From Microvirga alba (GTDB taxonomy: Bacteria > Pseudomonadota > Alphaproteobacteria > Rhizobiales > Beijerinckiaceae): a DNA stretch of 64,000 nucleotides. The translations under genes and the position numbers were made by a program. The notes under the pieces were generated by a model, which was not told the origin of the DNA, made no database searches, and saw only the letters and a program-made list of their open reading frames with translations. Where the stretch lies: the NCBI RefSeq assembly GCF_015694465.1, contig NZ_JADQDO010000002.1, positions 434,001-498,000 of the forward strand, given 5' to 3'. Below are positions 1 through 64,000 of the stretch, in pieces (within the stretch, counting starts at the first letter, position 1; every line of letters starts with the position of its first letter).

Positions 1-292
1 TGTGCGTCGGGATCTCGACGCGAACCCCGCTCGACCATGCGAGATCGGTTCTTCCTCTTGGGAAGATCTTAAGCTTCAGCCCCAGGCCGCCCTCGTTTTG
101 AGCGAAGAGGACCACAAGTCATAAACCTCAGGTTGCTCTAACGCGGCGACAACGACGTTGTCGCTCACCGTATATCCTTGCAATCAATAATGTTATTAAG
201 TAACTATAACCTGCTAATGCCTTTCCGTATCACCAAAAGCCCATTCGTTTCCCAGCCTGGCGTCTCAGACCTTTCTAATTCGGACCGCGACA
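1..292. other. Left-edge non-coding region upstream of an RTX gene
   Basis: No convincing gene. A leftward frame opening with GTG at 115 stays open to the window edge (38 codons) and could be the 5' end of a gene outside the window, but nothing in it is recognisable. An 8-bp inverted repeat (GCGACAAC/GTTGTCGC) lies at 146-164. From about 175 to 240 the DNA becomes strikingly AT-rich compared with its surroundings, as it does before the RTX gene at 25531, and it probably carries the promoter of the RTX gene at 293. Confidence 0.35.
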
Positions 293-1204
293 ATGGTAGA
301 TTTTCCTAAAGAACAATCGATTTGGGCCGTCAGCCTCGAGGCCGTGAGCCCGATTCTCGTGGTCGATTACGCCGAGAACTACAATAACCATGCCGTGGCT
401 TTGGGCTTCCCGACATTTTCGGGCATCCCGCGCGGCTCGAATTACAGCCCCTACTTTGGCAGCGAGCGCGGCGACGTGCTCAGGGGTGGCTCGGAAGACA
501 ACGCCTATTACGGCTGGATGGGCAATGACAGGCTCTACGGCAACGGCGGAAATGACTATCTCGCGGGCGAGGCCGGAAACGACAAGCTCTATGGCGGCGC
601 GGGCGACGACATTCTCAATGGCGGCAGCGGCAACGACACCTTGAACGGCGGTAGCGGCAACGACACCGCCTATTTCCTTGGAAACACCAATATTAAGGTC
701 AGCCTCGCCACGACGAAGGCTCAAAATACCGGCCAAGGCAAGGACGTGCTGATTTCGATCGAGAATCTGGTCACCGGCGACGGCAATGACCGGCTCAACG
801 GATCCGCGGTCGCCAATGTTCTGATCGCCAACAAGGGCGACGACACCCTGGACGGGGGCTTCGGCAACGACAGGCTGACCGGCGGAGCCGGAAAGGACGC
901 CTTCGTGTTCAGCACGGCCTTGGACGCCAGCGCCAATGTGGACACGATCACCGACTTCAGCGTGAAGGACGACATGATCCACCTCAATCAGGCGGTGTTT
1001 TCCGCGCTGGGGGCAGGCGCATTGTCCGCCGCTGCATTCTGCGTTGGGGCGACGGCGCAGGATGGCGACGATCGCATTATTTATGACGCTGCGACGGGCG
1101 CGATCTCCTACGATCCCGATGGCAGCGGCAGCGCCGCGCAGATCCTGTTCGCCACGGTCAAGGCAGGCCTTGCCCTCTCCCAGAGCCATTTTCTGGTCAT
1201 TTGA
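293..1204 (+). CDS. Small RTX calcium-binding secreted protein
   Basis: 303 residues with no N-terminal signal peptide. Glycine/aspartate nonapeptides (GGxGxDxLx) occur in two blocks, about residues 75-125 and 162-203, for example GGAGDDILNG and GGSGNDTLNG. In known RTX families these fold into a calcium-binding parallel beta-roll. The C-terminal 100 residues (KDAFVFST..., a YDPDGSGSAAQ segment, final HFLVI) match the tail of the other RTX proteins in the window and probably carry the type I secretion signal. ATG at 293 is preceded by a weak GGA. No type I secretion gene adjoins it, so the exporter must be encoded elsewhere. The substrate or function of the first 60 residues is unknown. Confidence 0.85.
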   Translation: MVDFPKEQSIWAVSLEAVSPILVVDYAENYNNHAVALGFPTFSGIPRGSNYSPYFGSERGDVLRGGSEDNAYYGWMGNDRLYGNGGNDYLAGEAGNDKLYGGAGDDILNGGSGNDTLNGGSGNDTAYFLGNTNIKVSLATTKAQNTGQGKDVLISIENLVTGDGNDRLNGSAVANVLIANKGDDTLDGGFGNDRLTGGAGKDAFVFSTALDASANVDTITDFSVKDDMIHLNQAVFSALGAGALSAAAFCVGATAQDGDDRIIYDAATGAISYDPDGSGSAAQILFATVKAGLALSQSHFLVI

Positions 1205-1334
1205 GGGCCACGCCGGAGAGCCCCCGCGTCACCGGCTTTCGTGAAACATTGATTAATCCTCGCCTATCGTCGATAAGTGCGTCGCAAAGGCTCGAGAGCC
1301 TGACGCTTGCACGAACTCTCGCAATTGGACCGAC

Positions 1335-2057
1335 GTGATCAACAGGTTCCTCAAACCTGAAGTCCGCTATGCGCGGCGCATGGCCCGGATCGCCCGATGG
1401 GACAAACCCGTCGAGGGCAGCGCCGGTCGCGTTCGCGCGTGGGCGAACATGCTTTTGGTCGATCACGGCGTGTTTCGCCTCGTCTATCTCAACAAGCACC
1501 GGGTTTCCGACCGCCTCTGGCGCTCGGCCCAACCCGCGCCCTACCAGATCGCGCGGCTGAAGGCCGAGGGCGTGCGCACCATCATCAATCTGCGCGGCGG
1601 CCGGGAGCACGGATCCTGGCAGCTTCAGAAAGAGGCCTGCGACAGGCTGGGCGTGCATCTCGCCGAATTCATCGTGCGCTCCCGCGAGGCCCCGAGCCGG
1701 GAAACGCTGCTGACGACCAAGGACTTTTTCGACAACATCGCCTATCCCGCCATCTTGCACTGCAAATCGGGCGCGGATCGAGCCGGTTTCGTGGCGGCTC
1801 TCTATCTGATCGTCCACGAGGGCAAGACAGTCGATGAGGCCTTAAGCCAGCTCTCAGTGCGCTACGGCCATTTCCGGTTCTCGAAGACCGGCATTCTGGA
1901 TGCGTTTTTCGAGTCCTACCGCCGCAACGGCGAGGCGAAGGGCATTCCGTTCCTGACCTGGGTCGAAACCGAATACGATCCCGAAACCCTGGAGCGGGAG
2001 TTCCGCCCCGGTTTCTGGTCGAACATCCTCGTCGACCGGATCATGCGGCGGGAATAG
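1335..2057 (+). CDS. Tyrosine/dual-specificity phosphatase-like protein
   Basis: 240 residues. The protein-tyrosine-phosphatase loop HCKSGADR (residues 142-149; Cys143 nucleophile, Arg149 phosphate-binding) fits the CX5R signature, and the RTIINLRGG segment (81-89) is typical of the bacterial DSP/PTP branch. Expected to be a cytosolic phosphatase acting on phosphotyrosine or other phosphomonoesters; the substrate is unknown. The longest frame starts with GTG at 1335; an in-frame ATG at 1380 (residue 16) is an alternative. It converges on the ABC transporter gene across a short palindromic repeat. The general Asp on the upstream loop was not assigned with certainty. Confidence 0.8.
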   Translation: MINRFLKPEVRYARRMARIARWDKPVEGSAGRVRAWANMLLVDHGVFRLVYLNKHRVSDRLWRSAQPAPYQIARLKAEGVRTIINLRGGREHGSWQLQKEACDRLGVHLAEFIVRSREAPSRETLLTTKDFFDNIAYPAILHCKSGADRAGFVAALYLIVHEGKTVDEALSQLSVRYGHFRFSKTGILDAFFESYRRNGEAKGIPFLTWVETEYDPETLEREFRPGFWSNILVDRIMRRE

Positions 2058-2062
2058 CCCTG

Positions 2063-2093
2063 AGCCAAAACCGGCTTTTCGGTCGGATCATGC
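2063..2093. repeat. Short palindromic intergenic repeat (RIME-like)
   Basis: A GC-rich imperfect palindrome containing AAAACCGGCTTTTCGG followed by GGATCATGC. It resembles the sequences at 8124 and 24723 and a class of short palindromic repeats common between genes in Rhizobiales. It sits between two convergent genes and touches the stop codon of the ABC transporter, so it may also help to terminate both transcripts. Confidence 0.35.
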
Positions 2094-3869
2094 GGCCGGC
2101 GTCGCAGGCTCCGCGTCGTGCGAGAGCTGCAGCCGGTGGAGGCGGGCATAAGTGCCGGCCTCGGCAATCAGGGTCTCGTGCGAGCCCATCTCGACAATCC
2201 GCCCCGCCTCCATCACGACGATCCGGTTCGCATCGCGCACGGTGGAGAGCCGATGGGCAATCACCAGCGTCGTGCGGCCCTGCATGAGCTTTTTCACCGC
2301 GTTCTGCACGAGGCGCTCGGATTCCGAATCGAGGGCGCTCGTCGCCTCGTCGAGGAGCAGGATCGGCGCATCTTTAAGGAAGGCGCGGGCCAGCGACACG
2401 CGTTGGCGCTCGCCGCCCGACAGACGCCCGCCGCCGGTTCCGACGAGGGAATCGTAGCCTTCCGGCATCTTCATGATGAACTCATGGGCGGCCGCCGCCT
2501 TCGCCGCCGCGATGATGTCCTCCTCGGACGCGTCCGGCCGTCCGAAGGCGATATTTGCCCGCACCGTGTCGTCGAAGAGGACCACGTCCTGGCTGACCAC
2601 GGCGATGGCGGCGCGCAGGCTCTTCAGGCTCACGTCGCGCACGTCCTGCCCATCCACGAGAACGGCCCCCTCGGTGACGTCATAAAGACGCGGCACGAGG
2701 GACAGGAGCGTCGATTTGCCCGATCCGGAGCGTCCGACGAGAGCCGTGGTGCGGCCCGCCTCCGCGACGAGATCGATGCCGTCGAGCGCGACCGCGTCGT
2801 CACGATAGGAAAAGCCCAGATTCGAGAAGCGGATCTCGCCTCCGGTCACGACGAGCGGCCGCGCGCCGGGCTTGTCCTTGATCTGCGGCGCTTCGTCCAT
2901 GACGGCGAAGGTGCGCTGCAGGGCGGCGGCGGCCTCCTGCACGATGGCGTTGAGGTTACCGAGCGCGCGGATCGGCTGGGCTGCCAGGATGAGGGCGCTG
3001 ACGAAGCCGGTGAAATCGCCGACCGTGCTGCCGCCGGAGACGATGCGCTGGCCGATCAGCACCAACACCGCCGCCACGGCAAAGCCCCCGCCCGCTTCGA
3101 GCAGCGGGTCAAGCCGCCCGCGCGCATTGGCCGCCTTCATCTTCAGCTTGCGCACCTCGTCGAAGGTGTGCGCCGCCTTGCCCTTGAGATAGCCCTCGAG
3201 CCCATAGGTCTTGGCAATGCGCGTGCCGGCGAGGCTCTCGCTGATGAGACTTGCCATCTGGCCGGTCTGCTCCTGGGTCGAAATCGCCACGCGCCGCAGC
3301 TTCTTGCCGATCTTCCCGATGGGATGGGCAATGAAAGGCACGGTGACGCCTGCGACGAGCGTCAGGACCGGGTCGATCCAGAGCATCGCGCCGATCAGGG
3401 CGATGATCGTGGTGACCTCGCGCAGGAAAACCGTCGAGAGGCGCGTCAACGCCTCCTTGATGAACAGGAAGTCGGTGGTGAAGCGCTGGGTCAGGGCCGC
3501 GGGGCTCTCGCGGCCGATCTGGGCGAGATCCGCCTCGATCATGTGGCCGTAGAGGGACGTCTGCATATCCGCCTCGATCCGCGTCACGACCTTGTTGGTG
3601 AGGATCGTCAGCGCCAGGAGCGAAAAGCCCTTCACCGAGGTCACCCCGATGACGAAGAGCGGCCCCAGCAGAATCGCCGTCTGGTCTTTCGCGGAGAAGG
3701 CGTCGAACGCCTCCTTGATCAGGACCGGGTACAGGCCCGTCGCCCCGGAGACGAGGACGACCAGCACGAGCACCATCGCCAGCGTCTTGGCATGCGGACG
3801 CATCCAGTCCCGCCACAGGCGGCGGATCAAGGGAAGGGTATCGCCCCGGAAGAGGCTTTTGCGGGCCAT
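2088..3869 (-). CDS. ABC transporter, fused permease/ATPase (MsbA-type)
   Basis: 593 residues from the chosen start. The N-terminal membrane domain (about 25-310) has the architecture of type IV ABC exporters and the C-terminal ATPase has Walker A GRSGSGKST (379-387), signature LSGGERQR (483-490), Walker B ILLLDEAT (503-510) and an AHRLSTV H-loop. Such half-transporters work as homodimers in the inner membrane and export lipids, peptides or drugs. ATG at 3869 has GGAG upstream; the longer frame to 3998 would run into the RTX gene at 3943 and was rejected. It lies 73 bp downstream of that RTX gene on the same strand, but no peptidase or PrtD-like N-terminal signature points to type I secretion. 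Substrate unknown. Confidence 0.88.
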   Translation of the reverse strand: MARKSLFRGDTLPLIRRLWRDWMRPHAKTLAMVLVLVVLVSGATGLYPVLIKEAFDAFSAKDQTAILLGPLFVIGVTSVKGFSLLALTILTNKVVTRIEADMQTSLYGHMIEADLAQIGRESPAALTQRFTTDFLFIKEALTRLSTVFLREVTTIIALIGAMLWIDPVLTLVAGVTVPFIAHPIGKIGKKLRRVAISTQEQTGQMASLISESLAGTRIAKTYGLEGYLKGKAAHTFDEVRKLKMKAANARGRLDPLLEAGGGFAVAAVLVLIGQRIVSGGSTVGDFTGFVSALILAAQPIRALGNLNAIVQEAAAALQRTFAVMDEAPQIKDKPGARPLVVTGGEIRFSNLGFSYRDDAVALDGIDLVAEAGRTTALVGRSGSGKSTLLSLVPRLYDVTEGAVLVDGQDVRDVSLKSLRAAIAVVSQDVVLFDDTVRANIAFGRPDASEEDIIAAAKAAAAHEFIMKMPEGYDSLVGTGGGRLSGGERQRVSLARAFLKDAPILLLDEATSALDSESERLVQNAVKKLMQGRTTLVIAHRLSTVRDANRIVVMEAGRIVEMGSHETLIAEAGTYARLHRLQLSHDAEPATPAA

Positions 3870-3942
3870 GTATCGCTCCACGATGAGCGGCTTCGGGTAG
3901 CACGCGGATCGTGGAGCGGCAAACCGCGGGCGGTTTTCGGGA

Positions 3943-4542
3943 TCAGAAGAAAAGGAAATCCGACCAGGAAAGGGCCGTTCCGGCCTTGAGGGTCGCAATC
4001 GTCACGGCCGCCTCGACGCCGCTGCCGTCCCGGTCATAGGAGAGCGTGCCGGTCGTCTGGTCGTAGATGATCCGATCTTTTTCCGAGAGCGCTGTCGGGC
4101 CGAGGCGGAACTGCTCCTCCGCCAGATGGCCGATCGGGAGATTGAGGCGGCCATCCTTCTCGGTCCGTCCGAACGTGTCGGTTTTCAGCACGAGATCGAC
4201 CGCGTTGAAATGCTTGTAAGCCAGGAGGATCCTGTCGCCCTGCTTATGAGAGAAGTCCATGATGCGATCGATGTTGTTGCCGCCGGGAGCCCGGTCGAAC
4301 AAGAAATAGTCCGCGCCCTTGCCACCGTAGAGAACATCCCGTCCGGCCCCGCCGCAGAGAAGGTCGTCGCCGCCCTTGCCGTAAAGCGTGTCGTTGCCGT
4401 TGTTGCCGTAAAGATCGTTCGGGCCATTGCCCGCGATGATCCGGTCACTCGCCGCATTGCTGATGTATTGCTTGGGCTCAAAGGTCAGCGAGTCGAGATC
4501 GTGCCCGCCATATCCAACCGTTCCCGCTGTCCGAACCGCCAT
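3943..4542 (-). CDS. Small RTX calcium-binding secreted protein
   Basis: 199 residues. Four or five RTX nonapeptides lie at residues 38-80 (GNNGNDTLYG, GGAGRDVLYG), one carrying an unusual cysteine (DLLCGGAG). The tail contains a YDRDGSG segment and ends SDFLFF, a variant of the family ending F-x-V-I. The short N-terminus (about 37 residues) has no recognised domain. The leader TTTCGGGGGTT just before the ATG is almost identical to that of the large RTX gene starting at 57696, suggesting shared ancestry of the 5' end. An ABC exporter gene follows 73 bp downstream on the same strand. Confidence 0.82.
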   Translation of the reverse strand: MAVRTAGTVGYGGHDLDSLTFEPKQYISNAASDRIIAGNGPNDLYGNNGNDTLYGKGGDDLLCGGAGRDVLYGGKGADYFLFDRAPGGNNIDRIMDFSHKQGDRILLAYKHFNAVDLVLKTDTFGRTEKDGRLNLPIGHLAEEQFRLGPTALSEKDRIIYDQTTGTLSYDRDGSGVEAAVTIATLKAGTALSWSDFLFF

Positions 4543-4566
4543 CGCAACCCCCGAAATGTTTCTAAG

Positions 4567-4800
4567 TTACATTTTCTCGACGAATAGAAGAGATGCCTCC
4601 CTGTGTCCAGTCATGCACGCAAAGGTAGCGGCAACGGCCATTCGCGCGGGACCGGATCGTCGTGAAATCGGGATCCTGGAAGAGCCGGCCCAACCGAAAA
4701 ACCCACCAAGCGGCGGGGGCGGGTGGTTAAGCCCGAGGACCATCGAGAAATTGTCATAGGGGGTGAAGGGCAGCAGCACATGGCTGCCGCCCTTCTCCAT
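4567..4800 (-). CDS. Possible small protein coupled to the chemotaxis receptor
   Basis: A 77-codon frame whose ATG begins 4 bp after the stop of the chemotaxis receptor gene. It contains a Pro/Gly-rich middle and no recognisable domain. The only argument for it is its position, which would allow translational coupling; a weak hairpin with a T-run (about 4698-4733) lies inside it and could instead be the receptor gene's terminator. Treat as doubtful. Confidence 0.2.
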   Translation of the reverse strand: MEKGGSHVLLPFTPYDNFSMVLGLNHPPPPLGGFFGWAGSSRIPISRRSGPARMAVAATFACMTGHREASLLFVEKM

Positions 4801-4804
4801 TTCG

Positions 4805-6445
4805 TTAAGCAGCCTTGACGTCCGATAGAAACGACTGGACCTCCCGGCTGAGGTTACTCGAATGGCGAGCAAGCTCCTGTGCGGCTCCAAGCACCTGAGA
4901 GGCGGCAGCACCGGTCTCGCCTGCCCCGCGCTTGACTTCACTGATGTTCAACGTGACCTGCTCGGTGCCACGCGCCGCCTCGCTCACGTTGCGGGCGATT
5001 TCTCTCGTTGCGGCCCCCTGTTCCTCGATGGCTGCCGCAATCCCGGTCGAGATGTTCGACGTCTCCGAGATGATCTTGGCGATCTGCTGACCGATTTCGT
5101 CCGTGGCCTTTGCAGTTTGACCTGCCAGTTCCTTGACCTCGGAGGCGACCACGGCGAAGCCCTTGCCCGCCTCACCGGCCCGGGCCGCCTCGATCGTCGC
5201 GTTCAGCGCCAGAAGATTGGTCTGCCCGGCGATATTGTTGATGAGCGTGATCACGTTGTTGATCTTCTCGGCCGTGGCCGCAAGCGCCTTGACGGTGCCG
5301 TCGGTGCGTTTTGCTTCCTCGACCGCCGTGCCCGCGATTGTCATCGAGTGGGAGACCTGGTTCGAAATTTCCTGGACGGAGATCGACAGTTCCTCTGTCG
5401 CCGCCGCGACCGTCTGGACATTGGCCGAAGTCTGCTCGGCAGCACTGGCGACGTTGACCGCCTGGTTGTTGGTTTGCTGAGCCGTCGAGCTCATGGATTG
5501 CGCGGTGGCTTCCATCTCGGTCGCGGCGCTCGCCAGGCCCTGTGTCAGGCTCGAGACATTCGCTTCGAATTTCTGGGTCAGCTCATCGAGGATCAACGCC
5601 CGGCGCATCTTGGCCTCGTTTTCGGCCGCCTGCTCTGCCTCAAGACGGCGGGCCTCGATGGCGTTGTCCTTGAAGACCTGGAGAGCGCGGGCCAATTGCC
5701 CGACCTCGTCCTTGCGCTCGGCACCGGTCACGCTGACGGTGAGATCACCTGTGGCGAGGCGGCCCATGGCGCCGGTGATGTCGCCGAGCGGGCGCGCAAT
5801 GCCAGCGAGAGCGATGGCCCCGAGCAGGCTGACGGCGAGCACCAGACCGATCACCGAGGCAATGATCAACGTCCTGGACGTCGATGAGGCCAAGGCCGCC
5901 GCATCCGCGTTAGCCGCGTCGAAGGCCTTTCCACTCGCTTCCGTCCGCTCGTCCAGAAACTGTTGGACCTTGTTACGCAGGGCGCGTGCTTCAGTGCTGC
6001 TGATCTTGTACGCCGCCTGGTTCTCATTCTTCAACGCCAGGGCCGCAGCCTTATCCATGACCGCAAAGAACTCCTCGACGGTCCGCTTCAGGTCCTGGTT
6101 CATGGCGCGCCGCTCCGGCGTGTCGGCAAGCGCGATGAGGCCATCGAGGCTTTTCAGGGCTGCTTGCTCGGCCTCCCGGTAGCGCTTTTCGGAACTCGCC
6201 ATCTCCTCAGAATTTGTCTCGATGATGAGATTTTTTGCCTGATTGTTCGCCTCGTTCACATTGATTTTCGTCTCAAGAACAAGTCTGAGGCGCGCCCCGG
6301 TGACCTCGGCGAGATCATGTGTGTTCTCTGCAAGTGTATCGAGGCCGCGGCTGGCTAGAGTGATGAGTCCTATCGTAACGGCGATCATCAAGACGACAGG
6401 GATCGCGAGTTTTACGAGAAGTTTGAGGTTGTTGAGAATACGCAT
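4805..6445 (-). CDS. Methyl-accepting chemotaxis protein
   Basis: 546 residues from ATG 6445. TM1 (about 10-32), a roughly 160-residue helical periplasmic region of the four-helix-bundle type, TM2 (about 190-215), a HAMP domain ([18 protein letters not shown]) and a long cytoplasmic coiled coil. The signalling hairpin tip contains [18 protein letters not shown], the CheA/CheW-binding signature of the family. Expected to relay periplasmic ligand binding to CheA and to be tuned by glutamate methylation. Ligand unknown. An upstream ATG at 6469 is also possible, and neither start has a strong ribosome binding site. The upstream region to 6640 is very AT-rich. No other che genes are nearby, so this is an orphan receptor. 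Confidence 0.93.
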
Positions 6446-6499
6446 GGTCTTTTGATAACCTGCTTGCATCACCGCAAGAAGCGCGCGCCCCCATGACAC

Positions 6500-7238
6500 G
6501 ACATTAATCAGGCGCCCTGAACGTGAATCATGGTAGTAAACACAATATTAATTATATTTCGAAAATCTTCCTATTCGTAACTTAATCGATTAATTATAAT
6601 ATTGTTATATAACAATTCCACCTTATTCTGAGCGCAACTGCCCACTATTAGCTCCATGGCAAGGCCACGATCGCTGGTATTCAACGGACAAGCGCAGTGG
6701 GGAAATCTCCGGTTCGCGAGACAACTTGGGTGCGATGAATTACGGATCAATTCCGAGATTTTGTATACAACCGTTGCCGACTGTTGTTTCGTTGAAAGAT
6801 TGTTCAGCTGCGCGCCTTCCGTTCAGATCTGAAGAGATCGTGACGTCACGTCTATGACAGTTGAACGACAGCACATTGGCCCCCTCACCAATTCACCGCT
6901 CGACGCGCCTCGCTTGCCGTAATCGTTGCCCAAAAACTCTTCAATTGCTGCTGTCAGACCGGCAATTTGCTGATGCACATCAGCATGAGGTGGCGGACGG
7001 ACATGCCGTGTGTCCCATTCTGAGATCCGCCCCAGGATTTGGATGAACGAAGCGCTCACGAGGGGGATCCGGTTGACCACGGATCCCGGTGTCCCTGGGC
7101 GGCTCCTATCAAGCCGGTTCTGTGCGAGACCGGTTCCGGATGCGGGAAACCCTACGCTGGCATGGAGTGAGGATCGTTCGTCGGTGCGAATGGCGCGGTG
7201 CCGCCTTGGAGCGGTTCGGGCATCCCAAACACAGGTCC
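6500..7238. other. Gene-free AT-rich region
   Basis: About 740 bp with no supported gene between the chemotaxis receptor (leftward) and tRNA-Gly. From 6530 to 6640 it is exceptionally AT-rich, which fits promoter DNA for the receptor. Reading frames in 6823-7282 have poor composition and no recognisable domain. Two perfect short palindromes are present: TTGTATACAA at 6761 and GTGACGTCAC at 6840. Confidence 0.5.
6761..6770. promoter_or_regulatory. Perfect palindrome TTGTATACAA, operator-like
   Basis: A 10-bp perfect palindrome of the kind bound by GntR/FadR-subfamily repressors. It lies in a gene-free region about 315 bp upstream of the chemotaxis receptor start and no regulator gene adjoins it, so any function is speculative. 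Confidence 0.2.
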
Positions 7239-7269
7239 AAAAACGACGAAGGCGGCCCGAAGGCCGCCT
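7239..7269 (-). terminator. Rho-independent terminator of tRNA-Gly
   Basis: On the minus strand, stem AGGCGGCC/GGCCGCCT with a four-base loop is followed within six bases by TTTTT. It lies 30 bp past the 3' end of the tRNA gene, in the right orientation to end its transcript. Confidence 0.75.
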
Positions 7270-7298
7270 GCCGAAACCCTAATCAAATAGGGAGAAAT

Positions 7299-7373
7299 TG
7301 GAGCGGGCGAAGGGATTCGAACCCTCGACCCCAACCTTGGCAAGGTTGTGCTCTACCCCTGAGCTACACCCGC
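7299..7373 (-). tRNA. tRNA-Gly (GCC)
   Basis: 75 nt including an encoded CCA. The acceptor stem GCGGGTG/CGCCCGC, D-arm GCTC...GAGC, anticodon stem CAACC/GGTTG with loop TTGCCAA (anticodon GCC) and T-arm with loop TTCGAAT all pair as expected. It decodes GGC and GGT. It is transcribed leftward alone and is followed by a terminator. No integrase or duplicated 3' end was seen nearby, so no genomic island appears to use it as an attachment site here. Confidence 0.97.
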
Positions 7374-7499
7374 GCTCCGCGGCGCGCTGCGCCGTTGCGA
7401 GGCCGCTGATGTGCCCCAAATCGATTCACATTGCAAGAGGGTCCCGCAGAACTTTTTCGACGAAAGCTTGAGGGACGGATGCCGGATCGTTAGAAGCCA

Positions 7500-8051
7500 T
7501 TGTCATCTGGAGTTTTCAGCACCGTGGCCCACCTTTCTCCGCAAGCCCTTCTGGATCGCCTGGCCGAACTCGGCATCCCGGCCGAGACGGTCGAGCACGA
7601 ACCGGTCTTCACAGTGGCCGAATCGCGCCCGGTCAAGGAGCGGATTCCGGGAGCCCATTCGAAGAACCTGTTCGTCAAGGATAAGAAGGGCCGCCTCTTC
7701 CTGATCACCGCCAAGCACGAGACGCCCATCGACCTGAAGCGCGCACACGAGGCGATTGGTGCGTCGGGCCGCCTGTCCTTCGGGTCCGCCGATCAGCTTC
7801 GCGCGATTCTCGGCGTCGAGCCCGGCTCGGTGACGCCGTTTGCGGTGGCTAACGACACGCAGCGCCAGGTCACGGTGATTCTCGACGCCAATCTGATGGA
7901 GCATGAGCGGGTGAACTTTCACCCCCTCGTCAATTCCATGACGACCGGCGTGTCGCGGGAGGATCTGCTGCGGTTCCTGCACTCCACCGGTCACGACCCG
8001 CTGATTCTGCGTCTGCCCGAGCCGCCGCAAGAATTGTCAGACGACCATTGA
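7500..8051 (+). CDS. Prolyl-tRNA editing protein ProX (YbaK/ProXp-ala type)
   Basis: 183 residues from a TTG start. The YbaK/EbsC-like fold is indicated by the conserved HSKNLFVKDKKGRLFLI segment with its catalytic-type lysine, and by later PFAV and FHPLVN motifs. This family hydrolyses Ala-tRNA(Pro) (or Cys-tRNA in related members) in trans to correct prolyl-tRNA synthetase errors. An alternative start, GTG at 7524, has GGAG about 12 bp upstream and gives 175 residues; I cannot decide between them. It stands alone, followed by palindromic repeats. The family is confident; the substrate class (Ala rather than Cys) is an inference. Confidence 0.88.
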   Translation: MSSGVFSTVAHLSPQALLDRLAELGIPAETVEHEPVFTVAESRPVKERIPGAHSKNLFVKDKKGRLFLITAKHETPIDLKRAHEAIGASGRLSFGSADQLRAILGVEPGSVTPFAVANDTQRQVTVILDANLMEHERVNFHPLVNSMTTGVSREDLLRFLHSTGHDPLILRLPEPPQELSDDH

Positions 8052-8060
8052 GTTCCCATC

Positions 8061-8100
8061 TAGAGCCTGTTCCAATCCAACAAAATTGGAACAGGCTCTA
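8061..8100. terminator. Perfect 16-bp inverted repeat
   Basis: Arms TAGAGCCTGTTCCAAT (8061-8076) and its exact complement (8085-8100) enclose an 8-base loop, 9 bp after the ProX stop. There is no T-run on the 3' side, so it may be a palindromic repeat that stabilises or ends the transcript rather than a classical terminator. Confidence 0.5.
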
Positions 8101-8123
8101 GCTTATCTTCTTTTGGCGCATTT

Positions 8124-8168
8124 TCATTTCGCAAAACGGGACCGACTTTTGCGGAAAAAAATGCTCCA
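8124..8168. repeat. RIME-like intergenic repeat
   Basis: CGCAAAA ... TTTTGCG arms (8130-8136 and 8147-8153) around a GGGACCGAC core, ending in AAATGCTCC. The layout matches a widespread short repeat between genes of Rhizobiales and resembles the sequences at 2063 and 24723 in this window. Confidence 0.4.
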
Positions 8169-8207
8169 GGGACGGACCCTTCCTTCACGATTGCATTCGA
8201 GGATCGC

Positions 8208-9113
8208 ATGCTCGCCGACACCCCCTCTCCCGGGACTTCTCCCAACGATCTGGTGAAGGACACGACGACGGCCACGTTCCGTCAGGACGTGCTGAACGAA
8301 TCGATGAAGCAGCCCGTGCTGGTCGATTTCTGGGCGCCCTGGTGCGGCCCGTGCAAGCAGCTCACCCCCGTTATCGAAAAGGCGGTGCGTGACGCCGGCG
8401 GCAAGGTGAAGCTCGTCAAAATGAACATCGACGAGCATCCGCAGATCGCGGGCCAGCTTGGGGTACAGTCGATTCCCGCCGTCTTCGCCTTCCAGCGCGG
8501 CCAGCCGGTCGATGGCTTCATGGGTGCGCTGCCGGAGAGCCAGATCAAGGCCTTCATCGAGCGCCTTGTCGGCCCCCTCGGCCCGACCGCCACCGACGAG
8601 CTGATGGCCGAGGCGGCACAGGCCGCCGAGAATGGCGATGCGGGTGCTGCGGCCGAGCTTTACGCCGCCGTGCTTGCGCAGGAACCTGAGAATGTGACCG
8701 CCCTCGCGGCGATGGCGAAGCTGCATGTGGACGTGGGTGACCTCGAAGGCGCGAAGCGTCTGCTCGACGCCACGCCCGCGGCCAAGGCGAATGACCCGGC
8801 GATCCTGGGCGCGCGCGCCGCCATCGAACTCGCCGAGCAGGCCGAATCGCTCGGCGACGTGGCGGACCTTGTGCGCAAGGTCGAGGCGAACCCGCTCGAC
8901 CATCAGGCGCGCTTCGATCTCGCCGTGGCGCTCAACGCGCGCGGCAAGCGTGAAGAAGCGCTCGATCAGCTCCTTGAAATCGTCCGCCGCGACCGCAATT
9001 GGAACGAAGACGGCGCGCGCAAGCAGCTCGTCCAGTTCTTCGAGGCCTGGGGCCCGATGGATGAGATGACCCTCGCAGGACGCCGGAGACTCTCCTCGAT
9101 CCTGTTTGCGTGA
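8208..9113 (+). CDS. Thioredoxin-fold co-chaperone with TPR tail (CnoX/YbbN family)
   Basis: 301 residues. The thioredoxin domain (about 20-125) carries WAPWCGPCK with both redox cysteines (C46, C49). It is followed by a helical TPR-like region (about 140-290), the arrangement of CnoX/YbbN, which protects substrates from oxidation and hands them to GroEL or DnaK. E. coli YbbN lacks the full CxxC, so this version should keep oxidoreductase activity. ATG at 8208 has GAGG upstream. It is followed in the same direction by the Lon-N-domain and UPF0434 genes with short gaps, so these three probably form an operon. Confidence 0.9.
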   Translation: MLADTPSPGTSPNDLVKDTTTATFRQDVLNESMKQPVLVDFWAPWCGPCKQLTPVIEKAVRDAGGKVKLVKMNIDEHPQIAGQLGVQSIPAVFAFQRGQPVDGFMGALPESQIKAFIERLVGPLGPTATDELMAEAAQAAENGDAGAAAELYAAVLAQEPENVTALAAMAKLHVDVGDLEGAKRLLDATPAAKANDPAILGARAAIELAEQAESLGDVADLVRKVEANPLDHQARFDLAVALNARGKREEALDQLLEIVRRDRNWNEDGARKQLVQFFEAWGPMDEMTLAGRRRLSSILFA

Positions 9114-9140
9114 CAGCACTCCACCGCTTGGGAGATCGGA

Positions 9141-9812
9141 ATGGGAATGAACGCGGTTTACCGAGGGCCAGGGGATTGCCCGACGGTCATTCCGGTCTTC
9201 CCTCTTCCGGGTGCGCTCCTGCTGCCGCGCGGCCAGATTCCGCTCAACATTTTCGAGCCGCGCTATCTGGCGATGGTCGATGATGCGCTGCGCGGCGACC
9301 GCGTCATCGGCATGGTGCAACCGGATGCGGATGGCGGCGGCACGGCGCTGGCGCCCAAGCTCTACCATGTGGGCTGCGCGGGCCGGATCACCCAGTTCGC
9401 GGAAACCGGGGACGGGCGTTACCTGATCACGCTCGTCGGCATCTCGCGCTTTCGCATCGAGCAGGACACACCGGCGGCGACGCTTTATCGCCAATGCCGC
9501 GTGACCTTCGAGCCGTTCGCAGCCGATTTCACCGCTCGCGCCGGCGAGAACGAAGTCGATCGCGCGGGCGTGGTGAAGGCGCTGCGTGACTTCGTCGAGG
9601 CGGCGGATGTGCGCGTCGATTGGCGCGGCATCGAGGAAGCGCCGAACGAGGCCCTCGTCAACGCCCTTTGCATGATGAGCCCCTTCGGCGTGCGCGAGAA
9701 GCAGGCGTTGCTCGAAGCTCCCAATCTCAAGAAGCGCGCCGAAGTGTTGATCGCGCTGACCGAAATCGAGCTCGCCCGCGGCGGCGCGGCGTCCGACACC
9801 ACGATGCAATAG
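9141..9812 (+). CDS. Lon N-terminal (LON substrate-binding) domain protein
   Basis: 223 residues covering essentially one LON/PUA-like domain: [19 protein letters not shown] near the N-terminus, [15 protein letters not shown], then the helical part typical of Lon N-domains. No ATPase or protease domain is present. Stand-alone LON-domain proteins are common in alphaproteobacteria next to a thioredoxin-TPR gene, as here; their role is undefined but presumed to involve polypeptide recognition. The start has GGGAG 8 bp upstream. The stop is 11 bp from the next start. Confidence 0.88.
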
Positions 9813-9823
9813 GAATGAAACCC

Positions 9824-10030
9824 ATGACCGAGGATGCTCCGCACCCCGTCGAGACGACCCGCATCGACCCCAAGCTTCTGGAGCTTCTGGTCTGCCCGCT
9901 GACCAAGGAATCGCTCGATTACGACCCGGTTCGCCAGGAACTCATCAGCCGCCAGGCCAAGCTCGCCTATCCGATCCGCGACGGCATCCCGATCATGCTG
10001 CCCGAAGAGGCGCGACCTTTGAGCGATTGA
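9824..10030 (+). CDS. UPF0434/Trm112-like small protein
   Basis: 68 residues. The segment [17 protein letters not shown] followed by [12 protein letters not shown] is the signature of the Trm112-like family, small zinc-ribbon-related proteins that in other lineages activate methyltransferases. Only one of the usual zinc-binding cysteines (Cys in VCPLT) is retained, so metal binding is doubtful. ATG at 9824 is chosen over ATG at 9815 because the TAGGA site lies 10 bp upstream of the former and only 1-2 bp from the latter. Last gene of the thioredoxin-LON operon. Confidence 0.88.
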
Positions 10031-10082
10031 GGGACGGCCCCGTGACCGCGGCAAACCGGGAAACGGCGCTACCCTCTGACCG

Positions 10083-10973
10083 CTAAGCCGACGCCTCCCG
10101 CTCCCGAATCGCCTCTGCCAACGCCAGAACCCGCTTCGCCATGTCCGCGTGAAGCCGCTCGACCATGCGCCCATTGATGGCAACCGCGCCCTTATCCGCG
10201 TTCTCCGGCCGCTCGAAGGCGGCGATGACCACGCGGGCGGCATCAATCTCGGCATGGGAGGGCGCGAACACGTCGTTGGCCGTCGCGATCTGGTTGGGAT
10301 GAATCAGGGTCTTGCCGTCGAACCCGCAATCGCGGCCCTGTTCGCACTCGGCCCGAAGCCCGATCTCGTCGGAGAGGCTGTTGTAGACTCCGTCGAGAAT
10401 ATCGATGCCATAGGCTCGCGCCGCGGCGAGCGCGGTCATCAGCCAAGGCAGCATCGTCGCGCGTCCGGGCGCGAGGCGGGTCCGCATGTCCTTGGCGAGA
10501 TCGTTGGTTCCCATGACAAAGCAGGACAGGCGCGTATCCACATCATGCGCGGCGCTTGCGATGGCAGCAGCGTCGAGGATGGCGAGCGGCGTCTCGATCA
10601 TCGCCCAGACCCGCGTGCGCTCCGGCGCGCCGAGCCGCCGCAGGCGGGTGCCGACCGCCACGAGCGCATCCGCCGACGACACCTTTGGGACGAGAACCGC
10701 ATCCGGCGCCGCGGTCGCGGCGGCGATCAGGTCGGCCTCGCCCCAAGGCGTGTCCAAGGCGTTGACCCGAACCACCACCTCGCGCGACCCATAGTCGCCG
10801 CTCCTCACCGCATCGCACACCTGTTCGCGCGCCACCGCCTTCATCTCGGGCGCGACCGCGTCCTCCAGATCGAAAATCAGAGTATCGGCGGCAAGGGTCC
10901 TGGCCTTCTCGAGGGCGCGGGCATTGGAACCGGGCATGTAGAGCGCGCTTCGGCGCGGACGGAGGGGGATCAT
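10083..10973 (-). CDS. CitE-like HpcH/HpaI aldolase/citrate lyase family protein
   Basis: 296 residues. Conserved elements are LRPRRSALYMPGSNARAL, LIFDLEDAV (metal/CoA site), VVRVNALDTPW, AVLVPKVSSA and MIETPLAIL, as in the CitE subgroup that cleaves or forms acyl-CoA thioesters of malyl, citramalyl or citryl type. No citD or citF genes adjoin, so it is not part of a citrate lyase complex; a malyl-CoA or citramalyl-CoA lyase or thioesterase role is more likely. AGAGG precedes the ATG. Convergent with the UPF0434 gene and divergent from the fusion gene at 11058. Confidence 0.88.
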   Translation of the reverse strand: MIPLRPRRSALYMPGSNARALEKARTLAADTLIFDLEDAVAPEMKAVAREQVCDAVRSGDYGSREVVVRVNALDTPWGEADLIAAATAAPDAVLVPKVSSADALVAVGTRLRRLGAPERTRVWAMIETPLAILDAAAIASAAHDVDTRLSCFVMGTNDLAKDMRTRLAPGRATMLPWLMTALAAARAYGIDILDGVYNSLSDEIGLRAECEQGRDCGFDGKTLIHPNQIATANDVFAPSHAEIDAARVVIAAFERPENADKGAVAINGRMVERLHADMAKRVLALAEAIREREASA

Positions 10974-11057
10974 GGAAATACCTCTGGGGTAGAAGTATCG
11001 ATAAACTCGACCTTTAGTGGGATTCTATGCCAGCACCAAGCTGGCAGGAGAAGAATC

Positions 11058-12782
11058 ATGGGGCGTTGGATCGCCGGCGTGGACGGTTGCAAAGGGGGCT
11101 GGATAGTTGTCTTGCGCGACCTCGATTCTCCAGAAAACATCAGAGTTAGGATCGAGCCCGACTTCATATCATTGATCGCGTGTGACGAGGCTCCAATCGT
11201 CATTGCGGTGGACATGCCGATTGGCCTTCCCAAGGAGGTCGGCAGACTGGGGCGAAAGGCCGAGGAGATGGTACGCCCGTTACTCGGATCGCTTCGGAAT
11301 GCCGTTTTCCCCACGTCCACCCGGCCAGTCATCTATGCTGAAGATTACACTTCCGCGATTAGTCTGGCTCGCTCAGGCCTCCAACCGTTCGCTCCGTCAC
11401 CTGTCGCGAAAGCCATCTTCCCACGGATTCGGCAAATCGATTCATTGCTCCGGGAACGCCCGGATGTTTGTGAGCGTGTATACGAGGTTCATCCGGAGCT
11501 TGCATTTTGGACGATGAACGAAGAACGTTCTCTCTCTGAGACGAAGAGAACGCAATCTGGTATTGAAATACGCCGTGCGCTGCTACGCAGCGCTGGCATC
11601 CCAAATCTAACAACCGATTCAATGCCGCCGCGTGGCGCAAAAACGGATGACCTGCTTGATGCACTGGCGGCTTTGGTTGTTGCCGAGCAAATAGCCGCCG
11701 GACGAGGTAAGCCTTACCCAAACCCTCCCGAGTTTGATGAATTCGGTTTGCCTGCTGCTATTTGGAGCTTCGAGGTTGACCGCATCTCATCCTCTCAACC
11801 CTCGAAGCCTGGATTGCCCAAGACCTTGACAAACGCTGCCATCACCCGCGCCCATATCGAAGCCGCCCACGCTCGCATCGCCCCACATGTCCGCCGCACC
11901 CCGTCCTGGACCCTGCCCGGCGCGTTCGGCCATGACGGACCGGTGAGCCTGAAGCTTGAATTTCTGCAGCATGCGGGCTCGTTCAAGACGCGGGGCGCGT
12001 TCAATACGCTGTTGTCGAAGCCCGTGCCCGCCGCAGGCGTCGCCGCGGCATCCGGCGGCAATCACGGGGCGGCGGTGGCCTACGCGGCCAAGCAGCTTGG
12101 GTTGAAAGCCCGCATCTTCGTGCCGGAAATCTCAAGCCCCGCGAAAATCGCGGTCATTCGCTCCCATGGGGCCGACGTGGTGATCGGCGGCGCGCGTTAT
12201 GCGGATGCGCAAGCCGCCTGCGACCGTTACGTGGCCGAGAGCGGGGCGCTGCGCATTCATCCGTTCGATGCGGATGCCACCATCGCCGGTCAGGGCACGG
12301 TCGCGCTCGAATGGGAAGCGGATGCCGCGCCCCTCGACACGGTTCTCATCGCGGTCGGCGGCGGCGGGCTGATCAGCGGCGTCGCGAGCTGGTGGGCGGG
12401 GCGCGTGAAAGTGGTCGGCGTCGAGCCCGAAGGCTCGCGCGCTCTCCATGCCGCCCTCGAAGCCGGAAAGCCCGTCGATGTGGACGTCGATTCCATCGCC
12501 GCCGATTCGCTCGGCGCGCGCAATACGGGCGACCTCGTCTATTCGATCTGCGGCAACAGCGTGGACCACGTCGCGCTCGTCACGGACGAGGCGATCCGCC
12601 AGGCGCAAGCCCAACTCTGGCGCGATTGGCGCATCGCCACCGAACCGGGCGGCGCAACGGCACTCGCCGCGCTCACCTCAGGCGCTTACAAGCCCAAACC
12701 CGGCGAGCGGGTCGGCGTGCTTCTCTGCGGCGCGAATGTGGAGCTCGCAAAGCTCGACAGCGTGGTGCAAAGCCTCGCTTGA
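11058..12782 (+). CDS. DUF429 domain fused to PLP-dependent serine/threonine dehydratase
   Basis: One open frame of 574 residues. Residues 1-240 (MGRWIAGVDGCKGGW, VDMPIGLP, YEVHPELAF, TDDLLDALAALV) are a complete DUF429 domain, an RNase-H-like predicted nuclease. Residues 257-574 are a complete fold-type II PLP enzyme: HAGSFKTRGAF (Schiff-base Lys about 310), ASGGNHGAA, VGGGGLISG, typical of threonine/serine dehydratases. No stop separates them, and no ATG or GTG starts the second domain; TTG at 11814 or 11826 are the only separate starts. The DUF429 part is visibly lower in GC than its surroundings, suggesting transfer. Either a true fusion or two genes with an in-frame read-through. GGAG lies 9 bp before the ATG. 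Confidence 0.8.
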   Translation: MGRWIAGVDGCKGGWIVVLRDLDSPENIRVRIEPDFISLIACDEAPIVIAVDMPIGLPKEVGRLGRKAEEMVRPLLGSLRNAVFPTSTRPVIYAEDYTSAISLARSGLQPFAPSPVAKAIFPRIRQIDSLLRERPDVCERVYEVHPELAFWTMNEERSLSETKRTQSGIEIRRALLRSAGIPNLTTDSMPPRGAKTDDLLDALAALVVAEQIAAGRGKPYPNPPEFDEFGLPAAIWSFEVDRISSSQPSKPGLPKTLTNAAITRAHIEAAHARIAPHVRRTPSWTLPGAFGHDGPVSLKLEFLQHAGSFKTRGAFNTLLSKPVPAAGVAAASGGNHGAAVAYAAKQLGLKARIFVPEISSPAKIAVIRSHGADVVIGGARYADAQAACDRYVAESGALRIHPFDADATIAGQGTVALEWEADAAPLDTVLIAVGGGGLISGVASWWAGRVKVVGVEPEGSRALHAALEAGKPVDVDVDSIAADSLGARNTGDLVYSICGNSVDHVALVTDEAIRQAQAQLWRDWRIATEPGGATALAALTSGAYKPKPGERVGVLLCGANVELAKLDSVVQSLA

Positions 12783-12799
12783 GATTGCGATTCGACGGA

Positions 12800-13210
12800 T
12801 CAGGCCGGCTTCTCGCAATTCACCATCCACGGGATGCCGAATTGGTCGACGAGCATGCCGAAACGGACGGCCCAGAAGGTTTCCTGCATCGGCATCCGCA
12901 CCGCTCCGTTTTCGGCCAGCGCGTGAAAGACGCGTTCCGCCTCGCTCGGATCTTCGGTGTTGATCGACACGGAGAAGCCTTTCGTTCCCTCGTAACGATC
13001 CGGCGAGGCGTCGGATCCCATCAAGACATTGCCGCCGGCAACGAGGCGCGCATGAAGGATTGTGTCGAGCGATTCCGGCGGCACATGGTCGGCCGCTGGC
13101 GTCCCGCGATGCGGGATCATGGCGACGATCTCGCCGCCGAGGCATTTCGCGTAGAACTTGAATGCCTCTTCGCACCGGCCGTTGAAGATCAGATAGGGAT
13201 TCATCTGCAT
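12800..13210 (-). CDS. VOC-family (PhnB-like) protein
   Basis: 136 residues with the PhnB-type glyoxalase/bleomycin-resistance fold: N-terminal NPYLIFNGRCEEAFKFY, GGEIVAM, LVAGGNVLMGSD, FGMLVDQFGIPWMVNCEK. PhnB-like proteins are abundant in Rhizobiales but biochemically uncharacterised; the common database name '3-demethylubiquinone methyltransferase' is not supported. The start (or ATG two codons later) has AAGGA upstream. Convergent with the dehydratase fusion, 17 bp apart. Confidence 0.87.
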   Translation of the reverse strand: MQMNPYLIFNGRCEEAFKFYAKCLGGEIVAMIPHRGTPAADHVPPESLDTILHARLVAGGNVLMGSDASPDRYEGTKGFSVSINTEDPSEAERVFHALAENGAVRMPMQETFWAVRFGMLVDQFGIPWMVNCEKPA

Positions 13211-13300
13211 CGTGGATTCCTTGAAGACGAACGAGTATGCCCGCAGCCGACAAGGCTGGGCAATAAAACCGCAGCTGCCTGACGCGACCCTTAGCCTGCC

Positions 13301-13933
13301 CTACTTCTTCGCCTCGACCGCCATCTGCACAGCGAGCCCACCGAGGACCGTGCCCATGAGCCAGCGCTGGACCGTGATCCAGCGGGGATTACGCGCCAGA
13401 AAGGCCGCGATCGTTCCCGCCGTGATCGCGATCAGGGCGTTGACGGACAGGCTGATGGCGATCTGCGTGGATCCGAGCACGAGGGATTGGGCCAGCACGT
13501 TCCCCTTCGACGGGTCGATGAATTGCGGCAGGAGCGACAGATAGAGCATCGCGGCCTTCGGGTTCAGCAGGTTCGTCACCAGGCCCATGGTGAAAAGCTT
13601 GGCGTGGCTGTCCCGCGGCAGTTCCCGCACCTGGAAGGGCGAGCGCCCGTTCGGCTTCAGGGCCTGCCAGGCAAGATAGAGGAGATAGGCCGCGCCGGTC
13701 AGGCGAAGGGCGTCATAGGCATAAGGCACGGCGAAGATGAGGGACGTGATGCCCAAAGCCGCGCACAGCATGTAAAACAGAAATCCGAGCGCCACGCCGC
13801 CGAGCGAGACCAGCCCGGCCATGCGCCCTTGGCAGATCGAGCGGGAAATCAGGTAGATCATGTTCGGGCCGGGGGTCAGAACCATGCCCAGGGCGACGAG
13901 CCCGAAGGCGATGGCTGTCGTCATTTCAACCAT
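13301..13933 (-). CDS. LysE/RhtB family amino-acid exporter
   Basis: 210 residues with six predicted membrane segments. Family motifs include LTPGPNMIYLISRS near the N-terminus, GxxxGxxxY-like packing and LNPKAAMLYLSLLPQF. Inner-membrane efflux of amino acids or analogues by proton exchange is the family role. ATG at 13933 is preferred: GAGGAG lies 8 bp upstream, whereas it is only 2 bp from the ATG at 13939. A second LysE-type gene is at 21284; the two are clearly diverged. Confidence 0.9.
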   Translation of the reverse strand: MVEMTTAIAFGLVALGMVLTPGPNMIYLISRSICQGRMAGLVSLGGVALGFLFYMLCAALGITSLIFAVPYAYDALRLTGAAYLLYLAWQALKPNGRSPFQVRELPRDSHAKLFTMGLVTNLLNPKAAMLYLSLLPQFIDPSKGNVLAQSLVLGSTQIAISLSVNALIAITAGTIAAFLARNPRWITVQRWLMGTVLGGLAVQMAVEAKK

Positions 13934-14043
13934 GAGCATTTCTCCTCGACCGCCGCCTTCATCGCATGGCCCCGCCCGGGGGGAAAGTTCATGACAGCCG
14001 CGAGCGGAGGAATTCAAGTATCGCCCGATGAGGCCTGCGGTAT

Positions 14044-14388
14044 CTACTTCAGCAATCGGACACACCCTCCCGCCGGAAGCTGGTACTTGAATGTCGTAAA
14101 TCTCACGGCGGTCATTTCGTGACCATCAAAGGCAACGAGCATGTTCTCGCCATCCAACGTCCTGATTTCGTCGAATTGATCAGGCTCAATCCCGATGTCT
14201 TGGAGCTGGCCCCGCAAGTTCCCATGCTGGTCGAGGCGGCAGAGAAAGGGGGCGGAAGGTTGTTCGACGCGTTTTGTGACGAGGGCCAAGACCTCGCTGC
14301 GCGGCAAATCCTGGGAGATGGCGCCCAATAGAAGGCCGAAAAGCAGGCAGAATACTGCGCCCAGGAATTGGAGTATCAGACGGCCCAT
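14044..14388 (-). CDS. Hypothetical membrane-anchored or secreted protein
   Basis: 114 residues. A hydrophobic N-terminus (residues 4-24, LILQFLGAVFCLLFGLLLGA) could be a signal peptide or anchor; the rest is hydrophilic with two cysteines and no recognised domain. GGGG lies upstream of the ATG. The gene is lower in GC than neighbouring genes. Confidence 0.55.
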   Translation of the reverse strand: MGRLILQFLGAVFCLLFGLLLGAISQDLPRSEVLALVTKRVEQPSAPFLCRLDQHGNLRGQLQDIGIEPDQFDEIRTLDGENMLVAFDGHEMTAVRFTTFKYQLPAGGCVRLLK

Positions 14389-14579
14389 ACGTTAGCCCCA
14401 TGTTACGTCAACTTAAATTGGTATAAAATTCGCAATCTGCTTTTGCATATATTCCTGAGTGCGTCCATTTCGGCGGCACCCGATGCTTTTCACGTGAACC
14501 CGCGCGTGATCGAGGAAAAGTTGCGCATAAGCCCCGCATCGGCCTAGTGAAGGGACGCAAGCCAGTGAAAGAGACAGCC

Positions 14580-15260
14580 ATGTTTCCAGACCGCCTGACC
14601 GAAGGCTATCGCAGCTTCCTCGACGAACGTTTCGCCCGTGAGAAGGGACGCTATGAATCGCTTGCCGAGCGCGGCCAATCGCCGGAAATCATGGTGGTGG
14701 GCTGCTGCGACAGCCGCGTCTCGCCGGAGGTGATTTTCGACGCGAGCCCCGGAGAGCTGTTCGTGGTCCGCAACGTGGCGAACCTCGTGCCGCCTTACGA
14801 GACCGGGGGCGATTATCACGGCACCAGCGCCGCGCTGGAATTCGCCGTGCAGGCCCTGCGCGTGAAGCACATCGTCGTGATGGGACATGCCCGCTGCGGC
14901 GGCATCCGCGCCTTCGCCGACGACAGCGCTCCGCTCTCGCCCGGCGATTTCATCGGCCGCTGGATGAACCTGATCGCGCCCGCCGCCGAAAAGATCGGCC
15001 CGCGCACGGGCGACGCGGCCGAGTATCAGGCCCGGCTCGAACTCGCCGCCATCGAGAACAGCCTGAAGAACCTGATGACATTTCCATGCGTCCGCATCCT
15101 CACGGAACGCGGCAAGCTTCAGCTCCACGGCGCCTATTTCGGCGTCGCGACCGGCGTGTTGATGATCCGCGACCCGGAAACCGGTGCATTCAAACCGGCG
15201 GTGGAGGACATGCCGGAGCGTGTTTCGATGTTCAGCGCCCGCGAAGCCGGTCCGCTTTAG
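14580..15260 (+). CDS. Beta-class carbonic anhydrase
   Basis: 226 residues. Zinc ligands and the catalytic dyad are visible: CCDSRV (C43, D44, R46) and GHARCGG (H103, C106). Interconverts CO2 and bicarbonate in the cytoplasm. The frame extends upstream to GTG at 14547 (237 residues); ATG at 14580 is preferred because it gives the usual family N-terminus MFPDRLTEGYRSF. Convergent with asd across a short hairpin. Confidence 0.93.
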   Translation: MFPDRLTEGYRSFLDERFAREKGRYESLAERGQSPEIMVVGCCDSRVSPEVIFDASPGELFVVRNVANLVPPYETGGDYHGTSAALEFAVQALRVKHIVVMGHARCGGIRAFADDSAPLSPGDFIGRWMNLIAPAAEKIGPRTGDAAEYQARLELAAIENSLKNLMTFPCVRILTERGKLQLHGAYFGVATGVLMIRDPETGAFKPAVEDMPERVSMFSAREAGPL

Positions 15261-15295
15261 GGCGCTGGATCAAATCCGGTGCGCTTCAAATTGAA

Positions 15296-15318
15296 ATGGC
15301 CGGGACAAGCCCGGCCAT
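15296..15318. repeat. Palindromic repeat/terminator between convergent genes
   Basis: Perfect 9-bp stem ATGGCCGGG/CCCGGCCAT with loop ACAAG. The core is a common alphaproteobacterial intergenic repeat. It lies between the stops of the carbonic anhydrase gene and asd and could terminate both, although T-runs are absent. Confidence 0.55.
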
Positions 15319-15347
15319 GACGAATACGGAGACGAAGGCAGGAAGCC

Positions 15348-16379
15348 TCAGGCCGCCTTTTTCTTCGACGGCAGCAAGCCGCGATTGACCATCGCTTCGG
15401 CGATCTGGATGGCGTTGAGCGCCGCACCCTTACGCAGGTTGTCGGAGACGCACCAGAACGAGAGGCCGTTTTCGACCGTGATGTCCTCGCGGATGCGGGA
15501 GATGTAGGTCGCGTCCTCGCCGGCAGCCTCATGCGGGGTGATGTAACCGCCGGGCTCGTGCTTATCGATCACCATGACGCCGGGTGCCGAGCGCAGGATC
15601 TGGCGCGCCTCGTCCGCCGTAATCGGCTTCTCGAATTCCACGTTCACCGCTTCCGAATGGCTGATGAAGACCGGCACGCGCACGCAAGTGGCGGTGAGCT
15701 TGATCTTGGGGTCCAGGATCTTCTTGGTCTCCGCCATCATCTTCCACTCCTCCTTCGTGTACCCGTCCTCCATGAACACGTCGATCTGGGGGATCAGGTT
15801 GAAGGCGATGCGCTTGGGAAACTTCTTCTCGACCACATCCTGGAGCGAGTAGAGCGCCTTGGTCTGGCGGTCGAGCTCGTCGATGCCGTCCTTGCCCGCG
15901 CCGGAAACCGACTGATAGGTCGCAACGACGACGCGCTTGATGGTGGCGTGATCGTGCAAGGGCTTCAATGCGACGACAAGCTGCGCCGTGGAGCAGTTCG
16001 GGTTGGCGATGATGCCCTTCTTCATCTGGCGCACCGCTTCGGCGTTGACCTCCGGCACCACCAGCGGCACCTCCGGGTCGTAGCGCCAGGCGGACGAGTT
16101 ATCGATCACCACCGCGCCTTGCGCTGCGATCTTGGGCGACCATTCCTTGGAAATCTCGCCGCCGGCCGACATCAGGCAAAGATCGACATCGGAAAAGTCG
16201 TAGGTATCGAGCGTCTTCGCCTTCAGCGTCTTGTCGCCGTAGGAAATCTCGACACCCTGGCTGCGGCGGGAGGCCAGCGCCACCACCTCATCGGCCGGAA
16301 AAGCGCGCTCGGCGAGGATGTTGAGCATCTCGCGGCCCACATTGCCCGTCGCGCCGACGACAGCGACCTTGTAACCCAT
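15348..16379 (-). CDS. asd: Aspartate-semialdehyde dehydrogenase
   Basis: 343 residues, full length. NADP-binding GATGNVGREML (9-19), the NSSAWR segment and catalytic Cys129 in NPNCSTAQL are present. Converts aspartyl phosphate to aspartate semialdehyde, the branch point to lysine, diaminopimelate, threonine and methionine. dapF at 39046 serves the same pathway. GGAGA precedes the ATG. Monocistronic here. Confidence 0.97.
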   Translation of the reverse strand: MGYKVAVVGATGNVGREMLNILAERAFPADEVVALASRRSQGVEISYGDKTLKAKTLDTYDFSDVDLCLMSAGGEISKEWSPKIAAQGAVVIDNSSAWRYDPEVPLVVPEVNAEAVRQMKKGIIANPNCSTAQLVVALKPLHDHATIKRVVVATYQSVSGAGKDGIDELDRQTKALYSLQDVVEKKFPKRIAFNLIPQIDVFMEDGYTKEEWKMMAETKKILDPKIKLTATCVRVPVFISHSEAVNVEFEKPITADEARQILRSAPGVMVIDKHEPGGYITPHEAAGEDATYISRIREDITVENGLSFWCVSDNLRKGAALNAIQIAEAMVNRGLLPSKKKAA

Positions 16380-16641
16380 TGGACTTCTCCTGTTATCGCT
16401 CTCCCCGGAGATATAAGAACCCTTTTCGGGTGTCGCCTCTCGCCCCGACGGGAGAGAGGACCGGGGACGACGAGGCTACTCGACCGTTTTCACGGTCGTC
16501 ATGACGGTTTTCGTTTTGCTCGTCGTGTGCGTGAGCAGCGTCATTGCCATCGTCCATCCGAAGACCCGGTTCGGGCTCGGTGCAGCAGAAACACACCAAA
16601 GGTCAGCCGTCGTCAAGCGCTCTCTTCGGTTTGAGCCCTTT

Positions 16642-17124
16642 TCAATCGCCCGTCAGCACGTCGGTCGAGAGATTGAAGCGGTAGAACACCTTGTCCATTC
16701 TGTCGGCCCCGAGCCGCTCATAGAACGCCTGCGCGCCCCGATTGCCGCCATCGGTGGTCAGATCGATGCGGGTGACGCCGTGGGCGCGGGCGTATTCCGC
16801 GAGCCAGTGCATCAAAGCCGCGCCGATGGCTCGGCCGCGCGCGTCGCTTTCGACGAACAGCTCCTTCACGAAAAGCAGCCCTGTGAGTTTGAAGCCGGGT
16901 CTCAGCATCGCAAAACAGGCAAGACCGACAGCGCGCCCGTCCAGATAGGCCAGGGCATAGCGCGTCCCTTCCGCTTCCCGCATCGATTGCTCAACCATGG
17001 CGCGCGTCGGCTCGATGGGCTGGGCCACATCCGGGCCGACATAGTGCAGGTCCACCGCGCGAACCATCGCTGCGACGTCGGGCGTATCCTCCGGGGTGGC
17101 GAGGCGGATGTGGGGCTGGGACAT
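16642..17124 (-). CDS. GNAT family N-acetyltransferase
   Basis: 160 residues. The acetyl-CoA-binding motif A region is LFVKELFVESDARGRAIGAALM (R/Q-x-x-G-x-A pattern at RGRAIGAAL), and the C-terminal GGNRGAQAFYERLGA segment is typical of the fold. Substrate unknown. No strong ribosome binding site is visible. Between it and asd lies 262 bp with one hairpin resembling half of the long palindromic repeat described at 23853. Confidence 0.9.
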   Translation of the reverse strand: MSQPHIRLATPEDTPDVAAMVRAVDLHYVGPDVAQPIEPTRAMVEQSMREAEGTRYALAYLDGRAVGLACFAMLRPGFKLTGLLFVKELFVESDARGRAIGAALMHWLAEYARAHGVTRIDLTTDGGNRGAQAFYERLGADRMDKVFYRFNLSTDVLTGD

Positions 17125-17272
17125 CGGATGGGCTCGTTAAGGTTTCTCGTTAAGGTCTTCCGGCGGACAGTAACGTTCGATTCACGTTGCTTAGCGAAAG
17201 CTTTCGAAGCTGCGCCAGCGCTACGGTAGAACAATCCCACACGAAATTGCCAGCGCGGGATGTTCAAGCGTG

Positions 17273-18061
17273 ATGCCCAAGGCCACCTATGCCGATCTGG
17301 ACGAGGACGACCTGCTCGACGAGCGGCCTCTTCCGCGTCGGCGCAAGCCGATGCCGTGGCTGCGGATGGCGATTCTGTCCTCTCTGACGGTTGCCGGTCT
17401 CGCCTATCTGGCGCAACGCGACGAGCGGGAGGCGGAAGCCGGCGATCCCAAGACGATCGCGCCTTCGGTCCTGATCGCGCCCGCGCCGATCTGGAAGCCG
17501 ATTCCCGCCTCCCCTGCCCTCTACGGCCTCGACAAGTCCCTCGGTCCCGCAACAGTCGAAGCGCGCCAGCATACCAGCGGCGGGCGCGAGGACACGCTCA
17601 GTCTCGGCACGCTCGGCGAAGCCCGCTATGCCCGGATCAGCCTCATGCACGGCTTCACCGAACCGGCGCGAAGCTTCTTCGTCGATCTCGCCCGTCGCGC
17701 CGCCGAGGCGGGCTTGTCCGTGGCGCGCAACACCCAGAGCCGGATGGTGCCGACGAAATTCGGGCCCGTCGAAGCCGCCGCCGTGACGCTGGCCGCCACG
17801 ACGGAACAGAATTGCCAAGCCTTCCGATTCGCGGATGCGGAGGCCGGGTTCGGCTTCCACGGTTGGTTCTGCGGGGCGGCGAGCGTCACGGCGGTGGACG
17901 ACACCCAGCTCACCTGCTTCATCGACAAGATCTCGTTTGCCGGCAGCGACTATCCGGCGCTGAAGGCCTTGTTCGCCCGGGCCGAGCGCAATCGCCTGGA
18001 AGCCTGTTCGCCGGCCGCGAGAACCGCCTCGATCGGCGTCAAGGCGCAGGGCCGACCGTAA
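17273..18061 (+). CDS. Hypothetical membrane-anchored protein
   Basis: 262 residues. An acidic then basic cytoplasmic N-terminus (DLDEDDLLDERPLPRRRKP), one membrane segment (about 30-46) and a periplasmic domain of about 200 residues with several cysteines. No recognised domain. The GTG one codon earlier is an alternative start. The last 23 bp overlap the 3' end of the convergent sulfite-oxidase-like gene. Confidence 0.75.
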   Translation: MPKATYADLDEDDLLDERPLPRRRKPMPWLRMAILSSLTVAGLAYLAQRDEREAEAGDPKTIAPSVLIAPAPIWKPIPASPALYGLDKSLGPATVEARQHTSGGREDTLSLGTLGEARYARISLMHGFTEPARSFFVDLARRAAEAGLSVARNTQSRMVPTKFGPVEAAAVTLAATTEQNCQAFRFADAEAGFGFHGWFCGAASVTAVDDTQLTCFIDKISFAGSDYPALKALFARAERNRLEACSPAARTASIGVKAQGRP

Positions 18062-19163
18062 CCACGACCTGGTGCATGACGTTGCACCCGTAGCCGTTCG
18101 GGTTCCAGTTGGTGGGGCGGACGGGCTGGGCGCGGCCTTGCGCATCCGTCGCGCGCGCGGAAATTTCGTAGTAGCCGTCGCCCGGCAACCGGAGCGTCGC
18201 GGTCCAGCGCACCCAATCGTAGCGGTTGCGCGGAGGCTGCATCGCCGCCGCGATCCAGGTCGTTCCGCCATCGACGGAGAGATCGACCCGCGCCACCGCG
18301 TCGTCACCGGCCCAGGCCGCGCCGCGCACCGTGATGGCCCGCGTGCCTGCGGGATAGACACTGCCATCGGCGGGCGTGGAGATGATGCTCCGCACCGGCA
18401 TCGATTCGAGGACCCGGAGTTCGACGTCATTGGCCGCAGCGCCCGGCGGAATCGGATGCACCGGCACCCGATAGGACAAGCCCATCATCCCCGGGCCGTC
18501 ATGCTCCCGGTCGCGGACCCAGATCCGCTTCAGCCATTTCTGGCTCAACGACCCCGGCCAACCAGGCACGACGAGGCGCAGCGGGCCGCCGTGATAGAAC
18601 GGCAATGGCTCGCCGTTCATGGCCCAGGCCAGAAGCGTGTGCTCCTCCAGCGCCTTGGCGATCGGCATGCCGCGCGAGATCGCCGGGCGGTCGGGATCGC
18701 CGGAGGAATCGGGGTCCGCGCCGTAATGGGCGGTGTGGAGGCCGGTGTCCTTCAGGCCCGCGCGACGCAGCACGTCGCCAAGTGAAACACCGGTCCATTC
18801 GGCGCAGCCGATGCCGCCATGGGTCCACGGATTGCCCACCGCGCGCGGCGTAAAGAACGAGCGGCCGTTGCCGCCGCATTCGAGCACCATGCGCAACGTC
18901 TTGACCGGGAAATGGCTCTTCAATTCGGCCAGCGTCAGCCGAAGCGCGCGCTCCACCTCACCGTTGATGGTGAGGCTCCACGCATCCGGCTCCGTCGCCA
19001 GCTCCGGCAGGAGACCGTTGTTGCGGATGAAAAACCTTTGGATCGGAGTCGTGTCGTCGTCGAGAAGCTCCGCGGGTGTCTCGGCCACGAGCGGCTTCTC
19101 GCCCAAAAGGGTGAGGCGATCCTTCTCTGGAAGCCGCACTTCATTACCGGGTTGATCACCCAT
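18039..19163 (-). CDS. Sulfite oxidase-like molybdopterin enzyme
   Basis: 374 residues. The SUOX fold is clear: TPIQRFFIRNNG, catalytic molybdenum ligand Cys in VLECGGNGR, then GCAEWTGVSLGDVL and the C-terminal Mo-co dimerisation domain (WAGDDAVARVDLSVDGG, a GYGCNVMHQV tail). Likely oxidises sulfite with an external electron acceptor; no heme domain is present. ATG at 19163 is preceded by AGGTGAGG; the longer frame to 19400 was rejected for poor composition. No twin-arginine signal is seen, suggesting a cytoplasmic enzyme or a missed N-terminus. Confidence 0.9.
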   Translation of the reverse strand: MGDQPGNEVRLPEKDRLTLLGEKPLVAETPAELLDDDTTPIQRFFIRNNGLLPELATEPDAWSLTINGEVERALRLTLAELKSHFPVKTLRMVLECGGNGRSFFTPRAVGNPWTHGGIGCAEWTGVSLGDVLRRAGLKDTGLHTAHYGADPDSSGDPDRPAISRGMPIAKALEEHTLLAWAMNGEPLPFYHGGPLRLVVPGWPGSLSQKWLKRIWVRDREHDGPGMMGLSYRVPVHPIPPGAAANDVELRVLESMPVRSIISTPADGSVYPAGTRAITVRGAAWAGDDAVARVDLSVDGGTTWIAAAMQPPRNRYDWVRWTATLRLPGDGYYEISARATDAQGRAQPVRPTNWNPNGYGCNVMHQVVVTVGPAP

Positions 19164-19290
19164 TCGCACCGTCCTCACCTCTGCTTGGCAGCGGAACAAA
19201 TTATACGAAGCAGCCTTGTCTTCACAATGCGCTGATACCGAATGGCGCCGCGGCGGAGGACGACACCTCACGAATGCTGGAGGTCTTGAA

Positions 19291-19623
19291 ATGCGTCGCT
19301 CTCTTGTCTTGGGTTTGGCTTCGCTGGCCGCGATGACGGCCCTTTCTGTCGCCGCGGAAGCCCAACCTCGCCGGGAACGTCCCCTCGTGCTGAGGGTCAC
19401 GCCCCGCTCTTATCTCAATCCCGGAACGATGGTGCCCGTCGATTCACTCTATCCCGGCGTCAGCGGGTATGGGCAGACGCAGGCCTATCTGCTGAGCCCG
19501 CCCTATGCCCAGCAACGCGAGCGTTTCGGCCAAGGGGTGCTACCCGATCCCATCACGAACGGGCCCTATGTCGGAGCCCGCAACCCCTTCGGCCCGATCG
19601 ACTTTACCGGGTCGCTCCGTTGA
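19291..19623 (+). CDS. Small secreted protein of unknown function
   Basis: 110 residues with a typical signal peptide (MRRSLVLGLASLAAMTALSVAAEA, cleavage about residue 24). The mature part is Pro/Tyr-rich with RVTPRSYLNPGT and ARNPFGPIDFTG segments. GGAGG lies 8 bp before the ATG. A second small secreted protein follows 50 bp downstream. Confidence 0.8.
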   Translation: MRRSLVLGLASLAAMTALSVAAEAQPRRERPLVLRVTPRSYLNPGTMVPVDSLYPGVSGYGQTQAYLLSPPYAQQRERFGQGVLPDPITNGPYVGARNPFGPIDFTGSLR

Positions 19624-19673
19624 GCATGACGTAACGCCAACCCTTGTCCTGATCCTGTTCCGGGAGGGAAATC

Positions 19674-19952
19674 ATGATGAGAACGATGTCGCTCGCCGCG
19701 GCACTCGCGTTCTTCGCCTCGAGCGTGTTGGCGCAGCAAGCGTCGACGCTCACGATGACCTGCGAAGAGGCGGCCCACATGGTCGCATCCGAGGGGGCGG
19801 CTGTCTTGAGCACCGGGCCGGGCACGTATGACCGCTATGTCAGCAGCCTGAATTCCTGCGAGCTCGATCAGGTTCTGGAGCCGGCCTGGGTCCCGACGGC
19901 GAACTCGGCGCAATGCCCGGTCGGTTATCGGTGCCGCTCACCCGGTTACTAG
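19674..19952 (+). CDS. Small secreted cysteine-containing protein
   Basis: 92 residues (ATG at 19674 or 19677). Signal peptide MMRTMSLAAALAFFASSVLA, then a mature part with four cysteines (MTCEEAA, NSCELD, AQCPVGYRCRSPGY), probably forming two disulfides. GGGAGG precedes the start. Ends just before a strong bidirectional terminator. Function unknown. Confidence 0.78.
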   Translation: MMRTMSLAAALAFFASSVLAQQASTLTMTCEEAAHMVASEGAAVLSTGPGTYDRYVSSLNSCELDQVLEPAWVPTANSAQCPVGYRCRSPGY

Positions 19953-19961
19953 CCGGGACAT

Positions 19962-20001
19962 AAAAAAAGCCCCGGAGGATGTCCGGGGCTTTTCTCTTTT
20001 T
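19962..20001. terminator. Bidirectional terminator between a secreted-protein gene and leuB
   Basis: Stem AAAAGCCCCGG/CCGGGGCTTTT with A-run on the left and T-run on the right, so it can end transcripts from both convergent genes. Confidence 0.9.
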
Positions 20002-21106
20002 AGGAGAGAGCGTTCAGCTCCTTCACGATCGCGTCGCCCAGCTCCTGGGTGCCGACGGCGTTCGTGCCGGGAGGTGCGATGTCCTTCGTGCGCGTGCCGG
20101 AGGCCAGCACGTTGGCGGTGGCCTTGTCGAGCAGGTCCGCCTCGTCGAGGAGGCCGAAGGAATAACGAAGCGCCATCCCGAACGACCCGATCATGGCGAG
20201 CGGATTGGCAAGGCCCTTGCCCGCGATGTCGGGCGCGGAGCCGTGGACCGGCTCGTAGAGCGCCTTGCGGCTGCCGGTCACCGGATCGACCGCGCCGAGC
20301 GAGGCGGACGGCAACATGCCGAGCGAACCGGTCAGCATCGCCGCGATGTCGGAGAGAATATCGCCGAACAGATTGTCGGTGACGATCACGTCGAACTGCT
20401 TCGGGTTCCGCACGAGCTGCATGGCGCAGTTATCCGCCAGCACATGCTCGAGCTGCACATCGGCGAATTCCGCCTTGTGGATCTTCGACACCACCTGACG
20501 CCAGAGCACGCCGGTCTTCATGACGTTGCTCTTCTCGGCCGAGGACACCTTGTTGCGGCGCTTCTTGGCAAGGTCGAAGGCGACGCGCGTGATGCGCTCG
20601 ATTTCGCCCGTGGTGTAGAGCTGCGTATCGACCGCGCGCTGCGAGCCGTCCTCCAGCGTCACCAGCTCCTTCGGCTCGCCGAAATAGACGCCGCCGGTGA
20701 GTTCGCGCACGATCATGATGTCGAGCCCTTCCACCACCTCGCGCTTGAGGGACGACGAGTCCGCAAGCGCCGGATAGCAGATGGCCGGGCGCAAATTGGC
20801 GAAGAGGCCGAGATCCTTGCGCAGGCGCAGCAGACCGGCTTCGGGGCGAACCGCGTAAGGCACGTTGTCCCATTTCGCGCCGCCGACCGCGCCGAACAGC
20901 ACCGCATCGGCCGCTTGCGCGCGCTTCATCGCATCTTCGGAGATCGACACTTTGTGGGCGTCATAAGCCGCGCCGCCGACGAGATCCGTCTCGGTCTCGA
21001 AGCCGAGGCCGCGGGCGTTGAACCAGCGAACAAGCTTCTCGACCTCGCGCATGACCTCCGGGCCGATGCCGTCACCGGGGAGAAGGAGAAGCTTGTGCGT
21101 TGCCAT
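20000..21106 (-). CDS. leuB: 3-Isopropylmalate dehydrogenase
   Basis: 368 residues. [12 protein letters not shown] at the N-terminus, substrate-binding [24 protein letters not shown] with its metal-binding aspartates, and the NAD-binding [14 protein letters not shown] all match LeuB. Oxidises and decarboxylates 3-isopropylmalate in leucine synthesis. ATG at 21106 has AGGGA upstream; the longer frame to 21181 was not used. leuD and leuC lie on the same strand at 24 and 28.5 kb. Confidence 0.97.
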
Positions 21107-21283
21107 GATGAATCCCTGATCGCTGAAGCGTCGGCTTTGCGCTCGGCGCGAAAGAAAATGAAGGGCTGGCCTCAAGGCCAACCAGGACAGGGAGGGTTTA
21201 GGCGCGACAGGCTACGCTTGGCAAGGGATTGTCGCGTCGTCCGTTAGGGGGAGCGCAAAGGACTAGATAAAATCCGCCCCGTC

Positions 21284-21910
21284 TTACGCAGGACGGCGTG
21301 CGAATGCGAGGGCGACGCCGAACGCGACCATCGTGGAGCCCGACACGCGGTTGAACCAGGTCAAGGTCCGCCCCGTGCGGGCGAACGAGCCCAAGCGCCG
21401 ACCGAGCAGGGCATAGAGAACGATCGCGACGATCTCGAGGAGCAGAAAGGTCGCGCCCATCACCGCAAAGCTTGCGCCATAAGCGTTCAGATCGATGAAT
21501 TGCGGAAAGAAGGCGGTGAAGACCAGAATGGCTTTCGGATTGCCGATCGCCGTCCAGAATTCCTGCGCGACAAGGGTCGCGAGCGGCTGGCGGGAGAACG
21601 TATCCCGCGCCACCGCCTCACCCTTGCCGCTCGCCCGCAGGATCTTGACGCCGAGCCAGACGAGATAGGCCGCGCCCGCCCATTTCACGACCGAGAAGGC
21701 CTGTTCGGACGCCGCGAGAACCGCCCCCAGGCCGATGGCGGCAAGAAAGATCATCAGTGCGAAGGCGACAAGACGGCCAAGCGCCGCGACGGCCGCAACG
21801 CGCACGCCGCTTCGCATGCCGTAGGTCAGCGACAGCAGGTTGTTGGGCCCGAAGGCGAGATTGATCGCGAAGCAGGCTGGGGCGAACAGGAGAAAGGTGT
21901 TCCAGGACAT
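21284..21910 (-). CDS. LysE/RhtB family exporter
   Basis: 208 residues with about six membrane segments. FGPNNLLSLTYGMRSG replaces the more usual PGPN motif, and IGNPKAILVFTAFFPQF matches the family. Probably exports an amino acid or related metabolite. Weak ribosome binding site. Lies upstream of leuB on the same strand with a 177-bp gap; co-transcription is possible but not shown. Confidence 0.9.
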   Translation of the reverse strand: MSWNTFLLFAPACFAINLAFGPNNLLSLTYGMRSGVRVAAVAALGRLVAFALMIFLAAIGLGAVLAASEQAFSVVKWAGAAYLVWLGVKILRASGKGEAVARDTFSRQPLATLVAQEFWTAIGNPKAILVFTAFFPQFIDLNAYGASFAVMGATFLLLEIVAIVLYALLGRRLGSFARTGRTLTWFNRVSGSTMVAFGVALAFARRPA

Positions 21911-21982
21911 TCTCGGACCTTAAACTCACACAGCTCTCGGCGCCATGGCGGACGGCGCTCGACTACGATGTGAGATGCGATG

Positions 21983-22462
21983 TCATTTCAGCGACGAGCA
22001 TTGCTGCCGGAACACGGCGAAGGCCTTCCGGGCTTGGCCGTTGAGGGGAATCGAGTAGCGCTTTCCGGGTACCGCAATGTGGAGCCGACCGCTCCCACGA
22101 AAGACGGCGATGAGATCATCCGCGCTTTTTGGCGGTCCGCTGATTTGTAGCGTCTCGTACAGCTCGGAGAGGAACACCACCCCTTCAATGGTTGCGCTGC
22201 CTCCGGGGCTGGAGAGGACGATCGAACCTTTTTCCCCGGCCTTTAGACCTTTGATCGTCGCGGGTGGATAAATGTCGATCACACCTGTCTTCGCATCGCA
22301 CGAGATCCAGAGATCGCCCTCGTCACTCTCGGGCTCGGCGTAATACAGGCCGGCTATACTCTCATCGAAAGTCGTTCCCCACTCCATCCGGGACTTGGCC
22401 CATACGCTGGACGAACCGATGGCCAAGATCCCGAGCGCCGTGGCGAACCTCAACAGTTTCAT
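21983..22462 (-). CDS. Hypothetical secreted protein
   Basis: 159 residues. Signal peptide MKLLRFATALGILAIGSSSVWA, mature domain with two cysteines (WISCDAKTG near the middle and RQQCSSLK at the end) and no recognised fold. ATG at 22462 has GGAGG 8 bp upstream, which decides it over the longer frame to 22516. Confidence 0.75.
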   Translation of the reverse strand: MKLLRFATALGILAIGSSSVWAKSRMEWGTTFDESIAGLYYAEPESDEGDLWISCDAKTGVIDIYPPATIKGLKAGEKGSIVLSSPGGSATIEGVVFLSELYETLQISGPPKSADDLIAVFRGSGRLHIAVPGKRYSIPLNGQARKAFAVFRQQCSSLK

Positions 22463-22561
22463 CGGCAATCCTCCAACCGAACCAACGTCCGCGGCAGGAA
22501 TATCGTCTCCGAACACTTTGATTTTGCAAGCTGAATCCGCGACAAAGCGCGGTTTTCCTGA

Positions 22562-23752
22562 CTATCCGCGCAACGCTTCCAGCACCTTGCCGCCAGGACG
22601 TCCGCGTGGTTCGAGGCCGATGCGGCGCTCCACGTCCTTGATCGCTTCGCGGGTTTTCTGGCCGATCTTGCCGTCCGGCTCGCCGACATCGTAACCGCGA
22701 GACGTCAGCAGGTGTTGCAGCTCGCGGCGCTGGGCGCGCGACAACGGCGGATCGTCGGTCGGCCAGGCCGTGCGGATGCCGGGCAGGCCCTTCATCCGGT
22801 CGCCGAGGAGCGCGATGGCGAGGCCGTAGGATTCGGCGGCGTTGTAGGAATAGACCGCGTCGAAATTCTTGGTGACGATGAAGGCCGGACCGTCCACGCC
22901 CGCCGGGACGATGATGCCGGCGGCATAATCGCCTGAGAGCGGACGCCCGTCGATGCGGGTGACGCCCATGGCGGCCCAGGAGGCCAGCGGGCGCTTGTTC
23001 TTGCGACCGGCGAGGTTGGCGCTGAAGCTCGCCGGCAGACGCACCTCATAGCCCCAGGGCAGGCCGTTTTCCCAGCCCGCCTTCTTGAGGAAGTTGGCGG
23101 TGGAATGGACCGCATCGGGCACCGACGTCATGATGTCGCGATGCCCGTCCCCGTCGCCGTCGACCGCGAGGCGTTGGAAGGTGGAGGGCATGAACTGGGT
23201 ATGACCGAAGGCTCCCGCCCACGAGCCGCGCAAGTTCGCCGGATCGATGTCACCGTCCTGCACGATCTTGAGGGTCGCCATCAGCTCGCCGGTAAAGTAC
23301 TCGCGGCGGCGCGGCGCGTAGCAGGCAAGCGTCGAGAGCGACTGCACGAGTGGCCGCCCGCCGATATCCTTACCGAAATTGGATTCGACGCCCCACACAC
23401 CCGCGATCACGTGGCGATCGACGCCGAAACGGGCTTCCGCCGACGCCAGCGCCTGGCCCCATTGGCGCATGGCGGCCTTCCCGTCCTGCACCCGCTCATC
23501 GTCCACAAGAGCGGCGAGATAATCCCAGATTGGCGTCTTGAACTCCGGCTGATTGTCCATGAGTTCGAGGATCTGCATGTCCGGCGCGATGCCCCGGGTA
23601 GCGACATCGAAAGCCTGGCCCGAGATGCCCTTGGCAGCGGCCTGGCTGCGCAGGCCCGACAGGCACGAGCGGAAATCGGCCTGGGCGGATACCGGCGTCG
23701 CGGCAGCCAGCCCGGCAAGAGCGAGAATCGCGGGGGCAAGATTACGAATCAT
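22562..23752 (-). CDS. Lytic murein transglycosylase (MltB family) with peptidoglycan-binding domain
   Basis: 396 residues. Signal peptide (1-23), SLT_2/MltB domain with catalytic Glu123 in GVWGVESNFGKDIGG, and GAFGHTQFMPSTF. The C-terminal 55 residues form a PG_binding_1 domain (LQHLLTSRGYDVGEPDGKIGQKT). Cleaves peptidoglycan glycan strands to 1,6-anhydro products in the periplasm. ATG at 23752 has GGGGA upstream. A palindromic repeat separates it from leuD. Confidence 0.94.
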   Translation of the reverse strand: MIRNLAPAILALAGLAAATPVSAQADFRSCLSGLRSQAAAKGISGQAFDVATRGIAPDMQILELMDNQPEFKTPIWDYLAALVDDERVQDGKAAMRQWGQALASAEARFGVDRHVIAGVWGVESNFGKDIGGRPLVQSLSTLACYAPRRREYFTGELMATLKIVQDGDIDPANLRGSWAGAFGHTQFMPSTFQRLAVDGDGDGHRDIMTSVPDAVHSTANFLKKAGWENGLPWGYEVRLPASFSANLAGRKNKRPLASWAAMGVTRIDGRPLSGDYAAGIIVPAGVDGPAFIVTKNFDAVYSYNAAESYGLAIALLGDRMKGLPGIRTAWPTDDPPLSRAQRRELQHLLTSRGYDVGEPDGKIGQKTREAIKDVERRIGLEPRGRPGGKVLEALRG

Positions 23753-23852
23753 GTCCCCGAGTGTGCGGGGAATTTGGTTAATATAGGGCAACCGGCAGCG
23801 ACTGCGTCCATTCTTCATCGCGTCCTGCAAGCCTCAAGGCTGCCGGACACTT

Positions 23853-23967
23853 ACCTCTCCCCGGCGGGGAGAGGTCGAGCGCAGCGAGGGTAAGGCGGTG
23901 CGCCCTTTCCGGATATCTGTAACCCTCACCCGGACCTAAAGGTCCGACCTCTCCCTGAGGGAGAGGT
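23853..23967 (+). repeat. Long palindromic intergenic repeat, reference copy
   Basis: Two outer hairpins (ACCTCTCC...GGAGAGGT at each end) flank a core with TGCGCCC..TCCGGA and CCCTCACCCGGACCT. The layout and much of the sequence match the element inside rimM (34011-34129) and, in its left half, the element spanning ccmD-ccmG. This copy lies harmlessly between the transglycosylase gene and leuD. Confidence 0.85.
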
Positions 23968-23992
23968 GTGGGCGCGAGGATGACAGGGCGCC

Positions 23993-24595
23993 TCAAGCCC
24001 AGGCGCGCTCGGACAGCTTCTTCTCGTAGGTGTCGATGGAGGCAGCCTTTTCCATGGTCAGGCCGATGCCATCGAGGCCGTTGAGCATGCAATGCTTGCG
24101 GAACGGGTCGATGTCGAACTTGACCGAGCCGCCATCGGGGCCACGGATTTCCTGGTTTTCGAGATCGATGGTGAGCGTCGCGTTCGCGCCGCGATCGGCG
24201 TCGTCGAAGAGCTTATCCAGATCCTCAGGCGAGACCTGGATCGGCAGAATGCCGTTCTGGAAGCAGTTGTTGTAGAAAATGTCGGCGAAGCTCGTGGAGA
24301 TCACGCAGCGGATGCCGAAATCGAGCAGCGCCCACGGAGCATGCTCACGCGACGAGCCGCAGCCGAAATTGTCGCCCGCGACGAGGATCTTCGCGTTGCG
24401 ATAGGCCGGCTGATTCAGCACGAAATCCGGGTTCTCCGAACCGTCCTCGCGATAGCGCATCTCGGAGAACAGGCCGGTGCCAAGCCCCGTGCGCTTGATC
24501 GTCTTCAGGTACTGCTTCGGAATGATCATATCGGTGTCGATATTGATGATCCGCAGCGGCGCCGCGACGCTCTCCAACACAGTGAACTTGTCCAT
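23993..24595 (-). CDS. leuD: 3-Isopropylmalate dehydratase small subunit
   Basis: 200 residues. [28 protein letters not shown] and [10 protein letters not shown] are the LeuD swivelling-domain signatures. Pairs with LeuC (28492) to isomerise 2- to 3-isopropylmalate. ATG at 24595 is preferred over TTG at 24604 because AAGGGA lies about 9 bp upstream. The subunit genes are separated here by an RTX gene and several small genes. Confidence 0.96.
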
Positions 24596-24722
24596 AACCC
24601 TCAATCCCTTTCGCGGGAACTTGCCGTCATCGCCAGCCTCTTAGCAAAGAGGAAGCCCAGCGACTAGACATATCATCGTCGCGGCAATCCGGCGCGCTAT
24701 CTCATGCTGCACCGCTGCCAAT

Positions 24723-24772
24723 GAAAGCATGATCTTTCCGGCGGAGCGGAATCCGCTTCGCCGGATGCTTTT
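24723..24772. repeat. RIME-like palindromic repeat
   Basis: Nearly perfect 14-bp arms TCCGGCGGAGCGGA/TCCGCTTCGCCGGA separated by one base, flanked by GAAAGCATGATCTT and GGATGCTTTT. Belongs to the short intergenic palindromes also seen at 2063 and 8124. It lies in the 207 bp between leuD and the small secreted-protein gene. Confidence 0.55.
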
Positions 24773-24802
24773 GTCTGCCGAAAGGTGCCTTGCCGCACGG
24801 GC

Positions 24803-25228
24803 TCAGTAACCCAACCCTTCAATCTCGCGATAATAGTGCAGGTTAGGGTATCCGGCCGCCGTGCAGGCAGGCCCGTCGGTGAAGCAGGGTTGCCAGAGTG
24901 CGGGCGCACCGAAGCCCTGTCGCGGGACGAAAACAACGCCCGGCCCCGCTGGCCCGATCGAGCCCGTCACGGCGAGATCATAGGGTCGCGGCTCGACAAA
25001 CCCGTCGGGCCCATAGCCATAGTGATAATAGTGCGCATAATGCCGCCCGTGATGCACTACCCGCCGATGTGGTTTCCGGCTCGAGTGAGTGGTGCCAGGC
25101 TGGGCAACCAGCTCCGACAGATATTTTTCGGTCAAGGCCTGCGCTCGGACCTGTGCGGTGGAACCCAACAGAAGGGATGCCGCTCCGACGGCTGAGGCCG
25201 CTAGGGTTGTGGCGATTACTTTACGCAT
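24803..25228 (-). CDS. Secreted His/Tyr-rich protein of unknown function
   Basis: 141 residues. Signal peptide MRKVIATTLAASAVGAASLLLGSTAQVRA, then a basic His/Tyr-rich stretch (HHGRHYAHYYHYGYG) and a C-terminal part with two cysteines and PALWQPCFTDGPAC. AAGAGG lies 9 bp before ATG 25228; ATG 25237 is less likely. Such short secreted proteins with poly-aromatic stretches are common in Rhizobiales; function unknown. Confidence 0.7.
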   Translation of the reverse strand: MRKVIATTLAASAVGAASLLLGSTAQVRAQALTEKYLSELVAQPGTTHSSRKPHRRVVHHGRHYAHYYHYGYGPDGFVEPRPYDLAVTGSIGPAGPGVVFVPRQGFGAPALWQPCFTDGPACTAAGYPNLHYYREIEGLGY

Positions 25229-25530
25229 GGGGAACATCCTCTTGAAGAGGAAACGCCTCCCTTCAATCAGCCGTTCCGGATTTGCGGCCCGAGCGGCGCG
25301 GGTTCACCGGAGTGTGAACGAACGGCTTTCTCATCGGTCGCGGAAGTCATCCTGTCGTGATGCGAAGCATCGAAAGCCGCCACAGCATCGGGACGGGCCT
25401 TTGCTTCGTTTCCGATTCACTGACTGCCGGGTTCCGAGAACCTTTCCATGTTTGTTACGCTATTCCCTTGCATCAATAGAATAAAATTATATTGCTTGTA
25501 CCCTTGCAGCCTTAAGGAACACTTTTCAAA
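25229..25530. other. Divergent intergenic region before an RTX gene
   Basis: 302 bp without a gene. The last 80 bp before the RTX start are AT-rich (for example AATAGAATAAAATTATATTG), in contrast to the GC-rich surroundings, and contain TGTTAC. AT-rich leaders also precede the RTX gene at 293. Promoter expected here but not mapped. Confidence 0.4.
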
Positions 25531-27717
25531 ATGACGACCCAATTCCTGACAGCCGGAGCCCTGGATTTCACGATTGCTGAGGTGAATTCCGGCGATACCC
25601 CCCTCATTATCGGCACCATCAGCCAGGCCGGGGACCCTGCGGATGTGTCCTATGCCGTTCAGGGTGGGGTGAACAGCCTGTTTACCATTGTCGCAGAAGG
25701 CGGCGAATATAAGCTCGCATTGAAAGCTCATAGTTCTCTCAACTACGAGGCCTCTGCCGACCATAAGGTGAATGCGGTCATCGTCCTGAACACGGACCTC
25801 GGCGAGCCCACCTATCGAAACGTGGTTGTAACGCTGACCGACGTCAACGAGAGGCCGGTCCTGACGGTGCCGACCGCCCCTCTCCTGACGGCGGACAATG
25901 CGCCCGCCTTCAAACCCTTTGAGATCGTGGCGATCTCCGATGAGGATATTGGCGACGAACTGACGGTTTCCATCAGCTTTGACACCAGCCTCGGAACGCT
26001 CGGCAATCTCGGCGGCGGCACTGTCGATACCGAAACCGGAACTTACACGGTCAAGGGCTCCGCGGCGCTCGTTCAGGCCGCGGTCAAGGCATTGGCCTTC
26101 GATCCCCGCGACCGCCCCGCCGCAGCCGGCTCGCAGGAGATGATCAGATTCACGATCAAGGTCGAGGACAAGGAAGGTCTCAAGGTTGAAAAGACCGTCG
26201 ACGTTGTGTCCACCACCCACAATCATCTTCCAACCGATGTCGCCCTCTCGAACAACAAGATCGTCGAAAATTCGGCATCGGTGACCGTCGGCACCTTGAG
26301 CGCCAACGACTTCAACGGTGACACCCTGACATTCACCCTCGTCACGGATGCGACCGGCGCCGAGGAAAAAACCGACGGCCCCTTCGTCGTGAAGACGGAA
26401 ATCGTCGACGGAAATACCGTCTACGCGCTCGCGACCGCCGGGGGGATCGACATCGACGTCAAGGAAACCCACGCCGTCTGGATCAAGGTGAATGACGGCC
26501 ACGGGGGAATCGTGACGAAGAAGTTCGACGTCACGATCAACCCGGACAATACGATTCCGATGGTCGTGGTCGATGCGGCCAAGGCGTGGATTCAGACTGA
26601 GGATAACGGCCCGAGCGTGGCGCCGTTCACGGGCGTCACCTTCGACGACGGCGACGACAATGATGACCTCACGGTCAAGATTTCGTTCACCGCCGCCAAT
26701 GGCGTGCTCGAAAACTTCGGCACCGCCCCCTCCGAGGTCGCCGACGGCGTCAAGACCTACACGTTCAAGGGCAAGGCTGCCGATCTGGCCACGACCCTGG
26801 CCGCCGTGAAGTTCAACCCGACCGACAATCCGACCGGAATAACGGGCGACGGGCTCACCACGACCTTCACCATCTCGGTCACCGATGACGCTCACCCCAC
26901 CCCGGCCACGAACCGCACCGTGACGGTGATCTCCGTGGTGGCCAACCGCGCCCCGACGGATATCAAGCTGAGCGGCAGCCTGTCGGTGCTGGAAATGGCG
27001 GATACCGACACCCTCGTCGGCGCTCTGTCGGCGGTCGACACCAATGCCGAGGAGACCTTCACCTACAAGCTCGTCGATGATGCGGGCGGCCGCTTCAAGC
27101 TCGACGCGAGCGGAACCAAACTCGTGGTGGCCAACGGCCTGAAGCTCGATTACGAGCAGGCCAAGTCGCACACGATCAAGGTGCAAGTGAAAGACAAGGA
27201 GGGGGCCACCTTCGAGAAGACCTTCAAGATCGATGTCGGCGACGTGGCCGTCGAGAACCGGGTCGGTTCCGTCGGTGATGACTTCCTTGTCGGCGGCACC
27301 GGCAAGGACAACTTCAACGGCGGGGCCGGCAACGACACGCTCAGCGGCGGTCTCGGCAACGACACCCTGACCGGCGGCGCCGGCAAGGACGTGTTCGTGT
27401 TCGACACCAAGCTGAACGCGAAGAACAACCTCGACAAGATCGTCGACTTCAACGTCAAGGACGACACGATCTGGCTCGACAACGCCATCTTCACCAAGCT
27501 CGGCAAGAAAGGCTCGCCCACGAGCCCGGCGAAGCTCGACAAGAAGTTCTTCACCATCGGCGACAAGGCCAAGGATAAGGACGACTACATCGTCTACGAC
27601 AACAAGAAGGGCGTCCTCTATTACGATGCCGACGGTTCGGGTGCGGGCAAGGCTGTCGCCTTCGCCACGATCTCCAAGAACCTCAAGATGACCGCCGCCG
27701 ACTTCATGGTCATCTAA
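25531..27717 (+). CDS. Cadherin-like/RTX secreted protein
   Basis: 728 residues with no signal peptide. Several cadherin-like beta-sandwich repeats (junctions LTDVNERP, NHLPTDVALS and NRAPTDIKLS) are followed at about 575-620 by RTX nonapeptides (GGAGNDTLSGGLGNDTLTGG) and a 105-residue tail ending DFMVI. The cadherin-like repeat just before the RTX block and the tail match the large RTX proteins at 54139 and 58163. Likely exported by type I secretion and, by analogy with similar repeat proteins, a surface adhesin or matrix protein. ATG has AAGGA about 11 bp upstream. Strong terminator follows. Confidence 0.9.
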   Translation: MTTQFLTAGALDFTIAEVNSGDTPLIIGTISQAGDPADVSYAVQGGVNSLFTIVAEGGEYKLALKAHSSLNYEASADHKVNAVIVLNTDLGEPTYRNVVVTLTDVNERPVLTVPTAPLLTADNAPAFKPFEIVAISDEDIGDELTVSISFDTSLGTLGNLGGGTVDTETGTYTVKGSAALVQAAVKALAFDPRDRPAAAGSQEMIRFTIKVEDKEGLKVEKTVDVVSTTHNHLPTDVALSNNKIVENSASVTVGTLSANDFNGDTLTFTLVTDATGAEEKTDGPFVVKTEIVDGNTVYALATAGGIDIDVKETHAVWIKVNDGHGGIVTKKFDVTINPDNTIPMVVVDAAKAWIQTEDNGPSVAPFTGVTFDDGDDNDDLTVKISFTAANGVLENFGTAPSEVADGVKTYTFKGKAADLATTLAAVKFNPTDNPTGITGDGLTTTFTISVTDDAHPTPATNRTVTVISVVANRAPTDIKLSGSLSVLEMADTDTLVGALSAVDTNAEETFTYKLVDDAGGRFKLDASGTKLVVANGLKLDYEQAKSHTIKVQVKDKEGATFEKTFKIDVGDVAVENRVGSVGDDFLVGGTGKDNFNGGAGNDTLSGGLGNDTLTGGAGKDVFVFDTKLNAKNNLDKIVDFNVKDDTIWLDNAIFTKLGKKGSPTSPAKLDKKFFTIGDKAKDKDDYIVYDNKKGVLYYDADGSGAGKAVAFATISKNLKMTAADFMVI

Positions 27718-27749
27718 GCGCGGATCATTCCGCCACGACAAATCGATGG

Positions 27750-27785
27750 AAGGCCCCGGCAGCAAAACTGCCGGGGCCTTCATGC
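27750..27785 (+). terminator. Terminator of the RTX gene
   Basis: Perfect 13-bp stem AAGGCCCCGGCAG/CTGCCGGGGCCTT with loop CAAAA. The GCCCCGGCAG core is the same as in the terminators after the RTX gene at 54139 and after the RTX tail remnant at 43943. Confidence 0.88.
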
Positions 27786-27808
27786 TTTACGGCGGCGTTG
27801 GTCGCGAA

Positions 27809-28216
27809 TTACCCCGCTGCGGCTTCGATGGCTTCCATGTCCTCATCAGAAAGGCCGAAATGATGGCCGATCTCATGCACCAGAACATGGGTGACGAGCG
27901 CGCCGAGGCTATCCTCGTGCTCGGCCCAGTAATCGAGGATCGGACGGCGATAGAGCCAGACCATATTGGGAAACTGGCCCGTGTGCATGATGCCGCCGGT
28001 TTGCGCGAGGCCGACGCCGCGAAACAGGCCGAGCAGATCGAACGGCGTTTCGCACTCCATCTCGCGCAATGTCTCGTCGTCGGGAAAATCGTCGATCTTG
28101 ATGACAACGCCTTCGCAAAGCGCGCGAAACTCTTCCGGCAGGCGCCGGAAGGCGGCGTCCGCAAGAATCTCGAAATCCGCCAGGGACGGAGCTTGCAGGT
28201 TTGCCAGATCGGTCAT
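27809..28216 (-). CDS. Zincin-like metallopeptidase family protein
   Basis: 135 residues. Ends with HEIGHHFGLSDED; His114, Glu115 and His118 form an HExxH zinc site, with an Asp of the GLSD segment as probable third ligand. This small metallopeptidase family is widespread in actinobacteria and alphaproteobacteria; its substrates are unknown. Begins 4 bp after the stop of the 98-residue protein gene, in line with leuC, so the three are probably co-transcribed. Confidence 0.88.
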   Translation of the reverse strand: MTDLANLQAPSLADFEILADAAFRRLPEEFRALCEGVVIKIDDFPDDETLREMECETPFDLLGLFRGVGLAQTGGIMHTGQFPNMVWLYRRPILDYWAEHEDSLGALVTHVLVHEIGHHFGLSDEDMEAIEAAAG

Positions 28217-28220
28217 GGAA

Positions 28221-28517
28221 TCACAGGAGACGAAGCTGCACCGCAAGCCAATAGGCCAGGACCACGAAGCCGATCACCGACAACGCGCGACCGATGCGGC
28301 GGCCCCACAATTCGATGGGGTCGGTGCCGCCGCCTTCCGCGTCGCCGATGGCGTCCTTTGCCGAAAAGTGATCCCGCAGCCGGTTGCTCGTGCGGGACAG
28401 GGACGAGGTGCCGAGGGTCTCGGAATCCCGCTGGACGCGTTCCAGCGCCTCGCGGGATTCCCGTTCGCGATCCTGCGGCGTTTCGGTCACCTCAGGCCCA
28501 TTGGCGAATGTCGACAA
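28221..28517 (-). CDS. Small tail-anchored membrane protein
   Basis: 98 residues. A charged, Glu/Arg-rich helical N-terminal part with coiled-coil potential ([16 protein letters not shown]) and one C-terminal membrane segment (about 78-96). No recognised domain. Its start overlaps the leuC 3' end by 26 bp, pointing to translational coupling. Confidence 0.7.
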
Positions 28518-29898
28518 ACCGGCCCGCTATCGCCGCCGCCGCCGCCATGGCGGGGGAGACGAGGTGCGTGCGGCCCTTGAAGCCCTGGCGGCCCTCGAAG
28601 TTACGGTTCGAGGTCGAGGCGCAGCGCTCCTGCGGGCTCAGGCGGTCGGCGTTCATGGCCAGGCACATGGAGCAGCCGGGCTCACGCCAGTCGAAGCCGG
28701 CGGCCTTGAAGATCTTGTCGAGACCCTCGGCCTCGGCCTGCATCTTCACGATGCCGGAGCCGGGCACGATCATGGCGTTCACCGCCTGATGGACCTGGCG
28801 GCCTTCCACGACCTTGGCCACGGCGCGCAGGTCTTCGATGCGGCCGTTGGTGCAGGAACCGATGAAGACGCGGTCAAGCGTGATGTCGGTGATCTTGGTG
28901 CCGGGCTTGAGGCCCATATATTCCAGCGCGCGCCACTTGGAGATACGCTTGTTCTCGTCCTTGATGTCGTCCGGGTTCGGCACCGCGCCGGCCACCGAGA
29001 TGACGTCTTCCGGGCTCGTGCCCCAGGTCACGATGGGCGGCAGGTTCGCCGCATCGAGCCTGAGCTCGGTGTCGAAGAACGCGCCTTCGTCGGTGCGCAA
29101 GGAATCCCAATAGCGCACGGCCTCGTCCCATGCCGCGCCCTTCGGGGCCTTGGGGCGGTCCTTCAGGTAGGCATAGGTCTTCTCGTCGGGAGCGACCATG
29201 CCCGCGCGCGCGCCGCCTTCGATGGCCATGTTGCAGACCGTCATGCGGCCTTCCATGGACAGCGAGCGGATGGCTTCGCCCGCATATTCCATCACGTGGC
29301 CGGTGCCGCCGGCGGTGCCGGTCTCACCGATGATGGCGAGGATGATGTCCTTCGCCGTCACGCCTTCGGGCAGCTTGCCGTCGACGGTGACGCGGAAATT
29401 CTTGGCCTTCTTCTGGATCAGCGTCTGGGTCGCGAGCACGTGCTCGACTTCCGATGTGCCGATGCCGTGCGCCAGCGAGCCGAACGCGCCGTGGGTCGAG
29501 GTGTGGCTGTCGCCGCAGACGATGGTCATGCCAGGCAGGGTGAAGCCTTGCTCCGGGCCGACCACGTGCACGATGCCCTGACGGGTATCGAGTTCGTTGT
29601 AATACTCGACGCCGAATTCCTTGGCGTTCTGGGCCAAGGTTTCGACCTGCGTCGCGGATTCGGGATCGTCGATGCCCTTGGAGCGGTCCGTCGTCGGCAC
29701 GTTGTGATCGACCACGGCCAGCGTCTTCTGCGGCTGGCGCACCTTGCGGCCGGTATTGCGCAGACCCTCGAAGGCCTGCGGGCTCGTCACTTCATGCACG
29801 AGGTGGCGGTCAATGTAGAGGAGGCACGTCCCATCATCCTGCTGATCGACGACGTGGTCGTCCCAGATCTTGTCATAGAGGGTGCGGGCTTTGGCCAT
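28492..29898 (-). CDS. leuC: 3-Isopropylmalate dehydratase large subunit
   Basis: 468 residues. Aconitase-family signatures: [27 protein letters not shown] and a CSMCLAMN segment supply the three 4Fe-4S cysteines. Works with LeuD in leucine synthesis. Followed by two overlapping or closely spaced small genes on the same strand. Upstream, rplS is 214 bp away on the same strand, with a terminator in between. Confidence 0.97.
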
Positions 29899-30054
29899 TG
29901 TTCCTGTTCCACCGATAGAGGGTTCGACTTGGTGTTTAGCGGGACTCGCTCACGAGGAAAAGGTGTCCCGAGAGCGCAGAGCTTTGAAAGTATCGCATAG
30001 CTGACAGGTAACGTGGCGCAATAAAATTGTTACGCTCCACATTTGGGCCAGACA

Positions 30055-30084
30055 GCAAAAAAGCGCGGCCGGGACCGCGCTTTT
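30055..30084 (-). terminator. Terminator of rplS
   Basis: On the minus strand, stem AAAAGCGCGG/CCGCGCTTTT is followed by a run of six T. It lies 29 bp after the rplS stop. Confidence 0.9.
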
Positions 30085-30112
30085 CAAACCTTCGCAGGAT
30101 ATGCGGTGCCGC

Positions 30113-30493
30113 TTACTTAGCGGCAGACTTGTCCTGCTGGCGGTCGGTGCGCTCGGCGATACGAGCCGACTTGCCGCGACGGTCGCGCAAGTAATACAGC
30201 TTGGCGCGGCGAACGGCGCCACGGCGCACGACCTTGATGGAATCGATCATCGGCGAATAGACCGGGAACACGCGCTCGACGCCTTCGCCGTAAGAGATCT
30301 TGCGGACCGTGAAGCTCTCCTGGAAGCCGGCGCCGGAACGGGCGATGCAAACGCCTTCATAGGCCTGCACGCGGCTACGGTCGCCTTCCTTCACCTTCAC
30401 GTTGACGATGACGGTGTCGCCGGGCTGGAAATCCGGAATGGTCTTGCCGAGCTTTTCGATCTGCTCTTTTTCGAGCGTCTGAATGATATTCAT
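30113..30493 (-). CDS. rplS: 50S ribosomal protein L19
   Basis: 126 residues. [51 protein letters not shown] and [15 protein letters not shown] are the family core. Sits at the 30S-50S interface. GGCAGGAG precedes the ATG. In most alphaproteobacteria it directly follows trmD; here a two-gene insert on the opposite strand separates them. Confidence 0.98.
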
Positions 30494-30799
30494 GTCTATA
30501 CTCCTGCCGTTGCAAGGTCTCGGGCGCTGCCTGAGCCTTACTGGATTTCGGCGTCCTGTTTTAAGTTGAGGCGGCGGCTATACAGGGTTTTTGTGGGGTT
30601 GTCGAGGGAGGAGAGGGAATCCCCGACGCATCGCCACGGGGCGCTAAGCCAGACAAAAGCGATCCTTCATTGCCTGTTAAAAGGACGTCCGTTCTATTGC
30701 TATAGCGTGGCAAAAGGGTAACCGTTTGACCGCGCAGGTACGCCGTTGCGCATGACAGCCCGGGTTTGGCCCACGCGCCCGCAGGGAGAAATCTTTCCG
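30494..30799. other. Divergent intergenic region
   Basis: 306 bp between rplS and the DMT transporter gene, read outward on both sides, so it should hold both promoters. It contains a GC-rich left half and a more AT-rich right half (TTGCTATAGCG about 30696). No gene or clear hairpin was identified. Confidence 0.35.
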
Positions 30800-31810
30800 A
30801 TGGCAAGCAGGAGCCCCAGTCTCGGCATTGGGCTGTCTTTCGTCTGTCTGGCCATTCTTGGGGTCATGCCAGTCATATCGAACGGCCGCCCGGACAATTT
30901 CGACGCTTTGAGCTTCGCCTGCTGCCTTTCGTTCTGGCAGCTCCTCTGTTCATTTCCGTTGCTCCTTCACGAACGGCGTTCGGCCGGAAGGAGCGTTTCC
31001 GCGCCGCAGTGCCCGTCGCCCTTCAGGAGGCGGCGCACGCTCGCGATCACCTTGGTTACCGGCGCGATTTTCGGGCTGTCGACCTACATGTATGTCCTGG
31101 CGGTCGAAAAGGCGGGCGCTGTCAGCGCGGCGATCGCCATTCAGGCCTACCCGCTCTTCGCCATCCTCTGGGAGACCCTGTTCCTCGGCAGGAGAAAGAG
31201 CGTGGCGGAATTGGCTTTTACCGCTCTGATCATCCTAACGCTCTATTATCTGACCACGAACGGCACATGGCTAATCGGGAACTTCTCGTTCTGGTCGGTT
31301 TTTGCGCTCGGCATTCCGTTCCTGTGGAGCGTGGCGCATGTCATCCTGAAGGAATTACTGGTCACGACGTCGATCACGCCGAGCCAGGTGACGTTTTCAC
31401 GGGTGCTGATTTCGACGGCCTTGCTCCTTGCCCTCCATATCGTGCTCGGACGCGCGGACGTGCTTTTCAGTGACCTGACAAATCCCGAATTTCAAAAGTT
31501 CGCGTTCTTCATGGGGCTTGTCTATTATCTGGAGCTGATCGTCTGGTTCTACGCCGTGAAATACATCGACGTATCGCTCGCCAGTTCTATCACCGTACCT
31601 TCACCGGCTGTGACGATGGGTTTTGCCGTCCTGTTCTTGAATGAAGCCATTCAACCCTATCAGTTGATCGCGATCGCGTTCATCGCTCTCGGCATGTACG
31701 GATTGCTGTTTACGGGCGGGAGGAATAGGCGAGTGGCGACTTCTCGGGAGAGGAGTCCGGCGGCCGGTGACAGCAGGGCGCCGCATCGGGAAAAGGCACA
31801 GCCATCATGA
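30800..31810 (+). CDS. EamA/DMT-family transporter
   Basis: 336 residues, about ten membrane segments arranged as two EamA repeats (for example YMYVLAVEKAGAVSAAIAIQ and YAVKYIDVSLASSITVPSP). Family members export or import small metabolites such as amino acids. ATG at 30800 follows GGGAGA. It overlaps the next gene by 4 bp (ATGA), so transporter and PLP enzyme form one unit; export of the enzyme's product or a related thiol amino acid is a reasonable guess. Confidence 0.88.
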   Translation: MASRSPSLGIGLSFVCLAILGVMPVISNGRPDNFDALSFACCLSFWQLLCSFPLLLHERRSAGRSVSAPQCPSPFRRRRTLAITLVTGAIFGLSTYMYVLAVEKAGAVSAAIAIQAYPLFAILWETLFLGRRKSVAELAFTALIILTLYYLTTNGTWLIGNFSFWSVFALGIPFLWSVAHVILKELLVTTSITPSQVTFSRVLISTALLLALHIVLGRADVLFSDLTNPEFQKFAFFMGLVYYLELIVWFYAVKYIDVSLASSITVPSPAVTMGFAVLFLNEAIQPYQLIAIAFIALGMYGLLFTGGRNRRVATSRERSPAAGDSRAPHREKAQPS

Positions 31811-32757
31811 GCGAATCGCGGCGGGACATTCTTCAATGCATCGGCAACACGTCTCTGACGGCGTTGCGCAACATCGTGCCCGCGAACGGCTCCCGCATCC
31901 TGCTGAAGCTGGAAAACGAGAACCCCACCGGCAGCATGAAAGACCGCATGGCGTTTGCCATGATCGAAGCGGCGGAGGCGGATGGACGCCTCGCGCCGGG
32001 CGGCTCCGTCGTCGAGTACACGGGCGGCAGTACGGGCGTGTCCCTGTCTCTCATCTGCGCAGTGAAGGGATACCCGCTTCATATCGTGACGTCGGATGCC
32101 TTCGCCCGGGAAAAGCTCGATCATATGAGCATCCTGGGAGCGAGGCTTCACATCGTGCCAAGCGACGGCGGGCGCATGACGGAGAAGCTGACGCGGGGTA
32201 TGATCGAGGCCGCCCGCATCATCGCGGAAGAAACCGGCTCCTTCTGGACCGACCAGATGAAGAACAGAGACCAGCTCGCCGCCTATCACGGCATGGCGGA
32301 GGAAATCTGGGCTCAGACGGGCGGTCGGATCGACGGCTTCGTTCAGAGCGTGGGAACGGCGGCGTCCCTACGGGGAATCGCGGAGGCCCTGCGCCGCCGG
32401 GACGAACGGATCGACATCGTTGCCGTGGAGCCCTCCGAATCGCCGGTTCTGTCGGGCGGCCCGCCGGGAGCCCACAAGATCGACGGCATCGGTGCGGGTT
32501 ATGTGGTCCCGCTCTGGCAGGATGGCATCGCCAACCGGATTGAACGGGTTTCCACCGAAGAGGCCATCGCCATGGCTTTTCGGCTGGCGCGCGAAGAGGG
32601 CCTGTTTGCGGGTGCCTCCACCGGTGCCAATGTCATCGCTGCTTTGCGGCTGGCCGAACAGATGGGACCTGACGCCACCATCGTCACCATCATGTGCGAT
32701 ACCGGGATGAAATATCTCAGGTCCTATGGAACGAGGCTCGAAGAGACATCCCGATGA
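31807..32757 (+). CDS. Cysteine synthase-like PLP enzyme
   Basis: 316 residues, fold-type II. N-terminal IGNTSLTAL, PLP lysine in NPTGSMKDRMA, phosphate-binding or substrate loop TGGSTGVSL, and SVGTAASLRGIAEAL in place of the usual GTGGT loop. Closest in form to CysK/CysM beta-replacing enzymes, but the altered glycine loop argues for a specialised subgroup rather than housekeeping O-acetylserine sulfhydrylase. Coupled to the upstream EamA gene. Converges on trmD, 15 bp away. Confidence 0.85.
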   Translation: MSESRRDILQCIGNTSLTALRNIVPANGSRILLKLENENPTGSMKDRMAFAMIEAAEADGRLAPGGSVVEYTGGSTGVSLSLICAVKGYPLHIVTSDAFAREKLDHMSILGARLHIVPSDGGRMTEKLTRGMIEAARIIAEETGSFWTDQMKNRDQLAAYHGMAEEIWAQTGGRIDGFVQSVGTAASLRGIAEALRRRDERIDIVAVEPSESPVLSGGPPGAHKIDGIGAGYVVPLWQDGIANRIERVSTEEAIAMAFRLAREEGLFAGASTGANVIAALRLAEQMGPDATIVTIMCDTGMKYLRSYGTRLEETSR

Positions 32758-32772
32758 TGTCGAACGGAGCCG

Positions 32773-33456
32773 CTATCGTTCCAGCAGATCCGGCCGTCTT
32801 TCCCGCGTGATCCGATCCGATTCCGCGCGCCGCCATTTCTCGATGGTGGCGTGATTGCCGCCGAGCAGCACGTCGGGGATCGGGCGGCCCTCCCACTCGC
32901 GGGGCCGCGTGTAGTGCGGATATTCGAGGCGGTTGGTCTCGAAGCTCTCCTCCTGGCCGGAGGCTTCCTTGCCCATGACGCCGGGGAGCAAGCGCACGCA
33001 GGCATCGAGTACGACCATCGCGGCCATCTCACCGCCGGAAAGCACATAATCGCCGATGGAGACCTCTTCGAGGCCCCTGCCCTCGATCACCCGCTCGTCC
33101 ACGCCCTCGAACCGGCCGCAGACGATGACGATTCCCGGGCCCGCCGCCAGCTCGCGCACGCGGGCCTGCGTGAGAGGTTTGCCGCGCGGGCTCATGAGCA
33201 GTTTCGGGCGCGGATCGTCCGCCGGCACGGACGCGTCGATGGCCGCCGCCAGCACGTCGCAGCGAAGCACCATGCCGACGCCTCCGCCTGCCGGCGTGTC
33301 ATCGACATTCTTGTGTCGGCCGAGCCCATGATCGCGGATGTTTCTGGCCTCGAGGCTCCACACGCCACGCGACAGCGCGTCGCCGGAAAGCGACAGGCCG
33401 AGCGGGCCGGGAAACATGTCCGGGTAAAGGGTCAGGATCGTGGCGTCGAAGGTCAC
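32773..33456 (-). CDS. trmD: tRNA (guanine-37-N1)-methyltransferase
   Basis: 227 residues. [20 protein letters not shown] at the N-terminus, [13 protein letters not shown] and the SAM-binding trefoil knot [15 protein letters not shown] ... GDYVLSGGE are present. Methylates G37 of tRNAs to prevent frameshifting. Overlaps rimM by 4 bp (ATGA). Confidence 0.97.
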
Positions 33457-34154
33457 GATTCATCCTCAGGGGCGGCCTTCGCCGGCGCGAAGAAATCCTC
33501 CGGCGGCGCGATGACGATGCGCTTTTGCGCGATCTCGACAACCGGCACGAACGCTTTGGTGAACGGCAGGAACGCCGTCGGGCCCGTCAGCGCCGGGGCG
33601 ATTTCCAAAAGATCGCCGCCGCCGTAATTCGGCACGTCGATGATGGTGCCGAGAACGGTGCCGGTTTCATTCTGAACGGGCAAGCCGATGAGATCGGCCA
33701 GCAGAAATTCGTCTTCCTCGTCAGGTTCGGGAAGCTTGGCGCGCTCGAGATAAAGCTGGACGCGATTGAGAGCCTCCGCCCCCTCGCGCGAGGACACGCC
33801 TTCGACGCGCACAACGAGCATGTCGGCGGCGCCGCCCGGAGCCTGACGGGCATTCTTGAGGGACAGCGAGCGGCCATCGGCGGCGGTGAGCGGGTTGTAA
33901 TCCGCAATCGCTGCCGGATCGGCCGTATAGGATTTCAGCCGCACCTCGCCTTTGAGGCCATGGGCGCGACCGAATTCGCCGACGAGGACGAGATCCTCGC
34001 GTGTGGCTTCACCTCTCCCGACGGGAGAGGCCGGACCGGAGGTCCGGGTGAGGGGGGAGGGCTGTCCGGAGGGGGCACGCCCCTCACCCGCCGCGCTTTC
34101 GCGCGTCGACCTCTCCCCGTGAGAGAGGTTTTTGTACTGGCCCCGCCCCTTCAT
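33453..34154 (-). CDS. rimM: 16S rRNA processing protein RimM with repeat-derived N-terminus
   Basis: 233 residues. The RimM core begins at about residue 55 ([19 protein letters not shown]) and ends with the PRC-barrel part ([10 protein letters not shown]...FAPAK). Residues 10-52 are Gly/Ser/Pro/Arg-rich and are encoded by the palindromic repeat at 34011-34129. No ATG, GTG or TTG lies between the repeat and the core in this frame, so translation must start at ATG 34154, 6 bp after the rpsP stop, and read through the repeat. RimM assists 30S maturation with ribosomal protein S19. Confidence 0.93.
34011..34129 (-). repeat. Palindromic repeat inside the rimM reading frame
   Basis: Read on the minus strand it runs from ACCTCTCTCACGGGGAGAGG to CTCTCCCGTCGGGAGAGGT, with CCCTCACCCGGACCTCCGG in between. 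It aligns over its whole length with the intergenic copy at 23853. It is open in the rimM frame throughout. Confidence 0.88.
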
Positions 34155-34160
34155 CCGATC

Positions 34161-34523
34161 TTACGCAGCCTCGCCTTCAGCGGGAGCAGCGGCGGCAGCA
34201 GCCTTCGCCTCGGCGCGCTCCTGGGCCTTCTTGCCCGGAACGGCCTTCTCGGGGTTGTTGCGCGGGGTGCGCTTCAGGAGGCCGGCGGCGTCGATGAAAC
34301 GCAGCACGCGGTCGGTCGGCTGAGCGCCCTTGGCGAGCCAGGTCTTGATCTTCTCGACATCGAGAACGACGCGGCCGGCATCATCCTTCGGCTTCATCGG
34401 GTCGTAGGTGCCGACCTTCTCGATGAAACGGCCATCGCGCGGCGAACGGGCGTCGGCGACGACGATGCGGTAGTAGGGGCGCTTCTTCGCGCCACCACGG
34501 GTCAGACGGATCTTGAGGGACAT
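34161..34523 (-). CDS. rpsP: 30S ribosomal protein S16
   Basis: 120 residues. [42 protein letters not shown] is the diagnostic N-terminus in full; the C-terminal 35 residues are an Ala/Glu/Lys-rich extension common in Rhizobiales. Lies between chorismate mutase and rimM in one operon. Confidence 0.98.
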
Positions 34524-34538
34524 GGGTTTCTCCTAGGT

Positions 34539-34874
34539 TTAACGTTTCTGTCCGCCAGCCATGCCGATGGCTTCGTGGTGGCGGATAACTTCCGTGACGA
34601 TGAAAGTCAGGAATTTCTCGGCGAAGTCCGGATCGAGCTTCGCGGTTTCAGCGAGAGAGCGCAGGCGTTTGATTTGCGCCGCTTCGCGGATCGGATCGGC
34701 GGGAGGCAAGCCGTGCCTGGCCTTATGCTCCCCCACCTTTTGCGTGAATTTGAAGCGCTCGGCCAGGGTATGGATGAGCACGGCATCAATGTTGTCGATG
34801 GAGGCGCGCAGACGCTGCAACTCGGCGCCGACGGCATCTTCCTGATCGTTCACAGCGGACATGACAGCGGACAT
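34539..34874 (-). CDS. Chorismate mutase (AroQ type)
   Basis: 111 residues. LQRLRASIDNIDAVLIHTLAER, KVGEHKARHGLPPADPIRE and the C-terminal helix IVTEVIRHHEAI have the all-helical AroQ pattern with its conserved Arg, Lys and Glu/Gln positions. Converts chorismate to prephenate for phenylalanine and tyrosine. ATG at 34874 (7 bp after the ffh stop) is chosen; ATG at 34862 is possible. Its position between ffh and rpsP is typical of alphaproteobacteria. Confidence 0.92.
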   Translation of the reverse strand: MSAVMSAVNDQEDAVGAELQRLRASIDNIDAVLIHTLAERFKFTQKVGEHKARHGLPPADPIREAAQIKRLRSLAETAKLDPDFAEKFLTFIVTEVIRHHEAIGMAGGQKR

Positions 34875-34881
34875 GGCGACC

Positions 34882-36435
34882 CTACTTCTTCTTACCGAAC
34901 GGGAAGCCGCCGAGGCCCGGCAACCCGGGGATCTTCGGTCCGCCAAGGCCCGGAAGTCCGGGCAGCCCTGAGCCCTTGCCGCCGAGGCCCGCCGGCATCG
35001 GGGGAAGGCCGCCACCGCCGCCGCCCATCTGCTTCTGCATCGCTTCGATCTGCTCCGGCGTCGGCTGGGGCATGCCGCCCATGCCGCCACCGAGACCGAA
35101 CATCTTGCCGAGCGCGCCAGCCATGCCCTTGCCCTTGCCGCCACCCATCATCTTCATGACGTCGGCCATCTGGCGATGCATTTTCAGAAGCTTGTTGACG
35201 TCCTCGACCTTGGTGCCGGAGCCCGCCGCGATGCGCTTTTTGCGCGACGCTTTCAGCACGTCGGGATTGCGGCGCTCTTGCACGGTCATGGAATCGATGA
35301 TCGCGCGCTGGCGCTTGATGACCCGGTCATCGAGATTGGCGTTTTCCAACTGCGACTTCATCTTGGCGATGCCGGGCAGCATGCCGAGCATGCCGCCGAT
35401 GCCGCCGATCTTTTCCATCTGCGCCAGCTGATCGCGCAGATCCTCCAGGTCGAACTTGCCCTTGCGCATCTTCTCGGCGATGCGAAGCGCCTTCTCCTGG
35501 TCGAAGTTTTCCGCGGCCTTCTCGACGAGGGAGACGATGTCGCCCATGCCGAGGATGCGGCTGGCGACGCGCGAGGGATGGAATTCCTCCAGCGCATCGA
35601 CCTTTTCACCCGTGCCGATGAGCTTGATCGGCTTACCCGTGACGGCGCGCATGGAGAGCGCCGCACCGCCGCGCGCATCGCCGTCCATGCGGGTCAGCAC
35701 GATGCCGGTGACGCCGAGGCGCTGATCGAAGGCGCGCGCGGTGTTGACCGCGTCCTGGCCGGTGAGCGCATCGGCGACGAGCAGAACCTCGTGCGGGTCG
35801 GTGGCCGCCTTGACCTCGGCGGCCTCCAGCATCAAGCCTTCATCGACCGTGACGCGGCCCGCCGTGTCGAGCATGACCACGTCGTAGCCGCCGAGCCGCG
35901 CGGCTTCCATGGCGCGCCGGGCGATCTGCACGGCGGATTGTCCGGCGACGATCGGCAGCGTGTCGACGCCGACCTGTTTGCCCAGAACCGCGAGCTGCTC
36001 CATGGCCGCCGGGCGGCGGGTATCAAGGGAAGCAAGCAGGACCTTCCGCTTCTCGCGGTCGGTCAGACGCTTGGCGATCTTGGCGGTGGTCGTCGTCTTA
36101 CCCGAACCCTGCAAGCCCACCATGAGGATGGCGACGGGCGGGGCGGCATTGAGGTCGATGACTTCCGCATCCGCGCCCAGCATCTCGACGAGCTGGTCGT
36201 GGACGATCTTGACCACCTGCTGGCCGGGGGAGACCGACTTGATGACCTCCGCGCCGACCGCGCGGGCGCGCACCTTGTCGGTGAACGAGCGCACGACCTC
36301 GAGCGCAACGTCGGCCTCGAGCAGGGCGCGGCGGACTTCGCGAAGCGCGGCATTGACATCCTCCTCCGTCAGCGCGCCGCGGCGCGTGAGAGAGTTGAGA
36401 ATGCCGGAAAGTTTGTCGGAAAGGCCGTCGAACAT
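34882..36435 (-). CDS. ffh: Signal recognition particle protein Ffh
   Basis: 517 residues. N domain, GTPase G1 GLQGSGKTTT, DTRRPAAMEQL, DTAGR and TRMDGDARGG motifs, then the Met-rich M domain that binds 4.5S RNA and signal sequences, ending in a long Gly/Pro/Met-rich tail and FGKKK. Targets nascent membrane proteins to FtsY, encoded at 42158. First large gene of the rpsP-rimM-trmD operon. Confidence 0.98.
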   Translation of the reverse strand: MFDGLSDKLSGILNSLTRRGALTEEDVNAALREVRRALLEADVALEVVRSFTDKVRARAVGAEVIKSVSPGQQVVKIVHDQLVEMLGADAEVIDLNAAPPVAILMVGLQGSGKTTTTAKIAKRLTDREKRKVLLASLDTRRPAAMEQLAVLGKQVGVDTLPIVAGQSAVQIARRAMEAARLGGYDVVMLDTAGRVTVDEGLMLEAAEVKAATDPHEVLLVADALTGQDAVNTARAFDQRLGVTGIVLTRMDGDARGGAALSMRAVTGKPIKLIGTGEKVDALEEFHPSRVASRILGMGDIVSLVEKAAENFDQEKALRIAEKMRKGKFDLEDLRDQLAQMEKIGGIGGMLGMLPGIAKMKSQLENANLDDRVIKRQRAIIDSMTVQERRNPDVLKASRKKRIAAGSGTKVEDVNKLLKMHRQMADVMKMMGGGKGKGMAGALGKMFGLGGGMGGMPQPTPEQIEAMQKQMGGGGGGLPPMPAGLGGKGSGLPGLPGLGGPKIPGLPGLGGFPFGKKK

Positions 36436-36437
36436 GC

Positions 36438-36653
36438 TTATTCAATTCCCTTCGCGATCGGCGGCACGCCACGCTGGGTGAACGCGCCCTCAAAATGGTC
36501 AACGGCGGCCCTGAACTTGTCGCGGCAACCCGGATTGCAGAAGCCGACGACCGCGCCGCGATAGAGGGTGAGCGAATCCGCCGCGATCGGCTTTCCCGAC
36601 CACGGGCAGGTCTCGTTGACCGCATCCTCAATCCGCAACGTGTCGTCCGACAT
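36438..36653 (-). CDS. Small zinc-ribbon (TRASH/YHS-like) protein
   Basis: 71 residues. Cysteines in ETCPWSGKPI and GFCNPGCRDKF, with SLTLYRGAVV in between, form the C-x(n)-C-x3-C pattern of TRASH/YHS-like metal-binding modules. Its stop is 2 bp from the ffh start, so it is translated from the same mRNA. Role unknown; a metal sensor or chaperone is possible. Confidence 0.8.
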   Translation of the reverse strand: MSDDTLRIEDAVNETCPWSGKPIAADSLTLYRGAVVGFCNPGCRDKFRAAVDHFEGAFTQRGVPPIAKGIE

Positions 36654-37026
36654 CCGTCACCATTTCCTCTACAGAGAGCAAAGACCAAGAGCGCCCGAGG
36701 GCGCATCGCGCTGTCGGACGTTGACCTCCAGCCTCTCGGGCTGGTCGGCGGCTCAAAGGGCTCGCTCTACAGATTTGAGGGCAGGACGTAAGAGAGAAAC
36801 ACGGCAAAGTCAAGGAAAGGGCGAACGAGACCGTGCCTCTGCCCGAAATCTGGACCCGAACTCAGCTCACTTCGTGGGCGATATAACAGCCGTGTCCCGG
36901 AACGCCGATCTGGGTCGCCCGGCCACGGTTCGATTTGCAACAATGACACGAGAATGAATTGCCAGCACCTTGTCGAAGCGCCCCTGAATCCCCACGCTTA
37001 GAACTTCGCTTGGACCCTGCCTTTTC
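36654..37026. other. Intergenic region without recognised features
   Basis: 373 bp between the ffh operon (leftward) and the MBL hydrolase gene (rightward). Both promoters should lie here. Reading frames are short with poor composition. No clear hairpin or repeat was identified apart from GCGCCC/GGGCGC at about 36692-36706. Confidence 0.4.
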
Positions 37027-38049
37027 ATGAAGAGCATCATCCTCAGAGCCCTCAGCCGCCCCCGCGCGAGTAATCCCTATTACAAGGGCCCAGTCTCAGA
37101 CCATTTCGACGGAATGCGGTTCTTTTCCCGCGCGCAAGGGGTGGACAAGCGCCCCGAGGAGGTCCTGCGCTGGCAGCAGGAGCGCAAGCCGACGCCCTGG
37201 CCTCAAAACTTTCCGAGCCCGTTCCAGGACAAGCCCCCGGCCGAGGTATCGGGCCTGCGCAGTGTGCTCATCGGCCATGCCTCGTTCCTGATCCAGGTGG
37301 CCGGGCTCAACATTCTCACCGATCCGGTGTTTTCCAAACGCGCAAGCCCGCTCTCCTTCGCCGGACCGAAGCGGGTCAACCCGCCCGGCATCGCGCTCGA
37401 CGATCTGCCGCCGATCCATGCGGTGCTGATCACCCATAACCATTACGACCATCTCGACCTCGCGGCCTTAAAGCGGATCTGGAAAAAGCACCGGCCGCGC
37501 CTCATCGCCCCGCTCGGGAACGACACAATCATCCGCGCCCGCCATCCGGAGATGCAGGTCGAAACCGGGGATTGGGGACAGTCGGTCGATCTCGGGAACG
37601 GCGTCCGCGCTCATTTCACCCCCGCTTATCACTGGTCCGCGCGGGGCTTGCGCGACCGGCGCATGGCGCTCTGGTGCGCCTATGTGCTCACCACGCCCTC
37701 CGGCGTCATTTACCATGTGGGCGATACGGGCTTCGGCGACGGGCAGATTTTTCGCGACGTGCGGCAGCTTTTCGGCGCTCCGCGTCTCGCGCATCTCCCC
37801 ATCGGAGCCTACGAGCCGCGCTGGTTCATGCAGCCGCAGCACATGAACCCGGAAGATGCGGTGCGCGCCTTTGAGATCCTCGGAGCCGAGCAGGCGCTGG
37901 GCCACCATTGGGGCACGTTCCGCCTCACCGACGAGGGCGTCGAGGAGCCACCGGAAGCCCTGGCGGCCGCGTTGCGGGAAGCGGGTCTCTCAAGCGGCCG
38001 ATTCAAGCCCCTGCGCCCCGGCGAGGCCTGGTCTCACTCCTTGGGCTGA
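37027..38049 (+). CDS. MBL-fold metallo-hydrolase (UlaG/NAPE-PLD-like)
   Basis: 340 residues. The zinc site ITHNHYDHLD (HxHxDH), an early IGHASFLIQ strand, VGDTGFGD and a late GHHWGTFRL histidine pattern match the branch of metallo-beta-lactamase-fold enzymes that includes NAPE-phospholipase D and UlaG. Likely a cytoplasmic or membrane-associated phosphodiesterase or lactonase; the N-terminal YKGPVSDHFDG segment is typical of the NAPE-PLD-like group. Its last 16 bp overlap the 3' end of the next, convergent gene. Confidence 0.9.
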   Translation: MKSIILRALSRPRASNPYYKGPVSDHFDGMRFFSRAQGVDKRPEEVLRWQQERKPTPWPQNFPSPFQDKPPAEVSGLRSVLIGHASFLIQVAGLNILTDPVFSKRASPLSFAGPKRVNPPGIALDDLPPIHAVLITHNHYDHLDLAALKRIWKKHRPRLIAPLGNDTIIRARHPEMQVETGDWGQSVDLGNGVRAHFTPAYHWSARGLRDRRMALWCAYVLTTPSGVIYHVGDTGFGDGQIFRDVRQLFGAPRLAHLPIGAYEPRWFMQPQHMNPEDAVRAFEILGAEQALGHHWGTFRLTDEGVEEPPEALAAALREAGLSSGRFKPLRPGEAWSHSLG

Positions 38050-38879
38050 ACGTAGATGTTCACTTCCAGGTTGGTGTCCGCGGAATCGGTGAGCTCGCTC
38101 ACATATTCCTCGATGAAGGCGTCCTTCGACACGATGTCCTTGGCGTCGAGATAGGCCGTGATCGTCTCGTAGGTGCCGTCGATCTCCTCGTAGGCATCCT
38201 TGTGCACGAAGCGGAAGGCCTTGCCCTCGGGGGTCTTGCCGAACTTGATGTCAGGCGTCAGCTCGCTCTTGCCCTCGGGGACTTGCGCGACCGGAATCAT
38301 CGCGTCGAAGCGGAAACCCTTGTCATCCGTGTGGACGAAGACCGTCACCGGTCGTCCGCTGGGCGCGACGCCCGCCTTCTTCAGCTCATCCTCGATCTTG
38401 CGGAAGGCGTTCTTCAACGTGTTGAAGCCCTCCTCCCAGGTCACGGTGCCGGACAGGATCGCCGACGGCTTCGCGACGAGCACGCCCTCCTCCACATTGG
38501 TCGGATCGCCCGGGCCCGGAAACAGGGTTGAAGGCGCAGCCGTAACGGGAGCAGGAGCCGGGCTCGCGGGAGCCGCCGGGGCGGGCGTGGGCTGCGCGGT
38601 GACGGGCGGCTGGGGCTGGGCCGGAGCGGCGGGTGCGGCCGGCGCAGGACTCGGAGGCGTCTGCGCCTGGGTCACGGGAGGCTGTTGCGCGGGATGCTCA
38701 GCCGCCGGGGCGGGCGTTGCCGGGGGTGTTGCCGCCTGAGCCGGGGCTGCGGCGGGTGCCGGAGCCGGTGTGGCCGGCGCGGCCAGCGGCGCGGATTCCA
38801 CCGCGGGCGGCGTCTGCGCGAAAGCCGAGCCGGTCGAGAGGGCGAGGAGAACAACCAGAGAAGAAGAGCGCAGCCGCAT
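38034..38879 (-). CDS. Secreted protein with Pro/Ala-rich linker and GyrI-like domain
   Basis: 281 residues. Signal peptide (1-20, ending GSAFA), a 95-residue Pro/Ala/Gln linker (about 21-115), and a C-terminal domain of about 150 residues (TVTWEEGFNTLKNAFRKIE, VFVHTDDKGFRF, YETITAYLDAKD) resembling GyrI-like/SRPBCC effector-binding folds. ATG at 38879 has GAGG about 10 bp upstream. Probably periplasmic, with the linker spanning part of the envelope. Ligand unknown. Confidence 0.82.
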   Translation of the reverse strand: MRLRSSSLVVLLALSTGSAFAQTPPAVESAPLAAPATPAPAPAAAPAQAATPPATPAPAAEHPAQQPPVTQAQTPPSPAPAAPAAPAQPQPPVTAQPTPAPAAPASPAPAPVTAAPSTLFPGPGDPTNVEEGVLVAKPSAILSGTVTWEEGFNTLKNAFRKIEDELKKAGVAPSGRPVTVFVHTDDKGFRFDAMIPVAQVPEGKSELTPDIKFGKTPEGKAFRFVHKDAYEEIDGTYETITAYLDAKDIVSKDAFIEEYVSELTDSADTNLEVNIYVQPKE

Positions 38880-39045
38880 GAAAAGATGCCTCACCCGCGA
38901 ATCAAAAAAGACGGTGTTGGAGAACAGCATAGGAGGCTTTTTTGACAGCGGCGAGATGCCTCAAACGGATCTGTGGAGGACGCTCGCGGCGAACTACGTC
39001 CTTTCCCCCTCGCGATTTGGCGAATTTTGAGCCATATACGGCCCC

Positions 39046-39930
39046 ATGAGCGCCCTTGCGAACCGCCGTTTCCTCAAAATGAACGGTCTCGGCAACGAGA
39101 TCACCGTGCTCGATCTGCGCGGCACGCCGTTGCGCGTGAGCGCCGTGGAAGCGCGCGCCATCGCGGCCGATCCGTGCTCGCATTTCGACCAGTTGATGGT
39201 GCTGCATGACCCCGTCACGCCGGGGACCGACGCCTCCATGCGGATCTACAACACCGACGGCTCCGAATCCGGCGCCTGCGGCAACGGCACCCGCTGCGTC
39301 GCCTGGGCCATGGTGGCCGACCCGGTGATGCGCCGCCCCTCGGCGAAGGGGCTCGTTCTCGAAACCAAGGCCGGGCTTCTGCCCGTCGAGCGCGTCTCCG
39401 AGACGGTGTTCACCGTCGATATGGGGTCTCCCGGCCTCGCCTGGACCGACATCCCCTTGCGCGATCCGCAATCCGACACCCGCGCCATCGACATCGATAC
39501 CCGCATGGCCGATGCGCCGGAGCTGACGAAGCCCTCCGCCGTCAGCATGGGCAACCCGCACATCATTTTCTGGGTCAAGGACGCGACGGCCTACGACCTG
39601 CCGCGCATTGGCCGCGTGTTCGAACACGACGCCATGTTCCCGGAAAAGGCCAATATCTCGCTCGCGCAAATCATCAGCCCTGACCACATTCTCCTGCGCG
39701 TCTGGGAGCGCGGCGCGGGGCTGACCCGCGCCTGCGGTTCGGCCGCCTGCGCCACGCTTGTCGCGGCATCGCGAAAAGGGCTGACCGGCCGCAAGGCGAC
39801 GCTCTCGCTTCCCGGCGGCGATCTTCTGATCGAATGGCGGGAAAGTGACGGCCATGTGCTCATGACCGGGCCGACCGAATTCGAGCACGAGGGCGTGTTC
39901 TCGCCCGCCCTGTTTGCCGGCGCGGCCTGA
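39046..39930 (+). CDS. dapF: Diaminopimelate epimerase
   Basis: 294 residues. The two catalytic cysteines are in [10 protein letters not shown] and [11 protein letters not shown], and [10 protein letters not shown] is the conserved N-terminus. Interconverts LL- and meso-diaminopimelate for lysine and peptidoglycan. Overlaps mtaB by 1 bp (TGATG). Confidence 0.97.
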
Positions 39931-41183
39931 TGGCGGTCGAGGTCGTCACCTTCGGCTGCCGGCTCAATATCGTCGAGTCGGAGACGATGCAGCGTCACGC
40001 CGAGGAGGCGGGGCTTGGCGATGTCATCATCGTCAACACCTGCGCCGTGACGGCGGAAGCGACCCGCCAGGCGCGCCAATCGATCCGCCGCATCGCGCGC
40101 GAAAAGCCCGACGCCCGCATCGTCGTCACCGGCTGCGCGGCTCAGGTCGAGCCGGAAACCTTCGCCTCCATGCCGGAAGTGGCGCAGGTCGTTGGCAACC
40201 ACGAAAAGATGAAGGCCGAGACCTGGTCGGGATTGCGGGATTTCGGCACCGTCGCGTCAGAAAAAATTCTCGTCAACGACATCATGGCGGTGAAGGAAAC
40301 CGCCATGCACCTGATCGACGGCCTGCGCGGCCACACGCGCGCCTTCGTGCAGGTGCAGAACGGCTGCGATCATCGCTGCACCTTCTGCATCATCCCTTAC
40401 GGGCGCGGCAATTCGCGCTCGGTGCCCATGGGCGCGGTGGTCGAGCAGGTGCGCACCCTTGTCGAGCACGGCTCGCGCGAGGTGGTGCTGACCGGCGTCG
40501 ACATCACCAGCTACGGCGCGGATCTGCCCGGTGCGCCGAGACTCGGCGCGCTGGTGAAAAGCCTTTTGCGCCATGTGCCGGAGCTGGAACGCTTACGCAT
40601 CTCCTCCATCGATTCCGTCGAGGCGGATGACGACCTTCTCGACGCCATCGCCAACGACCATCGCCTGATGCCGCATCTGCATCTCTCATTGCAGGCGGGC
40701 GACGACATGATTTTGAAGCGCATGAAGCGCCGCCATTCCCGCGCCGACGCCATCCGCTTCTGTGACACGGTTCGAAAGCTTCGCACCGACATGGTGTTCG
40801 GAGCCGACATCATCGCGGGCTTTCCGACGGAAACCGAGGAGATGTTCTCCCGCTCCCTCGCCATCGTCGAGGAATGCGGCCTGACGCATCTGCACGTCTT
40901 CCCCTTCTCGCCCCGCCCCGGCACGCCCGCCGCGCGCATGCCGCAAGTGGCCCGCGACGTGGTGAAGGACCGCGCCCGCCGCTTACGCGAACGCGGCGAG
41001 ATTGCTCTCCTGAAACATCTCGACGCGGAAGTCGGCCAACCCCGCAACGTGCTGACCGAGCGCGGCGGCGTCGGCCGGACGGAAGGCTTTACGCTGGTGC
41101 GCTTTTCCTCGCCGGTCGAGCCGGGCGAGATCCGCCCGGTCACGATTGCCGGGCATGACGGGCGGGATCTGGTGGCAGCCTAG
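39930..41183 (+). CDS. mtaB: tRNA (t6A37) methylthiotransferase MtaB
   Basis: 417 residues. UPF0004 domain with TFGCRLN and NTCAVTAEA cysteines plus TGCAAQ, radical SAM cluster CDHRCTFCIIP (CxxxCxxC), and a C-terminal TRAM-like domain (HLDAEVGQPRNVLTERGG). Adds a methylthio group to t6A37 in tRNAs reading ANN codons. Translationally coupled to dapF. Confidence 0.95.
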   Translation: MAVEVVTFGCRLNIVESETMQRHAEEAGLGDVIIVNTCAVTAEATRQARQSIRRIAREKPDARIVVTGCAAQVEPETFASMPEVAQVVGNHEKMKAETWSGLRDFGTVASEKILVNDIMAVKETAMHLIDGLRGHTRAFVQVQNGCDHRCTFCIIPYGRGNSRSVPMGAVVEQVRTLVEHGSREVVLTGVDITSYGADLPGAPRLGALVKSLLRHVPELERLRISSIDSVEADDDLLDAIANDHRLMPHLHLSLQAGDDMILKRMKRRHSRADAIRFCDTVRKLRTDMVFGADIIAGFPTETEEMFSRSLAIVEECGLTHLHVFPFSPRPGTPAARMPQVARDVVKDRARRLRERGEIALLKHLDAEVGQPRNVLTERGGVGRTEGFTLVRFSSPVEPGEIRPVTIAGHDGRDLVAA

Positions 41184-41224
41184 CGAAGCCGCCATTCCGG
41201 GGCCCGCTTGAGCGGAACCCGCTT

Positions 41225-42103
41225 TTAACCTCCAGACGATCCCGGATCGGCCACGCCGTCCGGGATGACGCCGAGGGTCACGCCGCAGGCCTGAACCCGC
41301 TCGCGCATATGCTCCGGCACCGGCGCTTCCACCGTGATCGGCGCTTTCTTCGGATAGAGCGGCACCGTCACCGCGCGAGCGTGGAGGTGCAGGCCGGGAC
41401 CGCCGAAGCGCGGGGCCGTGCCGTAGATCGGATCGCCCAGGATCGGGAAGCCGGACGCGGCGCAATGGACGCGAAGCTGATGGGTTCGGCCCGTGATGGG
41501 GCGCAGTTCGAGCAGCGTGAGGCGCGACCGATTCCCCTCCCCGTCGCCGGGAGGGGTTAAGGGTGGGGGTGTCGGCGCTCCATTCTGAGAGGTCGCACTC
41601 TCACTCCCCTCTCCAGCTCTCCTCCACAAGGGGGGAGAGGGCATCGCAGCGCTTCCAGCGCCCTGCCCGCTAGCGGTGAGGCTTCGCCCCAACACCCGCC
41701 ACTTGGTCAAGGAAGGCTGCCCCTTCGGATCGACCTTCATCCACCAGCCCCGATCGGGGGATTTCGGGGCGAGCGGCAGATCGATCTCGCCCTCGTCACC
41801 GTCCGGCCCGCCCTCGACCACGGCCCAATAGACCTTGTCGATTTCGTTACGCTTGAACATTTCGTTCAGGCGCGCGAGCGCCTTGGCGTGGCGGCCGAGG
41901 ATCAGGCAGCCGGAAGTGTCCTTGTCGAGCCGGTGCGCGGCTTCCGGCCGCCGGGGCAGGCCGAAGCGCAAGGCATCGAGGTGGTGGGTCAGGGTCTCGC
42001 CACCTTTCGGGCCCGGATGCACCGGCAAACCGGCAGGCTTGTTGATCACGAGCATCAGGGCATCGCGATACAGCAACTTCGACACTATCTCTTCCGCATT
42101 CAT
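41225..42103 (-). CDS. RluA-family pseudouridine synthase with in-frame repeat insertion
   Basis: 292 residues. NKPAGLPVHPGPKGG, catalytic Asp in EAAHRLDKDTSGCLIL, KVYWAVVEG and the C-terminal LRPITGRTHQLRVHCAA are diagnostic. Between KWRVLGRS and LTLLELRPITG, where homologues have a short connection, sits a 35-40-residue Pro/Gly/Ser-rich stretch encoded by a palindromic repeat (41534-41641). The insertion lies at a surface turn before the last strands, so the enzyme may still fold. ATG 42103 is chosen; the longer frame covers antisense of ftsY. Target uridine unknown. Confidence 0.92.
   Translation of the reverse strand: MNAEEIVSKLLYRDALMLVINKPAGLPVHPGPKGGETLTHHLDALRFGLPRRPEAAHRLDKDTSGCLILGRHAKALARLNEMFKRNEIDKVYWAVVEGGPDGDEGEIDLPLAPKSPDRGWWMKVDPKGQPSLTKWRVLGRSLTASGQGAGSAAMPSPPLWRRAGEGSESATSQNGAPTPPPLTPPGDGEGNRSRLTLLELRPITGRTHQLRVHCAASGFPILGDPIYGTAPRFGGPGLHLHARAVTVPLYPKKAPITVEAPVPEHMRERVQACGVTLGVIPDGVADPGSSGG
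41534..41641 (-). repeat. Palindromic repeat inside the pseudouridine synthase frame
   Basis: On the minus strand it starts CCCTCTCCCCCCTTGTGGAG and ends with the hairpin CCCCTCCCGGCGACGGGGAGG. Its two-hairpin layout is like the copies at 23853 and 34011, but with a different core (ACCCCCACCCTTAACC), so it is a related subfamily. The reading frame of the enzyme passes through it. Confidence 0.8.
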
Positions 42104-42157
42104 GAGGCCTCGGCTATCGAGGCTCGACGAGCAAAGCAAGAGGCATGACGAGACCCC

Positions 42158-43336
42158 ATGACAGAGACGAAGCCTGACAAGCCCGGATTCCTGTCCCGCC
42201 TCTTCGGGCGTCAGGCGGAACCATCGACTGACGCCGCGCCCCTGCCCGAGGTTCCGCTCGCCAATGCGGCCGAGGAGCTTGTCGCCGTCCCGCCGACGGT
42301 CGCGTCCGCGTCTCCGGATCTGGCGCCCTACCAAAAGCTCCCCGAGGAGCTGGCAGGCGCGGATCTGCAGCCGGTCGAAAACGCCGCACCCGAAGTCGCG
42401 CCTGCCGAGCCGCGCGGCTGGTGGCAGCGTCTCACGCAGGGGATGCGCCGCACCTCCTCCTCCCTGTCGGAGAGCGTCACGAGCCTGTTCACCAAGCGCA
42501 AGCTCGACGCGGCGACGCTGGAAGACCTCGAAGACGCCCTGGTCCAGGCCGATCTCGGTGTCCAGACCGCCATGCAGATCACGCAAGCGATCTCGTCGGG
42601 TCGCTACAACAAGGAAATCGCGCCCGAGGAGGTGAAGGCCATTCTCGCGAGCGAGGTGGAAAAGACCCTCGCCCCCGTGGCCCTGCCCCTGACACTCGAT
42701 CGCTCGAAGAAGCCCTTCGTCATCCTGATGGTGGGCGTCAACGGCGCGGGGAAAACCACGACCATCGGCAAGCTCGCGCAAAAATTCCGCGCCCAAGGCT
42801 TGAGCGTGATGCTCGCCGCCGGCGACACTTTCCGCGCCGCCGCCATCGAGCAACTGAAAGTCTGGGGTGAGCGCGTCGGCGCGCCGGTGCTCGCCCGCGA
42901 GCAGGGCTCCGACGCGGCGGGCCTCGCCTACGATGCCTTGCAGGAGGCGAAAGCGAATGGCTCCGACGTGCTGCTCATCGACACGGCAGGCCGGTTGCAG
43001 AACAAGGCCGGGCTCATGTCGGAGCTCGAAAAGATCGTCCGCGTGATCAAGAAATTCGACGCCATCGCGCCCCATGCCACGCTTCTCGTGCTCGACGCCA
43101 CGGTCGGCCAGAACGCCATGAGCCAGGTGGAGCTGTTTCAGAAAGCCGCAGGCGTCACCGGCCTCGTCATGACCAAGCTCGACGGCACCGCGCGCGGCGG
43201 CATTCTCGTGGCGCTCGCCGCGAAATTCGGGCTCCCTGTCCACTTCATCGGTGTTGGCGAGGGCGTTGAAGACCTGGAGCCCTTCGCGGCAAGGGATTTC
43301 GCCCGCGCCATTGCCGGGTTAGAAGAGACTGCATGA
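42158..43336 (+). CDS. ftsY: Signal recognition particle receptor FtsY
   Basis: 392 residues. A variable acidic N-terminus (1-90), N domain, then GTPase motifs [33 protein letters not shown] and [10 protein letters not shown]. Binds Ffh at the membrane and releases the ribosome to the translocon. Overlaps the septation protein gene by 4 bp (ATGA). Confidence 0.97.
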
Positions 43337-43932
43337 CCGATCAAAAGCGCCTCCCTCCCCTTCTCAAGCTCGCGCTCGAACTCGGGCCGCTGGCCCTGTT
43401 CTTCTTCGCCAATGCTTATGCGGACAAGTTCGGCTATGCGGACAACCAACGCATCTATGCGGCGACCGCGCTCTTCATCGTGGCGACGGTCGCAGCGCTC
43501 GCCATCAACTACGCGCTGATCCGCAAATTGCCGATCATGCCTATGGTGTCGGGCGTGGTGGTGGTGGTGTTCGGCGGGCTGACGCTTGCCTTGCAGAACG
43601 ACATCTTCATCAAGCTCAAGCCCACCATCGTGAACACGCTGTTCGGCGTGCTGCTCCTCGGTGGCCTCTATTTCCGCAAGCCCCTGCTCCAGATCGTCCT
43701 CGATAGCGTGTTCGAACTCACCGACGAGGGTTGGCGCAAGCTCACGCTTCGCTGGGCCGCGTTCTTCTTCGTGCTCGCCGCGTTGAACGAAATCGTCTGG
43801 CGCACCCAGACCACGGATTTCTGGGTCAGCTTCAAGGTTATGGGTATCATGCCGCTGACGATCGTCTTCGCAATCGCGCAAACGCCGCTGTTGATGCGGT
43901 ATGACGCGAGCAAGAAGGCGGAAGAGGCTTAG
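43333..43932 (+). CDS. Septation protein A / YciB family membrane protein
   Basis: 199 residues, about five membrane segments. [37 protein letters not shown] and [18 protein letters not shown] are hallmarks of the YciB/IspZ family. Inner-membrane protein implicated in cell-envelope integrity and septation. Coupled to ftsY, a pairing seen widely in Rhizobiales. Confidence 0.95.
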
Positions 43933-43942
43933 AAAACGATCC

Positions 43943-43999
43943 AAGCGCGATAAGGCGCGGGTCGCCGCTCTGACGGCAGCCGAATTCGTCGTCATCTAA
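43943..43999 (+). pseudogene. RTX C-terminal tail remnant
   Basis: The 18 codons before TAA 43997 read K-R-D-K-A-R-V-A-A-L-T-A-A-E-F-V-V-I, closely matching the last residues of the RTX protein at 54139 (MTAAEFFVI). No RTX repeats or start precede it, and the septation gene ends just upstream in another frame. A terminator with the same stem as those of two intact RTX genes follows 24 bp later. Best read as the relic of a deleted RTX gene. Confidence 0.65.
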
Positions 44000-44023
44000 G
44001 GCGGCTGATTATCTCGATCTTGG

Positions 44024-44054
44024 GCCCCGGCAGCGAACCTGCCGGGGCTTTTTT
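44024..44054 (+). terminator. RTX-type terminator after the tail remnant
   Basis: Stem GCCCCGGCAG/CTGCCGGGGC, loop CGAAC, then six T. The stem is identical to those after the RTX genes at 25531 and 54139. It now probably ends the ftsY-septation transcript. Confidence 0.88.
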
Positions 44055-44341
44055 GTTGGGTTGATCGGAGCCCCTGATCCCTGACAACACAATCTTGAGA
44101 CGGTAAGGGACCTTGCGCAGCGGCCGGCAATGACGGCGGCTCCTTTCGGGCTTTCGGGCGCGCACCTTCGAGGGCAGCCGGAAATCGGCAAAGCCTTCGG
44201 TCGCGCCGATCGCGGCCTAGGCGTGGGGCCCCATGATCCCGCTCGAATCCGATAGATCCGCAATCCCACGCAACCTCGCGAATGCACTCCGCGAATACGG
44301 CGCCGTTGCCGAGGTCTTAGGGATGTCGACCCACCGGGCAC

Positions 44342-44389
44342 GTTGTCCACCAAGCCCTTCTGACAGCAGCTAGCTTCTTCGTCATTTAA
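44342..44389 (+). pseudogene. Second RTX C-terminal tail remnant
   Basis: The 15 codons before TAA 44387 read V-V-H-Q-A-L-L-T-A-A-S-F-F-V-I, again the RTX family tail. An isolated AGNDGG reading at about 44123-44140 could be a decayed nonapeptide. No open frame links them, so this is a relic at most. The 44055-44341 stretch between the two remnants holds nothing else recognisable. Confidence 0.5.
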
Positions 44390-44397
44390 GCAAAACA

Positions 44398-44429
44398 AAC
44401 GGGGCGCTCCATCGCTGGAACGCCCCGTT
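44398..44429 (-). terminator. Hairpin with T-rich 3' side on the minus strand
   Basis: Stem AACGGGGCG.TCC/GGA.CGCCCCGTT, followed on the minus strand by GTTTGTTTTGC. It could terminate acnA transcripts that pass the hairpin at 44444. Confidence 0.6.
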
Positions 44430-44443
44430 GTGATTATCCGATC

Positions 44444-44480
44444 CGCCCGCTCCTCGTCACCGAGGAGCGGGCGTTTTGTT
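44444..44480. terminator. Strong hairpin downstream of acnA
   Basis: Perfect 13-bp stem CGCCCGCTCCTCG/CGAGGAGCGGGCG, loop TCAC, with TTTTGTT on the plus-strand side. It lies 10 bp past the acnA stop; the T-run is in the orientation for rightward transcripts, so it may work both ways. Confidence 0.75.
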
Positions 44481-44489
44481 GGTCGGGTC

Positions 44490-47192
<2,703 letters not shown>

Positions 47193-47411
47193 GGCGAATC
47201 CTCGCGTGCATTTGGGTTACGAACGGTTTGTTCGGCCGAAAGCGCGATATGCGCGCGCCGCTCCGGGGGCGCCCGGACAGGGGAGAAGCGCGCGAGACGG
47301 ATTGGACGCCTTGGCGCGCGGCGCAGCCGAGGGTGATATAGATCATTTCCTAGGACCCCGCTACACGGATTAGAACCATTCTGGGGTAGTTTGAAGGCAA
47401 GGGATTCACGT

Positions 47412-48044
47412 TTGCGTCTGGATGTTCAGAATTTGGCTTGCGACCGGGGCGAGCGCCGCATTTTCAATGCGGTCTCGTTCGCGCTCGCGCCCGGCGACGC
47501 CCTTGTGGTGACGGGCCGCAACGGGGCCGGAAAGTCGTCGCTTCTGGACATTCTGGCCGGACGGCTCGAGCCCGCCTCTGGCACGGTCCGCCTCTCGAGG
47601 TCCGGGGACCGGAGCCTGCCGGAATGCCTGCATTACATCGGCCATCGAGATGCGCTGAAGGCCGCGCTGACGACAGAGGAAAACCTCACCTTCGCTCGCG
47701 ATTTCCTTGGCGATCCGGCGCTGCCGGCTCACGCCGCGCTGGAAGCCGTTGGGCTTGCGCATGCGGCGGCGTTGCCGGTGGGCTACCTCTCTGCCGGACA
47801 GCGCCGGCGAATCGCTCTCGCCCGTTTGCTCGTGGCGCATCGGCCGCTCTGGCTCCTCGACGAGCCGACCTCCGCCCTCGATGCCGCCTCCCAAGACATG
47901 CTGTTCGGGCTCATGGAGCGCCACCGCGCGGACGGCGGGATCATCGTCGCCACGACCCACGCGCCACTCGCCTTGAAGGATGCGAAGGAAATTCGAATCG
48001 AACGTGCGCCCGTTCCGTCCTCCCTCGCGGGAGAAGGCTCATGA
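47412..48044 (+). CDS. ccmA: Cytochrome c biogenesis ATP-binding protein CcmA
   Basis: 210 residues from TTG 47412 (AAGGGA 7-8 bp upstream); a TTG at 47391 would add seven residues. Walker A GRNGAGKSS, signature LSAGQRRRIALARL and Walker B LWLLDEPTSALD are present. ATPase of the CcmABCD complex that releases heme-loaded CcmE. Overlaps ccmB by 4 bp (ATGA). Confidence 0.95.
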   Translation: MRLDVQNLACDRGERRIFNAVSFALAPGDALVVTGRNGAGKSSLLDILAGRLEPASGTVRLSRSGDRSLPECLHYIGHRDALKAALTTEENLTFARDFLGDPALPAHAALEAVGLAHAAALPVGYLSAGQRRRIALARLLVAHRPLWLLDEPTSALDAASQDMLFGLMERHRADGGIIVATTHAPLALKDAKEIRIERAPVPSSLAGEGS

Positions 48045-48712
48045 TTCGGTCCTTCCGCGCCCTTCTGATCCGCGATCTGAAGCTCGCCGCCCGCGTCGGT
48101 GGGTCGGGCATGATGGGGCTCATCTTCTTCCTGACCATCGTCACCCTGATGCCCTTCGCGCTCGGGCCCGACCTCAATCTGCTGTCGCGGATCGGCCCGG
48201 CGATCCTGTGGATCGCGGCTTTGCTCGCCACCCTGATCGGCCTCGACCGGCTGTTTCAGGCCGACCAGGAGGATGGCTCGCTCGATTTGCTGCGTCTGGC
48301 CCCTGTTCCGATGGAGGTCGTCGTGCTCGCCAAGGTGGCGGCCCATTGGCTCGTAACGGGGCTGCCGCTCGCCATCGCCGCGCCCTTCCTCGGCCTTCTG
48401 GTGGCTCTGACGCCCGACGCCATGCTCGCCATGGTCGTGACGTTGCTCGTCGGAACGCCCGCGCTCACCTTCATTGGAGCCATCGGGGCCGCGCTCACCG
48501 CGAGCTTGCGGCGGGGCGGATTGATTCTGGCGATCCTCGTCCTGCCCTTCATGATCCCGACCCTGATCTTCGGCGTGTCGGCAGCCAATGCGGCTTTGGG
48601 TGGAACAGTGCCGTTTGCGACCCCGTTCCTGATCCTCGTCGCCCTTTCGCTCATCGCCGCCGTCGTCGGCACGGTCGGCGCGGCGGCGGCGCTCAGGTCG
48701 GGGGAATCATAA
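48041..48712 (+). CDS. ccmB: Heme exporter protein CcmB
   Basis: 223 residues, about six membrane segments. LLIRDLKLAARVGGSGMMGL and FQADQEDGSLDLLRLAP are family hallmarks. Membrane partner of CcmA in the heme-handling complex. After its stop the operon is interrupted by an inverted-repeat element and a reversed peptidase gene before ccmC. Confidence 0.95.
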   Translation: MIRSFRALLIRDLKLAARVGGSGMMGLIFFLTIVTLMPFALGPDLNLLSRIGPAILWIAALLATLIGLDRLFQADQEDGSLDLLRLAPVPMEVVVLAKVAAHWLVTGLPLAIAAPFLGLLVALTPDAMLAMVVTLLVGTPALTFIGAIGAALTASLRRGGLILAILVLPFMIPTLIFGVSAANAALGGTVPFATPFLILVALSLIAAVVGTVGAAAALRSGES

Positions 48713-48716
48713 CCCC

Positions 48717-48853
48717 GTCATTCCGGGGCGAGCGATAGCGAGAGCCCGGAGCCCATAGCCACCAGTGGTTCCGGAGAAGACGCATCAAGGATGATCGTTC
48801 TGGACGGTCGGCGGTCAAGGGTTCCGGGCTCGCCCAAAGGCGACCGGAATGAC
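48717..48853. repeat. Inverted-repeat element with GTCATTCCGG ends
   Basis: 137 bp bounded by exact 10-bp inverted ends (GTCATTCCGG and CCGGAATGAC); further inside, GAGCCCGGAGCCC pairs imperfectly with GGGTTCCGGGCTC. This is the pattern of a common alphaproteobacterial intergenic repeat. It separates ccmB from the peptidase gene. Confidence 0.75.
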
Positions 48854-48858
48854 AGGGC

Positions 48859-49854
48859 TCAAGGCCTCAACGCAATCCCAAAAGCCTGCTCGATGGCCGG
48901 TTTGCCGTCGCGCATCACGCGATAGACCGCGCGGTACAGGCCGGGGCGAAAGCCGCCCTCCGGCTGTTTGACGCCGGAGAACACGAACCATTGCGCCTTG
49001 TCGCCGTCGAGCGGGTCGGCTTTGTTCTGCGCCAGCGCTTTGCCGTCCGGATCGAACAGGCCCAAAATCTGCTCGTCGCCCCGTTTCAGGCCGATCGCGC
49101 GCACGAAGGCGACGAGAGCGGGTGCGCGCGTCGTCGGGATGTCCCGTTCGGCTGCGCCTGATTCGATGCCCTCCATCGTCACCGGACCGGGAGCGAAGCC
49201 CTTGTTCAGCACATTCGTCGCCTCGTAGGGCAGCGCTCGCCGGGCGGTGTCGTCCCAAAGCGCGGTGCCACCGCCGCAGGATTTTTCCGGCGCATTGTAG
49301 GCGAAGGGGTCCACCGCCTTGTTGTCCTTGAGCACGGTGAAATGCAGGTGCGGGAATTCCGTCAGCCCGGAAAGGCCGACCTGCCCAATCTTCTCGCCGG
49401 CCTTGACCGCTTGACCCGAGCGCACCGTGAGGCTGCCCTTTGCCATGTGGCAATAGGCCGTGTGCCACCCATTGCCGTGATCGATGACCGCCGCGTTGCC
49501 GCAGCCGATCTGCGAGACCTTCTCGCGATCTGTCAGATTGACCGAGATGTCGGGCACGCCCTCGCGGGTGCGCAACACAATGCCGTCCGCCGCCGCCAGG
49601 ACATCGATGCCGGCCCGCTGCGCAGCCATGCTGGTCAGGCGGATATCGGTGCCGTCATGGGTGTCGTATGTGCGCGCGCCGCAGTGGTAATCCTGCGCCG
49701 CGGGCGAGGGATCCCGGTCCACATAATGCTGGACGAAACAGGTGCGCCCGACCTCGCAGGCGATGGGGAGGCGCAGCGAGATGTCTTGCGCCTGTGCCGA
49801 AGCGTTGCACGCGAACGCCGCGAGGGTGAACAGGCTTAAGCTCAGGGCGCGCAT
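48859..49854 (-). CDS. M23 (LytM-type) metallopeptidase
   Basis: 331 residues. Signal peptide (1-22, ending ASAQA). The zinc site is THDGTDI (His and Asp) with the catalytic-side HLH in FPHLHFTV, plus GNGWHTAYCHM. A C-terminal beta-rich domain (about 200-331) follows. Predicted periplasmic peptidoglycan endopeptidase or an envelope regulator. Five or six cysteines suggest disulfides. ATG at 49854 has GGAG 7 bp upstream. It lies against the direction of the ccm genes, between ccmB and ccmC. Confidence 0.9.
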   Translation of the reverse strand: MRALSLSLFTLAAFACNASAQAQDISLRLPIACEVGRTCFVQHYVDRDPSPAAQDYHCGARTYDTHDGTDIRLTSMAAQRAGIDVLAAADGIVLRTREGVPDISVNLTDREKVSQIGCGNAAVIDHGNGWHTAYCHMAKGSLTVRSGQAVKAGEKIGQVGLSGLTEFPHLHFTVLKDNKAVDPFAYNAPEKSCGGGTALWDDTARRALPYEATNVLNKGFAPGPVTMEGIESGAAERDIPTTRAPALVAFVRAIGLKRGDEQILGLFDPDGKALAQNKADPLDGDKAQWFVFSGVKQPEGGFRPGLYRAVYRVMRDGKPAIEQAFGIALRP

Positions 49855-49953
49855 GACGGTCTCCGCAACATTGATGCGAAGGTTATAGCCTCTCCGGCAT
49901 GGCCGATTAAAGGCGATCCTCGCAATCGTGGTGGCGCGCGTTGCCTTGGCGCT

Positions 49954-49983
49954 GTCATCCCCGGGCTTGTCCCTCCCGATCAC
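49954..49983. repeat. Half of a GTCATCCCCGGG-type repeat
   Basis: GTCATCCCCGGGCTTGTCC followed by CTCCCGATCAC is the left arm of the widespread alphaproteobacterial GTCATCCC...GGGGATGAC repeat. It lies between the M23 peptidase start and ccmC. Confidence 0.45.
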
Positions 49984-50045
49984 AAGCTCGCAATTGCGGC
50001 AATCCTCTCGTTGCAGGCTGCGCGCTGGGCCGTTACACCGTGCCT

Positions 50046-50786
50046 ATGATCCGCGATCTTGCGAACCCGACCCGTTTCATGAGCCTGTCCCGCGCGCTTT
50101 TGCCGTGGGTGTCCGGCTTGGCGGCGCTTCTTCTCGTAGCCGGCCTCTACATGGTCTGGTTCGTCGCTCCCGCCGATTACCAACAGGGCGAGACGGTCAA
50201 GATCATGTATATCCACGTGCCCGCGGCGTGGCTGTCCCTGTTTTTCTACTCCCTCATGGCCGTGTCGGCGCTGGGCACCCTGGTCTGGCGGCATCCGCTG
50301 GCGGATGTGTCGCAGAAGGCGGCAGCGCCCATCGGCGCCGCGTTCACGCTGATCTGCCTCGTCACCGGTTCGCTCTGGGGCAAGCCCATGTGGGGCACCT
50401 ATTGGCAATGGGATGCCCGGTTGACCTCCATGCTGGTGATGTTTCTCATTTATGCCGGCATTCTGGCCCTCTGGCGCGCCATCGAGGAGCCGAACCGGGC
50501 GGCGCGGGCGGTGTCGATTCTCACCCTCGTCGGCGCGGTCAACGTGCCGATCGTGAAGTTTTCCGTCGATTGGTGGAATACCCTGCACCAGCCGGCTTCC
50601 GTGTTTCGCCTCGGCGGGCCGACGATCCATCCCTCCATGCTCGTGCCCTTGCTCGTGATGGCCGTGGCCTTCACCCTCGTCGGGGTGGCGCTGCATCTGT
50701 CGGGCATGCGCACTGAAATCCTGCGCCGCCGGGTGCGCACGCTGACGATTCTTGAGGCCGAGCGCCTCGACGCACAGGCCGCCTGA
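50046..50786 (+). CDS. ccmC: Heme lyase/exporter CcmC
   Basis: 246 residues, six membrane segments. The heme-binding tryptophan-rich motif WGTYWQWDARLTS and flanking histidines (MYIHVPAAW, NTLHQPASV) are present. Delivers heme to CcmE. The start is uncertain: ATG 50046 has a weak site, and ATG 50079 would remove 11 residues. Overlaps ccmD by 1 bp. Confidence 0.95.
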   Translation: MIRDLANPTRFMSLSRALLPWVSGLAALLLVAGLYMVWFVAPADYQQGETVKIMYIHVPAAWLSLFFYSLMAVSALGTLVWRHPLADVSQKAAAPIGAAFTLICLVTGSLWGKPMWGTYWQWDARLTSMLVMFLIYAGILALWRAIEEPNRAARAVSILTLVGAVNVPIVKFSVDWWNTLHQPASVFRLGGPTIHPSMLVPLLVMAVAFTLVGVALHLSGMRTEILRRRVRTLTILEAERLDAQAA

Positions 50787-50989
50787 TGAGCACCCACACC
50801 TTCTTCATCGCCGCCGCCTATGCCGTGACCGCCTTCGTGGTGGGAGGGCTGGCCTTGCGCGCGGTTCTCGACCATCGGACCCAAGCACGCGCGCTCGAAG
50901 CGCTCGAAGCGCGGGGCGTGAACCGCAGATCGCGGCCCAAGGCTTCACCTCGCCCCGATGGGGAGAGGTCGGCGCAAAGCGCCGGGTGA
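50786..50989 (+). CDS. ccmD: Heme exporter protein CcmD with repeat-derived C-terminus
   Basis: 67 residues. One membrane helix (FFIAAAYAVTAFVVGGLALRAV) followed by basic DHRTQARALEALEARG, the usual CcmD layout. The last 16 or so residues (PKASPRPDGERSAQSAG) come from a palindromic repeat at 50946, so the original stop has probably been replaced. Stabilises the CcmABC-CcmE complex. Confidence 0.9.
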   Translation: MSTHTFFIAAAYAVTAFVVGGLALRAVLDHRTQARALEALEARGVNRRSRPKASPRPDGERSAQSAG

Positions 50990-51077
50990 GGGGGCGGTTT
51001 TGCCGGACAAGTCACCCTCTCAAGCTGCGGATGCTTCCCCTTACCCCGACCCACTCCCCGCCGGCGAGAGGGAGAAG
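50946..51077 (+). repeat. Palindromic repeat spanning the ccmD-ccmG junction
   Basis: The left half (CACCTCGCCCCGATGGGGAG, then AGGTCGGCGCAAAGCGCC and GGGTGAGGGGGC) aligns with the copies at 23853 and 34011; the right half has diverged (CCCCTTACCCCGACCC, CCCCGCCGGCGAGAGGGAG). It supplies the end of ccmD, the intergenic spacer, and the start of ccmG. Confidence 0.78.
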
Positions 51078-51632
51078 TCGCGCAGCCGCCTTCTCTTCCT
51101 GCTGCCGGGGGCGGTCTTCGTTGGCCTCGCCGCGCTCTTCGTCTTTCGCCTCGGCGGCGGCGATCCTTCCCAGGTTCCCTCCGCGCTCATCGGCAAGCCG
51201 GTTCCCGCCTTCGCCCTTGCGCCCCTCGAGGGCCTTGTCGCCGGCGGCAAGCCCGTTCCGGGGCTCTCGAACGAGGATTTGAAGGGCAAGGTCACGGTGG
51301 TAAATGTCTGGGCGTCCTGGTGCGCGCCCTGCCGTCAGGAACATCCGCTTTTGGTCGAACTGGCGAAGGACCCCTCGATCCGGGTCGTCGGCATCAACCA
51401 GAAGGACAACCCCGACAATGCCCGCCGTTTCCTCGGCGCGCTCGGCAATCCCTTTGCCGCCGTCGGCGCCGATTCCAACGGCCGCGTCTCCATCGATTGG
51501 GGCGTCTACGGGGTGCCGGAAACCTTCATCGTCGGCCCGGACGGCCTGATCCGACACAAGCATATCGGACCGCTGACGCCCGAAACGCTGCCTGCCTTCA
51601 AGGCGCGGTTGAAGGAAATCCCCCCCGCTTGA
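51000..51632 (+). CDS. ccmG: Thiol:disulfide interchange protein CcmG/DsbE
   Basis: 210 residues from TTG 51000 (GAGGGGGC just upstream); an ATG at 50958 would overlap ccmD and add 14 residues. A repeat-derived N-terminus (to about residue 25), one membrane anchor (about 28-48), and a periplasmic thioredoxin domain with WASWCAPCR and a cis-Pro loop GVPETFIV. Reduces apocytochrome c cysteines before heme ligation. Its 3' end overlaps the convergent YaiI gene by 35 bp. Confidence 0.92.
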
Positions 51633-52086
51633 GACGCACGATCGCGAGATCGAGCGCCGACAGGAACGTCGAGCGGTCCTTGGCCGAGAACGGCTTGGGC
51701 CCGCCGGACACGTCGCCCATGGCGCGCAGATCCTCCATGAGATTTCGGGTGGCGAGCGCCATGCCGATGGACGCCTCGGTGAAGGGCCGCCCTGTCGGGC
51801 CGATCACGTCCGAGCCCGCCGTCACGCAGCGATGGGCCAGAGGAATATCGGCCGTGATCACGATGGCGCCCCGCCGCGCCCGCTCCGCGATCCAGTCATC
51901 CGCCGCGTCGAATGCGGCGCTCACCAGCACCCGCTCGACCAGCGGCGTCTGCGGCACGTTGATGAAGCTGTTGGCGACCACGAACACCTTCAAGGAATGT
52001 CTTTCTGCCACGCGGTAGATTTCCGCTTTGACCGGGCAGGCATCCGCATCCACGTAGATTTCGATGGCTTGCTGCGCCGTGGCCAT
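51598..52086 (-). CDS. UPF0178 (YaiI/YqxD) family protein
   Basis: 162 residues. [52 protein letters not shown] and [15 protein letters not shown] match the whole UPF0178 family, which has a PIN-like fold; function unknown. Start ATG 52086 has GAGAGG somewhat far upstream. Confidence 0.93.
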
Positions 52087-52215
52087 TGTCGATTCATTCC
52101 TCTCGTGAGCACTCTTCTGCCGAAATCGCGTGACATGGCCTTTGCCTGATCGATTCGGGGCCTGTCGCCGATCGAGAAGAGGCTCTTAACCCTGCCGCAA
52201 AGCGATAAAAAGCCC

Positions 52216-53556
52216 GTGTTTCTTCGCCGCCGAATTTCCGCCCTCTGGACCTGGTTCCTCAATCTGCGAACCACGCCGTCCCTGAGCGGCACCACCCAAC
52301 AGCTTATCCGCGAGGCGGATGTGGCTGCCTTGCGGCGCGCGGGGTTGGCACGGGTCGTCGTCGCCGGGATTCTGTTGATCGCCGTTCTGGTCGCAACCGA
52401 TGGCGTGCCCCAGGACGATCTGCTCGCAACCCACCAGATCCGCTCCGCCCAGATGACGCTGACCCTTCTCGGCGCTGTGGGTCTCGCAGGGGCCTGGCTC
52501 GCCTCGCGCCGCCTGGCCGTGACCTGGCTTCCGGGAGTGACCGCGACCCTCGACGCCGTGCTCATTTTCGGCAATCTCGGCTACAGCCACGTCATTCTGG
52601 GCATTCCCGGCGGGTTCTTCGCCGTCTCTCCCGGCATCTGGGTGATCCCGATCACCATGGCCGCGGTGGCGATCCACTACAGCCCGCGCCTCCAGGCCTA
52701 TGTGGCGCTCCTCTATGTCGGGGGGCTCGGAATTCTGACGCTGGGCAGCCGGTATTTGAATCCTTTCGAGGTCAGCCAGAATATCGCGGATTTCTCGGGT
52801 CAGTTCGGTTGGCAGGCCAACACAGTCCGCGTTGTGATGGTGTTCGCCGCCGCGCTGATCCTGATCCTCGTCGCGCGCCAGGGACGTCTCATGCTGGAAC
52901 GCGCGGTGCGGGAGACGACACTGCGCGCCAATCTCACGCGCTATGTCCCGCGCGAACTCGCCCCGATTCTCTCCGAGCAAGCCTTCGCGTCGCTGCGCGC
53001 GGGGCGGCGCATTCCGGTCACGCTTCTCTTCGTCGATATCCGCGCCTCCTCGAGCCTTGGCGAGAGCATGGACCCGAGCCGCCTCGCGGTTTTCGTGTCG
53101 TCCTTCCGCCGCCGCGTCATCCGCGCGGCCGCGCAACATGGCGGAATCATCGACAAGTTCATCGGCGATGGCGCGCTGATCCTGTTCGGCGTCCCGAATG
53201 CGGGCCCGGACGACAGCGCCCGCGCGCTCGCCTGTGGCCGGACCTTGCTGCATCTCATCGCACGCTGGAACGCCAAGCGCGGCTTCAATCCGCCGCTGCG
53301 GATCGGCGTCGGCATCCATACCGGCGAGGTGTTCTGCGGCGTCGTGGGTGACGACGACCGGCGCGAGTTCACCGTGCTCGGGGAGAATGTCAACATCGCA
53401 TCCCGCATCGAGCAAGCGACGAAAACCGCCCAGTGCCAGCTTCTCGCCTCCCATGAAGTCGTCGCCGCAGCGGGCGAGGACGCGCTCTGGACCGAAATCG
53501 AACACGACCCGCTGCCGGGCGTTACCCGCAAGGTCGTGCTGATGAAGCCGGTTTAG
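52216..53556 (+). CDS. Membrane-bound class III adenylate/guanylate cyclase
   Basis: 446 residues from a GTG start. About five or six membrane helices in residues 40-225, then a cyclase catalytic domain (about 265-440). Metal-binding aspartates are in LLFVDIRASS and DKFIGDGALILFG, and the transition-state NxxxR appears in NIASRIEQ. The substrate-specifying residues were not resolved, so cAMP is assumed from family frequency. Probably a stand-alone cyclic-nucleotide signalling protein. No adjacent receptor or CRP gene. Confidence 0.9.
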   Translation: MFLRRRISALWTWFLNLRTTPSLSGTTQQLIREADVAALRRAGLARVVVAGILLIAVLVATDGVPQDDLLATHQIRSAQMTLTLLGAVGLAGAWLASRRLAVTWLPGVTATLDAVLIFGNLGYSHVILGIPGGFFAVSPGIWVIPITMAAVAIHYSPRLQAYVALLYVGGLGILTLGSRYLNPFEVSQNIADFSGQFGWQANTVRVVMVFAAALILILVARQGRLMLERAVRETTLRANLTRYVPRELAPILSEQAFASLRAGRRIPVTLLFVDIRASSSLGESMDPSRLAVFVSSFRRRVIRAAAQHGGIIDKFIGDGALILFGVPNAGPDDSARALACGRTLLHLIARWNAKRGFNPPLRIGVGIHTGEVFCGVVGDDDRREFTVLGENVNIASRIEQATKTAQCQLLASHEVVAAAGEDALWTEIEHDPLPGVTRKVVLMKPV

Positions 53557-54080
53557 AGCCGCACCGCGATCTGCCCGGGCAGGCATGGGAGGTGGAAGGT
53601 GCTGCACAAGCGCTTCCGTCGTCGGCCAAGGCCGAGGTTTCGGAGCGGGCGTTCGACGACCTGACCGGCCACAATCAGTCCCCGATGCCCGACAGCACCC
53701 ACCGGCAGGCCGCACGGAAAAGAGGCCTAGACCGAGCTCCGGGGCGCTTCCGCAGCAGCCTGACCACCGGAGTTCCTACGGCCGCCGACGCTCCGGGTCG
53801 GCCCTTGCGGCGCGTCCTGAGCGACGGCCCGGAACGGCGACATCCTGGCCGTTCCCGCTCTCCTCGAAGGCTTCCGCCAAAGCCGTTCTGGCTGTCAAGG
53901 TTACGACTCAAACGCCATGCGCCGGATGATCGCCATTAATGCTGAGGCGATCATCCGTCCAACAGAGAACCTGCCCCCTACGAGGAAGCAGGATACCGCC
54001 GTCGCAATGGCATCGAATGCGAAGGACAACAAGCGAAGATTCCCTCTCACGTCCTGCGTCGCTTGCGGCGTAGCCTGCGC
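53557..54080. other. Gene-free region
   Basis: About 520 bp without a supported gene. A rightward GTG frame (53592-53939, 115 codons) is Arg/Pro-rich and looks spurious. A perfect 12-bp inverted repeat lies at 53923-53957. Confidence 0.45.
53923..53957. repeat. Perfect 12-bp inverted repeat
   Basis: Arms CGGATGATCGCC/GGCGATCATCCG with an 11-base AT-rich loop. No T-run follows. Could be an operator, a terminator of the cyclase transcript or a short repeat; nothing decides. Confidence 0.4.
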
Positions 54081-54116
54081 AATAAAAAAAAGCCCCGGCA
54101 GTTGTGCTGCCGGGGC
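54081..54116 (-). terminator. Terminator of the large RTX gene
   Basis: On the minus strand, stem GCCCCGGCAG/CTGCCGGGGC, loop CACAA, followed by eight T. Same stem as at 27750 and 44024. Confidence 0.92.
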
Positions 54117-54138
54117 CGGGCTTTGAATGTTGGGCGAT

Positions 54139-57100
54139 TTAGATGACGAAGAATTCAGCGGCCGTCATCTTGAGGTTCTTCTTGAGGGTGGCGATTTCGA
54201 CTGCCTTGCCGGCGCCGTCACCATCCGCATCGTAGTAGAGGACGCCCTTCTTGGCATTGTAGATGATGTAATCATCCTTGTCCTTGGCGGCGTCACCAAT
54301 CGTGAAGAAGGCCTTGTTCATCTTGACCGGCTTGTCGGGCGTACCCTTCTTGCCGAGCTTCTTGAAGATCGCATTGTCGAGATAGATGCTGTCATCTTTC
54401 ACGACATAATCGGTGATCTTGTCGAGGTTCTTCTTCTTGTCCAACTTGGTGTCGAACACGAAGACATCCTTGCCCGCGCCGCCGCTCAGGGTGTCGTTGC
54501 CGAGACCACCGGACAGCGTATCGTTGCCGAGGCCGCCGCCAAGGTTGTCCTTACCGACGCCGCCGACGATCTTGTCATCCTCGGCGCTGCCGGCCGTGAT
54601 CTCGGGATTCACGTCCGTCACGCTGATGGTCATGGTCTTCGTGAAGGTCAGACCGCCGCCGTCCTTCGCTTCGACCGTGATCTGATGAGACGTGGCCTGC
54701 TCGAAGTCGAGCTTGATGCCCTTCTTCACCTTGAGCGCGTTGCCGACGATCTCGAAACGATCGTCGGCGCTGCTGAGGAGTTTATACGAGAAGGCCGTGT
54801 TGCCATCCGGGTCCAGCGCCGAGAGGGAACCGACGCTGGTGCCCGCCGCGCTCAACTCCGCCACGCTGTACTTGCTTAGCGTGATGTCGGTCGGCGCGCG
54901 GTTCGGGATCGGCGTCGTCTCGAAGTCGTCGTTCAGGATCTTGCCGTTAGCGGAGATCTTCGTGGGGTTGATCTGAGCCCCGAGCGCATTGGAGAGCGTG
55001 ACAGTGAACGCCTCGTCCGACTCGATAAGCTTGTCACCCTTGACCTTGACGGTGATGGTGGCGGTCGTTTGGTTGGCCGCGAAATTGACGACGTCGCTCA
55101 TCTTCTCAACGTCGGCGGCGTCCACGGCTCCGGTGATTGCCCAATTCACGCTCGCCGCCGCCGTCGCGTTCGTCCGCGTCACTGTGAAGGTGAAGTCCGT
55201 GAAGCCCGTGTCGCCCTCGTATTTCACGGCATCGGTGGCCGCGATGGAAATGACCGAGGCCGCAGGATCGATGTCGTCGTTGCGGATCGTGCCGTTGGCG
55301 GTTGCAACGGCGATGTCTGCATTGGTGGCGTTGCTCAGCCGGACAAGGAACGTTTCGTCAAAACCACCCTCGTATTCCGTGTCGCCGATGACCTTGACCT
55401 TGATGACCTGGGACGTTTCGCCGTCGGCAAAGTTCACCGTGCCCGTGAACGTCGCAAAATCCACCCCAGGTGTGGCCGGATGCGTACCGGTTCCTTCCAC
55501 CGTCCAGGTGACGCTCGAAGCGCCAGTTCCGCTGCTGCGAGTGACCGTAAAGAGGAATTCAGTCGTGCCCGAGTCGCCCTCGAACTTGTCCGCATCCGTC
55601 GCCACAATCGACAGGGCCGGCTTATTTCCGCTCACGACATTGACGTTATAGGTCTTGGTCGGGGACACGAGGGTGCCGTCATAGGCAATGACCTTCAGGT
55701 CATACGAGCCCACATGCGCGTTGGTGATATTCGTGTTCGTCGTGATCTGGCCCGTCGTGGCGTTGATCGTGAAGATCCCGTCCGTCACCCCCCCGTTCTC
55801 GAACTTGTAGAGGTTGTTGCGGAAGCCGCTGGCGGGCCCATCCGGATCCACAGCCGTTGCCAGAACCACCTGCGAGTTGATTGCCGTCGATCCCGCTTGA
55901 ATCACATGCGGGCTGGAGAACGTCACGTCCGTCGGCGCTTCGTTCACGTCTTTGAGGTTGATCGTGAAGTTCTGGGTTGTCGACATTGCGCCAGCGCCGC
56001 CGTCCAGGTCTTTGACCGTGACCGCGACTGCGAATTGATTCGTGGCCTCGAAGTTGAGGTTGGCCCCGTTCTTGACGAAGATCCGGCCGGTCATCGCATC
56101 GATGTCGAAGCGGGTATCGTTCATGAAGTAGCGAAGATGGGTCGGTCCGCCGTCGTCGTCCGCCGTAACGGTCCCGACAGTCACATTGAACCCCGAGTTC
56201 TCGTCCACCTGCGCGGTCGTTCCGCCGTTCAACTTCACGTTCGTCGGCGCCGTGTTGGCTGCCGCCGCGACGGTGACGTTAAAGGTCTTGGTCGGGGACA
56301 CGAGGGCGCCGTCATAGGCAATGACCTTCAGGCCATACGAACCCACATGCGCGTTGGTGATATTCGTGTTGGTCGTGATCTGGCCCGTCGCGGCATCAAT
56401 CGTGAAGATCCCGTCCGTCACCCCGCCGTTCTCAAACTTGTAGCGGTTGTTGCGGAAGCCGCTGGCAGGCCCATCCGGATCCACCGCCGTTGCCAGAACA
56501 ACCTGCGAGTTGATTGCCGTCGATCCCGCCTGGATCGTCTGAGCGTTGGAGAACGTCACGTCCGTCGGCGCTTCGTTCACGTCTTTGAGGTTGATCGTGA
56601 AGTTCTGGGTTACCGAATTTGCGCCAGTGCCGCCATCCAGGTCCTTGACCGTGACCGCGACCGTGAACTGGTTCGCGGCCTCGAAGTTGAGGTTGGCCCC
56701 GTTCTTGACGAAGATTCGGCCGGTCGTCGCATCGATGTCGAAGCGGGTATCGTTCATGAAGTAGCGAAGATGGGTCGGTCCGCCGTCGTCGTCCGCCGTA
56801 ACGGTCCCGACAGTCACATTGAACCCGGAGTTCTCGTCCACCTGCGCGGTCGTTCCGCCGTTCAACTTCACATTCGTCGGCGGCGTGTTGACCGTGTCAT
56901 TCTTATCGTTGACGAAGACCTTGAAAGTCTTTTCCAGGAACAAGGGCGTAGTCCCGACAGCGCCGCCGCCGTCAGTGACGCGCACTTTAACTTCGTAATA
57001 CCTGCTTAGGCCGCCATCGTCCGACTTCAGGAGATTTCCCGGGAGGCCGTAATCCTCGAAATCAAGACTGCCCGTCGTCAGAATTTTCTTGCCGGTTCCA

Positions 57101-57696
57101 TCGAGCTTGAACAGATTGCCCGGATTTCCAACGATCGAGTACGAGAAGGTATCGCCGTCACCGCCCGACACGAGTCTGTCCGGATCCGTTGAGAAGAGAT
57201 CTGCAACGAATATGTTGGCGCCCAAATTTTCGTCCAACGCAAGATTTGTTCCGCCCGCCGCATTCTTGGCAGTGAGACTGTCGGGTGCCTCGTTAACGTC
57301 CGAAATCGTAAAGTAGTACGTTCCGTCATGCTTCAAGACGCCGGTTGTCTTGTCCGTGGCCTTGAACCGGATTTCGTGAAGCGTAATGTCTTCGTAGTTG
57401 AAGTTGACCTTGCCGCCCGCCGCGACTTTGACAACCCATTTCGTGACCCCACCGATCACGGCCGTATCGATTTTGTAACGGCCATCCGCATCGCCCGGGA
57501 GGTCTGGCTGGGAGCCGGTGGGATAGAGGAATTCGAATTTCAGGGTATTCGGATCGACGTCAAAACCATCGATAATCCCGACGATTTGATTGTCCTCCAG
57601 ATTCTCCGTCAGATTCACCGTCTTGTTCCAAAGTGGGTCCGAAGGGTCAAGATTGGTGAATCCGGTGTAGGCGATGATCGTTAATGCACGTGCCAT
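54139..57696 (-). CDS. Large cadherin/Calx-beta/RTX secreted protein
   Basis: 1185 residues with no signal peptide. Order: a 110-residue N-terminal domain (MARALTIIAYTGFTNLDPS...), four or five cadherin-like repeats (junctions DVNEAPDS, TPPTNVKL and DVNEAPTDVTFS), two Calx-beta domains (DKFEGDSGTTEFLFTVTR; VKYEGDTGFTDFTFTVTR), one further cadherin-like module, RTX nonapeptides (GGLGNDTLSGGLGNDTLSGG) and the shared tail ending EFFVI. Residues encoded by 55641-56883 form two nearly identical 211-residue units. ATG 57696 follows the TTTCGGGGGTT leader. Probably a calcium-stabilised surface adhesin exported by type I secretion. Confidence 0.9.
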   Translation of the reverse strand: MARALTIIAYTGFTNLDPSDPLWNKTVNLTENLEDNQIVGIIDGFDVDPNTLKFEFLYPTGSQPDLPGDADGRYKIDTAVIGGVTKWVVKVAAGGKVNFNYEDITLHEIRFKATDKTTGVLKHDGTYYFTISDVNEAPDSLTAKNAAGGTNLALDENLGANIFVADLFSTDPDRLVSGGDGDTFSYSIVGNPGNLFKLDGTGKKILTTGSLDFEDYGLPGNLLKSDDGGLSRYYEVKVRVTDGGGAVGTTPLFLEKTFKVFVNDKNDTVNTPPTNVKLNGGTTAQVDENSGFNVTVGTVTADDDGGPTHLRYFMNDTRFDIDATTGRIFVKNGANLNFEAANQFTVAVTVKDLDGGTGANSVTQNFTINLKDVNEAPTDVTFSNAQTIQAGSTAINSQVVLATAVDPDGPASGFRNNRYKFENGGVTDGIFTIDAATGQITTNTNITNAHVGSYGLKVIAYDGALVSPTKTFNVTVAAAANTAPTNVKLNGGTTAQVDENSGFNVTVGTVTADDDGGPTHLRYFMNDTRFDIDAMTGRIFVKNGANLNFEATNQFAVAVTVKDLDGGAGAMSTTQNFTINLKDVNEAPTDVTFSSPHVIQAGSTAINSQVVLATAVDPDGPASGFRNNLYKFENGGVTDGIFTINATTGQITTNTNITNAHVGSYDLKVIAYDGTLVSPTKTYNVNVVSGNKPALSIVATDADKFEGDSGTTEFLFTVTRSSGTGASSVTWTVEGTGTHPATPGVDFATFTGTVNFADGETSQVIKVKVIGDTEYEGGFDETFLVRLSNATNADIAVATANGTIRNDDIDPAASVISIAATDAVKYEGDTGFTDFTFTVTRTNATAAASVNWAITGAVDAADVEKMSDVVNFAANQTTATITVKVKGDKLIESDEAFTVTLSNALGAQINPTKISANGKILNDDFETTPIPNRAPTDITLSKYSVAELSAAGTSVGSLSALDPDGNTAFSYKLLSSADDRFEIVGNALKVKKGIKLDFEQATSHQITVEAKDGGGLTFTKTMTISVTDVNPEITAGSAEDDKIVGGVGKDNLGGGLGNDTLSGGLGNDTLSGGAGKDVFVFDTKLDKKKNLDKITDYVVKDDSIYLDNAIFKKLGKKGTPDKPVKMNKAFFTIGDAAKDKDDYIIYNAKKGVLYYDADGDGAGKAVEIATLKKNLKMTAAEFFVI
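55641..56883 (-). repeat. Tandem duplication, 633-bp period
   Basis: Units 55641-56249 and 56274-56883 are nearly identical along their length, offset by exactly 633 bp (211 codons, frame-preserving). Each encodes a cadherin-like pair with the same residues except scattered substitutions (for example NLYKFENGG versus NRYKFENGG). High DNA identity points to recent duplication or gene conversion. Confidence 0.9.
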
Positions 57697-57802
57697 GGAG
57701 AACCCCCGAAAGGCATAGAGTGGTTTGTCGCTCCGCAACGTAACATCGTTATAATCCGTGTGCAACAGCATATCGCATGAACTGACGTTATCGGAGTTCG
57801 TC

Positions 57803-58083
57803 CTATTTCAGGCCGTGACGCTTCGTGAGTTGTCTTTCGAAGGGGCGATTGCCGCGGACCGGTATGGGCCCTCGTTGCGTGGCAGCCAGGGCCAAGCTCC
57901 GAGTGAGGTTTTGCGCAGCGCCATTTCAAGCTGGTCCCGCCAGGGTCCTATCTCGCCTTCTTGCAGGGACTGCCACTTCGGGAAGCCGCCAAGCGTGGAG
58001 CCTTCCGTGTAACGTCGCAGGTCGTATGCCGATGCAAGCGAGTCGGGGTCGGAGAGACTCCTGAGCTGAATTGGAAAAGCGCA
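57803..58083 (-). pseudogene. Unrecognised gene remnant (C-terminal fragment)
   Basis: An open leftward frame of about 93 codons with natural amino-acid composition (LASAYDLRRYTEGSTLGGF, KWQSLQEGEIGPWRDQLEM, WPWLPRNEGPYRSAAIAPF) ending at TAG 57803. It has no start codon before an internal ATG near its middle, and its upstream end abuts the terminator of the giant RTX gene. It looks like the 3' end of a gene truncated by insertion or deletion. Family not identified. Confidence 0.4.
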
Positions 58084-58084
58084 A

Positions 58085-58120
58085 AGAAAAACACCCGCGC
58101 TGCTGTGTGAGCGCGGGTGT
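58085..58120 (-). terminator. Terminator of the giant RTX gene
   Basis: On the minus strand, stem ACACCCGCGC/GCGCGGGTGT with a 10-base loop followed by TTTTTCTTT. Lies 43 bp after the stop at 58163. Confidence 0.9.
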
Positions 58121-58162
58121 CTTTGCAGGCTCAGCCTTGTTGGCGGATCGCCTCGCGAGGCG

Positions 58163-61100
58163 TCAGATCACCAGGAAATTGGTGTGAGACAGATCGGGCG
58201 CCTTCTGCAGGATCGCGAACTGAACCGCCTTCGCATCCGTGCCGCTGCCGTCCGCGTCGTAATACAGGAAGCCGGTCGTATCGTCGTAAATGATCCGCTG
58301 GAACTCGTCCGTCGCCTCCGCTCCCACATGGAACTGCGCCGCACTCAGCGCACCCTTCGTCAACAGCGTGAACGCACCCACCTTCTGCAGGTGGATCATG
58401 TCGTCGGCCTTGTTGAAGTCCGTGATCGTATCGATGTTCTTGTCGCTCGGCTTCGTGTCGAAAACAAACACGTCCTTGCCGCCGCCGCCCGTCAACTTAT
58501 CGTTACCCAGGCCGCCCCAAAGCGTGTCGTTGCCTTCGCCGCCGATCAGAACATCCTTGCCGCCCGTCGCCTTGATCTTGTCGTCCGTCGCGGCGCCGAC
58601 CCGCATGATCTCCGTCGACAGGTTCAGGATATCGACCTTCCTCGACACGACAAGCTCATGGCCTGCCGAGTCCTTCACCAGGATCTCGATCTCGTACTCG
58701 CTGCCAAACTCGTAATCGAGCTTCACACCGTTCTTCACGAGAAGAACGTTGTTCGCTGTCGGATCCAGTTCAAACGCATCCCCGCCTTTGAGAAGCGTGT
58801 AGGTGAACGTGTCGCCCGTATCCGGGTCCACTGCCGCAAGCGTCCCGACATATGTCCCACTCGACGAAAGCTCCGCTACAGAACCGCCATCCGAAAACTC
58901 AATACCCGTCGGAGCGCTGTTGCTGGAGAAATAGCGGATATCATCGATGCCTTGCGCCTGGAGATGCGCGATGAAATCTGCAAGCCCCGTCTCGCTATAG
59001 TTGCTCTTATCAAGGTAGGCGATGTCCCACCCGCCGGTGTCGAGTCCGACATCGTCCAATGCGCTGCGGAGGTAGTATTTATCGTTGCCGCCGCCGCCGA
59101 TGAGCGTAACGCCAGCCAGCGGATCGACATGGGCGCCGCTATCGAGGATGTCATTCCAATTTCCACCCTCGATGGTCTGGGTGTGCGCGCCCGCGATCAG
59201 GTGCACGCCGACAGGCTCACCGTCGGATTCCGGATCGAGGGGATCCGGTGCGAAGCTGATGTTGCCTGCCTTGAGCACCTCGATGCCGAGGTCATCCGCG
59301 ATCCTGTACTTGCGGAGATACACCTCGGCGACGTCACGCGTGCCGTCCGCCTTGTCGAGGCTCTCCTGGATCAGGTCGTTCTCGTGGCGGATGAAATAGG
59401 TGTCGTTGCCGATGCCGCCCTGGAGCGTATCGGCGTCGCTGCCGCCGATGCCGCCATCCAGCGTATCGTCTCCGCCGAGCCCGATGAGCTTGTTGGCGAA
59501 TTCGTTGCCGACGATCTCGTTGCTCGCGCCGTTGCCGATCAGTTCGATCGCGCCCGTGCCGGCGCCCGCCTGCAGATTCTCGAAGTTCTCGAGGAGCGTG
59601 TAGGTGGGGAGTGCCGTGTTGACGAGGCGAATGGTATCCCTGCCATGATCGAGACCATTGGTCTCATCGAGGATCACCGTGGTCGGATCGCTGATGATGT
59701 ACAGATCATCGCCGAGGCCGCCGCGAAGAATGTCCTTGCCTGCCGGGCCGGTGCCGGGAGCTCCGTCGTGACCGAAGACGCCACCGCCATCAAGCGTATC
59801 GTCACCCTGGCCGCCGATGATGGTGTTGGTCAGGTTGTTGCCGATCAAATGCACGCCGAAGGTGACGTCCCCGCCAACCTCGAGCTGCTCGACACCGACC
59901 GTGTCCTGCAGTTGGAACTTCTCGATAAAGACGATGGCCTTGTCGAAACCGCCGCTGACATCCGTGGTCTCGATGATCGCGTCGCCTTTATGACGGATGT
60001 AGTAGGTGTCGTTGCCGTCACCGCCATCCATCGTGGCGTCGTGATCCGGGTCGATGACATCGTCGCCGGGGCCTGTCTTGATCGTATCGTGCCCCTCGCT
60101 GTCGCGGAAGATGATACGCTCGACGTTCTTCAACGTGGAGATATCGTAGCCGTCGACCAGCACGATGGCCGTGTCGAAACCACCCTTCAATCCATCAAGC
60201 TCGGTCACCCGATCGTGCAGATTCCGGATGTAGTAGGTATCGTTGCCGTCACCGCCGATCAGCGTGTCGCCGGCGGTGATATCAGCGCGGTTGACACCGC
60301 CATCGAGCGTATCGTTACCCTTCAATCCGCTGATTTCCTGAGCGAATTCGTTGCCCGTGAGCTTGAATTCCTTTGTTCCCGTACGGCCATCCGCCTCGAT
60401 TCTCTCGATCGCCACCGTGCCACCAAGCGTGTACTCCGCGAGAGTTACCTTGGCGATGTCGATGCCGGTTCCCGTTTCCTTCTCCTCGATCTTCGCGGTG
60501 TTGGCGCGCACGATATAGGTGTCGCCACCATCGCCGCCGATCAGGGTGTGGGCGACAGCGCCGGCCCCGCCATCGAGCTCGTCGTCGAACTTGCTGCCGA
60601 TGACGTAATCCTCGTTTCCGTTGCCGGTGAGCTTGAGTCCGGCCGTGACGTTGGTATCGGCCTTGAGGGTTCCCGCCGTCACCTTGTTGGTCAGCTTGTA
60701 ATCGACGGATGCGATGACCGTGTTCGAGCCCTGGTCATCGATGATGACATCATTCGGGTCGTCGACATAATAGGTGTCGTCTCCGAGGCCGCCCCGCATC
60801 TCGTCGGCGCCCTTGCCGCCGTTGATGATGTCGTTCTTGTTGCTGCCGTAGATCGTGTTGGCGTAATCGCTGCCGACGATGGACACCGCGGTGTCCATGT
60901 AGTCCGCATGAACCTTGATGACTTCGACCCGCGCCGCCCCGGCAAGCGTATAGGCAGTGGTCTTCAGTTCGACGGTGTCGATATCGGCCGGATTGCTGGT
61001 GTCCGTCTCTTCGATGGTTTCGCGTGAGTCGGTGATGATGTAGGTGTCACCGCCCTTACCACCCCTGAGAATGTCGGCGCCGCCACCGCCTTCGATCGTG

Positions 61101-64000
61101 TCGGCATAATCGCTGCCGACGATGCGCTGGGCGAGTTCGTTGCCCTTAACGTTGACGCTATGGGAGGCCCATATGGAGGTGAGCTCCTCGACCGAGGAAC
61201 CACCGTCGAGGGTGAACCCATTCCCCCAAACCATGACGGTGTCGTATCCTTCGCCCGCATTCTCGAAGACACGTGCGCGCTCATCCTCGACGACGTAGGT
61301 ATCGTTCCCGTTGCCGCCCCTCAAAGTGTCTTGGCCGGTATAGCCAGCGATGTAATCGTCAAACTGGGTGCCGATGATCTCATCGTCCTGGCCGTAGACA
61401 CCGTAGAGCTCCAACCCCACCTTCACAGCGCTGGCGTCCAGCACCTCGAATCCGCGCTGCAACTCGTAGGAAAAGTCGTTGGTGTCCGGATCCCAGAGGC
61501 CGTTCGCGGCAAGCTTGACCGTGTCGCGGCCGCCGCTCTCCAGGGTGCTCTCCTCCAGCGTGGAACTCAGCCGATCGTAGACGATGTAGGTGTCGTTGCC
61601 GGCGCCGCCTCGCAGCGTGTCCTGGCCACCAGCACCGTCGAGCGTGTTTTGCTTCTCATTACCGACGATGAGATTGTTATGGTAATTGCCGATGAGCGCG
61701 ATCGGACCGGTTCCATCGCCGGCCTCGAGCGTCTCAAAGCCGTTGCCCAGCGTATAGCTGGCATCCTTTATGTTGATGAGACGGACCGTATCGAGTCCCC
61801 ACCCCGGATCAGGGTCGTCCAATTCGTTGATTTTAACGGAGGAAACGCTGTCGCGGATAATGTAGACATCGCTGCCCTGGCCGCCGTCCAGCGAATCGTT
61901 GCCGCCGCCGCCATCGAGCGTGTCGTCGTAAGCGGATCCGTGGAGAGTCTGATTGAGCTTGTTTCCGGTCAGACCCACTCCGAGGGCAGGGCCTTTGTCC
62001 CCATCCGAGGCGACCGAATAGCCGTCAGCGGACAGATGCTCGATGCCAAGGCCTCCTTCAAGTGTGTAGGACAAGCCTCTGGTGATGTAGACCCAATCCT
62101 GGGCGCCGCCGCTGTCGACGATTTTGACCTTGGAATCGCGGACATAGTATTTGTCGTCCCCGATGCCGCCATCGAGAATGTCCTGCCCACCCGGCGAGCT
62201 GCCGATACCGCCGCTGTCCAGGGTGTCGTTCCCGTCACCGCCCTCAAGCGTGTTGGCGTAATCGTTGCCGCGAATGTAATTGTTGAGGGTATTTCCCTCG
62301 ACCCGCATGGCAACGGTGCCCGCGCCGAGGATGACGTTCTCAAGGCCGAGACCGTTATTGATCGTATAAAAACCCGGAAACTTCGCGCCCTCGAGAATGG
62401 CCGTGTCGCTGGTGCCGCTGCTGTCGACGATGAGATCTCCGACATCGTCGATGACATAGGTGTCGTTGCCCGCGCCGCCGTAAAGCGTATCGGCACCCGC
62501 ACCGCCATTGAGCGTATTGTCTAGAGAGTTTCCGCCCAGGCGGTCGGCCTTATCCGTTCCGATCAGCCCCTCGATCTCAACGTAGGTGTCGCCCAGGGCA
62601 TCGAAAGTGTTCGTCTTGCCGGAAAACGGGTCCTGTTCCAGGAAGGCATCGACTTTGTTCGCGGAGCCCGCATAGCTGACAATGTCAACGCCGGCCCCTC
62701 CGTTGAGATAGTCGCCGCCCTCGCCGCCCTTCAGCGTGTCGGAACCGCTCCCGCCATAGAGGTAGTCGGCACCCTGGCCGCCGTCGATGAAGTCGTCGTC
62801 CTCCCGACCGTCGAGCGTATCCGCCTCGGTGCTTCCGTACATGACGTCGTTGCCAGCGCCGCCGGCCATCTCTTTGATGGTCGTGCTCGCGTACATCGTG
62901 TCGGCGCCGGCACTTCCATTGATCGCTTCGATTTCCACATAGATGTCGCTATGCGCCTCGTTCGAACTTTTGGATGTGTCGTTGGCGTTGATCACCAATC
63001 CTTTGCCGCCAACGACGTTCGCCCAGTTGTAGAGAACCCAGTCCTTACCTTCGCCACCGTGATAGAGGTCCGCGAAATCGCGAGAACCCGATATGAGCAG
63101 GTCATCGCCCTCGCCGCCATAGAGCGAGTCACTGCCATCGCCGCCATCCAGCGTATCGTTGTACCTGGTCCCGGCATATTGCATGTCCTTCGGGTCGCCT
63201 GCACCCGAGGTCCATTTCACCGGACTCTGCCGCCCGTCATAGACGCGTACATTGTCCCAGTAAGTGAATTTGGAATCAAAGTCGATCCAATCAACGGTAT
63301 ATCGCCCGTCGTGGAGGGATGACAGGTTCCCCGCGAACTTTCGCGGAGCCTCGGCTACGAGGGCATTCTCGGTGACCTTCGCACCATTCGAATCGAAGCT
63401 TTGCGTGTACCACGCGTAATAGGTTTCGCCTTCTACGACCTTGGAGCTCCGGATCGAGTAGAGGACCGCGAAGTTCCCATTGTCGAGCTCCACGATTTTG
63501 TTGGTGGTAATGTCGGTACTCGCATGCGCCATATTAATCTGGGTCAGCACATCGCCAGTTGAGGACAAGATGATGACCTTGCCCTGGTTGAAAACTGCGA
63601 ATTTTCCATTGGACAACTGCGTGAAGCCCGCGCCTTCGTAGTCATAAACGGCAAGAGGCAACAGCCTCGGTGCGGAGACTTGGGTCCCGAGGGGACTGGT
63701 GAAGTATATGTGGGTCCCCGAACCTTCAGCCGAGTTCCCGGCCGCGAGATAGGCAATGCCGCCATTCTTCGTATCGATGATCGGTGCCTTTATAAATCCT
63801 ACCGTCGCCGGAGGCGCGCCCGGATTCTGGAGAACCCCCGAGTTATCATAATACGAGATCACGCGACTGCCGGCAGAATAGTCATTGATCGTGAAGCCGC
63901 CGCCGGTAAGTCCCGTGATCTGGCCGGCAGTCGCCTCGAAGGAGGTTGCATTCCCGGAGGAATCGAAAATGGCGCCCTTCCTTTTGCCCGAAGTATCGGT
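58163..64000 (-). CDS. Giant RTX repeat protein, 5' end outside the window
   Basis: At least 1945 residues; the frame is still open at the right edge. The visible N-terminal part (about 200 residues) has strands such as FTQLSNGKFAVF and IVELDNGNFAVLY, like beta-propeller-type repeats of other large RTX proteins. It is followed by 13 cycles of a unit with GGxGNDTYxIxD, each separated by 60-110 residues containing LxGNxxxNxIxG strands. The end carries a cadherin-like module, RTX nonapeptides and the tail ending NFLVI. Many Asp/Gly sites suggest dozens of bound calcium ions and type I secretion. Function unknown; adhesion or S-layer-like coating is plausible. Confidence 0.9.
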   Translation of the reverse strand, partial: TDTSGKRKGAIFDSSGNATSFEATAGQITGLTGGGFTINDYSAGSRVISYYDNSGVLQNPGAPPATVGFIKAPIIDTKNGGIAYLAAGNSAEGSGTHIYFTSPLGTQVSAPRLLPLAVYDYEGAGFTQLSNGKFAVFNQGKVIILSSTGDVLTQINMAHASTDITTNKIVELDNGNFAVLYSIRSSKVVEGETYYAWYTQSFDSNGAKVTENALVAEAPRKFAGNLSSLHDGRYTVDWIDFDSKFTYWDNVRVYDGRQSPVKWTSGAGDPKDMQYAGTRYNDTLDGGDGSDSLYGGEGDDLLISGSRDFADLYHGGEGKDWVLYNWANVVGGKGLVINANDTSKSSNEAHSDIYVEIEAINGSAGADTMYASTTIKEMAGGAGNDVMYGSTEADTLDGREDDDFIDGGQGADYLYGGSGSDTLKGGEGGDYLNGGAGVDIVSYAGSANKVDAFLEQDPFSGKTNTFDALGDTYVEIEGLIGTDKADRLGGNSLDNTLNGGAGADTLYGGAGNDTYVIDDVGDLIVDSSGTSDTAILEGAKFPGFYTINNGLGLENVILGAGTVAMRVEGNTLNNYIRGNDYANTLEGGDGNDTLDSGGIGSSPGGQDILDGGIGDDKYYVRDSKVKIVDSGGAQDWVYITRGLSYTLEGGLGIEHLSADGYSVASDGDKGPALGVGLTGNKLNQTLHGSAYDDTLDGGGGNDSLDGGQGSDVYIIRDSVSSVKINELDDPDPGWGLDTVRLINIKDASYTLGNGFETLEAGDGTGPIALIGNYHNNLIVGNEKQNTLDGAGGQDTLRGGAGNDTYIVYDRLSSTLEESTLESGGRDTVKLAANGLWDPDTNDFSYELQRGFEVLDASAVKVGLELYGVYGQDDEIIGTQFDDYIAGYTGQDTLRGGNGNDTYVVEDERARVFENAGEGYDTVMVWGNGFTLDGGSSVEELTSIWASHSVNVKGNELAQRIVGSDYADTIEGGGGADILRGGKGGDTYIITDSRETIEETDTSNPADIDTVELKTTAYTLAGAARVEVIKVHADYMDTAVSIVGSDYANTIYGSNKNDIINGGKGADEMRGGLGDDTYYVDDPNDVIIDDQGSNTVIASVDYKLTNKVTAGTLKADTNVTAGLKLTGNGNEDYVIGSKFDDELDGGAGAVAHTLIGGDGGDTYIVRANTAKIEEKETGTGIDIAKVTLAEYTLGGTVAIERIEADGRTGTKEFKLTGNEFAQEISGLKGNDTLDGGVNRADITAGDTLIGGDGNDTYYIRNLHDRVTELDGLKGGFDTAIVLVDGYDISTLKNVERIIFRDSEGHDTIKTGPGDDVIDPDHDATMDGGDGNDTYYIRHKGDAIIETTDVSGGFDKAIVFIEKFQLQDTVGVEQLEVGGDVTFGVHLIGNNLTNTIIGGQGDDTLDGGGVFGHDGAPGTGPAGKDILRGGLGDDLYIISDPTTVILDETNGLDHGRDTIRLVNTALPTYTLLENFENLQAGAGTGAIELIGNGASNEIVGNEFANKLIGLGGDDTLDGGIGGSDADTLQGGIGNDTYFIRHENDLIQESLDKADGTRDVAEVYLRKYRIADDLGIEVLKAGNISFAPDPLDPESDGEPVGVHLIAGAHTQTIEGGNWNDILDSGAHVDPLAGVTLIGGGGNDKYYLRSALDDVGLDTGGWDIAYLDKSNYSETGLADFIAHLQAQGIDDIRYFSSNSAPTGIEFSDGGSVAELSSSGTYVGTLAAVDPDTGDTFTYTLLKGGDAFELDPTANNVLLVKNGVKLDYEFGSEYEIEILVKDSAGHELVVSRKVDILNLSTEIMRVGAATDDKIKATGGKDVLIGGEGNDTLWGGLGNDKLTGGGGKDVFVFDTKPSDKNIDTITDFNKADDMIHLQKVGAFTLLTKGALSAAQFHVGAEATDEFQRIIYDDTTGFLYYDADGSGTDAKAVQFAILQKAPDLSHTNFLVI

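Follow-up and report, generated by a model that had tools for sequence, protein, structure and literature searches.

Recurrent in-frame insertion of dispersed palindromic repeats at one coding site of an RluA-family pseudouridine synthase gene in Microvirga

Why does a pseudouridine synthase of the RluA family carry, between its conserved motifs, a long stretch rich in Pro, Gly and Ser, and has the protein been altered in any useful way by it? The question is raised by a gene at 41225–42103 (minus strand) of the window, as we call the whole 64,000-nt stretch of Microvirga alba DNA analysed here. The gene was identified from its open reading frame (ORF) and translation, from the Pfam profile PF00849 and by Foldseek. 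The ORF is uninterrupted, with 292 codons and a stop, and the insert lies within it. PF00849 (PseudoU_synth_2) was the sole Pfam domain of the protein (119.3 bits; cut-off 26.8), and its match, residues 18–216, spans the insert. The motifs HRLDKDTSG (residues 57–65) and TGRTHQLR (204–211), which we take to be the catalytic-Asp motif and the second motif of the family, are both present. H57, R58, L59 and D60, as well as T204 through Q209 and R211, were invariant in 48 aligned rows, paralogues included. An earlier note on this DNA had described the enzyme as intact on both sides of an inserted repeat, and these motifs bear it out. The closest solved relatives by sequence were RluD, RluA and RluC of Escherichia coli. 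In the alignment with RluD (1prz), the matched parts stop at chain residue 141 and resume at 148, so that six RluD residues stand opposite the long stretch here.

Comparison of 48 Microvirga genomes, labelled from G000 (this one) onward, placed the whole extra segment at codons 141–196 (41516–41683, minus strand). It has 56 codons at a place where the insert-free sister G043 has five (GR-SEGLA-LL), a net gain of 51 codons, and its 56 residues include 9 Pro, 9 Gly and 8 Ser. The core of this segment is a repeat of what we call family A, in which a spacer separates two GC-rich hairpins that are inverted relative to each other. Matches in the same genome and in G030 delimit the core at 41533–41641 (minus strand). 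The best match in the same genome covered 41532–41641 (110 nt, 81% identity, E = 6.6e-20); a second had 73% identity (E = 1.1e-7), and two shorter pieces were also found. The G030 element matched the insert over 41533–41655 at 75%. The earlier note had marked a palindromic repeat, internal and in frame, at 41534–41641 (108 nt, 36 codons), and the ORF, the PF00849 match and the copies in the same genome confirm that core. Its estimate of 35–40 inserted residues holds for the core; the whole extra part is larger.

As a palindrome, the copy in this gene has decayed. One hairpin (41534–41541 / 41549–41556) retains fully complementary 8-nt arms around a 7-nt loop; the other (41607–41614 / 41634–41641) is decayed, with 8-nt arms that are still perfect. 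Predicted RNA folding was unexceptional (z = −1.36; 14 of 200 shuffles were at least as stable). Folding energy was therefore dropped as proof of a palindrome for this copy, and the repeat assignment is based on homology within the family and on comparison with orthologues. Between the GR codons and the core lie 14 further codons (41642–41683, minus strand) that none of the repeats found here matched, as the matches in the same genome end at 41641 and the G030 match at 41655. Judging from the sequence, this part is perhaps the remnant of an earlier insertion.

A 7-bp direct repeat, GTGAGGC, surrounds the insert (left copy at 41676–41682, right copy at 41517–41523) and may be a target duplication, a feature sought in miniature elements of the MITE type along with terminal inverted repeats and a parental IS. 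By eye, no such flanking repeat was evident among the other repeat copies compared, and we do not take target duplication as a general feature of these elements. No Rfam family matched the insert segment at gathering thresholds. The whole window gave two Rfam matches, a tRNA and the 'ffh' sRNA (RF01793, 36684–36735, minus strand, 59.4 bits). Tandem repeats, mostly of 27-bp period, occur elsewhere in the window at 527–665, 27291–27390, 54487–54538 and 63095–63147, and one of period 36 at 59409–59486; presumably they resemble calcium-binding RTX-type repeats.

Where does the insert sit in the folded protein? A first model (46 of 121 proteins aligned, mean pLDDT 51) was too weak and was replaced by one built on an alignment of 48 varied sequences, which took in Methylobacterium orthologues and Microvirga paralogues (mean pLDDT 84, pTM 0.81). 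The best solved match of the predicted fold in Foldseek was E. coli RluA (2i82, E = 1.2e-18). In the model, the insert lies between strands 132–140 and 195–202. The ten-residue mean pLDDT was 41–62 at residues 141–190, compared with 90 or more across most of the core, and residues 159–182 were below 50. The prediction thus places the insertion point at the turn of a beta-hairpin and makes the insert a disordered loop, in agreement with the surface loop proposed in the earlier note.

The RluA gene was present in all 48 Microvirga genomes searched. In 30 of them the site was empty: the GR codons (GQ in G014) were followed by exactly 15 nt before the next strand began. The other 18 carried extra DNA, namely 16 long inserts and two short one-hairpin forms (54 nt in G021 and 81 nt in G044). 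The long inserts ranged from 128 to 213 nt, the 128-nt one (G007) being cut by a contig end. Three of them belonged to family A (G000, G030 and G007) and 13 to a second family, B. Reading frame was preserved throughout: the 17 inserts that could be followed to both ends each had a length divisible by three, and none of the 18 contained an in-frame stop. The two alternative sense frames were each open in only one of the 16 long inserts.

Could the inserts be products of assembly or annotation, or signs of a decaying pseudogene? The contigs of G007 and G034 do end in or near the insert. However, the insert studied here lies within a contig of 834,766 bases, that of G030 lies in a single-contig genome, independent named isolates bear inserts, and purifying selection acts on both flanks (see below). 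We give this explanation practically no credence.

Insert-free orthologues also exist outside the genus. Among 150 genomes of the order, all 29 matches from other genera with E < 1e-60 had at most 12 nt of extra DNA at the site; weaker matches, probably paralogues, were set aside. In a set of 121 proteins (this one and 120 listed relatives, a ranking that the insert-bearing query biases towards inserts), the site had at least 20 residues in 42, 12 or 16 in two, and five in 76; the insert of P0014 was missed by the pattern used and seen by eye. A scan with one genome per species kept the best 80 of 455 relatives. Among these, 34 loci were titled Microvirga: 12 had long inserts, 21 had none, and that of M. 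pudoricolor was short. This set probably overlaps the 48 genomes in many records, so the counts are not additive. Species with long inserts include M. soli, M. arabica, M. arvi, M. terrestris, M. solisilvae, M. guangxiensis, M. zambiensis and M. splendida. Among the same best 80, 39 of 44 Methylobacterium/Methylorubrum loci had 6–8 residues at the site; the remaining five had translations of 229–245 residues, with no space for a long insert. An insert of family A type was found in a metagenome-assembled genome (MAG) titled Xanthobacteraceae (L177). At this RluA site, a Hyphomicrobiales MAG (L205, 56% identity) had a different insert, rich in Pro and with ends that resemble hairpins.

Both families are dispersed in the genomes that carry them. 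Three family A copies of this genome (L002, L003 and L004) were intergenic, as judged by eye from the flanking open frames. A 151-nt family A query from G030 gave 79 matches in G030, 67 in G007, 21 in G000 and 18 in G043, where one copy may count on both strands and 40 candidates were scored in G030 and in G007. At the threshold used, the same query gave no match in G003 or G023. At least four further B copies were found in all 13 genomes with a B insert, compared with five of the 35 others (Fisher p = 4.4e-8, a value that takes genomes as independent and ignores kinship; 18 candidates were scored per genome). In G027, G031, G039 and G034 (L026–L029), the loop at the tip of the final B hairpin contained a third element, D, nested in frame, and B with D was found elsewhere in these genomes too. 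In P0003, inspection by eye also showed a D-like element within a type A insert, in its other arm.

What moves these repeats? PF01797, the profile of the REP-linked transposase (RAYT/Y1_Tnp), had no match in G000, G030 or G007. Six of the 48 Microvirga genomes had a match, of which G005 and G039 carry an insert, and as a control the profile was positive in 5 of 14 named genomes. Assignment to RAYT-borne REPs was rejected, PF01797 not having been found in this genome. Identity with GTAG-tagged REPs was also rejected: in the subset of copies fetched, two of 18 A copies and two of 16 B copies contained GTAG at any position, and the insert studied here lacked it. CGTC, counted regardless of its position in the stem, occurred in 3 of 18 A copies, in 12 of 16 B copies and in this insert.

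The same families lie in frame in other genes. B copies of high identity were found near the starts of xdhB (seven loci) and ybgC (five loci), gene names that were assigned by likeness to Pfam-supported frames; divergent ones were near rimM starts, and others were within an Lhr-type helicase gene. Family A copies were in frame in glyS, ybgC and rimM of G007, in xdhB of G030, and in uvrC and murJ of G043; those in glyS (glycyl-tRNA synthetase beta; L117), uvrC (L119) and murJ (L123) were internal. Pfam backed all nine repeat-bearing frames submitted. The ybgC gene was found in the 48 genomes and 30 loci were read (L240–L269), of which 15 carried an in-frame insert directly behind the initial codons (B, A-like or other, by eye); the ybgC of this genome (L262) had none. 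The start-proximal cases (ybgC, xdhB and rimM) are weaker than the internal ones because translation may begin downstream of the repeat. Many other copies of the repeats were intergenic. At the Lhr-type helicase site (L098, L099 and L102), B is inserted one way in G031 and G039 and the opposite way in G004, which points to separate insertions.

Was the RluA site likewise hit more than once? We built a tree of the RluA gene from all 48 genomes with the insert columns removed; it rests on one short gene, and its bootstrap values had not settled. The state of the insert changed 10 times on this tree, at least seven of them on well-supported branches. The insert state was clustered (shuffles gave a mean of 14.7 changes, and 6 of 500 were as low), so part of the insert pattern is inherited. 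Placing all 18 inserts in a single clade was rejected (p = 4.9e-9), as was a single clade for the 13 family B inserts (p = 4.8e-6) and, more weakly, for the three family A inserts (p = 0.014). Parsimony counts of this kind do not distinguish gain from loss. We nevertheless favour gains for most of the changes, given how uniform the empty sites are and what is seen in genomes next to the A carriers. G043, which groups with G000 on a well-supported branch, has family A copies in its genome and none at the RluA site. No A copy was found with the G030 query in G003, a well-supported neighbour of G007, or in G023, whose placement beside G030 is weak.

These results could in principle be reconciled with one ancient insertion in the ancestor of Microvirga, followed by many losses, drift and conversion by other copies, so that no more than one or two insertions took place there. 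Every insert is at the same point, the insert state is clustered, the B spacers are alike among several orthologues, and remnants could explain the short forms of G021 and G044. Such a history would, however, require precise losses that repeatedly restored exactly 15 nt, as in the 30 empty sites. It would also have to accommodate the difference between families A and B, the lack of family A copies in G003 and G023 at the threshold used, the rejection of a single clade in all three tests, if weakly for A, and the opposite orientations at the helicase site. We consider it unlikely. The RluA site has been recurrently hit by at least two repeat families and not in one event, a feature that goes beyond what the earlier note had described.

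Has the inserted peptide acquired a role? The earlier note had proposed 'coding exaptation', which the codon comparisons do not support. In the 13 type B inserts, differences fell almost evenly on codon positions 1, 2 and 3 (631/818/787), and codons with a single difference were 588 nonsynonymous and 291 synonymous. The flanks were unlike the inserts in this respect, with 706/283/3076 differences and 283 nonsynonymous and 2711 synonymous codons for the 5′ flank, and 663/436/1749 differences and 297 nonsynonymous and 1386 synonymous codons for the 3′ flank. The pairs counted share branches, and the counts are descriptive only. The codon test was limited to type B; the family A inserts number three. 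The flanks of carriers and non-carriers were under similar constraint. The median pairwise dN/dS of the 5′ flank was 0.079 in 14 carriers and 0.077 in 29 genes without an insert, and that of the 3′ flank was 0.177 and 0.170, respectively. The carriers were 14 of the 16 genes with long inserts (G034 and G007 were left out for a short or missing 3′ flank, and short forms were unused); the insert-free set was 29 of 30, without the outgroup G017. Among four pairs inspected, the highest 3′-flank dN/dS was that between G005 and its neighbour G015 (about 0.37). Equal constraint on the flanks, together with nearly unbiased B inserts, indicates that the enzyme is kept while the insert peptide is not visibly selected. 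The type B peptide thus seems free to drift as long as the frame is kept.

A loop recruited for a function, such as RNA contact, protein contact or regulation of translation by the hairpin, and kept by positive or purifying selection, could account for repeated gain in one conserved gene; the loop lies in an RNA-binding enzyme, and genes for RNA modification and ribosome assembly recur among the targets. The absence of codon-position bias in type B inserts, the lack of an insert in most genomes (30 of 48), and the similar evolution of the flanks with or without it make this account very improbable. Exaptation at the amino-acid level thus appears unsupported by these comparisons.

In-frame palindromic elements are already known in other bacteria; what is new here is the recurrently hit coding site. 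In Rickettsia, 19 reading frames were described as containing RPE (Rickettsia palindromic elements) in frame, and an RPE-bearing guanylate kinase was reported to be translated and active, according to a review (PMC2229807). The elements in Microvirga resemble RPE, as described there, in being dispersed palindromes of about 100–150 bp that are also intergenic and lie in frame in conserved genes. As for RPE, there are orthologues that lack the repeat. The likeness is drawn from the published description. The families and their sequence are probably different, the genus is one of soil, and several families occupy one coding site in many species with empty sisters. The insert in Microvirga probably works like an RPE; we file it neither under RPE in the strict sense nor under REPs carried by a RAYT.

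REP dimers of the GTAG and CGTC superfamilies have been found in frame within genes of several species, among them truB and truA, which encode tRNA pseudouridine synthases (Di Nocera et al. 2013, PMC3733652). That paper gives one case, Xanthomonas recB, of different REPs at the same site, and proposes loops and linkers as places that tolerate REPs. The gene here belongs to the RluA family, not to TruA or TruB, the repeats are about 110–200 bp with no regular GTAG tag, and recurrence was measured on a tree of 48 genomes. With RAYT-moved REPs, BIMEs and REPINs, as far as the descriptions consulted go, the repeats share dispersed GC-rich hairpins in inverted pairs; the difference is the distribution of PF01797 given above, with no match in the RluA family A carriers. 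A literature search, which had most subscription journals outside its coverage, found no paper on such inserts in Microvirga.

The in-frame repeat insert in the RluA gene of M. alba is real, and it shares a recurrently hit site with many others. We hold it to be highly probable that a dispersed palindromic repeat, placed in frame at a predicted turn of the enzyme, forms what is likely a disordered loop rich in Pro, Gly and Ser that is tolerated without a new function. The repeats would arrive by transposition-like copying, and insertions that break the frame would be lost through selection on the enzyme. The inserted loop would then be nearly neutral, and the full-length protein, insert included, would be made and active. 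We also put forward, only tentatively and as a rather doubtful extension, that the RluA loop and the ybgC start may be true landing sites, at which at least three palindromic families are repeatedly steered into the same codon of conserved genes by G-rich words resembling the repeat ends, for example the E-G codons where the RluA site is empty.

For annotation, these inserts are a warning that repeat DNA can underlie Pro/Gly-rich stretches such as SPLWGG...HKGEG. They also provide a many-species record, empty sites included, of repeats repeatedly entering one coding position. The gain of loops by tolerated insertion, the choice of site, and the mover of such repeats where no RAYT-type gene was found are now open to testing. 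If the landing-site reading were true, the coding DNA of free-living bacteria would have docking points for mobile palindromes.
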